Part shown: in pieces, positions 1-42,758 of the stretch
Layout of the letters: every line of letters begins with the position of its first letter
Position numbering within the stretch: position 1 is the first letter of the stretch
Assembly: GCA_005862285.1 (NCBI GenBank)
Contig: SZXW01000009.1
Coordinates: 42,501-85,258, forward strand
Direction: 5' to 3'
DNA from: Chlorobium sp.
GTDB lineage: Bacteria > Bacteroidota > Chlorobiia > Chlorobiales > Chlorobiaceae
Length of the DNA: 42,758 nucleotides
Translations under genes and position numbers: made by a program
Notes under the pieces: generated by a model
What the model was told of the DNA's origin: nothing
The model's database searches: none
The model's input: the letters and a program-made list of their open reading frames with translations, nothing else

Positions 1-109
1 TTTTCTCGATTACCCTGACCTGAAACCCTTTGTCCGTAAGCCTCTTTGCAGCTGTGAGGCCTGCAAGTCCGCCTCCGACAATCAAAACCGACTTTTTATC
101 ACTCGCCAT
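1..109 (-). CDS. FAD-dependent oxidoreductase / carotenoid-desaturase-like, N-terminus only
   Basis: The first 36 codons of a gene that runs off the left edge. They open with a lysine-bearing start, then a beta strand and the dinucleotide-binding motif VGGGLAGLTAAKRL, ending in a strand with an acidic residue (VRVIEK). This is the GxGxxG Rossmann fold of FAD-dependent amine-oxidase, phytoene-desaturase or protoporphyrinogen-oxidase-like enzymes. The start at 109 gives the fold its usual position close to the N-terminus. It is the last visible gene of a minus-strand run after recR, 51 bases downstream of it. The substrate cannot be told from this fragment; in a phototroph a carotenoid desaturase or related flavoprotein is plausible but is only an inference. 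Confidence 0.6.
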   Translation of the reverse strand, partial: MASDKKSVLIVGGGLAGLTAAKRLTDKGFQVRVIEK

Positions 110-160
110 TTTACAAATTGAATTGCTCTGTGCCATCACTCCTGTTGACACGAAATTATC

Positions 161-775
161 CTATATGGCCGACCGCCCCTCGAACGCCCTCGAAAGGGTC
201 GCCTCATCGACAAACTCGAGCTCGGCACCCACGGGAATGCCTCGCGCTATTTTGGTAACGGAAATGCCGAGAGGTTTGAGTAGTTTGCTGAGATAGAGGG
301 CTGTCGTTTCGCCTTCAACGGTAGGGTTCAGGGCAAGCACAACTTCGCGGACATCCTGGTGCTCACCGTCCCCGATGCGGACGATCAGTTCCTTTATCTT
401 GATATCGTCGGGCCCTATGCCGTCGAGAGGAGAAATCACCCCGTGCAGTACATGGTAAAGCCCTTTGTATAAACCTGTTTTTTCAAAAGCGAGCATATCG
501 ACCGGCGACTCGACCACGCAGATCACCGAGCGGTCGCGGCCTGTGCTGCGGCAGACCGGGCATGGATCGGTCTCCCTGTCCGTGACATTCTGGCAGACCG
601 AACACCGGATAACCTTGTCCTTGACGTCGAGCAGTGCCCCGGCAAGCTTCTCCGCCTCGCTCTTAGGCTCGTGCAGGACATGCATGGCAAGTCGCTGGGC
701 GGTCTTGCGGCCTATACCCGGCAGCTTGGCCAGCTCGTCTATGAGGGATTCAATCGCCGCCGAGGTATAACGCAT
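161..775 (-). CDS. recR: Recombination protein RecR
   Basis: RecR acts with RecF and RecO in recombinational repair of gaps, helping load RecA onto SSB-coated single-stranded DNA. The 204-residue length is normal for the family. Visible parts in order are a helix-hairpin-helix ([16 protein letters not shown], residues 15-30), a four-cysteine zinc finger (C58, C61, C72, C75) and a Toprim domain starting with ICVVESPVD. The C-terminus carries the conserved [18 protein letters not shown] segment. It lies 6 bases after ybaB on the same strand, the common ybaB-recR pairing, so the two are almost certainly cotranscribed. Confidence 0.97.
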
Positions 776-781
776 GGATGG

Positions 782-1117
782 CTATTTGCCGAGATTGAGA
801 TTCTTGAGCATGTCTGCCGGGTTCATCATGCCGCCCGCCGCCCGGGATATCTCTTCCTGGGCCAGCCGTGCCGATTCGTCGAGGGCGTTGTTCACGGCCG
901 CAAGCACGAGGTCCTGGACCATCTCGGCATCATCCATGATATCCGGATCGATTTTCAGGCTCAGCAGTTTCTGCTTGCCGCTGACGCTCACCTTCACCAT
1001 GCCGCCGCCCGCCTCTCCGTGGGCCACGATCTTTTCAAGCTGCTTCTGGACATCCTGCATCTTCTCCCCTGCCTGCTGGATCTGCTTCATCATATCACCG
1101 AAATTGGGCAATCCCAT
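782..1117 (-). CDS. ybaB: YbaB/EbfC family nucleoid-associated protein
   Basis: A 111-residue DNA-binding protein of the YbaB/EbfC family, which forms dimers and coats DNA. It opens with [20 protein letters not shown], has a long amphipathic helix and then the family's beta-rich core with [16 protein letters not shown]. An SD-like GGGAG sits about 7 bases upstream of the ATG at 1117, supporting the start. It sits between the transketolase half-gene (24 bases upstream) and recR (6 bases downstream). Adjacency to recR is the typical arrangement and points to a link with recombination or nucleoid structure. Confidence 0.95.
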
Positions 1118-1141
1118 ACGCTATCTCCCTGATAAATGTGG

Positions 1142-2125
1142 TTAGTTCTTCCTTCGCAGTGCGAGGTAGATCTTCTCGAGGATATCCTCCGTGGTAAGCT
1201 TGTATTTCTGCAGCAGCTCGTCCGGTTTTCCGGACTCGCCGAACTGGTCCTCGACACCGACCATCTCGATCGGCACGGGAATGTTCTTTGCGCAGACATG
1301 TGACACGGCATCACCGAGGCCATTGTAAATCTGGTGCTCTTCGGCGGTGACGATGGCGCCTGTGTCGTTTGCCGCGCGCACGATTGCAAGCGTATCGATC
1401 GGTTTGATGGTATGCATGTTGATCACCCTGACACCGACCCCTTCTTTCTCGAGAATACGGGCGGCTTCGAGGGCTTTCCATACCATGATGCCGCAGGCGA
1501 TAACCGTGACGTCCCGTCCCGGATGCAGCTCTATAGACTTTCCGATCTCGAACCCGTCCTCATCGAGCGTAAAGTCGGGTACGTTCGGCCTGCCGAAACG
1601 CAGGTATACCGGCCCTTCGTATTTTAAAATGGCTTTCGTGGCACGGATGGTTTCGCTGTAATCACACGGGACAACCACGGTCATCCTCGGAAGGCCGCGC
1701 ATGAGGCCGATATCCTCGAGGATCTGGTGGGTTGCACCGTCCTCGCCGAGCGTGAGCCCTGCATGGGAAGCGCAGATTTTCACATTGAGGTTTGAATAGC
1801 AGACCGACTGGCGGATCTGGTCGTACACCCTGCCGGTGGCGAATACCGCGAAACTTGCCGCGACCGGGATCTTGCCGGTGGTGGCCATGCCGGCAGCCAT
1901 CGAAACCATGTTAGCTTCGGCAATACCTGTCTGGAAAAAACGATTGGGGAATGCATCGCGAAAAAGATGCATGTTGAGCGAGCCTGTAAGGTCGGCGCAG
2001 AGCGCAACAACAGAAGGGTTTTCCCGGCCAATCTGAAGCAGAGCTTCGCCGAATCCGGTGCGGGTTGCCTTGCTGCCCCGCGAAACATATTGCGTACCAG
2101 CGGCCGCGATGTTATTTTCTCCCAT
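1142..2125 (-). CDS. Transketolase, C-terminal subunit
   Basis: A 327-residue protein matching the second half of transketolase: the pyrimidine-binding domain (from [17 protein letters not shown], with [15 protein letters not shown] and the [14 protein letters not shown] segment) and the C-terminal domain ([32 protein letters not shown]). Split transketolases need a separate N-terminal subunit carrying the diphosphate/Mg site; no such gene is seen here. The reaction is two-carbon ketol transfer in the pentose-phosphate pathway. The frame stays open upstream to 2203, but that extension overlaps the divergent rsmA start, so the ATG at 2125 is chosen; a GGAAG lies just before it with unusually short spacing. 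It probably leads a transcript with ybaB and recR. Confidence 0.9.
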
Positions 2126-2196
2126 TACTTCCAGAATAACTTTAATTAAGAAAAACACTTCCGCCCGGCAGCCACGCTGAGGAAACCCCGGACACA

Positions 2197-2994
2197 ATGA
2201 CAAAAGTTGAATATAAGCATACTGAAATAGCGGCGAAAAAAAAACTCGGCCAGAATTTTCTTACCGATCGCAACATCACAAAAAAAATCGTTGCCGCCGG
2301 CGTCGCTGTACCCGATGACAATATTCTCGAGATCGGGCCGGGGTTCGGAGCACTTACCAGGGAAATCGCCGAAATTTGCCCGTCGTTCACGGTAGTCGAA
2401 AAAGACCCGGCTCTCGCGGAATTCATCCGGAGCGAATACCCGCAGCTGAAAGTGATCGAGTCCGATTTCCTCGCCATCGATCTTGAGCCCCTCGCAGCGC
2501 AAAAATCTCTGAAGGTATACGGCAACATCCCCTACTCGATCACCTCGCCGATTCTCTTCAGGCTGCTTGACAACCGCAGGTACTTCAGCTCGGCCGTCCT
2601 GATGATGCAGCTCGAAGTTGCAAAAAGGATCGTTGCGAAACCCGGCACGAAGGATTACGGAATCCTCGCGGTGCAGATGCAGACCTTCTGCGACATCGAT
2701 TACCTGTTCAAGGTCGGGCGCAAGGTTTTCCGGCCTGAACCCCGGGTGGACAGTGCCGTAATCAGGATAACGCCGAAAAAAAACGATCCTCTCGATGATG
2801 CGGACGGTTTCAGGCGGTTCGTTCGCATCGCCTTCCACCAGCGCAGGAAAACGCTGCTGAACAACCTCAGGGAATCATACGATACCTCCGGCATTGACAG
2901 CGATATCCTGAAACTCCGCGCCGAAGCGCTCACGGTCGTCGAGCTTCTGCAGCTATTCGGCAGACTGATGCCGGTTCAGCGGAAAGAGACATGA
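2197..2994 (+). CDS. rsmA: 16S rRNA dimethyladenosine transferase RsmA/KsgA
   Basis: RsmA dimethylates two adjacent adenosines near the 3' end of 16S rRNA during late small-subunit assembly, using S-adenosylmethionine. The 265-residue protein has the family start [15 protein letters not shown], the SAM-binding motif LEIGPGFG (residues 44-51), an acidic residue at the end of beta-2 (VVEKD), and the catalytic NIPY motif (110-113). The C-terminal helical domain includes the conserved [12 protein letters not shown] stretch. It is divergent from the transketolase half-gene and shares its short promoter region. Confidence 0.97.
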
Positions 2995-3100
2995 AAAGCC
3001 CTCTTTTGCCGGTATTCATGCTCGTTTACATCGACTTTCCGGCCTTCATGCCTGCAGGGCAAAACCCGCTTCAGATAAAGAGTTAATCGGAGAGTGCAAA

Positions 3101-3217
3101 ATGATTCATTGCGCCAAACTGTATTTTTTCTTAACATGGGGTTTTAAACAAAAAAAGAAAGCTATTTCTGTTCATGCTTTTCAGCTACGACACCACCCTT
3201 TCTTGTGTTCTGACTGA
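3101..3217 (+). CDS. Possible 38-residue leader ORF ahead of the propionate operon
   Basis: A small open frame in the 269-base gap between rsmA and the propionyl-CoA synthetase gene. A GGAG sits 8 bases before its ATG, a better SD than most genes nearby have. The peptide is basic and aromatic (MIHCAKLYFFLTWGFKQKKK at its start), ending 46 bases before the next gene. It resembles no family I recognise. It could be a regulatory leader peptide, a small membrane-associated protein, or chance. Only the SD and position support it. Confidence 0.25.
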   Translation: MIHCAKLYFFLTWGFKQKKKAISVHAFQLRHHPFLCSD

Positions 3218-3263
3218 TCGACTTTCCCTTTTTCTTCATTAACTTTTTCAGGGGATCACTCGC

Positions 3264-5159
3264 ATGCCGCAATCTTTCAATTCCGTTTATCAGGAGTCCA
3301 TCCAGAATCCCGAACAATTCTGGGCAGAGGCCGCAGAAAACCTACACTGGTACAAAAAATGGAACAGGGCGCTTGATACAAGCAACCCTCCGTTTTACCG
3401 CTGGTTTGCCGGCGGCATGACCAACACGTGCTATAACGCGCTTGACCGGCATGTCGACGAAGGAAGGGGCAACCAGACTGCGCTCATTTACGACAGCCCG
3501 GTAACCGGTTCGAAAAATCGGTACACCTACCGCGAGTTCCGCGACATCGTGGCGCTCTTTGCGGGAGCCCTGCAGTCAAGAGGAGTGCGCAAAGGCGACC
3601 GCGTCATCATCTATATGCCCATGATCCCCGAAGCGGTCATCGCCATGCTCGCCTGCGCGAGGCTCGGCGCCATCCACTCGGTTGTGTTCGGCGGTTTCGC
3701 ATCCCACGAGCTTGCCGTGAGGATCGACGACTGCAAACCTAAAATCATCATATCCGCATCCTGCGGCATCGAGCACAACAAGGTCATCGACTACAAAAGG
3801 CTGCTCGACTTCGCCATCGAACTCGCGCACTTCAAGCCTGAAATCTGTATCATCAAGCAGCGCGACCAGCTGAAGGCCGAACTGAACGAAGAGCGCGACC
3901 TCACCTGGAACCAGTCGCTGCTCGGCGCCGAACCTGTGCAGTGCGTCCCCGTAGAATCATCCGATCCACTCTATATCCTTTATACTTCAGGAACCACCGG
4001 ACAGCCTAAGGGCATCGTGCGCGACAACGGCGGCCACATGGTGGCCCTGCAGTGGTCCATGAAGAACGTATACAACATCGAGCCCGGCGAGGTTTTCTGG
4101 GCGGCCAGCGACGTCGGCTGGGTCGTCGGCCACTCCTATATCGTCTACGCACCGCTGCTCCACGGCTGTACCACCCTCCTCTTTGAAGGTAAACCCGTCG
4201 GCACTCCCGACCCCGGAACCTACTGGAGGATCATCAGTGAATACAACGTCTCGGCGCTCTTTACCGCCCCTACCGCCTTCAGGGCAATCAAGAAGGAAGA
4301 CCCGAACGGCAACTACATCAAACATTACGACCTCTCGAATTTCCGCACCCTCTTCCTTGCCGGTGAACGGGCCGACCCCGATACGGTCAGATGGGCCGAA
4401 GAAAAACTGAAGGTGCCGGTCGTCGACCACTGGTGGCAGACAGAAACCGGATGGGCGATTGCGGCAAACTGCCAGGGAATAGAACCCGGACCGATCAAAT
4501 ACGGTTCAGCTTCGCGTGCCGTGCCTGGCTATAACGTGCAGGTTGTCAACTCCGAGCTCCAGGAGCTTCCTCCGGGCCAGATGGGCGACATCGTCATCAA
4601 GCTTCCGCTGCCGCCGGCAACCATGCTGACGCTTTGGAAAGCGGACAAACGTTTCGAGGAAAGCTACATGACGCAGTTCCCCGGCTACTACCAGACCAGC
4701 GACGCCGGCTATATCGACGAGGACGGCTATATCTACATCATGTCTCGTACTGACGACGTCATTAACGTTGCAGGCCACAGGCTCTCGACGGGATCAATCG
4801 AAGGGGCGCTCTGCGAGCACCCGGACGTTGCCGAAAGTGCCGTCATCGGTGTGCACGACGACCTGAAGGGACAGGTCCCGCTCGGATTCCTTGTGCTTAA
4901 GTTCAACGTCGACACGCCGCACAACCAGATCATCAAGCATGTCATCGAGTATGTTCGTGAGAACATAGGGCCTGTCGCCTCGTTCAAGAATGCGGTCATC
5001 GTCAACCGCCTGCCGAAAACCCGGTCAGGCAAGATCCTTCGTGGAACCATGCGCAAGATTGCCAACGGCGAGGAGTACACCATGCCTGCCACTATCGACG
5101 ATCCGGCGATCCTCGACGAGATAACGGAAGCACTGAAGACGATCGGTTACGGCAAATGA
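3264..5159 (+). CDS. prpE: Propionyl-CoA synthetase (PrpE/ACSS3-type acyl-CoA synthetase)
   Basis: An ANL-superfamily enzyme that activates a short-chain acid to its CoA thioester through an acyl-AMP. The 631-residue protein has the N-terminal ACS domain with the FYRWFAGGMTNTCYNALDRH signature typical of PrpE/ACSS3 rather than Acs. It also has the ATP-binding P-loop YTSGTTGQPKG (from residue 240), the A5-like DHWWQTETGW, and the C-terminal KTRSGKILRG with catalytic K590. Propionate is the likely substrate because the next five genes form the methylmalonyl-CoA route; acetate remains possible. A CAGGGG lies about 10 bases before the ATG. It heads a six-gene same-strand operon, with the epimerase 28 bases downstream. 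Confidence 0.9.
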   Translation: MPQSFNSVYQESIQNPEQFWAEAAENLHWYKKWNRALDTSNPPFYRWFAGGMTNTCYNALDRHVDEGRGNQTALIYDSPVTGSKNRYTYREFRDIVALFAGALQSRGVRKGDRVIIYMPMIPEAVIAMLACARLGAIHSVVFGGFASHELAVRIDDCKPKIIISASCGIEHNKVIDYKRLLDFAIELAHFKPEICIIKQRDQLKAELNEERDLTWNQSLLGAEPVQCVPVESSDPLYILYTSGTTGQPKGIVRDNGGHMVALQWSMKNVYNIEPGEVFWAASDVGWVVGHSYIVYAPLLHGCTTLLFEGKPVGTPDPGTYWRIISEYNVSALFTAPTAFRAIKKEDPNGNYIKHYDLSNFRTLFLAGERADPDTVRWAEEKLKVPVVDHWWQTETGWAIAANCQGIEPGPIKYGSASRAVPGYNVQVVNSELQELPPGQMGDIVIKLPLPPATMLTLWKADKRFEESYMTQFPGYYQTSDAGYIDEDGYIYIMSRTDDVINVAGHRLSTGSIEGALCEHPDVAESAVIGVHDDLKGQVPLGFLVLKFNVDTPHNQIIKHVIEYVRENIGPVASFKNAVIVNRLPKTRSGKILRGTMRKIANGEEYTMPATIDDPAILDEITEALKTIGYGK

Positions 5160-5187
5160 GCTTGTAAACTGCAATAATGAAGAAAAC

Positions 5188-5595
5188 ATGATCAAAAAGA
5201 TAGACCATATCGCCATTGCCGTCCAGAACCTCGAAACCGCACTCGAGACGTTCAGGAACGTTCTCGGGTGCGACCCGGGCTCGATCCGGGTAGAGGAGGT
5301 GCCGTCCGAAAACGTCCGGGTGGCATTCATCCCCGTCGGGGATTCGAAAATCGAACTTCTCGAACCCATGAGCGAGGAGAGCCCGATTTCGAAATTCCTC
5401 GCCAAAAACGGCGACGGCATGCACCATATCGCCCTCGAGACGAGCGATATCGCAGATGAGGTGGAACGCCTCGAATCACAGGGTGTCCAGACGCTCGGAC
5501 AGCCGAAAGAGGGGGCGGGAGGTAAAAAAATCGTCTTCCTCCACCCGAAACAGACAAACAGGGTGCTCCTTGAATTTGCCCAGAAAAAACATTAA
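5188..5595 (+). CDS. mce: Methylmalonyl-CoA epimerase
   Basis: A 135-residue vicinal-oxygen-chelate (glyoxalase-fold) protein that interconverts (S)- and (R)-methylmalonyl-CoA, linking the carboxylase to the mutase. The two beta-alpha-beta-beta-beta units start at KKIDHIAIAVQNLE (metal ligand H7) and DGMHHIALETSDI. The final strand NRVLLEFAQ carries the conserved glutamate. The family's IELLEP and GGKKIVFLHPK segments are present and the length is typical. A GAAG precedes the ATG. Its place between prpE and the carboxyltransferase supports the call. Confidence 0.95.
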   Translation: MIKKIDHIAIAVQNLETALETFRNVLGCDPGSIRVEEVPSENVRVAFIPVGDSKIELLEPMSEESPISKFLAKNGDGMHHIALETSDIADEVERLESQGVQTLGQPKEGAGGKKIVFLHPKQTNRVLLEFAQKKH

Positions 5596-5623
5596 GTAAA
5601 TCGAGACAAAGCAACTTCAGCCA

Positions 5624-7429
5624 GTGAAACATTTTTATCTTCCCTTCGAGAAAAAAGAAGGATTCAGTTACACCCGGGAAAGCATCGAACAGCTTTCAGA
5701 ATACGAAAAATACCAGCTCTCCTACCACCCCGAACGCCCCAGACATCTCGACTATCTCACCGTCTTCGACAACGTTCAGGAGTGCCTGAAAAACGATGAG
5801 CACGGAAGCTGCATCATCCAGACCCACCGGGCCACGCTGCGCGAAGGGGACATGGAATTCCCGGTCATGCTGATCGGCCAGCAGTCCGCACCGACCTCCA
5901 ATTTCAAGGAGCTGCATCAGCTCATGAAAAATCCTGATCTCATCAGGAAGTGGAACCAGGGCATGCCGACTCCGGCTGCTTTCGAAAAAGCGATCGGTGC
6001 TATTGCGCTGGCTGAAGAAGAAAACCGCACGATCATCACGGTTGTCGATACGGCCGGAGCCGATCCGACCGAAGAATCGGAGGGAGGCGGAATCGCCTGG
6101 AAGATAGGGCGCTGCATGCAGGCACTTGCCGAATCCTCCGTTCCCACCTTATCGGTCATCATCAACCGCGGATGCAGCGGAGGCGCTATTGCCCTGACAG
6201 GATGCGATGCCGTGCTCGCGATGGAATACTCAACCTATCTCGTGATCTCCCCCGAAGCCTGCTCTTCCATCCTTTTCCGTACAAGAGACAAGGCGAACCT
6301 CGCAGCGGAGATTTCGCAGATCACCGCAAGGGAAGCCCTGAAAAACGGTATCGTCGATGATCTGATTCTCGAGAACGAGGGACCGGCCCATCATTTCCCG
6401 GAACCTGCAAAACAATCGTTCAAGGAAGTCCTTCTGCAATGGATCGACAAGATGAACCGGACCCCGAAAAACGAGATTTTCCGGAAAAGGCTGGAACGGT
6501 GGTCCAAAATCGGTAAGTGGGATACCTTGAGCGAAGATGAAATCCTTTCATTCGAGAAACAAGTTTCCCTCTTCATCCCGAAACCCAAAAATGTGCTTTT
6601 CGTTGCACGCCACAGGAAATGCATCGACGGAGCCGGCAAGAGGAAGCTCGATCCGGTGCTTTACACGAAGCTTTTCAATGACAATTTTGTCTGCGAAACC
6701 TGCGGGCACCGTTATGTAAGGCTCTCTGCACATGACTATATCTCTTTCATCCTCGACAAGGACTCATTCCGCGAACATCCCGAAACGCGCTACATCGTTG
6801 ACAGGGATATCCTGAACTTCCCTGATTATGCGGACAAGATTGTCGAAGCAAGGCAAAAAACCGGCGCCGCATCCTCTTTCCTGACCGGTGATGCGACAAT
6901 CGACGGCAAACCGGTGGTATTCTGTGCTACAAACTTCAACTTCCTCGGCGGTTCCTTCTGTATGTCCACCGCGGAAAAGGTCTTCCGTGCCTGCCGTATC
7001 GCCATCGAACGACAGACCCCACTCATCATCCAGGCTACCGGCGGTGGTGCAAGAATGCATGAAGGATGCTCCTCGATGGTCGGCCTCCCGAAAGTGCATG
7101 TCGCTATATCGAGCGTTGAAAAGGCAGGCCTGCCGGTTATCACGATCATTACGGACCCTACACTCGGCGGGGTTGCAATCGGCATGGCTTCACGAGGAAT
7201 AAAGCTTTTCGAACACAATGCCGGCAATATCGGTTTTTCAGGAAAACGTGTCATCGAACAGTACACCGGCAAACCAACGACGAAGGATTTCCAGACAACC
7301 TGGTGGCTCCAGCAGAAAGGGTTTGTCGAAAATACCGCTCGGCCATGGGATATGCGGGAGGAGATCCTCGGCATCATAAAATCTCACGAATCCAGACTCG
7401 ATTCGAAACAAGAACTGCAGCAAGCATAA
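5624..7429 (+). CDS. Fused AccA-AccD-type acyl-CoA carboxyltransferase (probable propionyl-CoA carboxylase CT subunit)
   Basis: A 601-residue carboxyltransferase that would move CO2 from carboxybiotin to an acyl-CoA. Residues about 100-290 resemble the AccA (alpha) subunit: GCSGGAIAL at 183-191 and YSTYLVISPEACSSILF. Residues about 330-590 resemble AccD (beta): CETCGH at 357-362, GGGARMHEG from 473, and TDPTLGGVAIGMASRG. PccB-type enzymes and known AccD-AccA fusions carry the beta-like half first, so the order here is reversed. The AccD zinc ribbon normally has two CxxC pairs; here the first reads CIDG (C333, G336), leaving three cysteines, with H330 a possible fourth ligand. The start is GTG with no clear SD. 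Biotin carboxylase and BCCP genes are absent from the operon. Propionyl-CoA specificity is inferred from the neighbours. Confidence 0.85.
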   Translation: MKHFYLPFEKKEGFSYTRESIEQLSEYEKYQLSYHPERPRHLDYLTVFDNVQECLKNDEHGSCIIQTHRATLREGDMEFPVMLIGQQSAPTSNFKELHQLMKNPDLIRKWNQGMPTPAAFEKAIGAIALAEEENRTIITVVDTAGADPTEESEGGGIAWKIGRCMQALAESSVPTLSVIINRGCSGGAIALTGCDAVLAMEYSTYLVISPEACSSILFRTRDKANLAAEISQITAREALKNGIVDDLILENEGPAHHFPEPAKQSFKEVLLQWIDKMNRTPKNEIFRKRLERWSKIGKWDTLSEDEILSFEKQVSLFIPKPKNVLFVARHRKCIDGAGKRKLDPVLYTKLFNDNFVCETCGHRYVRLSAHDYISFILDKDSFREHPETRYIVDRDILNFPDYADKIVEARQKTGAASSFLTGDATIDGKPVVFCATNFNFLGGSFCMSTAEKVFRACRIAIERQTPLIIQATGGGARMHEGCSSMVGLPKVHVAISSVEKAGLPVITIITDPTLGGVAIGMASRGIKLFEHNAGNIGFSGKRVIEQYTGKPTTKDFQTTWWLQQKGFVENTARPWDMREEILGIIKSHESRLDSKQELQQA

Positions 7430-7463
7430 CCATCGTCAAGCAAAAAAAACACAATAAACGATC

Positions 7464-9239
7464 ATGACCAACACTCTTCCTGATTCCCTGTTTCAGGAAT
7501 TCCCAGCGGTGAGCCGGAACGAATGGAAAACAAGGGCAACGGCAGAGCTCAAGGATACACCCTACGAAAAAATCGTATGGAAAACCCCGGACGGTTTCGA
7601 GCTCGAACCATGGTACTCACGTGAAGAAAAACGGAACTTTCTTCTGATACCTCCCGGAAAGTCTGCAAATTCCTGGATTAACTGCCGCCTGATAAACGTG
7701 ACCGATCCCGCTGCGGCAAACAGCGCTGCAATTAAAAGCATCTCTGCGGACGTTTCCGCAATCGAGTTCTGCATAACCAACCCGTCACACTGCTCACCTG
7801 AAAACCTGGCCATACTGCTTTCGGGCATCGAGCTGCAGGCATTGCCCGTTTATTTCTCCGGCAACCTGCCTCCTGCAGATGAACTGCTCGCGGTGCTTGC
7901 CTCGATCGAAGGATTCAGTGCGAACGAAGGCGGAATCATAGGTGCACTCTCTCCCGTTTCACAGGAAATGGATGCCGCTTACGGCAAATGGCTGGAAACA
8001 CTCCCAGCGTTCAGAATCTTTACGGTCGATACGCTTCCATTCCATGAACAGGGTTCCACACCCTCGCAGGAAATCGCCCTTGCGCTGGCCGGTGCGAGCG
8101 ACATGTTAAACCGCTTCACTGAAACAGGCATTGCTGCCGACCGGATCGTTTCTGCAATGGAAATCATCCTGCCTGTTGGAACAAGCCATTTTACCGAACT
8201 TGCCAAGCCCCGTGCTCTGCGCTATCTGCTCGGGCACCTGGTGAAGGCTTACGGGGCGGATCCCGGAGCGCTTCCACGCCTTTTCGCAAAAACATCCGGA
8301 CGCGCCATTTCCCTGCTTGATCCGTTTACCAACGTTCTGCGGCTTACTACCGAAGCGGTTTCGGCAATCCTCGGCGGATACGGAACGCTTCAGATCGTCC
8401 CTTTCGACAACGGGCTGTCGGTCGAAAACGACACTGCGGAACGCATCACGGGAAACATCCATCTGATCCTGCGGAGCGAAGCTGCCCTCGACCATGTCAT
8501 CGACCCGGCGGCAGGTTCGAATTATATCGAGACCCTCACCAGCAAACTCGCCGCATCGGCCTGGGACACTTTCAGGAAAATCGAGGCAGAGGGAGGACTG
8601 AATGCCGCCCTTGAAAGCGGCATGATCAACGCCATGCTTGCCGAAGCTGCCGCTGCTGAGAAAAAACAGCTGGGCAACCGCAAAAAGACCCTGATCGGTG
8701 TGAACCGCTATCCCTGGCCGCTTACCCCGGAACAGCAGGAAAACATCGAAACGCTGGAAACAATAATTGGCTCAGGAATAAAAACAAGTGCAACCGCATC
8801 CTGGGAGCTTCTGCGTTTGAAAACGCTCGCCCGGGCAGAAAAAAGCGGCCGGTGTCCTTCGGTACTCATCTGGACGCACGGTGACCCCGGCATCAGTTTA
8901 AGGCAGGCGGCTTTCTGCGAAGACTTTTTCAAATGCGGAGGTTTTTCGATCGATGGCACGACTTCCCTGCCGGTTGAAGAAGGATCATATATCTCCTCCC
9001 TGCAGCTGAACCCCGATATCGTGGTGCTCTGCATCGCTGACAAGGATCCGGTACCTGTCGCCGAATCAATCTGCAGCACCCTCCAGCGCCTTCAGCCGGG
9101 CATCATTGTGGTCATGGCCGGCAGGCCCCCGCAGGGACATGAAAAACTCCTCGAAGCCGGCCTCGACAGCTTCGTCTATACCGGCGTAAATGTCAGGGAT
9201 ATGCTCGAAACTTATCAACATAAAACCGGAGTGCAATGA
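7464..9239 (+). CDS. mutA: Methylmalonyl-CoA mutase, small (beta) subunit
   Basis: The non-catalytic partner of the heterodimeric B12-dependent mutase that interconverts (R)-methylmalonyl-CoA and succinyl-CoA. The 591-residue protein has a diverged TIM-barrel (family-typical [20 protein letters not shown] and VGVNRYPWP-like segments) and a C-terminal flavodoxin-like domain. The cobalamin motif DxHxxG is missing there ([14 protein letters not shown] in its place), as expected for a small subunit. Its last four bases overlap the start of mutB (ATGA), implying translational coupling and a 1:1 complex. It lies 34 bases after the carboxyltransferase. Confidence 0.93.
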
Positions 9240-11371
9240 GACCTGATTTCTCAACCCTTGATATTTCCTCGCCGGCTGTTGCTCCGGAAAACGGCGTGAA
9301 ACCTTCAGTCTGGACCACGCCCGAAGGTATCGGCATAAAATCGAGTTACCGTGAAGAGGACATCGCCGGAGCACACCAGCTTGATTTCGCACCCGGCTTC
9401 GCGCCCTACATTGGAGGTCCCTACACCACGATGTACACCACCCGTCCCTGGACCATCCGCCAGTACGCCGGGTTCTCTACCGCCGAAGATTCGAACCGTT
9501 TCTACCGGCAGAATCTCGCTGCGGGCCAGAAAGGCCTGTCGGTGGCGTTCGACCTTCCGACCCACCGCGGTTACGACTCTGACCACCCGAGGGTGATCGG
9601 CGACGTCGGCAAGGCTGGCGTGGCGATCGATTCGGTCGAGGACATGAAAATCCTGTTCGACCAGATCCCGCTCGGCGACATTTCTGTATCCATGACCATG
9701 AACGGAGCGGTCCTGCCCGTCATGGCCTTCTACATCGTGGCAGCCGAAGAACAGGGCGTGACGCCTGACCATCTCAGCGGCACCATCCAGAACGATATCC
9801 TCAAGGAGTTCATGGTTCGGAACACCTACATCTATCCGCCCGAACCGTCGATGAGGATCATTGCCGACATCTTCCGCTACACCAGCGAAAAGATGCCGAA
9901 GTTCAATTCCATCAGCATCTCGGGCTACCATATGCAGGAAGCGGGCGCCACGGCTGACCTCGAGCTTGCTTTCACCCTCGCCGATGGCCTCGAGTACATC
10001 CGTACGGGATTGAAGGCCGGCCTCGATATCGATGCATTCGCTCCAAGGCTCTCCTTCTTCTGGGCGATCGGCATGAACTGCTTCATGGAAATCGCAAAAC
10101 TGCGGGCTGCCAGGATGCTCTGGGCGAAAATCGTCAAACAGTTCAATCCGAAAAGCCCTAAATCGCTCATGCTCCGCTCCCACTGCCAGACTTCAGGCTG
10201 GAGCCTGACCGAACAGGACCCGTTCAACAACATCACCCGCACCTGCCTCGAAGCGCTCGCCGCGGCGCTCGGCCATACCCAGTCGCTGCACACGAACGCG
10301 CTCGACGAGGCGATCGCACTTCCGACCGAATTTTCCGCGAGGATCGCAAGAAACACCCAGCTCTATCTGCAGGAAGAGACCGACATCACCAGAAGCATAG
10401 ACCCCTGGGCAGGCTCCTATTACATCGAGCACCTTACCCGCGAGCTCGCCGCGAAAGCGTGGAAGATCATCTGCGATATCGAAGAGGCAGGCGGCATGGT
10501 TAAAGCCATCGAACAGGGCATCCCGAAGCTGCAGATTGAAGAAGCCGCCACACGAAAGCAGGCGCGCATAGACAGCGGCGAAGACATTATCGTCGGCATC
10601 AACGGTTACCGGACCGAAAGCCGGACCGATATAGACCTGCTCGAGGTCGACAACACGAAAGTGCTCCATCAGCAGATCCAGAGGCTCCAGTCCATAAAGG
10701 CAGCGCGCAACGAAGAAGAAACCTCCCGCGCCCTGAAAGCAATCGAAGAGTGCGCGGCATCGGGGGAAGGAAACCTGCTCGAACTGGCCGTGGAAGCTGC
10801 AAGAAAAAGAGCTACCTTGGGAGAAATATCATCGGCCTGCGAAAAAACGTTCGGCCGCTACAAAGCTACGCTCAGGCTCAACACCAGTGTCTACATGTCC
10901 CAGATGCAGAATAACCAGCTCTTCATAAAGGCACAGCAGCTCGCCGATGAATTCGCAGATCTCGATGGCCGCCGGCCAAGGATCATGGTCTCGAAGGTCG
11001 GTCAGGACGGGCATGACCGCGGAGCCAAGGTTATCGCTGCCGCTTTCGCCGATATCGGTTTCGACGTCGATATCAGTCCGCTCTTCCAGACGCCCGAAGA
11101 GGTTGTCCAGCAGGCGCTCGACAACGATGTGCACGTCATCGGCGTTTCGAGCCTCGCCGCAGGCCACAAGACCCTCATCCCGAAAATCGTCGAGGGACTG
11201 AAATCAAGCGGACGGGAGGATATCCTGGTCATCGCCGGCGGCGTCATCCCCGAGAGGGATTACGAATTCCTCTATGAACACGGAGTTGCCGGTGTTTTCG
11301 GCCCCGGTACGGTCATAGCGGAAGCCGCCATAAGCATTCTCGAAAAAATGATCGCACGCCATCAGCAATGA
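9236..11371 (+). CDS. mutB: Methylmalonyl-CoA mutase, large (alpha) catalytic subunit
   Basis: The catalytic subunit of adenosylcobalamin-dependent methylmalonyl-CoA mutase, 711 residues and complete. The TIM-barrel contains the acyl-CoA-binding [33 protein letters not shown], and the [20 protein letters not shown] and [10 protein letters not shown] signatures. The C-terminal B12-binding domain has D591-G-H593-D-R-G596; H593 is the predicted cobalt ligand. The start overlaps mutA by four bases and the end overlaps meaB by four bases, so the three should be made together. In a bacterium with a reductive TCA cycle the enzyme could run in either direction. Confidence 0.97.
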
Positions 11372-12390
11372 GCTCAAGCGGAATGCCGCCGGGAAACACC
11401 CGACGGAGCGAACCGGACGTCGACACCATTGTCGGCGGCATTCTCGGGGGCGACAGGCTGATGCTGAGCCGGGCCATCACGCTCATCGAATCGCAGAAGC
11501 CCGAGCACCAGCAGAAAGCGCACGAGGTCCTCGACCGATGCCTGAAACACAAAACAGACTCCATCCGCATCGGCATCACCGGATCTCCCGGGGCCGGCAA
11601 AAGCACTTTCATCGAAGCACTCGGGGAGATTATCATCCGTAGCGGCCTTTCGCTTGCCGTGCTTGCCATAGACCCGAGCAGCCGCCAGACCAGAGGCAGC
11701 ATTCTCGGCGACAAGGCACGCATGGAAAAACTCTCGGGCAGAAAAGAGGCATTCATCCGCCCCACGGCATCTTCCGGGCATCTCGGGGGTTTGTCGCCTA
11801 AAACCCATGAAACCATCGTACTCTGCGAAGCAGCGGGTTATGACGTGATCATCGTCGAAACTGTCGGCGTTGGACAGTCGGAAGTCGAGGTGGACACCAT
11901 GGTGGATTTCATCCTGCTGCTCATGCTGCCGGGATCGGGTGACGAACTGCAGGGCATCAAGAGAGGGATCATGGAAATCGCAGATGCCATAGCGATCACG
12001 AAATCCGACGGTGCCCAGGAAGGAATTGCCGCACTGTCGAAAACCGAATTCGAAGCTGCTCTCAGGATGCTTCCGGCAAAATATCCATTCTGGCACCGCC
12101 AGGTTTTTCTCACCTCGGCACTAACAGAGAAAGGGATCACAGAGGTCTGGGAAAATATTTCCGATTTCATCAGGGAAATCCGGAATAAAGGCATGTTCGA
12201 GGAAAAACGGAGGGAACAGCTCAAATCTCTGCTGTACCGCGTTCTCGAAGAGATGCTGAAAAAAGAGTTTTTCACCCATCCCGAAGTTACGCGCCTGAAA
12301 GAAGATGTCGAACATCAGGTTCTTTCCGCCGAACTCAGTCCGTTCAGCGGGGCGGAGACCCTGATGAAAGCGTTCACTCGTCTCCGATAA
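11368..12390 (+). CDS. meaB: MeaB/ArgK-family G-protein chaperone of methylmalonyl-CoA mutase
   Basis: MeaB-type GTPases gate cobalamin loading and protect methylmalonyl-CoA mutase. The 340-residue protein has Walker [10 protein letters not shown] (72-80), the family's [21 protein letters not shown], the switch-III-like [27 protein letters not shown], and the base-recognition segment AIAITKSDG. The ATG overlaps the mutB stop (ATGA). Its last 17 bases overlap the convergent uspA gene tail-to-tail, leaving no room for an ordinary intergenic terminator. The older 'ArgK arginine/ornithine transport kinase' label does not fit this context. Confidence 0.95.
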
Positions 12391-12832
12391 ACTCCTTTTC
12401 CTCCGCTTTCACGGTAAGCACCGGACAATTCGCTTTCCTGACCACGGTTTCTGCGACACTGCCCATGATAAGCCTGCTCAGTCCTTTCTTTCCGTGAGAA
12501 CCCATGATCACAAGGTTTACATCGAGCTTTTCAATTCTGTCAAGGATCACATCGGCCGGATTGCCGATTTCGACACCGCACTCAGCCTTGATATTGTCCT
12601 TTTTGAACCCTTCGAGGATTTCTCGCAGGTCGTCGCTTGCGGCTTTTTCGAGTTCCTCCTCGAGCGGCACGTAGTTGAGCGTGATATCGACTGCCATCGG
12701 CCTCGGCTCCACGATATTGAGCAGATAAACCGATGCATGCATGTTCAAAGCGAACTCTTTTGCATACCTGATGGCATTGCGGGATGCGTCGGAAAAATCG
12801 ACGGGACAGAGAATGGTCTTGATCTTGATCAT
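12374..12832 (-). CDS. Universal stress protein, UspA family (ATP-binding type)
   Basis: A 152-residue single Usp domain. It opens with KTILCPVDFSDASRNAIRYA and ends with the nucleotide-binding G-2x-G-9x-G(S/T) signature in GSHGKKGLSRLIMGSVAETV followed by CPVLTV. This places it in the ATP-binding UspFG/MJ0577-like group rather than the UspA subgroup that does not bind ATP. It follows the SPFH gene by 12 bases on the same strand, suggesting one transcript and a link to membrane stress (inference). The 3' ends of uspA and meaB overlap by 17 bases. Confidence 0.93.
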   Translation of the reverse strand: MIKIKTILCPVDFSDASRNAIRYAKEFALNMHASVYLLNIVEPRPMAVDITLNYVPLEEELEKAASDDLREILEGFKKDNIKAECGVEIGNPADVILDRIEKLDVNLVIMGSHGKKGLSRLIMGSVAETVVRKANCPVLTVKAEEKEFIGDE

Positions 12833-12844
12833 GGCTGCATAGGT

Positions 12845-13615
12845 TTAGATTGCCTTTGAAGAAGACGACTGCATGTGTTCGAAAAACGGTTTGAACAGAT
12901 CCATGGGAATCGGGAAAACCGTGGTTGAATTATTTTCCGCAGCTATTTCCTTGAGCGTCTGGAGATACCGAAGCTGCAGGGCGGCCGGTGTCCCCGATAT
13001 GATCGCGGCGGCATCGGCAAGCTTCTGCGCAGCCTGGAACTCCCCTTCCGCATTGATGATGACCGAACGGCGTTCCCGTTCCGCCTCGGCCTGCTTTGCC
13101 ATGGCGCGCCGCATTCCCTCTGGAAGGTCGATCTCCTTCACCTCGACTTTGCTGACCTTGACGCCCCACGGCTCGGTTTCCTTGTCGAGAATACCCTGGA
13201 TACGGTCATTGATCTCGTCCCGTTCAGCAAGGAGATTATCGAGCTCACCCTGTCCGCAGACGCTGCGGAGCGTTGTCTGCGCAAGCTGCGATGTAGCGAA
13301 ATGGAAATCGGCCACATCGACGATTGCCCTGACAGGATCGAGAACCCTGAAGTATACTACGGCGCTCACCTTTACCGAGACGTTGTCACGTGTGATGATA
13401 TCCTGTGAAGGTACATCGAGCGTCACCGTCCGGAGGTCGACCTTGATCATCCTGTCTATCCCGGGAAGCAGAATGATCATACCGGGCCCTTTCGCCTGGA
13501 TGACCCGGCCGAGCCGGAAAATCACTCCCCGTTCGTACTCCCTCAGTATCTTGATCGTATAGTACAGGAAAACCGCAACAAGGATAAACGGAACCATCAG
13601 ATTATATGCCAGCAT
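12845..13615 (-). CDS. SPFH/stomatin-like membrane protein (slipin)
   Basis: A 256-residue stomatin/prohibitin-family protein. One hydrophobic anchor ([19 protein letters not shown]) leads into the conserved [33 protein letters not shown] and the coiled-coil segment with [19 protein letters not shown]. Slipins oligomerise on the inner membrane and scaffold proteases and channels. The frame extends upstream to 13681, but family alignment favours the ATG at 13615, directly before the anchor. Most bacterial slipins pair with an NfeD-type partner; none is seen, and the downstream gene is uspA instead. Confidence 0.92.
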
Positions 13616-13971
13616 AGTTCTACTTTTTTTAATCCCTAAGTTATCAAATCCTCTACGCTGCAACGCCGAGGTTCTCCGCATGAAGGAAAATCTGCCGGCC
13701 GATCATACATAAGGGGACCTCTTTTTACTGTCAATGATCCGTTGCATTGCCGACTACATCCATTCACTTCAATAATAGCTTACATATCGTGAATCTCAAA
13801 AAAAATCTCCGTTTTCAAAACTGCTCGCGGCCATCGAACCCTCTTGCCTGAATACGATTTAGTAACTATTTTTATCCAAGAAACTTATGCATCTTGCTTA
13901 TTGTTGTCTTAATTCGTGAAAACATCAAGTACTGACAAGTTGCTTACGTAAACGATAATCCGAAAAGAACC
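13616..13971. other. Divergent intergenic region, AT-rich
   Basis: A 356-base gap between the divergent slipin and zinc-peptidase genes, so it must hold promoters in both directions. The first 66 bases are an open N-terminal extension of the slipin frame that I judge untranslated. No tRNA, strong hairpin, repeat or SD-led small ORF stands out. Candidate promoter hexamers are too weak to assign. Confidence 0.5.
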
Positions 13972-14661
13972 ATGTATTTTGATCCATTGTATTTTGTTTT
14001 TGCCGCACCTCCGATGCTTCTCGGCCTCTGGGCACAGTTCAAGGTAAAGTCGGCATTCAATAAATATTCCCAGGTGCCGACCCAGTCAGGCATCAATGGC
14101 GCGGAAGCCGCGCGCCGGATCCTTCAGCGCGGAGGGATAGGCAATGTCACCGTCGAACCGGTTGAAGGAATGCTCTCCGACCATTACGATCCCCGCACCA
14201 AAGCCCTTCGTCTCAGTGAAGCGGTCTACAGCCAGCGCAGTATCGCATCTGTAGGCGTCGCGGCTCATGAAGCGGGACACGCTCTCCAGGACAAATCCGG
14301 TTATATGCCGCTGCAGCTGCGTGCGGTCATGGTCCCTACAGTTTCCATCGGCAGCAACCTCGGTCCGATCCTGTTCATGGCCGGCATGTTCCTGGCCGGG
14401 TCAATCGGCACCACGCTCGCATGGGCAGGTATACTGCTGTTCGCGGCAGTCGCCCTTTTTGCGCTTGTAACGCTGCCCGTGGAATTCAACGCAAGCAACA
14501 GGGCAAAAGAGCTGCTGGTTTCCCAGGGTATTGTATCGAGTTCGGAAATGAAAGGTGTCAACGCCGTTCTCGATGCCGCGGCACTGACCTATGTCGCTGC
14601 TGCCGCTCAGGCTATCATGCAGCTTCTGTATTTTCTGAATGTCATGAACAGAAGGGATTGA
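13972..14661 (+). CDS. Membrane zinc metallopeptidase, YugP family
   Basis: A 229-residue protein of the neutral zinc metallopeptidase family (YugP-like, Peptidase_Zn_2). It has an N-terminal hydrophobic segment (LYFVFAAPPMLLGLWAQF), the zinc-binding HExxH within VAAHEAGHALQ (H99, E100, H103), and two or three further membrane segments (residues about 118-165 and near the C-terminus). The ERxxE-like third ligand region lies in VEFNASNRAKELL. An AAAAGAA precedes the ATG. Its substrate is unknown; the family is membrane-embedded and may act in protein turnover. Confidence 0.88.
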   Translation: MYFDPLYFVFAAPPMLLGLWAQFKVKSAFNKYSQVPTQSGINGAEAARRILQRGGIGNVTVEPVEGMLSDHYDPRTKALRLSEAVYSQRSIASVGVAAHEAGHALQDKSGYMPLQLRAVMVPTVSIGSNLGPILFMAGMFLAGSIGTTLAWAGILLFAAVALFALVTLPVEFNASNRAKELLVSQGIVSSSEMKGVNAVLDAAALTYVAAAAQAIMQLLYFLNVMNRRD

Positions 14662-14745
14662 AAACCCGTGGAAAGGATGCGGCTCCAGTTCCCTTTTTTT
14701 ATGCTGTTGGAGGTATGACCGTTTGAAACAGGCCGGGTAGAGTCA

Positions 14746-16296
14746 ATGCCCTCATTCGTTCAGGAGTGGTTTTTTTTAAGTTTTCCATCAATCAATCCTA
14801 TCGTACCCTTGAAAAACAGTTTCAGAAAAAAACCGCTTGCACTTCTCATCGAAGAGATGAAAAGCGAACACCGGCTGAACAGGGTCCTCGGGCCTTTAGC
14901 TCTCACCAGCCTCGGCATCGGCGCTATCATCGGCACCGGCATTTTCGTGCTTATCGGTGTGGCCGCCCATGACAAGGCCGGTCCGGCCGTCACCCTCTCC
15001 TTTGCCATAGCTGGCCTGGCCTGTATTTTCGCAGCGCTCTGCTATGCTGAATTCGCTTCGATGGTTCCGGTAGCAGGTTCTGCCTACACCTATGCCTATG
15101 CAACCCTCGGTGAGCTCTTCGCGTGGATAATAGGCTGGGACCTCATCCTCGAGTATGGTATTGCTTCTGCCTCGGTTGCCCACGGCTGGTCGCACTATTT
15201 CCAGGATTTCATAGGGATTTTCGGGCTCGGTATCCCGTTTGTTTTCACCAAGGCGCCTATCGACTTCGACCCGTCGACAGGTGTAATGAGCATGACCGGT
15301 GCATGGCTCGACCTTCCTGCAGTTGCAATAGCCTTAATCGTAACCACAGTGCTTGTCAAGGGTATCAAGGAGAGCGCAGGCTTCAATGCAGGCATGGTGA
15401 TCGTAAAAGTCGCGATAGTGCTGCTGGTCATTTTCCTCGGGGCCATGTATGTGAAGCCTGAAAACTGGCTGCCTTTTGCCCCGTTCGGCTATTCTGGCAT
15501 CAGTTTGTTCGGGCATACGATCGCAGGTGATACCGGCGCACAGGGAGCCCCTGTAGGAGTGCTTGCCGGAGCGGCGATGATCTTTTACGCCTATATCGGC
15601 TTCGATTCAATATCGACCCATGCCGAAGAGGCTAAGGATCCGAACAGGACTGTTCCTTTCGCAATCATAGCTTCGCTGCTCATCTGCACAGTGCTTTACA
15701 TCGCAGTCGCAGCGGTCATCACCGGCATGCTGCCCTACAACCAGATCAATATCGACGCCCCTGTCTCGAACGCCTTCAAGCAGGTTGGCATCGGCTGGGC
15801 GCAGTTCGTCATCTCGCTCGGAGCAATCACCGGCATCACCTCCGTTCTGCTCGTCCTGATGCTCAGCCAGCCGAGGATCTTTCTTGCGATGGCCCGGGAC
15901 GGGCTTCTGCCGAAGTCCTTTTTCGGCGCTGTGCATGAAAAATTCAGAACGCCATGGAAATCGACCATCATGACCGGCTTCTTCGTAGCCCTGCTCAGCG
16001 CCGCATTACCATTGAGACTGCTTGCCGAACTCGTAAATATCGGTACCCTATTCGCTTTTGTCATCGTTTGCGGAGCAGTGCTCATCATGAGAAAATCGCA
16101 CCCCGATGTCGAACGCCCTTTCAAAGTACCGCTTGTACCGTTTGTTCCGGTCATGGGTATACTGACCTGCCTCGTCCTGATGTTTTCCCTCCCTGCGGAA
16201 AACTGGTACCGGCTTGTCGTCTGGCTCATCATCGGCCTGCTGATTTATATTTTTTATGGACGTAAACACAGCATCCTGAACCATACGGAAAAATAA
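14746..16296 (+). CDS. APC-superfamily amino-acid permease (cationic amino-acid transporter type)
   Basis: A polytopic membrane transporter of up to 516 residues with about 12 predicted hydrophobic segments. The signature GIGAIIGTGIFVLIGVAAHDKAGPA in the first membrane segment and AYTYAYATLGE/GWDLILEYGIASASVA place it in the CAT-like branch with YfnA. FYAYIGFDSISTHAEEAKDPNR is the conserved substrate-pathway helix. The ATG at 14746 adds 21 residues before the usual family start; a TTG at 14809 (LKNSFRKKPL) is an alternative. Neither has a strong SD. Substrate not determinable; its neighbours give no hint. Confidence 0.92.
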   Translation: MPSFVQEWFFLSFPSINPIVPLKNSFRKKPLALLIEEMKSEHRLNRVLGPLALTSLGIGAIIGTGIFVLIGVAAHDKAGPAVTLSFAIAGLACIFAALCYAEFASMVPVAGSAYTYAYATLGELFAWIIGWDLILEYGIASASVAHGWSHYFQDFIGIFGLGIPFVFTKAPIDFDPSTGVMSMTGAWLDLPAVAIALIVTTVLVKGIKESAGFNAGMVIVKVAIVLLVIFLGAMYVKPENWLPFAPFGYSGISLFGHTIAGDTGAQGAPVGVLAGAAMIFYAYIGFDSISTHAEEAKDPNRTVPFAIIASLLICTVLYIAVAAVITGMLPYNQINIDAPVSNAFKQVGIGWAQFVISLGAITGITSVLLVLMLSQPRIFLAMARDGLLPKSFFGAVHEKFRTPWKSTIMTGFFVALLSAALPLRLLAELVNIGTLFAFVIVCGAVLIMRKSHPDVERPFKVPLVPFVPVMGILTCLVLMFSLPAENWYRLVVWLIIGLLIYIFYGRKHSILNHTEK

Positions 16297-16304
16297 AAAG
16301 GGGC

Positions 16305-17003
16305 ATGGAAAGCAAGGTCTTCATTATCACCGGAGCATCGTCCGGCATAGGAGAAGCCACGGCAAGACGCGCCTCCGAAGCGGGCTACAGGGTAGTGCTC
16401 GCAGCACGCTCCTCAAAGAAGCTGAAACACCTTGAAGAAGAGTTTGGAGAGGAACGTGCATTTGCCGTCACCTGTGATGTCGCCGACTGGAAGTCCCAGC
16501 AGAACATGCTGAAAAAGGCCCTCGATCGTTTCGGAAGGGCCGACGTGGTATTCGCCAACGCCGGTTTTTCCAATGGATCTCCATTCTACGGGGGTGCAGA
16601 CAAACCGGACGAGTGGCGGGAAATGGTGCTCACGAATGTTTTCGGAGCCTTTACAACGGCCCGCCTCACGTTGCCCGAACTGGTAAGAACATCCGGCCAT
16701 TTTCTGATTACCGGGTCTGTCGTCGGGCATGTGACATCAATCAGGAATCTCTATTCAGCAACGAAATGGGCTGTGACCGGCATGGCCCATGCCATCCGCA
16801 ATGAAATGGCTGGCATGGGAGTCCGAGTCACGCTTGTCGAACCCGGTGTTGTCGATACGCAGTTCTGGCAGCACCTCCAGAAACCCGGCACACCGGAACT
16901 GCTGCCCGACGATATAGCCCGGGCAGTCATGTTCGCGGTAAGCCAGCCTCCCCATGTCGATGTGAACGATATCCTTATACGCCCTGCAGGCCAGCCACAC
17001 TGA
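16305..17003 (+). CDS. Short-chain dehydrogenase/reductase (SDR)
   Basis: A 232-residue classical SDR that would use NAD(P) to oxidise or reduce an unknown substrate. It has the cofactor motif TGASSGIG (9-16), NAG at 85-87, and the catalytic set N111, S138, Y150 and K154 (YSATK). A basic residue after the second strand (AARSSKK) suggests NADP(H). The C-terminal VEPGVVDTQFW is typical of the YdfG-like group. It follows the permease by 8 bases and is probably cotranscribed with it. Confidence 0.93.
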   Translation: MESKVFIITGASSGIGEATARRASEAGYRVVLAARSSKKLKHLEEEFGEERAFAVTCDVADWKSQQNMLKKALDRFGRADVVFANAGFSNGSPFYGGADKPDEWREMVLTNVFGAFTTARLTLPELVRTSGHFLITGSVVGHVTSIRNLYSATKWAVTGMAHAIRNEMAGMGVRVTLVEPGVVDTQFWQHLQKPGTPELLPDDIARAVMFAVSQPPHVDVNDILIRPAGQPH

Positions 17004-17082
17004 GAACACCTCTGCGAACAAACATAAACCGTTTTGATCATAACCGTTGTATATTGCAGGAACAGGGAAGAAGTGAATCATC

Positions 17083-17937
17083 ATGGCAGTACAGGACAGG
17101 TACATAACGCTCGGCGGGCACAGGCACCGTTATATCGAAAAGGGCGGTTCTGAGCACACCATGCTGCTCATTCACGGCATCTCTTCATCGCTTGATTTCT
17201 ATGAACAGGTCATTCCGCTGCTCTCGCAATCGTTCAGAGTGATAGCGGTAGATCTGCTCGGCTTCGGACTGTCGGAAAAACCTCATGGAAAAGATTACTC
17301 TCTGAAACTCTATGCTTCCCTTATCCAGGAATTCCTCGATAAAACCGGCAGCCTCGGCGAGAAGCTCTATGCTACAGGCCATTCGATGGGCGGCAAATAC
17401 CTGCTCGCCTCGGCCCTTCTCAATCCCGGGACTTACAGCCGCCTCGTGCTGAGCAACACCGACGGGTTCCTCCACGTCCCTTCGTTCGTCAGGGGGATGA
17501 GCCTTCCCGGCGTCCGCAGCATGCTGAAAAAAATCGTTACAACGGAAAATGTTTCCGCAAAAATGCTCGATTCGGCATTCCACGACAAGAAAAAGGTGAA
17601 CGAGGAATCCTACCGTAAAATCCTCGAAATCGCGAGGGATCCCGATGCTTTCGATACGGTCATGGCTCTGAACAGGAACCTGAAGAAGCTCGACCTTAAC
17701 CGGACAGGCCTTCGCAAGAGGCTCGGAGAAATTACGGTGCCGGTTCTCGTGATCTGGGGCGAAAATGACCGTTACCTTTCACCATCCCTCGCTCGGTCGG
17801 TACTTGCTGAAATACCTTCTTCGAAACTCGTGATGTTCGAAAAGTGCGGTCATTCCCCCATGCTCGAATATCCGGAAAAATTCACGAAGACCGTTACCGA
17901 TTTTATCCTTTCCGAACCATACTCCCATGAGAGATAA
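17083..17937 (+). CDS. Alpha/beta-fold hydrolase
   Basis: A 284-residue single-domain alpha/beta hydrolase with a full triad: S101 in the nucleophile elbow GHSMGG, D229 in WGENDRYL and H257 in CGHSPML. The oxyanion HGISSS segment (31-36) and the [12 protein letters not shown] strand are typical of the MhpC/BioH-like group. No signal peptide is seen, so it should be cytoplasmic. Its stop codon shares one base with the tmk start (TAATG), implying coupling, although a functional link to dTMP synthesis is not obvious. The substrate is unknown. Confidence 0.9.
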
Positions 17938-18593
17938 TGCTGATAACCTTTGAAGGCATCGATGGAGCAGGGAAATCGACCCAGATAACAAAGCTGATCG
18001 GCTGGCTTGAAAGAAAAGGAGTTGAAACTATATCGCTGAGGGAACCGGGCGGTACAGATGCCGCCGAAAAAATCCGCCGGATTCTACTTGACAGCGGCGG
18101 GAAAATCACACCCGTCGGTGAGCTTCTCCTCTTCTCCGCAAGCCGTGCGGAACTGGTCCAGCAGGTAATCATACCGGCACTTGAATCAGGAAAGACGGTT
18201 ATACTCGATCGGTTCTACGACTCCACGACAGCATACCAGGGATATGGAAGAGGTCTCGATCTCGATATGCTCCGTTCCATCATTACGATTTCTACCTGCG
18301 GCATTGTGCCGGATGTCACCGTCTTCCTCGATCTTGATCCCGAAACGGCGCTGAGAAGAAAATTTTCTGAAAAATCGATACCGATTGCATTTGACAGCGA
18401 TGAACTTGACCGGATGGAACGATCCGGGCTCGAATTTTACCGGAAGGTGCACCAGGGGTATCTCGAAACCATAAAGCAGAATGAAAGCCGCTTTGTAACG
18501 ATTGATGCAAAAGAGCCTGCCGATATTATTCACAATAAAGTTAAGGAAATTATCATGCATCGGTTCCCGTTTTCACCGGTAATTGAGCAGTGA
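17937..18593 (+). CDS. tmk: Thymidylate kinase
   Basis: Phosphorylates dTMP to dTDP with ATP. The 218-residue protein has the P-loop [11 protein letters not shown] near the N-terminus, the substrate-binding [14 protein letters not shown], the [15 protein letters not shown] (DRX) motif and a LID-like stretch before the C-terminal helices. The length is normal. Translation starts at the ATG that overlaps the preceding stop by one base. Confidence 0.97.
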
Positions 18594-18716
18594 ATTCAAA
18601 AACTTTCCACGCAAGAAGAAACATGTTATTGCCTAATAGTTACGATACTGTTAATAATTAAAGTTCGATAAAGCTTTTGCAAAGATTTTGCTTAAATTAA
18701 AGGTCATATTACATCA

Positions 18717-20003
18717 TTGACACTTCCTGACACGCTGCGCATGCATGAAACAATTCTGAGAGAACACGAACTGATTACTTGTACAGCACCGATTACGCTG
18801 CAGGATATAAGGACCCTGAAGGAACTCTACCAGCTCAAGGCGGAAACACGTGAGCTCAGGGAACCTGTCGTGAAAAATATCATCAAACAGCGTACTGTCG
18901 GCCAGTCATGCATCGAATCCCTGAAGAACGCATTGTATTCGCTCGAGACGATATACATCGATGACGACACGGGCCACAGGTTGCTCAGGCTGGACGGGAA
19001 GAAGCAGATCGAGGTCGACCTGACCTATGAAATCAGAGAGCTCCAGAAAGACATTTACTATCTCGAATACGGCGAGGACAAGTTCATCGACTATCTGGCC
19101 AAATTTATCCCGGATTTCCGTTCTTACGTCAATACGGGCCTGAACATGCTCAGGGGAAAACACTTCAATGCTTTCATCACAGACCGGGACGGAACAACGA
19201 ACAACTACTGCGGACGGTACCGTTCATCGATACAGCCGATTTACAATTCGGTTTTTCTGACCCGTTTTGCGAAAAACTGCTGCAGGTACCCGATCATCAT
19301 CACATCCGCTCCGTTGAAAGACTTCGGAATACTCAACCTGTCGATCAACCCGAACAACACATTTGTCTATGCCGGTTCCAAAGGAAGGGAATTCATCGAC
19401 CTGAATGAGGAGTTCCACAGTTTTCCAATCGATGAAAACAAACAGAAACTGATTCGCCTGCTCAACAACCGGATGCTTGTTCTGCTTCAGGACCCGAATT
19501 TCGAAAAGTTCAATTTCATCGGATCGGCAATGCAGATCAAGTTCGGTCAGACCACCATAGCCCGGCAGGATATCACCCGCTCCATCAAGGACGAGGAATC
19601 CCGTGCATTCCTCGAAAAGGTGAAAAGCATTGTCCGCGAAATTGATCCGAGCGGCAGGAATTTCAGGATCGAGGATACCGGCCTCGACATTGAAATCATC
19701 CTTACCATCGATGTGAAATCAGGGGAGTCGACCATCAAGGATTTCGACAAGGGAGACGGTCTTTCGTTCATCAGCAGCAAACTCGGCCTGCAGCGGTCAT
19801 GCGGCCCCAATCTTGTCTGCGGAGATACACCTTCCGATATTCCGATGCTGAAAAAAGCCATGGAAATGTTCGATGACGTATGGACAATTTTCGTTACAAG
19901 GGACGAAAAACTCAAAAAACAGGTCGAGGATATCTGCCCGAACAATTACACCGTTCCCTACCCCGATATTCTGCTGACCATACTCGGACTGCTCTCATTA
20001 TGA
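18717..20003 (+). CDS. HAD-family phosphatase, trehalose-6-phosphate phosphatase-like
   Basis: A 428-residue protein with a helical N-terminal region (about 150 residues, no recognised domain) followed by a HAD phosphatase domain. That domain has nucleophile motif I FITDRDGT, motif II IIITSAP, and motifs III/IV in FDKGDGLSF and [11 protein letters not shown]. The general form is that of trehalose-phosphatase-type HAD enzymes with a cap domain; sucrose- or mannosylglycerate-phosphate phosphatases are alternatives. The track start is TTG at 18717; an ATG at 18741 ([10 protein letters not shown]) is a plausible alternative, and an AAAGG lies 12 bases before the TTG. It is 37 bases upstream of the GH65 fusion gene, so the pair probably handles trehalose or a related disaccharide. 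Confidence 0.72.
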
Positions 20004-20040
20004 CACAAATTTACTTTCTTACAATCTCTCAATTACCGAT

Positions 20041-23000
20041 ATGAGCAATCTCTTCAAAGGCGCGATATTTGATCTTGACGGAGTTATAACAGGTACGGCG
20101 AAAGTGCACAGCCTTGCCTGGGAATCGATGTTCAACTATTTTCTGAAAAATTACGCCGAAGTCAACAACGAGCCTTATGTGCCCTTTGACCCTGCCCATG
20201 ACTACCACAAGTATGTAGATGGCAAACCCCGAATGGAGGGGGTAAAAAGTTTCCTCGAATCCCGTGATATCGAGCTTCCCTTCGGCGAACTCGACGACAT
20301 CCCGGAAAAGGAAACGATCTGCGGGCTCGGAAACCGCAAGAACATTCTCTTCACTGAAATCCTGATAAAGGAAGGGCCCGAAATTTATCATACTTCGGTC
20401 AACCTGATCAATAACCTCATCGCAAAAGGCATAAAAATCGGCATTGCCTCTTCAAGCCGGAACTGCCAGTTGATCCTGAAGCTTGCCCAGCTTGAACACC
20501 TGTTTGAAACACGTGTTGACGGTGAAGTCTCCATCGATCTCGGCCTGAAAGGGAAACCTAATCCCGATATCTTCGTGACCGCTGCAAAAAACCTCGGTCT
20601 GGCCCCGCATGAATGCATGGTTGTCGAAGATGCCATATCCGGTGTACAGGCTGGCGCAAGGGGCAATTTCGGTCTCGTACTCGGTATCGCCCGGGAGATC
20701 GAAGGCTCAAAGCTTCGTGAGCAGGGAGCCGATATCGTTGTAAGGGACCTTGGCGAAATATCCATCGAAGAGATCGAAAAGTGGTTTGTCGACGGACTCG
20801 AATCCGACGGCTGGAATCTGACCTATACCGATTTCTCACCGAAAGACGAGAAGCTCCGTGAAACGCTTACCGCTATCGGCAACGGATACCTCGGCGTACG
20901 CAGTGCTTACGAAGGAACGGAAATCTCGCAGTACCACTATCCCGGAACCTATATTGCAGGTATTTTCAACAGGCTCCCGTCCGATGTGCACGGCCAGACC
21001 ATTTTCAACAACGATTTTGTCAATGCCCCGAACTGGCTTCCGGTCGAGTTCAGGATAGGAGGAGGCGAGTTCATCAATCCCCTTGAACAGAAAGTGCTCA
21101 GCTACCGCCAGAACCTCTGCTTCCGCAACGGCGTCATGGAACGGGAAATCGTGATCCAGGACAACCTCGGAAGGATTTCGAGGATCAGCAGCCGACGGTT
21201 CGCGAGCATGGACAATCCGCACATCTGCGCGCTGAAGTTCACCCTTCGTCCGGTCAACTTCAGTGCAACGGTTGAGTTCCGCACAGCCATCGATGGGCGG
21301 GTCCAGAACAAGGGCGTACCCCGTTACAGCGGACTTTCCTGCGATCACCTTGAACACCGCGAAAGCGTCAATGACGGCAATCTCATGCTGCTGCACGTCA
21401 GCACCAGTGTCTCCCGTTACGACATCGCAACCGTTGCCAAGACCCGCGTCGTTTCACACGGAAAACCCGAGTATCCAGAACGTACACCACTCAGCGAAAA
21501 CCGCTACATCGGTGAACTGTTCCAGGTTTCGCTCACCCCTGACAAGAGCTGCACAATTGAAAAAATCGTCGCTATCCATACCTCTCATGACCTGAAGAGC
21601 ACCGGATGTGTGAAAGAAGCTCGCCTTTCGCTTGAAAAAGCCGAATCGTTCGACTCCCTGCTTGAAGCCCACAAGGAAGCGTGGGAAAAAATCTGGCAGA
21701 AAGCCGATATCGTTGTCGAAGGAGACAGGTTCAGCCAGAAAGTGCTCAGATTGCATACCTATCACCTTATCGGTACCGCATCCCCGCACAACCCCGGTAT
21801 CGATGCGGGCATACCTGCAAGAGGCCTCAACGGTGAATCATACCGCGGACATATTTTCTGGGACGAGATTTTCATCCTGCCGTTCTTCAACCGTCACTTC
21901 CCGGAAATCTCCAAGGCTCTGCTCATGTACCGCTACCACCGGCTCGATGCAGCACGCGAGTATGCGCGGGACAACGGCTACAAAGGCGCCATGTACCCCT
22001 GGCAAACGGCCGATGACGGTAAGGAGGATACCCAGATCATTCACTACAACCCGAAGAGCGGTTCATGGGGACCAGACCTCAGCCGTCTGCAGCGCCATGT
22101 TTCCATCGCGGTTTTCTATAATGTCTGGCGGTACATTTACGACACCGACGATACGCAGTTCCTGAACGAGTACGGCGCTGAAATATTGTTCGAAATCGCG
22201 AGGTTCTGGTCTTCGATCGCCACCTTTGCAACGGACACCGGCAAATATCACATCGAAGGGGTCATGGGACCGGACGAGTTCCATGAAACACTGCCCGGCA
22301 GCGGCAAGGAGGGCATCAAGGACAACTCCTACACCAATATCATGGCTGTCTGGCTTTTCGAAAAAGCCGCCGAAATCGGAGAAAAAATCGATCCCGCGGT
22401 CCTGAGGCACCTGATCTCGAAAATCCACCTCGGTTTCGACGAGCTGAACCACTGGAGGGACATCAGCCGCAACATGAACATCCTTATCGACAACGATGGT
22501 ATCATCGAACAGTTCGAAGGGTATATGGGGCTAAAGGAGCTCGACTGGACCCACTATCTCTCGAGGTATGGCAATATTCACAGGATGGACAGGATCCTCA
22601 AAGCCGAGGGAGATACTCCTGACAACTACAAGGTCGCAAAACAGCCCGATGTACTGATGACCTTCTATGCGCTTTCTCCGGGAGAAGTCGCTGAAATGAT
22701 CCGGAACAACGGCTACGATGTGCCCGACGCGTATACGCTCGTCAGGAAAAACTATGCTTACTACGAGCCTCGGACAAGTCACGGATCGACACTCAGCAAG
22801 GTAGTTCACAGCATCATTTCAAGTTACCTGCAGGACGGACATGAAATGGCATGGAAGTGGTTCATGGAAGCACTGAAGAGCGATATTCAGGACACCCAGG
22901 GAGGCACGACCCAGGAGGGCATTCACTGCGGCGTAATGGCCGGAACGCTCGACACGGTGATGAGGTATTTCGCCGGTATCTCGTTCTACAACGAAAAGCT

Positions 23001-23199
23001 GAACGTGCATCCGAACCTTCCTGACCAGTGGAAAAAACTCTCCATCAGCATCTGTTTCAGGAGAAACAAGTATGCGATTACCATCACCAGGAAAGATATC
23101 GAGGTAACCCTGATAGAAAGCGAAAGCGACGAAGCACCTGCATGTGTTGCGGGCAAGCATATTACTCTCGAAAAAGCAGTACCTTATCTCTCTGCCTGA
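20041..23199 (+). CDS. Beta-phosphoglucomutase / GH65 disaccharide phosphorylase fusion
   Basis: A 1052-residue two-enzyme protein. Residues 1 to about 245 are a HAD beta-phosphoglucomutase (nucleophile D11 and acid D13 in [25 protein letters not shown]). Residues about 265-1050 are a family 65 phosphorylase: an N-terminal beta-sandwich, an (alpha/alpha)6 barrel with HIFWDE (604-609) and GPDEFHE with predicted catalytic acid E746, and a C-terminal beta domain. Phosphorolysis of trehalose, maltose or kojibiose by a GH65 enzyme gives beta-glucose-1-phosphate, which the mutase domain would pass straight to glucose-6-phosphate. Which disaccharide is used cannot be read from the sequence; the trehalose-phosphatase-like neighbour favours trehalose. 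A rho-independent terminator follows. Confidence 0.9.
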
Positions 23200-23210
23200 G
23201 CAGGAACATG

Positions 23211-23245
23211 ATGAAGGTTTCGTCAAGCGAAGCCTTCATTTTTTT
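23211..23245 (+). terminator. Rho-independent terminator after the GH65 fusion
   Basis: A 12-bp stem (arms 23211-23222 and 23228-23239, one G-T wobble) with the 5-base loop TCAAG, followed by a run of seven T. It lies 12 bases after the GH65 stop and separates that transcript from queA. Confidence 0.9.
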
Positions 23246-23313
23246 GTATCTTCAGGTTTTTGATCTTTATTAGAGACATATACATCATATTTTGACCATT
23301 TGCCTATCATCTC

Positions 23314-24354
23314 ATGCGTCTTTCGAACTTTCGATATAACCTGCCAAAAAACAAAATTGCCGACGAGCTTGCTTCCCCACGGGACAAATGCAGACTGATG
23401 GTTCTGAACCGGAGGAAAAAAGAGATCGAGCACAAGGTTTTCGATGAAATCACTTCCTACCTGAAAAAGGGTGACCTGCTGATCCTGAACAACAGCAAGG
23501 TTTTCCCGGCCAAAATATTCGGGCAGAAGGAAAAGACAGATGCAAAAATAGAGGTGTTCCTGCTCAGGGTACTCAACAGGGAAGCCGGGTTATGGGATGT
23601 GCTGGTCGATCCTGCCAGAAAGGTCCGCGTTGGCAACAAGATTTATTTCGACGAGGATGTCGTCGCTGAAGTGGTCGACAACACCACGTCGCGAGGCAGG
23701 ACCATACGTTTCCTCAATCCGGATATCGATGTATTCAGCCTGGTCGAAAGGATCGGCACCATTCCGCTGCCGCCCTACCTGACAAGGGCTTCCCGTGAAT
23801 CTGACAAGGAAAACTATCAGACTGTCTACGCAAGCCAGACCGGAGCCGTTGTCGCACCGATGGCCGGGCTGCATTTCACGATGCCGCTACTGCAGAAGAT
23901 CCAGAAAATGGGCATAAAAATCCTGCCTATCACCCTTCATCCGAGCCTGAGCACTTTCAATGCCATAGAAGTCGAGGACGTGTCAAAGCATAAAATGGAT
24001 TCTGAGTATTTCAATATTCCCTACCAGACAGCGATGGAGATCAACGAAACGAAGATCAACAAAACCGGACGGGTCATCGCCGTCGGTACGACAACATGCA
24101 GGGTGCTCGAAGCAAATGCAACGGTGGACGGCAAGATAAAATTCGGCAGGGGCTGGACCGACAAGTTCATCTATCCACCCTATCAGTTCAAGGTAACCGA
24201 CGCCCTGATCACCAATTTCCAGCAGCCTGAAACCACGCTGCTCATGGCCGTCAGCGCCTTCGCCGAGCACCGGCTTCTCATGGAAGCTTACAAAACCGCC
24301 CTGAAAGGTGATTACCAGTTCCTTGCATACGGTGACGCGATGTTTATTCATTAA
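23314..24354 (+). CDS. queA: S-adenosylmethionine:tRNA ribosyltransferase-isomerase
   Basis: QueA makes epoxyqueuosine in tRNA by moving the ribosyl part of SAM onto 7-aminomethyl-deazaguanine. The 346-residue protein has the family start LSNFRYNLPKNKIADELASPRD, GDLLILNNSKVFPAKIFG, PLPPYLTR, the YQTVYA and GAVVAPMAGLHFT segments and the C-terminal GRGWTDKFIYPPYQFKVTD. The length is normal. It is 22 bases upstream of ispD. Confidence 0.97.
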   Translation: MRLSNFRYNLPKNKIADELASPRDKCRLMVLNRRKKEIEHKVFDEITSYLKKGDLLILNNSKVFPAKIFGQKEKTDAKIEVFLLRVLNREAGLWDVLVDPARKVRVGNKIYFDEDVVAEVVDNTTSRGRTIRFLNPDIDVFSLVERIGTIPLPPYLTRASRESDKENYQTVYASQTGAVVAPMAGLHFTMPLLQKIQKMGIKILPITLHPSLSTFNAIEVEDVSKHKMDSEYFNIPYQTAMEINETKINKTGRVIAVGTTTCRVLEANATVDGKIKFGRGWTDKFIYPPYQFKVTDALITNFQQPETTLLMAVSAFAEHRLLMEAYKTALKGDYQFLAYGDAMFIH

Positions 24355-24376
24355 CCGGTAACGTAACCTTTTCAGT

Positions 24377-25126
24377 ATGAATTCCATTGCCATCATTGCG
24401 GCAAGCGGCATCGGAAAAAGGATGCAGCTCAAGGACGGGTTGAGCAAACAGCTTCTCGAGATCGGAGGATATCCGGTTATTCACCATACCCTGAAAGCGT
24501 TCGAGTCGGCGGCATCCATAACAGCCGTGTATATCGCCACCAAGCAGGAAAACATTACCCTCCTGCAGGAGATGGCCGACAAGGCAGGTTTCGGCAAGGT
24601 CAGGGCCGTGATCGAAGGCGGAAAGGAGCGTCAGGATTCAGTGAACAACTGCATCAAGGCCATTGAACAGGAAATCCGCCTGAGCGGCACAGCCCCCGAC
24701 ACCATTCTCGTCCATGACGGAGCTCGTCCTTTCATCCAGTCCGGTGAAATCGACGAAATAGCGAGACTGTCTATGGAGTATGGCGCATGTGTTCCGGCAA
24801 ACAGGCCGAAAGACACCATCAAGTTTATAGGCCGGGACCCTGAATTTTTCGGTGAAACGCTCGACCGCAGCCAGCTGCTCCAGGTTCAGACCCCGCAGGG
24901 GTTCCGCAGCGGACTCCTTATTCAGGCCCATGAACAGGCCGAACTGGAACAATGGTATGCGACGGACGACGCGGCCCTGGTCGAGCGGTTCTTTCCCGAG
25001 CAGCAGATAAAGATATACGAAACCGGATACCACAACATCAAGATCACGACACCCGAGGATATTCCGGTTGCGGAAGCGATCTACGGACAGCTCTGCTCCG
25101 CTTCCTCCGGAAAAACAACTGGTTAA
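24377..25126 (+). CDS. ispD: 2-C-methyl-D-erythritol 4-phosphate cytidylyltransferase
   Basis: IspD adds CMP to methylerythritol phosphate in the non-mevalonate isoprenoid pathway, which supplies carotenoid and chlorophyll tails in a phototroph. The 249-residue protein has the nucleotide-binding loop IIAASGIGKRM and SKQLLEIGGYPV; the loop's usual AAG and PKQ are AAS and SKQ here. Other family segments are GGKERQDSVNNCI, VHDGARPF, and the KDTIK and QTPQGFR motifs. ATTPEDI-like KITTPEDIPVAE closes the domain. It probably shares a transcript with queA. Confidence 0.95.
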   Translation: MNSIAIIAASGIGKRMQLKDGLSKQLLEIGGYPVIHHTLKAFESAASITAVYIATKQENITLLQEMADKAGFGKVRAVIEGGKERQDSVNNCIKAIEQEIRLSGTAPDTILVHDGARPFIQSGEIDEIARLSMEYGACVPANRPKDTIKFIGRDPEFFGETLDRSQLLQVQTPQGFRSGLLIQAHEQAELEQWYATDDAALVERFFPEQQIKIYETGYHNIKITTPEDIPVAEAIYGQLCSASSGKTTG

Positions 25127-25188
25127 ATAAATTACGCATCCATCTTGTTTATTCATCCATGCCATTGTATATTGTGACCCTCTAAAAT

Positions 25189-25265
25189 GGTGAGATAGCT
25201 CAGTTGGTTAGAGCACAGGATTCATAACCCTGAGGTCGAGGGTTCAACTCCCTCTCTCACCACCA
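25189..25265 (+). tRNA. tRNA with CAT anticodon (elongator Met, or Ile2)
   Basis: A 77-base cloverleaf with an encoded CCA end. The acceptor pairs GGTGAGA with TCTCACC; the D arm is GCTCAGTTGGTTAGAGC; the anticodon loop is TTCATAA; the T arm is GAGGGTTCAACTCCCTC. The first acceptor pair is G-C, so it is not an initiator. The innermost anticodon-stem pair is A-C (31-39), a mismatch. CAT can be elongator Met or Ile (lysidine-modified); the general sequence is closer to elongator Met, but identity elements were not tested. Confidence 0.92.
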
Positions 25266-25315
25266 TGTTATTATTCTGGCAACTACAGCTCGCAAATACA
25301 TTCTGAAGAAAGGTT

Positions 25316-25404
25316 TGTCATTCTGAATGAAGCGTAGCGTAGTGAAGAATCCATCTGCTTGTAAGACAAAAACATAGGGATTCTTCGCTCCGCTCGGAAT
25401 GACA
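25316..25404. repeat. Large imperfect palindrome (dispersed-repeat type) between two tRNA genes
   Basis: The left arm 25316-25352 starts TGTCATTCTGAATGAAGCG and ends GAAGAATCC. The right arm 25378-25404 is its near reverse complement, GGATTCTTCGCTCCGCTC then GGAATGACA. The left arm is 10 bases longer because of a GTAGC-like internal duplication. The arms would fold into a long hairpin with a 25-base loop. Palindromes of the 'GTCATTCTGAG...GAAGAATC' kind are scattered in many bacterial genomes. No coding frame is present. Confidence 0.8.
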
Positions 25405-25554
25405 AGAACAAAGATTTTACTCCAGAAGATAGCTGATACCTTTAATCGCCGGAGTAATAATACATTTTAGACGCCTATGAAAATGTCGTGACCGGTTCTG
25501 AAGCAGGTAAAAAAGCTGTCGAACCGTCATCATTTTCAAAGCTGCCTTGGATAA

Positions 25555-25627
25555 GCGGGTGTAACTCAGTTGGTAGAGTGTTTGCTTCCCAAGCAAAATG
25601 TCGCGAGTTCGAATCTCGTCACCCGCT
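25555..25627 (+). tRNA. tRNA-Gly (CCC anticodon)
   Basis: A 73-base cloverleaf: acceptor GCGGGTG/CACCCGC, D arm ACTCAGTTGGTAGAGT, anticodon stem TTTGC/GCAAA around loop TTCCCAA, and T arm GCGAGTTCGAATCTCGT. The discriminator is T and CCA is not encoded, unlike the tRNA upstream. It lies 45 bases before the thioesterase ATG, so read-through transcription is likely. Confidence 0.95.
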
Positions 25628-25672
25628 CGATACCCTGTCATTGGTTCATCTCTTTTTTTACTATTCCCGTTT

Positions 25673-26110
25673 ATGTCACCGTCATCGATCTATCATTCCC
25701 CTGTCACCGTCGAGGAAATCAACGACACCCAGATCATCGAAGGCCAGATGGCCCGTCATCTCGGCATTGAAATCACCGAGATAGGGACAGACTATATGAC
25801 GGCGAAAATGCCGGTCGATCACCGTACGATCCAGCGTATCGGCATCTTGCATGGCGGAGCGTCGCTCGCCCTTGCCGAGACCGTCGGAAGCATCGCAGCG
25901 TCATATTGTGTCGATCGTGAAAACTTCTATATCGTGGGCCAGGAAATCAACGCAAACCATCTCCGTCCCGTCAGAAGCGGTTATGTCTACGCCACTGCAA
26001 CTCCCCTGCATCTCGGCAGAAGTTCTCAGGTGTGGGATATCCGCATCAGAAACGAAGATGGCAAGCTCACCTGCGTCAGCCGGTTTACCGTTGCAGTGCT
26101 GAAGAAATAA
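25673..26110 (+). CDS. Hotdog-fold thioesterase (PaaI / DHNA-CoA thioesterase-like)
   Basis: A 145-residue hotdog-fold acyl-CoA thioesterase. The conserved QRIGILHGGASLALAETVGS carries the HGG motif and the catalytic acid (E in LAET), as in YdiI/MenI and PaaI. VGQEINANHLRPVRSGYVYATATPLH is the second half of the fold. The open frame extends back into tRNA-Gly, so the ATG at 25673 is chosen. In menaquinone-making bacteria this subfamily often hydrolyses 1,4-dihydroxy-2-naphthoyl-CoA; that role is plausible here but inferred. Confidence 0.85.
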   Translation: MSPSSIYHSPVTVEEINDTQIIEGQMARHLGIEITEIGTDYMTAKMPVDHRTIQRIGILHGGASLALAETVGSIAASYCVDRENFYIVGQEINANHLRPVRSGYVYATATPLHLGRSSQVWDIRIRNEDGKLTCVSRFTVAVLKK

Positions 26111-26221
26111 TGCCCTGATATTGGCCAGTTTTTTTCAGGCGCCGGTCAGTTTTTTGAAAAACTTTTCATACCTTGTTCCTTTGTTGTAAAGGATTTTCAC
26201 ACTTATTGCCGTTTTTCGTGT

Positions 26222-27622
26222 ATGCCGACAACACCATCAGAATCTGTCTTATCACCGTTCATCCCTGCCTCCGAGGAACATCTCAATCAGCTTGCAGCAA
26301 AGCAGAAATCCCGCAGGAAGTGGCTGCTGGTCCAGCCGAAGAGCGGCACCAGCATGATGGTCGATTCCGGCACGGTAAGCATGCCGCTGAACCTTATCAT
26401 GGTGGCTACGCTTGTCAGCAAATACTTTGATGTCACTTTCATCGACGAACGGCTTGGCGACAAAATCCCCGATGATTTTTCAGGATACGACGTGGTTGCG
26501 ATCACTTCGAGAACCCTCAACGCATCCAAGGCTTACAAGATCGGCGACGCTGCGCTCGCCCAGGGAAAAACCGTGATCCTTGGCGGCGTGCACCCTACAA
26601 TGCTCCACGATGAAGCATCGGACCACTGCACGAGCGTGGTTTACGGCGAAGTGGAATCGATCTGGGAGGAAATGGCGATCGATTTTATGCTGGGCAGGAT
26701 GAAACGCATTTACCGCGCATCGGCGCTCAAACCCATGCACGAAATGCTCCGGCCTGACTTCAGCTATGCGCTCAATTCGAAAAACGCTAAAAAATACAGC
26801 GCACTCATTCCCATCCTTGCCACGAAAGGGTGCCCGGTCGGCTGCAACTTCTGCACCACGCCCACCATTTACGGCAAGAACTACCGTTACCGCGAGATGG
26901 ACCTTGTGCTCGACGAGATGCGCTACCATCAGGAGCGCCTTGGAAAGCAGAAAGTGAATTTCTCGTTCATGGACGACAACATCAGCTTCCGGCCCCAGTA
27001 TTTCACCGCACTGCTCGAAGAGATGGCAAAGCTCGGCGTGCACTGGAACGCGAACATCTCGATGAACTTCCTCGACAAGCCCGAAATTGCGGAGCTTGCC
27101 GGTCGTTCAGGATGCGACCTCCTGAGCATCGGGTTCGAGTCTCTCAACCCCGAAACCCTGAAAACCCTGCACAAAGGTTCGAACCGCCTCGGCAACTACG
27201 AGAAAGTTGTGGGCAACCTCCACAGGAACGGCATCGCAATCCAGGGATACTTCATGTTCGGCTTCGACAATGATACAGAGGAGAGTTTCCAGCTCACCTA
27301 CGATTTCATCATGAAGAACCAGATCGAGTTCCCGGTCTTTTCACTGGTCACCCCGTTCCCGGGAACACCGTATTTCGATGAAATGAAGCTCCGTATCCGC
27401 CATTTCGACTGGGACAAGTACGACACCTATCACTACATGTTCGAGCCGAAACGGATGAGCGGCGAGAAGCTGCTCGAGAACTTCGTGAAGCTGCAGAAAG
27501 AGGTATACAAGGGAAGCTCGATCATGAAGCGCATGAAGGGCAAGCCATTCAACTGGGTCTGGTTCGTGAATTATGCCATGAACCGCTTCACCCGCAAGCT
27601 CACAACAGATTATTATTACTGA
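26222..27622 (+). CDS. B12-binding radical SAM protein, probable bacteriochlorophyllide methyltransferase (BchR/BchQ-like)
   Basis: A 466-residue radical SAM enzyme with an N-terminal cobalamin-binding-like domain (LLVQPKSGTSMM ... VVAITSRTLNASKAYKIGD ... VILGGVHPTML) and a radical SAM core with the cluster motif GCPVGCNFC (C204, C208, C211). The C-terminal portion has IGFESLNPETLKTLHKGSN, GYFMFGFDNDTEESF and SLVTPFPGTPYFDE. The overall form fits the BchE/BchQ/BchR group; in green sulfur bacteria BchQ and BchR methylate C-8(2) and C-12(1) of chlorosome bacteriochlorophylls. I lean to BchR from overall resemblance and from remembered gene order near ispD, which I could not verify. The ATG at 26222 has no SD. 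Confidence 0.72.
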   Translation: MPTTPSESVLSPFIPASEEHLNQLAAKQKSRRKWLLVQPKSGTSMMVDSGTVSMPLNLIMVATLVSKYFDVTFIDERLGDKIPDDFSGYDVVAITSRTLNASKAYKIGDAALAQGKTVILGGVHPTMLHDEASDHCTSVVYGEVESIWEEMAIDFMLGRMKRIYRASALKPMHEMLRPDFSYALNSKNAKKYSALIPILATKGCPVGCNFCTTPTIYGKNYRYREMDLVLDEMRYHQERLGKQKVNFSFMDDNISFRPQYFTALLEEMAKLGVHWNANISMNFLDKPEIAELAGRSGCDLLSIGFESLNPETLKTLHKGSNRLGNYEKVVGNLHRNGIAIQGYFMFGFDNDTEESFQLTYDFIMKNQIEFPVFSLVTPFPGTPYFDEMKLRIRHFDWDKYDTYHYMFEPKRMSGEKLLENFVKLQKEVYKGSSIMKRMKGKPFNWVWFVNYAMNRFTRKLTTDYYY

Positions 27623-27697
27623 GAAGAATTTGTCGAGAGTTGCCCTGTAGTAAATCCCGGTTCCTGCCAGGAAAATGCATATCTGTTCCGCTACTCT

Positions 27698-27793
27698 TCA
27701 AAGGTCATTCCATACTTCCTCGTCTTCCTTTGTAATCCACTTGTTCAAAGTCGAAGAGATGCTTTTCAGGTATTCGTCAGATGACAGTGATAT
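27698..27793 (-). pseudogene. Possible 3' remnant of a small gene
   Basis: A 31-codon open stretch without a start codon, ending in a stop at 27698, in the gap after the radical SAM gene. The peptide (SDEYLKSISSTLNKWITKED then EEVWNDL) is acidic and helical, looking like the tail of a small antitoxin-type protein. The frame is closed by a stop just upstream, and an overlapping frame with an ATG does not continue it. It may be a frameshifted remnant or chance. Confidence 0.2.
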
Positions 27794-27839
27794 TCAAAGT
27801 TCCCTGTTATTCTATCCATGAAATGGCGGCACTTGTCAA

Positions 27840-28151
27840 CTAATTGATATGAAACAATTCATCGAGTCCCGATATCTTGAAGATCTTTTTTACGAAGGGC
27901 TGACAGTTGGCTATGGAAAAATTGCCATTTCCTGCTTTTCGTGCCGTACTGATGCAAACCCTGATAAATGCTGAAGAAATATAATCTACCCCATGAAGGT
28001 CGAACACTATCTGCTGTCCGGCTGCACGGTTTTTCATCAGGGGTTCGTTCTCTATAATTTCGTTGATTTTGATTACGGCCACGCTATCCAGTCTGCCGTT
28101 GAAGGTCAATATGACCGTCGGCCCTTCGGCTGTAAATTGAAAAGTCAGCAT
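27840..28151 (-). CDS. STAS-domain protein, anti-sigma-factor antagonist type
   Basis: A 103-residue single STAS domain. The order of elements matches SpoIIAA/RsbV: VILTFNGRLDSVAVIKINEII, then IVFDLHGVDYISSAFIRVCI with candidate phosphoserines S59/S60, then a C-terminal helix CQPFVKKIFKISGLDELF. In classical members an anti-sigma kinase phosphorylates the serine. The usual D-S-S-G is I-S-S-A here. It starts 9 bases after the aldehyde dehydrogenase stop and should be cotranscribed with it. No serine kinase or phosphatase partner is visible. Confidence 0.88.
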   Translation of the reverse strand: MLTFQFTAEGPTVILTFNGRLDSVAVIKINEIIENEPLMKNRAAGQQIVFDLHGVDYISSAFIRVCISTARKAGNGNFSIANCQPFVKKIFKISGLDELFHIN

Positions 28152-28160
28152 GGTATCGGC

Positions 28161-29594
28161 TTAATGGTTTTTATGATAGTTCCCCAGGATCTCATCGGTA
28201 GACAAGGATTCATCGTAGTAATTTGCAAGATCGAATCCTGACCAGAGCTGGTTGTTTTTTCGCCGGCTGACCCTCTGGATATTGATAAGGTGCCTGGCTG
28301 AAATATTTTCCGTGGTAATGTTTTTCCCTCCGGTTCCGCAACCCAGGGTCAGTGAGGGTTGCAGATTATTATGGAAATACCCTACAGCCCCCTGTGAAGT
28401 GGGTGTATTGACGAGGATTCGCCCGGCGTTCATCAGTTCGGAGAATTCAAGGATGTGGCGCTCGTTGTTGGAATAGATGCATGCGGTGTGCCCGATACCG
28501 CCGAGGTAGTTCAAATCGATGCAGGAGTTGACGGCTGCCGTGTAATTACCTGCACTGTAAAAGGCAAGAATCGGGGCCAGCACTTCGACCGAAAGCGGAT
28601 AGTCAAGACCGATCCCTTCCAGTTTTGCAATAAGTATACGGGTGCCGACCGGCACAGCAATGCCTGCCTGTTCTGCAATCACGCTGACGGATTGCCCGAC
28701 AATGGCGGGGTTCATCCCGCCGGTTTCGGGGACGACGGCCACCCGTTCAACTTTCCTGATCTCCTCCTCCGACAGAAAATAACAGTTCTGCCGTTCAAAC
28801 TCCTCTCGAACCTGTTTTTCAATGGACTTTTCCACGACAACGGCCTGCTCACTTGCACAGATCATGCCATTGTCGAATGTCTTTGACGATATGATGCTGC
28901 TAACGGCAAAAGGTATATCAGCAGTTTCATCGATAAAAACCGGAACATTTCCCGGACCCACCCCGATTGACGGGTTGCCGCTGCTGTAGGCCGCCCTCAC
29001 CAGGCCCGTTCCCCCTGTCGCAAGTATCAGGGCAATTTTTGGATGGGACATCATCATTTGAGTGAATTCCCGATTTCCCGACGGCATCATCTGGATGCAC
29101 TCTTCCGGGGCTCCGGCAGCGATTGCCGCTTCATAGCATATTCTGACAGCTTCGGTGCAGGATTTCACAGCTCCACGGTGAGCACTGATAATAATAGGGT
29201 TTCTGGTTTTCAGGCAGATCAGAATTTTGAAAAGTACGGTGGAGGTGGGATTGGTGACCGGAATCACTGCAAGCACAGGCCCCAGGGGCTGAGCGATCTC
29301 AGTGATTCCCGTCAGCGGATCCGACGAAATGACCCCGACCGTTTTTTCATCGCGGATGCTCTCGTATACCAGTTGAGAGCCAAGCACATTCTTGATCACT
29401 TTATGTTCCCAGATCCCCATTCCGGTTTCCTCATGGGCCATTTTTGCCAGCTTGACCCGATTGGTGAAACCTGCGCGAAAAACAGCTTCAACCACTGAAT
29501 CGGTCTGTTTCTGGGAAAATTGATTGAACTCAGCCGCAGCGAAAACGGCTTTGCCGACAATCGTATCGGCCGTCACTGCAAAATTTTCTTCCAT
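28161..29594 (-). CDS. CoA-acylating aldehyde dehydrogenase (AdhE N-domain/EutE-like)
   Basis: A 477-residue enzyme of the acetaldehyde dehydrogenase (CoA-acylating) group, which interconverts an aldehyde and its acyl-CoA with NAD(H). The sequence resembles the aldehyde half of AdhE: AQPLGPVLAVIPVTNPTST, ATGGTGLVRAAYSSGNPSIG, VGPGNVPVFID, and FDNGMICASEQ with nucleophile cysteine at residue 246 (ATG numbering). LGCGTGGKNITTENI closes the domain. A GTG at 29600 would add two residues; neither start has a clear SD. No iron alcohol dehydrogenase domain and no microcompartment genes are nearby. The only partner is a STAS gene directly downstream. Confidence 0.9.
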   Translation of the reverse strand: MEENFAVTADTIVGKAVFAAAEFNQFSQKQTDSVVEAVFRAGFTNRVKLAKMAHEETGMGIWEHKVIKNVLGSQLVYESIRDEKTVGVISSDPLTGITEIAQPLGPVLAVIPVTNPTSTVLFKILICLKTRNPIIISAHRGAVKSCTEAVRICYEAAIAAGAPEECIQMMPSGNREFTQMMMSHPKIALILATGGTGLVRAAYSSGNPSIGVGPGNVPVFIDETADIPFAVSSIISSKTFDNGMICASEQAVVVEKSIEKQVREEFERQNCYFLSEEEIRKVERVAVVPETGGMNPAIVGQSVSVIAEQAGIAVPVGTRILIAKLEGIGLDYPLSVEVLAPILAFYSAGNYTAAVNSCIDLNYLGGIGHTACIYSNNERHILEFSELMNAGRILVNTPTSQGAVGYFHNNLQPSLTLGCGTGGKNITTENISARHLINIQRVSRRKNNQLWSGFDLANYYDESLSTDEILGNYHKNH

Positions 29595-29600
29595 AGTCAC

Positions 29601-30010
29601 GGGGTTTTTTTGTCTTCAATGAAGGTAATCAAAATTGTTTTTTTTTGATAAAATCATCGCAAACCGTTCATCAGTTTGCCGTATATCCCATAACGAGAAG
29701 AAAATATGATTCTTTATTATTGAGTAACATGTAGTGTCAAAACGCTTTTTTTTAGCAACTGGCATTATGAACTGAAATCGATAAGTTTTCAGGAAAAAAG
29801 TGAAAAATGCTTGGGAAAGTTGATCCCTGAATTAACCGGATACCTTGTGGGCAATAATGTAGTGACAAGAGCATCACTGAAATCGAGGAAAATCAAAGGG
29901 CGGCAGACAATCGACAACGTGTTGAAAGATATCAAATATGTCAACGGAAACGAAGTTGCTCTTTGAGCCTGAAAAATCTGAAAACCCGAACTTTGGCAAT
30001 TTCTGATTCC
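29601..30010. other. AT-rich gap with an open stretch lacking an ATG (29724-29966)
   Basis: A 410-base gap between the aldehyde dehydrogenase start and the autotransporter stop. On the plus strand 29724-29966 is open for 80 codons and ends in TGA, but has no ATG; TTG at 29811 is the only likely start (51 codons). The last part is basic and reads GNNVVTRASLKSRKIKGRQT then IDNVLKDIKYVNGNEVAL, which has a coding look and could be a gene remnant. I recognise no family. The aldehyde dehydrogenase promoter must lie near 29600-29720. Confidence 0.3.
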
Positions 30011-31993
30011 TCAGAACGGTATCGTGTAGCGTGCTGAAAGCATATAGCTTCTATCAGTAAAATCCGAACCTGCTGAGCCGGCAAGACTTATTGATACCGT
30101 ACCGGCATTCATTATTCTCTGAACACCAACGCTTGCATTATAAAAAGTCCTCATTGGTTTATCTATCGGCAACGTTGCAATAAGACTGTTATCAGGTCCA
30201 ATCCCGACAGTCATTGGAGATTGATCCAGATCATGATCGACACCTAACCTGATTGCCGGCAGCCACCTATCTTTGCTACCATTCATTCGGCAGGAAATCG
30301 CAAAAGTAACGATATTGGAATTATATTCAGCATCCCCATAAGCAAGGGAAACCGGTGTATCAGACTCTGTATAACCTTTGATAAGCGTTCTGGCCGCAGT
30401 CAGCGATATGGAGGGATTACATGACCACGAGCCATAAGAATTTTCATAACCCAACCCGATTCTTGCTGCCTTATAAGTGCCGGCAGTGCTTCCGGAAGAA
30501 GTAATTGAAGTTGCACCAAGAGCAACTGTCCTTTGGATATTCCTCAGGCTCAAATCACCATATTGCAGAGAAGCATTCACATACAAATGCCGTGCGAGGA
30601 ATGCCGTACCGTAAAGAGTTGCCAGACTCAATCTTGAATCATACGTTTCAACATCATTTCCGAATGTCGAATGTCCCATTGAATAACTGAAAGCTGCGCC
30701 AAGCAAAGCATCAGAAGTGATCATTCGGTCGACACCCACAGAGCCTGCTTCCGTATTTGCCGAATAATCCGGGTCCAATTGTGTAGAGTTATGTTGATAC
30801 CCCCCAAGACTACCGCCGAACCAGAATTGGTTATCACCAACATGACGCAATTCTCCGTTCATGCCATCACCCTTTAACAGAGCTGCAGCTGACAAGCGAG
30901 GTTCCAGGTCAATCCCTTGTTGACGTATTGCATACGAGGTCTCAAATAATGTTGTCGCTTTTTGATCAACCGCCCGGAGGACACCGAATACCGCCTGACC
31001 AAAAAGAGCATGGGCGGCATCCGTTGGATGAATTGGATCTGTGAAGATAAACGAATTCGCAAATGCCTTTTCTCGTGGATCGACCAGAGAGGTTAAAACA
31101 TGAGTCAAGCAGGTTGTATCACCGGGGGGATATATCAGGCTGCCATTATTGGCGACATACAGACCGTAAGGCACTGTTCCAGCAACGGGATTGAATCCGA
31201 ACCTTACAGGATCAGCAACGACCGCACCCAGTAATTTAGCTGTATCTACATAAATCACATTCTTTCCGGAGATACTTTGCTTAAGAGTTGTATTAAACAA
31301 AGTTGATGCGGCAGCCGCCAGGGCAGGATCTCCGCTGGAAAGAAGATTATTGATGAAGGTATTTGAATATAATGGGGTCTGCCCGAGATTTGGCAACCCA
31401 TTAACTACGATATAGGTAGCTCCGGCTGATTTTAAACGCTGGATCTGGCCTGCAAGATCTACTGCGGCAGTAGCGATGTCCACACCATGAGCTGAAGGAT
31501 TTGCATGAAACAGGTCATTGGCGCCAGCCCAGAGTACGAAAAGTTGTGAAGAATGTAATTGCGGATTCACAGCCAAAAAAGCATCGATTTGTTTTTCAAC
31601 AGATCGAGCCGGTGCACCGGGGGCACTGCTTAAACCAGGATCTACTGTGACCTGGGCTCCACCCTGGGCATAATTGGTACCCGCTGAACCGCTTAAATTA
31701 AAAACGCCATCGATTGTATTCGGTTCAAGCTGTAAACCCATGCTTGCGGCAAGATATTCGGCCCATGTCCGGGCTGAGCCATCAAGAAAATTCGTTGTAA
31801 ATCGATAATGAATTCCAGATGGCAACAGCCCGCCGCTGCCCGCGATTACATTTGATGAATAAGAGCCTCCGTCAGTCAGGCTGTCACCAAATGTAATAAG
31901 ACTGGTATACGATGTTTCCGCATGTGCAAAACTGTTTGCCGATGCTGCCAATGCGAAAGCGAAAACCGAAAATATTCTACGTTTTAATTTCAT
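30011..31993 (-). CDS. Autotransporter with GDSL esterase/lipase passenger (EstA-like)
   Basis: A 660-residue outer-membrane autotransporter. Order: signal peptide (basic start, hydrophobic core, AHA before the mature end at about residue 25); a GDSL/SGNH hydrolase passenger with FGDSLTDGGSY (nucleophile serine), LWAGANDLF (block III) and DPIHPTDAAH (block V Asp-His); then a C-terminal beta-barrel from about residue 380 ending in SARYTIPF with the terminal aromatic residue needed by the BAM machinery. Such proteins display a lipid or ester hydrolase on the cell surface. It sits alone, separated from both neighbours by AT-rich gaps, which suggests an independently acquired gene. Its start has only a weak SD. 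Confidence 0.93.
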   Translation of the reverse strand: MKLKRRIFSVFAFALAASANSFAHAETSYTSLITFGDSLTDGGSYSSNVIAGSGGLLPSGIHYRFTTNFLDGSARTWAEYLAASMGLQLEPNTIDGVFNLSGSAGTNYAQGGAQVTVDPGLSSAPGAPARSVEKQIDAFLAVNPQLHSSQLFVLWAGANDLFHANPSAHGVDIATAAVDLAGQIQRLKSAGATYIVVNGLPNLGQTPLYSNTFINNLLSSGDPALAAAASTLFNTTLKQSISGKNVIYVDTAKLLGAVVADPVRFGFNPVAGTVPYGLYVANNGSLIYPPGDTTCLTHVLTSLVDPREKAFANSFIFTDPIHPTDAAHALFGQAVFGVLRAVDQKATTLFETSYAIRQQGIDLEPRLSAAALLKGDGMNGELRHVGDNQFWFGGSLGGYQHNSTQLDPDYSANTEAGSVGVDRMITSDALLGAAFSYSMGHSTFGNDVETYDSRLSLATLYGTAFLARHLYVNASLQYGDLSLRNIQRTVALGATSITSSGSTAGTYKAARIGLGYENSYGSWSCNPSISLTAARTLIKGYTESDTPVSLAYGDAEYNSNIVTFAISCRMNGSKDRWLPAIRLGVDHDLDQSPMTVGIGPDNSLIATLPIDKPMRTFYNASVGVQRIMNAGTVSISLAGSAGSDFTDRSYMLSARYTIPF

Positions 31994-32211
31994 TATACCA
32001 TCAATAATACATTAATATGGACAGCTTTGAGAGTAAATCATAAAAACATGCAAGCACTCCCGCCTTGTTTTTTCCACATTGATAATACTTAATTATTAAC
32101 GAAACACCAATAGAGGAAAAGTTACTCATACAAAATAAGCTGGCCAGCTAACCTTGTCACTGATTACAGGTGGTTAAGTTTTCAGATGCAATCAGTATGG
32201 GATACAGGAGG
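31994..32211. other. AT-rich upstream region of the autotransporter gene
   Basis: Part of a 381-base gap; the rest is the RAYT remnant. It holds AT-rich tracts such as TAATACTTAATTATTAACG near 32085-32105 that could contain the promoter for the minus-strand autotransporter. No SD-led small ORF, tRNA or strong hairpin was seen. Confidence 0.4.
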
Positions 32212-32372
32212 CTTAATCGATCCTTCGGCAAGTTATTTTCGGCATTCGCGGTCACGCCAAGCCGTTTTGGCGTTTCGGCCAGCGGGAGGCATTACTTTTA
32301 CAGCGCTTTGCTGAAAAGCTGTTTCCGCAGTTGCTGGAGCTTCCCGAACCTGCTACTGTAAACTCCTTTCTA
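32212..32372 (-). pseudogene. RAYT transposase remnant, C-terminal end only
   Basis: About 130 bases (32212-32344) match the 3' end of the intact RAYT gene: CGATCCTTC, GGCATTCGCGGTCACGCC and CTGTTTCCGCAG correspond to 41519-41640. The reading frame is broken and most of the gene is missing. A GTAAACTCCTTTC stretch at 32357-32369 resembles an arm of the hairpin found after the intact copy. Immediately to the right is the conserved leader-end sequence (32374-32400), so this is an internally deleted copy on the same strand as the radical SAM gene it follows. Confidence 0.75.
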
Positions 32373-32373
32373 A

Positions 32374-32400
32374 CTTAAAATACTTTTTGTTTTTTTTCGG
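32374..32400 (-). repeat. RAYT leader-end repeat, copy overlapping the radical SAM 3' end
   Basis: The core AAAATACTTTTTGTTTT is shared with 42537-42553 and, with two changes, 34624-34640. In those two places it lies 57 bases upstream of the RAYT start. Here it provides the stop and the last codons (KKQKVF) of the radical SAM gene at 32375. Confidence 0.7.
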
Positions 32401-34225
32401 AACGTCCAATAGTCGCCGCTCCCCGGAGCCAACCTGTGTATAATGCAAGCAGCTTTCGTCCCATATTCCGCACTTCCCTGTCGTCGAGAAGAGAAAAAAA
32501 CTGATCTACCATCCTCACAGGATTGTTACTGAAAATCTCCACCCGGTAAAGCAAATGCATCAGGGCGTCCATAGGCACCGAACAGACAGCGGCAACCAGT
32601 TCATCCAGCCGGATGACAGGTCCGGCCGATGGTTTTCCATCAAACCGCTTGACCATGGAGAGTGTGCGCTTTTCACCCTTCTCTTCGATCAGATAATCTA
32701 TCGCCCGTGAGGGTGAATCTTGAAGGTGAACAACAATCGCACGCCGCAGCTTTTTTGCAGAATCCGCAATTTCGCACTCTATTACAGGATTTGTGCCGAG
32801 ATATACGAGATAAGCATCGAAAACCGCTTCCCTGATCTCCTCTTCACCAAGGCTCAGGTTAACCCGCATGAGAAATGCCGTCTGAAAAAGCTCGTAAAGA
32901 AAAGAAACAAGTATCCCCGGCTCATGTTCCTTTTTCAGAATTGACTTGTAGCTGCAGAATGCCACATTGCAGTATGCCATCATTTTGACAAGCGCTGCAG
33001 GATCCATATGCTCGGTCTTGATGACAGGAGAAAAATTATTGTAGAGATCCCAGTCGAATGAGGTGATATTTCCTTCATGCCGGTACTCATCGAAAATTTT
33101 CGTGCCCGGATAAGGCGTTATAACCATAAAAAGCGCCAAAGGCAACCCCAATGCTTTTGCAAATTCAGGATATGCCATTGTCTCTGTCATATTTTCCGTA
33201 TGATGCCCTATGATAAAATATCCTTCCGGATCGATTGCATGCTGGTTCATAAGGTTAATTGCGCGGGATACATCGCCCATGGCATTGCTTTTATTCATCA
33301 GTTCAAGAGTGCGGGTGTTCGGACTTTCAATTCCAAGACCTACTGTTTTCAGCCCGATCTTTCTGAGTTTTCCAAGGATTCGCTCTGCCCTGACAATATC
33401 TTTAGCCCTTGTTTCCATCATAATTTTGAAATTCGTGAACCCTCTTTCGATCATCAGATCACAAATAGCTTCAACCCTTTTGATATTTGTCAGAAAATTG
33501 GCATCCCAGATCTTGAGAAGTTTTTTCTTTTTCGGATTGTGGAGAAGTGCTATTTCCTCTACAACGTTTTCTGGGCTTCTGCTTCTCCAGTATTGATGCA
33601 TATGGCTGTTTGCACAAAAGGAACAGGACCAGGGACACCCTCGTGATGTGTAAATGGTGTCGATGGAGTAATCACTCCCTTTTTCCCCGAATCGTGAAGG
33701 CCTCAGACTTCTCAGAGGAAAAGCAATGGAATCGATATCTTCAATAAGTGGCCGCTCTCCGGTATAAGTAATACCGCCATTCTCTTTCCATGCAATACCC
33801 CGGACTTCTCGTGATGGGCCCTTTAGTACAAGTTCCCGAAACGTTGCCTCCCCCTCGCCGAGCACGACAAGATCAACACAATCAAGTTTCAGCACTTCAT
33901 CCGGAAGTGCAGTCGGATGAAATCCCCCAAGCACAACAAATGAGCCATGACTTTTAGCAATTTCAGCAAGTCTTACTGCGTTATTGAATCCCCCCGTCAT
34001 GGAAGAAATTGCCACAAGATCACACTTTCGTTTTTTCAACAGCGAGCGAAAACTATCGAACAAACGATCATTGTAATAGTTATCAGGAATAACAAGGCTT
34101 TCAGCAATATCCTTTACCGCCCCTGCAAGGTAGAGAATGCCGATACAGTCGGTAACATATCTGGGAAATGGAGTGATTACCGCCTGGGGGGCTTCGACAA
34201 AACAGATATGTTTAAAGTATGCCAT
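32375..34225 (-). CDS. B12-binding radical SAM protein with C-terminal extension (BchE-like superfamily)
   Basis: A 616-residue radical SAM enzyme. Residues about 1-150 are a cobalamin-binding-like domain ([53 protein letters not shown]). The radical SAM core carries [16 protein letters not shown] (C197, C201, C204) and [16 protein letters not shown]. From about residue 440 there is a roughly 175-residue helical extension I do not recognise. Family members include oxidative cyclases, methylases and hopanoid or pigment enzymes; the substrate here is unknown. The last residues (about [11 protein letters not shown]) are encoded by sequence shared with RAYT flanks, suggesting the original 3' end was replaced. 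It is isolated between RAYT remnants. Confidence 0.85.
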
Positions 34226-34463
34226 AAAAATGAAGCATTAAATGGTGTGCACATAAAAAACCCGCAGAACTTGATTGCTCCAGCTGATACTTCTTTCACT
34301 TTGTTTGAAAAAAATACGAAAAATAAGTGTTTCGGTTTTTGATAATACACCGGTGGGCTTGTAAAAAAAACACCTTTAGAGGCTGATCGATAACAGCAGT
34401 GCACTCATCTCGAAGGAAATTGATATTTGAGCCTGTGAAAACCAGGTTTTTTCAGACTTGATC
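34226..34463. other. AT-rich gap upstream of the radical SAM gene
   Basis: Between the radical SAM start and the RAYT 5' remnant. It should contain the radical SAM promoter. A short inverted pair CCTG...CAGG followed by six T at 34431-34452 is too small to call a terminator. No credible ORF was seen. Confidence 0.4.
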
Positions 34464-34620
34464 CTTTCCTGTCCATATCGTCCCTGACGATACTACCCTG
34501 CCCGATTCCCCGCATGATCGCATGATGCAGGGTTGCCGGTGAGTCAAGTCGCAGACCTTTCGGCATGGTGCATTACCGTTTATGATGTATTCAGACAACC
34601 TCTTTCAGCAATACAACAAA
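34464..34620 (-). pseudogene. RAYT transposase remnant, N-terminal end only
   Basis: Matches the 5' end of the intact gene and its leader (42377-42534) with scattered changes: TATCGTCCCTGACGATACTA, GATGCAGGGTTGCCGGTG and CAGACAACCTCT are shared. The start codon equivalent is at 34566 and about 34 codons remain before the similarity stops. The leader-end repeat follows at 34621-34646. It is downstream of, and on the same strand as, katG. Confidence 0.8.
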
Positions 34621-34646
34621 CTGAAATACTTTTTGATTTATTTATG
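34621..34646 (-). repeat. RAYT leader-end repeat, copy downstream of katG
   Basis: CTGAAATACTTTTTGATTTA and six more bases match the sequence 57 bases upstream of the intact RAYT start, with one deletion and one substitution. It marks the outer boundary of the element, 48 bases from the katG stop. Confidence 0.7.
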
Positions 34647-34693
34647 AGCGATCCCAAGCCAAAAGCCATAGAATCACCGGATATCCTCCGAAA

Positions 34694-36988
<2,295 letters not shown>

Positions 36989-36993
36989 TTATT

Positions 36994-37266
36994 TCATAAC
37001 TTCTCTCTCAGCCGCTCAACAGGAATGCCTTTAACGCCATATGCCTTCAATCTCGTTGAGGTATCTGCCGGGTTATCATTCACGTGATGAGATGCCCATA
37101 CGAACGCACCCAACCATCCGAAAAACGTCCATCCGGCAAACAGATTCAGCACGAATATTGCCAGTTTACGAGGATGAGCGAGTCCGACCGCAACGATGAA
37201 AGGCAGGAAATAAGCGCCGAGAAGATATAACAGCACTACCAGTTCATGTGAGCCGAATCTGAACAT
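36994..37266 (-). CDS. Superinfection-immunity-family membrane protein
   Basis: A 90-residue protein with two hydrophobic segments (LVVLLYLLGAYFLPFIVAVG and LAIFVLNLFAGWTFFGWLGAFVWA). The LNLFAGWTFFGWLGA core and the length match the T4 Imm-like 'superinfection immunity' family (Imm_superinfect), common in bacteria outside phages. The phage protein blocks DNA entry of a second phage; the bacterial function is not established. The ATG at 37266 has GGAGGG just upstream, so it is preferred over 37302. It lies between katG (minus) and a divergent sigma-like gene. Confidence 0.75.
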   Translation of the reverse strand: MFRFGSHELVVLLYLLGAYFLPFIVAVGLAHPRKLAIFVLNLFAGWTFFGWLGAFVWASHHVNDNPADTSTRLKAYGVKGIPVERLREKL

Positions 37267-37533
37267 ATACCCTCCATCCGTTAAACTGCAATGAGTCTCC
37301 AATCATGAATCCCGGCCACTCTCAATGGATATTGTTCTCCTGATCAAAGATTTATGAAAGAATCTAAACAATATTTTATTAAATTACTTTATAAAACAAA
37401 GCAATTGGCAGGCAACGAAGGTTCATCCCCTGGAAGTCAAGGCTGTACCCTCTTCAGAAGAGTTTTGTTTGACAATCGAGTCAACGCACCTGTTTTGAAT
37501 ATTCCTGAGCAACCTTTTAAGAGAGGAACAGCT

Positions 37534-37986
37534 ATGGCGATGAAAAATACCGCGGCGGAGTTGCTGGATGATATCTACAACATAGCGTACTGGATGACAG
37601 GATCTACAGAGGGTGCCTCTCATCTTGTTTACAGAACATATCTGAAAGTCGGCTTGAAGACCCCCGCAATTGAAGTTTTCAAAACATTCAGGGACTCGTA
37701 TTTCGATAGTTTCATACATGACAAAATCGCCTGCATTCCTCAGCCATCCTGCAAGCCTATGGCACATTTGGGGGAGGTAATAATTCAACAGGAAGCAGAT
37801 GTCAAATTATCAGTACTCATGTCAGAGATTTCCGGTTTAAAGCCTTGCAAGATAGCAAAAGTGATTGGTGTGCCGCTGGATAACATAAGATTATGGTTGA
37901 CGTCAGGGCGCAGGTGGCTTGCGGAAAAATCAATTTCTCTGGATGCCCTTTATCGGGCCGGAGTTTCCTATGACTGGGGCAGCTGA
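37534..37986 (+). CDS. Degenerate ECF-sigma-like protein
   Basis: A 150-residue protein resembling a shortened ECF sigma factor. Residues about 10-40 (DDIYNIAYWMTGSTEGASHLVYRTYLKVG) look like the region 2 start. The segment KIAKVIGVPLDNIRLWLTSGRRWL near the end resembles the region 4 helix-turn-helix. The middle is too short for an intact region 2.3-2.4, so promoter melting may be lost. GAGAGGAACAGCT precedes the ATG at 37534, which I prefer over an upstream ATG at 37354 with no SD. It is followed by two small genes in the same direction. Confidence 0.55.
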   Translation: MAMKNTAAELLDDIYNIAYWMTGSTEGASHLVYRTYLKVGLKTPAIEVFKTFRDSYFDSFIHDKIACIPQPSCKPMAHLGEVIIQQEADVKLSVLMSEISGLKPCKIAKVIGVPLDNIRLWLTSGRRWLAEKSISLDALYRAGVSYDWGS

Positions 37987-38006
37987 AAATAACCGGGAGG
38001 GGGAAT

Positions 38007-38117
38007 ATGGAAATTCTATCAATTTCAGTACGATTATCTGTTCTTACAGAGCGAGCGTGTCACTTTTTTCACTTATACCGCTGTATAACACTACATAAAA
38101 GCGAGGTCTTCATATGA
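38007..38117 (+). CDS. 36-residue small ORF with strong SD, coupled to the next gene
   Basis: Starts after an unusually strong SD (GGGAGGGGG, 37995-38003) 21 bases beyond the sigma-like gene. Its stop overlaps the next ATG in ATGA at 38114-38117. The peptide begins [20 protein letters not shown] and is mildly basic and partly hydrophobic. No family is recognised. SD strength and stop-start overlap suggest it is translated, perhaps mainly to couple translation of the gene after it. Confidence 0.45.
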   Translation: MEILSISVRLSVLTERACHFFHLYRCITLHKSEVFI

Positions 38118-38419
38118 AAATGCTGCTTACTGTCGAATTTCCACCTGAGCCGTTCAACTCCTTGGTCAGAAGCGGGAAGGTTGGCGAGATCATTGGACGT
38201 ATCCTCGAAACCATGAAACCGGAAACCGCTTACTTCACGGAGCATGAGGGGAAACGGGGAGGAATCTTTGTTGTCGACATTCAAACGCCATCGGATGTTC
38301 CTGTCTATGCAGAGCCTTTTTATCTTAACTTTCAGGCCGGTTGTACATTTCATATTCTGATGAGCCCGGAAGATTTACAAAAGGCTGGACTGGAAGAACT
38401 CGGAAAAAAGTGGGGGTAA
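38114..38419 (+). CDS. Small conserved-looking hypothetical protein
   Basis: A 101-residue soluble protein starting MKMLLTVEFPPEPFNSLVRS with alternating strands and helices (KVGEIIGRILETMKPETAYF, GIFVVDIQTPSDVPVYAEPF), the pattern of a small ferredoxin-like dimeric alpha/beta fold. I cannot assign a function. A GAGG lies 7 bases before the ATG, inside the preceding small ORF, whose stop overlaps this start. The gene ends 8 bases before a RAYT remnant in the opposite orientation. Confidence 0.7.
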   Translation: MKMLLTVEFPPEPFNSLVRSGKVGEIIGRILETMKPETAYFTEHEGKRGGIFVVDIQTPSDVPVYAEPFYLNFQAGCTFHILMSPEDLQKAGLEELGKKWG

Positions 38420-38427
38420 GATTATCG

Positions 38428-38778
38428 GCCAGCGGGAGGCCATAATCGAACACCGCTTTCCTGGCGAGCTGTTTCCGCAGTTTCGGGAGCTTTCCTGCCC
38501 TGCTGCCTGACCGCAGGAACGCGAGGGTCACTCCTTCAGCTTCGCATAGCTGACCGATATCCTCATCCAGCATCCGCAAACGATCATTCAGGAGTATTGC
38601 AGCATCCTCCAGCTCTTCGGCCTCTTTCAGAATGCCTTTGACGAAATCATCTCCACCGAGAATCCGTTCATAAGCACTGAATGCCCGCTTTAGGGATAGT
38701 CTGCAAGCTGCCGCAGGGTTTCAACCAATCCCGCCCGATCACATTATGCAGGGTTCCCGGTGCGTCCCCAATATTCGC
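38428..38778 (-). pseudogene. RAYT transposase remnant with two internal deletions
   Basis: Three blocks match the intact gene in order: 38428-38671 (to 41577-41825; encodes MLDEDIGQLCEAEGVTLAFL), 38672-38735 (to 42038-42103) and 38736-38776 (to 42431-42470). The joins correspond to deletions of about 210 and 330 bases. The last codons and stop differ too. It lies just downstream of the toxin gene on the same strand. Confidence 0.85.
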
Positions 38779-38795
38779 AGATCCTCCTGAACGAC

Positions 38796-39056
38796 TCAAC
38801 TGTATGCTTCTTTTCGATGTCCCACATGGACAACAAGAACCGAAATCTTGTCATCGTAAATTTCGCAAATAACTCGATAGTCGCCGACACGATATCTCCA
38901 CAGCCCGGAATGGTCTCCGCGCAACGCTTTGCCTGAAGTCCTTGGATCGATTGCAACTCGGTCCCGCAGATATTTTATATTCCTTCTGGCTACAGCCTTA
39001 TCCATCTTGGCCAGCTCTTTTTCGGCTGATGCTGTAAGCTCAATCTTCCAGGCCAA
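38796..39056 (-). CDS. RelE/ParE-family toxin
   Basis: An 86-residue toxin of the RelE/ParE superfamily ([50 protein letters not shown]). The conserved R-Y-R-V-G-D-Y-R and the C-terminal H-R-x-x-Y fit the mRNA-cleaving RelE branch. I place the start at TTG 39056, which gives the family start (M)AWKIEL and has GGAG 7 bases upstream; an ATG at 39074 has no SD. The gene overlaps the antitoxin by 17 bases, the usual order with antitoxin first. Confidence 0.9.
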
Positions 39057-39288
39057 GACGTTTCTCCACTTCATCTAAACTTGAAACTGTTTCCTCTCCA
39101 CGCCTTACGCGTTCAAGTACTTGTTCAGCCATATAGATATCTTCAAGATCATCGATATGCGTCATGATAGCCTCACGAATGTAATAGGTCTTGCTTCGGC
39201 CTGTTCTTTTGGCAAGGTTTTCAAGTCGTTCACCAACGCTCTTCGGAATTCGGATTCCGATCATCTGATCAGCTTTTTCTTTTTCCAT
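39040..39288 (-). CDS. Ribbon-helix-helix antitoxin (RelB/ParD-type)
   Basis: An 82-residue antitoxin partner of the toxin that follows. Residues about 8-45 are a ribbon-helix-helix DNA-binding domain ([20 protein letters not shown] then [17 protein letters not shown]). The acidic tail ([19 protein letters not shown]) would wrap the toxin. The ATG at 39288 is preferred over TTG at 39300 because the latter falls inside the upstream repeat. Autoregulation through the tandem 17-bp repeats is likely. Confidence 0.9.
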
Positions 39289-39297
39289 AATTCTTTG

Positions 39298-39333
39298 CAA
39301 TACATGTTATACAATCCAATACATGTTATACAA
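39298..39333 (-). promoter_or_regulatory. Tandem 17-bp operator repeats of the toxin-antitoxin operon
   Basis: CAATACATGTTATACAA occurs twice without change (39298-39314 and 39317-39333), a 19-base period, directly before the antitoxin start. Each unit is itself an imperfect palindrome around CATG. Two helically phased copies are what a ribbon-helix-helix antitoxin would bind cooperatively, and the TATAAC within could serve as a -10 element. Confidence 0.75.
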
Positions 39334-39714
39334 AAACAAGGGCAATCCCAAAACAAATCCCTGACCAAATCGGCAACAAAAAAATCCTGAGCATATTCAG
39401 TCACGCAGCCAATAACATAAATGGAAAACAGTTAGAAGTTGGTTTGTCGCATGTCTCCCTTACAGCTGAATTCGATCAGAAAAGGACATCCGGACGAATT
39501 ATCGATACTTCAAGTTGTCCATCATCCCGCGTTTTTCAGTTTAATTTTTTTCGCTCTTTTCTTTTTATATTAACACTATTATTATCCTATACTTCTCAAT
39601 CACAGCTTTAAGCTAGTGGTTTGGTCAGTCCGGTTGATGCCAGCCCTTTTTTTGGCAAGAAGTTCCCAAAGGAGACAGTTTCTACGACTCCATCGGCAAC
39701 ATAAAATAAAATAA
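39334..39714. other. AT-rich gap before the DUF1254 gene
   Basis: About 380 bases between the divergent toxin-antitoxin operon and the DUF1254 gene. It is rich in A/T with pyrimidine tracts (39540-39590). No ORF with an SD, no tRNA and no strong terminator were seen; it should hold the DUF1254 promoter. Confidence 0.4.
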
Positions 39715-39723
39715 GGGGGGGGG
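39715..39723 (+). promoter_or_regulatory. Nine-G tract serving as ribosome binding site
   Basis: A run of nine G lies 6 bases before the ATG at 39730 and is the only SD-like element there. Mononucleotide G runs can slip in replication, so its length could change translation of the secreted protein. Confidence 0.5.
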
Positions 39724-39729
39724 ACCAAT

Positions 39730-41376
39730 ATGAAACCGTTTGCTAAGTCATTGAGCATCGTGACAGCCTGCGTATTGTTGATGGCTGTCCGTACATCCTC
39801 TGCAGAACCGGAAAATTCACTCCCGCCATCAATCACGACGCCCGACAAGGTCGAAACCCGCATCGGCACGCTCAATTTCAAATACGGAATGCCGAGCCAG
39901 GACACTCTCGACAAGGTCTATGAAAACCTTGACTTCACGCACGCATTCGAGACATTCGTAAACACGATGCAGGGCGTCAACACGCATGGCCTCCACCGTG
40001 GTTTTCTCGATGCCGGTGTTAAGGATAACGAACTCATTCTTTTCCCGGAACTCATAGACACAAAGTCACTTTTCCTGACGGCCAACGAGGACACGGTTTA
40101 TGTAGGCGGTTTCCTGGATCTCACCCATGGCCCCATGGTTCTGGAAGTCCCCCCCAAGTTGCTCGGTGCCATCAACGATTATTGGGGCCGTTGGGTGATT
40201 GACATCGGCGGACCCGGTCCCGATCGCGGTCTGGGCGGTAAGTACCTGATCCTGCCACCCGGATACGATGGACCGCTTCCGGAAGGAGGTTTCTTCGTCG
40301 CGCAAGCCAGAACCAGGCATCTTTTGCTGTTCAGCCGTATGTTCATGCAGAACAACGATCCGAAACCTGCATCCGAGGATATACGCAGGTCCATGAAGGT
40401 TTACCCGTATAAGGCTGGCGGTATCGGAACATCCTTCGCTGCATTCCTGCATGGCGATGCGCACCTATCACCAATCACGCCTCCTCCAGAGACAGTCTTC
40501 CATAATTGCAGCGGTAAGGTCATGAACACCATCGCACCGAACGATTTCAGTTATTTTGAATGGCTTAACGAAGTCGTGCAAATGGAGCCAGCCAACTCAT
40601 TGGACCCTGAGTTGATGGGCGCGATTGCGGCAATCGGCATCGTAAAGGGAAAACCGTTTGCACCCGATGCCCGGATGAAGAAGATTCTCAATCAAGCGGT
40701 CGAGGTTGCCAACGCAACATCTCGCAGCCTCTTCATGAATCCTCGCGACCCCAGCTGGTACTATTACCCCGGTTCAACGTGGATGCCGCTGACCCTCTTC
40801 GTAAGCGGATACGATTTCGAGGCTCCTCCTTCGATCGTGCTAGGCCCGGTTCATAACGGCATGCGTACACCCGAGGGGGTCACTGTCATCCCGTCCACCG
40901 GATACCGCAACCTTGATACGCGAACCTGTTTCTTTTACGGTGTCATGTGCGTCAGTCCGGCAGAGGCCATGCGTATGACTGGAATCGGTTCGCAATACCT
41001 CACGGCTACACGTGATTCGAACAAACAGTATTTTGAAGGTGCCAAAACCTACAAGTTGACGCTGCCCAAGGGTATTCCTGCCTCGATGTTCTGGTCCCTG
41101 ACCCTTTACGACAGTCAGACCCGTTCTATGCTCGAAACACCGCAACGCTATCCCCGTGCCGGCAGCCAGGGATTTCCAACGCCCGCCTCCTTGCCCGGCA
41201 CCAACGGCTCCACGACAGTGTATTTCTCTCCCGAACAGCCGGCTGGAGTGCCGCGCGGAAACTGGATCCAGACCGTCCCGGGAAAAGGCTGGTTCGTGAT
41301 GTTGCGTCTGTATGGACCACTTGAACCGTTCTTCGACAAAACCTGGCGTCCGAGTGAGATCGAACCAGTAAAATGA
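39730..41376 (+). CDS. Exported DUF1254/DUF1214 protein
   Basis: A 548-residue secreted protein. It has a signal peptide (basic MKPFAK, hydrophobic SIVTACVLLMAV, cleavage likely after SSA at residue 25). A DUF1254 domain follows in the N-terminal half (AFETFVNTMQGVNTHGLHRG, FLTANEDTVYVGGFLDLTHG, GRWVIDIGGPGPDRG). A DUF1214 domain is C-terminal (FWSLTLYDSQTRSMLETP, GWFVMLRLYGPLEPFFDKTW). The two domains are usually fused as here; the biochemical role is unknown. It is a single-gene unit between the toxin-antitoxin operon and RAYT copies, and looks like part of the accessory content. Confidence 0.92.
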   Translation: MKPFAKSLSIVTACVLLMAVRTSSAEPENSLPPSITTPDKVETRIGTLNFKYGMPSQDTLDKVYENLDFTHAFETFVNTMQGVNTHGLHRGFLDAGVKDNELILFPELIDTKSLFLTANEDTVYVGGFLDLTHGPMVLEVPPKLLGAINDYWGRWVIDIGGPGPDRGLGGKYLILPPGYDGPLPEGGFFVAQARTRHLLLFSRMFMQNNDPKPASEDIRRSMKVYPYKAGGIGTSFAAFLHGDAHLSPITPPPETVFHNCSGKVMNTIAPNDFSYFEWLNEVVQMEPANSLDPELMGAIAAIGIVKGKPFAPDARMKKILNQAVEVANATSRSLFMNPRDPSWYYYPGSTWMPLTLFVSGYDFEAPPSIVLGPVHNGMRTPEGVTVIPSTGYRNLDTRTCFFYGVMCVSPAEAMRMTGIGSQYLTATRDSNKQYFEGAKTYKLTLPKGIPASMFWSLTLYDSQTRSMLETPQRYPRAGSQGFPTPASLPGTNGSTTVYFSPEQPAGVPRGNWIQTVPGKGWFVMLRLYGPLEPFFDKTWRPSEIEPVK

Positions 41377-41476
41377 AACGGCTTTTGTCCGGATGATAGG
41401 ACATCAAGCATTCGGTGGACGTTTTGAATGCAGGTCAATCCAAATCGCTTCCCTTTAAACGTGCGGTAGTCTCCCG

Positions 41477-41509
41477 ACTCCTTCCTGAAAGAAACGTTCA
41501 GGAAGGAGT
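41477..41509. terminator. Perfect 13-bp hairpin after the RAYT gene
   Basis: ACTCCTTCCTGAA (41477-41489), 7-base loop, and its exact reverse complement (41497-41509). It lies 6 bases beyond the RAYT stop and could be its terminator, although the flanking T run is short (TTTAC). A GTAG at 41466-41469 just outside the arm recalls the GTAG that marks RAYT-recognised REP hairpins, so it may instead be the element's end. Confidence 0.6.
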
Positions 41510-41515
41510 TTACAA

Positions 41516-42481
41516 TTATCGATCCTTCAGCATGTAATTAACGGCATTCGGGGTCACGCCGAGCCGTTTTGCCGTTTCGACAAGCGTGAGCCCATATTCG
41601 AACACCGCTTTCCTGGCGAGCTGTTTCCGCAGTTTCGGTAGCTTTCCTGCCCTGCTGCCGGACCGCAGGAACGCGAGGGTCACTCCTTCAGCTTCGCATA
41701 ACTGCCCGATATCTTCATCCAGCATCCGCAAACGATCATTCAGGAGCATTGCGGCATTCTCGCGCTCTTCGGCCTCTGTCAGTATGCCCTTCACGAAATC
41801 GTCTCCACCGAGAATCCGTTCATCACCGAGCGCCTTCTTGCCTCTTTTCCGCATGGTTTGAATGTTCTCCCATCCGCCCTGGGAACGCACCAGCCCTCCG
41901 CCCGACAGCTCCTGCTCACGGTCGATTCCCATTTCTGATTCGAGAAAAACGAGATAAGCCTTTCTTGCCAACCCATCCGTTCTTCCGAAAAACTTCAGAA
42001 CGTAATCACGGTCCATCCAGTCATACCTGACCTTGTTCATTAGCACTGAATGCCCGCTCCAGGGATAGTCTGCAAGCTGTTGCAGGTTTTCAACCAGTCC
42101 CGCCCGTAACGGATTGAGATGAATGTATGCCACAAGCTTGTCGAAATAGGCTTCCTCTTCGCATATGATCGATTTGTAGCGGTTCTGGAAAAGATGTCCT
42201 GCCCGTTTGTGCCTCCGGTTATAATACTGTGCATAACCTGTCAGCAAGCACCGCATATATTTTGAGATGCCGTCCTGACCGCTTTTCAGCAGGATATGCG
42301 CATGGTTCGTCATAAGGGCGAATGCGTAGATACCCGTCCCCGATCCTTTTGCCAGCAGGCCAACGCGGTAGATAAATGTTTTCCTGTCTGTATCGTCCCT
42401 GACGATACTACTCTGCTCTATTCCCCGCACGATCACATGATGCAGGGTTCCCGGTGCGTCAAGTCGCGGTCCTCTCGGCAT
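41516..42481 (-). CDS. RAYT (REP-associated tyrosine) transposase, intact copy
   Basis: A 321-residue Y1/HUH transposase of the REP-associated group. It starts MPRGPRLDAPGTLHHVIVRG, has the metal-binding H60-A-H62 in LMTNHAHILL, the conserved YYNRRHKRAGHLFQNRYKS and the tyrosine-bearing LVAYIHLNPLRAGL (Y119). From about residue 250 there is a C-terminal extension ending in a helix-turn-helix (YGLTLVETAKRLGVTPNAVN). Such proteins nick DNA at REP hairpins and are usually present in few copies. The gene is complete, followed by a hairpin, and shares its sequence with four degraded copies in this window. Confidence 0.95.
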   Translation of the reverse strand: MPRGPRLDAPGTLHHVIVRGIEQSSIVRDDTDRKTFIYRVGLLAKGSGTGIYAFALMTNHAHILLKSGQDGISKYMRCLLTGYAQYYNRRHKRAGHLFQNRYKSIICEEEAYFDKLVAYIHLNPLRAGLVENLQQLADYPWSGHSVLMNKVRYDWMDRDYVLKFFGRTDGLARKAYLVFLESEMGIDREQELSGGGLVRSQGGWENIQTMRKRGKKALGDERILGGDDFVKGILTEAEERENAAMLLNDRLRMLDEDIGQLCEAEGVTLAFLRSGSRAGKLPKLRKQLARKAVFEYGLTLVETAKRLGVTPNAVNYMLKDR

Positions 42482-42758
42482 AGTACATTATCGTTGATGA
42501 TGAAAACAGACAACCTCTCTCGTAATATAAAAAACTGAAAATACTTTTTGTTTTATTTATGGACGTCCCAAAGTTATCTTCTGTTCTTCCGAAAAACTTC
42601 AGAACGTAATCACGGTCCATCCAGTCATACCTGACCTTGTTCATCAGCACCGCATGCCCGCTCCAGGGATAGTCTGCAAGCTGTTGCAGGTTTTCAACCA
42701 GTACCGCCCGCAAGGGATTGAGATGAATGTATGCCACAAGCTTGTCGAAATATGCCTC
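42459..42758 (-). pseudogene. Second RAYT transposase, C-terminally truncated and running off the window
   Basis: From 42583 to 42758 the sequence nearly repeats 41978-42155, encoding AYIHLNPLRAVLVENLQQLA and DYPWSGHAVLMNKVRYDWMD. After FFGRTED the frame leaves RAYT sequence and reads through the leader of the intact copy to a stop at 42459, overlapping its start. So the C-terminal half is missing and the copies sit in tandem. Its N-terminus is beyond the window. Confidence 0.85.
42535..42562 (-). repeat. RAYT leader-end repeat, copy upstream of the intact gene
   Basis: CTGAAAATACTTTTTGTTTT plus the following 8 bases; the reference copy of the sequence also found at 32374-32400 and 34621-34646. 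It is 53 bases upstream of the RAYT start and marks the right limit of the element. Confidence 0.7.

Follow-up and report, generated by a model that had tools for sequence, protein, structure and literature searches.

The open reading frame at positions 5624-7429 of the forward strand in the Chlorobium sp. DNA analysed here (the window, 42,758 nucleotides) appears to encode a single-chain carboxyltransferase, in which an AccA-type alpha half is joined to an AccD-type beta half and which serves propionate assimilation in the Chlorobiaceae. We put the probability of this reading at about 0.78. The most likely function is that of the carboxyltransferase of a propionyl-CoA carboxylase, a substrate suggested by the operon and the phyletic pattern. 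Chlorobium limicola can assimilate labelled propionate; the probable route passes through propionyl-, methylmalonyl- and succinyl-CoA (Fuchs 1980, covered in the review PMC11269200). No paper naming the carboxylase of the green sulfur bacterial propionate pathway was found in the open-access literature; an earlier annotation elsewhere is possible. The fusion provides a specific candidate for this enzyme gap in the long-known methylmalonyl-CoA propionate pathway.

Architecture of the fused gene

The fusion is one intact reading frame with a GTG start that encodes 601 aa, and it is the third gene of the operon prpE-mce-fusion-mutA-mutB-meaB. The features are as follows:

3264..5159, + strand, propionyl-CoA synthetase-like gene (prpE), first in the operon; profile matches
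5188..5595, + strand, methylmalonyl-CoA epimerase (mce); above the NCBIfam equivalog cut-off
5624..6526, + strand, AccA-like (alpha) half of the fusion, residues about 1-301; Pfam and NCBIfam matches, tree, alignment
6527..6598, + strand, linker of about 25 residues, residues about 302-325; alignment, low pLDDT around 314-363
6599..7393, + strand, AccD-like (beta) half of the fusion, residues about 326-590; NCBIfam match, tree, alignment
7464..9239, + strand, methylmalonyl-CoA mutase small subunit (mutA); profile matches
9236..11371, + strand, methylmalonyl-CoA mutase large subunit (mutB), overlapping mutA by 4 bases
11368..12390, + strand, mutase chaperone GTPase (meaB), overlapping mutB by 4 bases

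An earlier note on this DNA had claimed that an alpha-like domain precedes a beta-like domain in one chain, and this is borne out by the profile matches: Pfam ACCA covers residues 16-297 (E 1e-55) and the NCBIfam accD model TIGR00515 residues 344-590 (172 bits). The NCBIfam accA models match residues 17-300 with 183 and 167 bits, and Pfam Carboxyl_trans lies in the second half, with its best stretch at 399-555 (E 2e-29). Both halves score below their equivalog cut-offs (357 or 319 bits for accA, 317 for accD), so the alpha half is AccA-like and no accA equivalog. The mmdA profile, with a cut-off of 999 bits, reaches far lower (82 bits), and its best stretch spans residues 362-553 only.

Alignment places the junction of the two halves at natural ends. 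The alpha half is about 39 residues short in the N-terminal helical region of AccA, retains the N-terminal LPFEK motif and ends where AccA naturally ends; the beta half is complete and starts with the zinc ribbon. Such an AccA end, followed by a linker and an AccD start, indicates that natural ends were joined, as in a gene fusion. Within the ribbon H330, C333, C357 and C360 are invariant among 45 sequences, so that three cysteines are kept and one AccD cysteine is lost, leaving the site short of four; H330 is a possible substitute zinc ligand. The AccD half is the last domain of the 601-aa chain, mutA is the next gene, and no biotin carboxylase or BCCP domain is present.

The active-site Gly-Gly motifs are retained. 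The carboxybiotin-side oxyanion motif NRGCSGGA occupies residues 181-188 of the alpha half, and the beta half carries GGGARMHEG at 473-481 and TDPTLGGVAIG at 510-520. The oxyanion regions show fixed differences from all sampled AccA and AccD sequences, namely GEGxSGGA to NRGCSGGA, SGGARM to GGGARM and AS to IG after GGV, which correspond to changes near the active site from E to R182, from S to G473 and from A-S to I519-G520. As these conserved neighbours are changed, the partners or the chemistry of the fusion could differ from those of AccA/AccD. One further position was compared, the specificity residue of the Streptomyces enzymes (PccB D422, AccB I420); at this place the fusion has Ala and AccA has either Gly or Ala, so the position is uninformative. 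The fusion family is under strong purifying selection, with a dN/dS of about 0.04-0.07 in both halves between close relatives.

Kinship of the two halves

The earlier note expected the halves to be AccA- and AccD-like instead of forming a collinear PccB fold, and profile scores, trees, solved-structure matches and superposition of the predicted model all agree with this. The collinear beta-then-alpha architecture of PccB, MmdA and 12S (about 510-530 aa) is not found, as the order in the fusion is alpha-beta. In maximum-likelihood trees both halves fall on the AccA and AccD side and are split with 100/100 support from the PccB halves (C-halves for alpha, N-halves for beta), on long stems of 2.3 and 2.6. 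The beta half is placed inside the AccD of Bacteroidota plus Chlorobi (83/87), the alpha half outside the sampled AccA. Grouping with Chlorobiales AccA (p 0.13) or Chlorobiales AccD (p 0.16) was not rejected in AU tests. Among solved structures the first half matches AccA best and the second half the AccD of S. aureus, C. aurantiacus and E. coli, with PccB-type chains far lower. At the level of sequence, the AccA/AccD kinship of the halves rests on the trees together with profile scores and motifs.

The AlphaFold2 model of the fusion (45 sequences) reached a pLDDT of 73 and a pTM of 0.79 and is weak in places at 314-363. Its separate halves match AccA and AccD structures, while the CT part of Shewanella oneidensis AccS (PDB 9kkm) aligns collinearly with the entire predicted chain (Z 25.0, 474 residues, rmsd 3.5 A). 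These results bear on the idea that the fusion is an ordinary PccB-type beta subunit that has been circularly permuted and misread as inverted. Homology, though distant, links the PccB halves to AccD and AccA, a permutation would give the same domain order, and the AU test leaves a position of the beta half beside PccB unrejected (p 0.35). Nevertheless, the AccD half still shows the remains of a zinc ribbon together with invariants specific to AccD, the end of the alpha half is that of AccA, long and fully supported branches set the PccB halves apart, and PccB structures fit one half well at a time where AccS fits the whole model. A permuted PccB is therefore very improbable and was rejected on profile scores, trees and fold matches.

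The operon and the proposed pathway

The gene order prpE-mce-fusion-mutA-mutB-meaB is found in essentially every locus with a spanning contig. No gene for a biotin carboxylase or BCCP lies within the operon, and a promoter and terminator scan gave a signal no better than shuffles. In several Chlorobium, mutA and mutB form one reading frame of about 1092-1134 aa (L027, 9798-13085; also L023, L025, L035, L038 and L056), in which MutA residues about 1-384 of 591 are joined directly onto a full MutB and the C-terminal third of MutA is lost.

In the proposed pathway PrpE would form propionyl-CoA, and the housekeeping AccC and AccB would provide carboxybiotin-BCCP. The fusion, presumably loaded by this shared AccB-AccC as gene content suggests, would then carboxylate propionyl-CoA. 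Mce and MutAB/MeaB would convert the product to succinyl-CoA, which would enter the reductive TCA cycle. The catalytic activity of the fusion in this scheme is predicted.

Other carboxylases and biotin proteins

The window lies on contig C14 of a 2.61-Mb genome whose relatives are Chlorobiaceae. This genome carries a stand-alone AccA adjoining accB and accC (contig C7) and a stand-alone AccD (C9). The earlier note had taken a genome without separate accA and accD as a sign that the fusion is the housekeeping enzyme; both genes are present, and the fusion as housekeeping acetyl-CoA carboxylase was rejected. AccC and AccB are a biotin carboxylase and a biotin carrier available in the genome. A second biotin carboxylase is of the pyruvate carboxylase type and lies beside a 689-aa biotin protein.

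Two PccB-type proteins are encoded in the same genome. One lies beside a transcarboxylase 5S-like gene, forming a 12S/5S-like pair, and the other has an OadB-like gene as its neighbour, an arrangement like that of Na+ methylmalonyl-CoA decarboxylases. Both clusters could interconvert propionyl-CoA and methylmalonyl-CoA and overlap in function with the fusion. Such arrangements were seen at two loci of G000:C1. At L061 (6558-9651) a PccB-type protein adjoins a transcarboxylase 5S-like protein and resembles Geobacter bemidjiensis Gbem_0335/0334. At L062 (7487-10984) a PccB-type protein, a small membrane-type protein, a biotin carrier and an OadB-like beta subunit are encoded, likely a green sulfur bacterial Na+-pumping methylmalonyl-CoA decarboxylase.

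Two closed genomes, G002 and G016, contain the operon, and a Carboxyl_trans scan recovered AccA, AccD and the fusion as their only Carboxyl_trans/ACCA proteins and no PccB-type protein, which leaves the fusion as the only candidate carboxyltransferase for propionyl-CoA there. AccC is their only biotin carboxylase, and unless propionyl-CoA stays uncarboxylated in these two genomes, the fusion would carboxylate it with AccB-AccC. Their biotin carriers are AccB and one biotin protein of about 631 aa of the 5S/OadA type (G002 C1:939119, G016 C1:1183581).

This last protein could accept or donate carboxyl groups, and such reactions are reversible. The fusion might accordingly act mainly in reverse, or as a decarboxylase or transcarboxylase partner from methylmalonyl-CoA to propionyl-CoA, for example with the 5S/OadA-type protein, during dark fermentation of succinyl-CoA to propionate. 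We consider this quite unlikely: the nearest relatives of the fusion belong to ATP-dependent acetyl-CoA carboxylase, many genomes have a separate cluster of the decarboxylase type, and the strictest companion of the fusion is the activating ligase gene prpE, which speaks for uptake.

Distribution, gain and loss

The fusion was detected in 76 of the 86 Chlorobiaceae genomes; 12 further Chlorobiales and about 296 further genomes of the phylum Bacteroidota yielded no match. The contig scan used peptide patterns of the fusion's own family, and distant alpha-first fusions in other phyla were possibly missed. As the same reading frame is present at 52 loci from Chlorobiaceae records and in most of the 86 family genomes, it is no artefact of a single assembly. 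The earlier note had proposed an independent fusion of ordinary AccA and AccD. The kinship stands; the fusion is no one-off but a family-wide Chlorobiaceae gene, both halves of which sit on long branches.

Six of the 10 family genomes in which the fusion was not detected are 66-86% complete. In G045 and G079 the truncated prpE shows that a contig break accounts for the absence. Three genomes document losses. G029 (complete) still has mce, mutA, mutB and meaB in syntenic position and has lost both prpE and the fusion; G030 (complete) is without the fusion, mutB and a prpE orthologue; and in G020 (closed, 2,154,946 bp) prpE, the fusion and mutAB have decayed together. The G020 locus (L098, G020:C1:757500-772500) retains a prpE fragment, a broken fusion and only the C-terminus of mutB, with mutA gone, and a 12S-type gene elsewhere in this genome is also a fragment. 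Taken together, these losses indicate that the fusion travels more tightly with prpE than with the mutase.

This pattern can be set against the proposal that the fusion is a second, regulated carboxyltransferase of acetyl-CoA carboxylase that makes malonyl-CoA, its operon position reflecting regulation by short-chain acids only. Both halves do come from acetyl-CoA carboxylase subunit families, and AccB-AccC is probably shared. However, separate accA and accD are kept everywhere, the fusion is lost together with prpE (G029) or with the whole pathway (G030), and G002 and G016, which keep prpE, mce and mutAB, would have no route from propionyl-CoA to methylmalonyl-CoA. A malonyl-CoA role is thus unlikely, and like the decarboxylase/transcarboxylase role it fits the co-loss data less well than propionate assimilation. 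The re-tasking to propionyl-CoA by the operon that the earlier note envisaged is where the operon, the co-loss and the lack of another candidate in two closed genomes point.

Comparison with known carboxyltransferases

What PccB, MmdA and transcarboxylase 12S have in common with the fusion is propionyl-CoA, its proposed substrate, and a distant homology that extends to both halves. Unlike the fusion, they carry the beta half first and no zinc ribbon, and long branches separate the halves. It is somewhat more likely than not that a dedicated propionyl-CoA carboxylase arose in the Chlorobiaceae without descent from the PccB family, when subunits of acetyl-CoA carboxylase were fused with alpha first and retuned, such that one AccB-AccC biotin half serves two carboxyltransferases with different substrates. 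If true, specificity for propionyl-CoA had a second origin, in the AccA/AccD lineage instead of PccB. This would provide a natural comparison for what determines whether acetyl- or propionyl-CoA is used, and engineering would gain a compact single-chain carboxyltransferase.

Actinobacterial AccD-AccA fusions (Embleya L182, Pseudonocardia L184) also combine AccD- and AccA-type domains in one chain, but with beta first and alpha second; in Pseudonocardia, genes for a biotin carrier and a biotin carboxylase come after the fusion gene. Those entries of a plasmid collection that were checked held only separate genes or beta-alpha fusions at about 34% or less, and viral contigs yielded no relatives. 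With AccA and AccD (E. coli 2f9y/8uz2, S. aureus 2f9i) the fusion shares the fold, the sequence family of each half and the oxyanion Gly-Gly motifs, and AccB/AccC are likely partners, as for the bacterial subunits. It differs from these separate subunits in being a single chain below the equivalog cut-offs, with changed active-site neighbours, an altered zinc site and the AccA N-terminal region missing.

The earlier note regarded the order of the halves as a domain swap. This is real relative to PccB and AccD-AccA fusions but not unprecedented, as AccS of Shewanella oneidensis (AccADCB; PDB 9kkm/9w4a), whose domain order was described as unusual (PMC11602165), likewise carries the alpha domain before the beta domain in a single chain. 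AccS works as an acetyl-CoA carboxylase in the synthesis of fatty acids (PMC11602165), and its 1517-aa chain, unlike the fusion, also includes biotin carboxylase and BCCP. The two proteins share 18% identity, and the propionate operon is absent for AccS.
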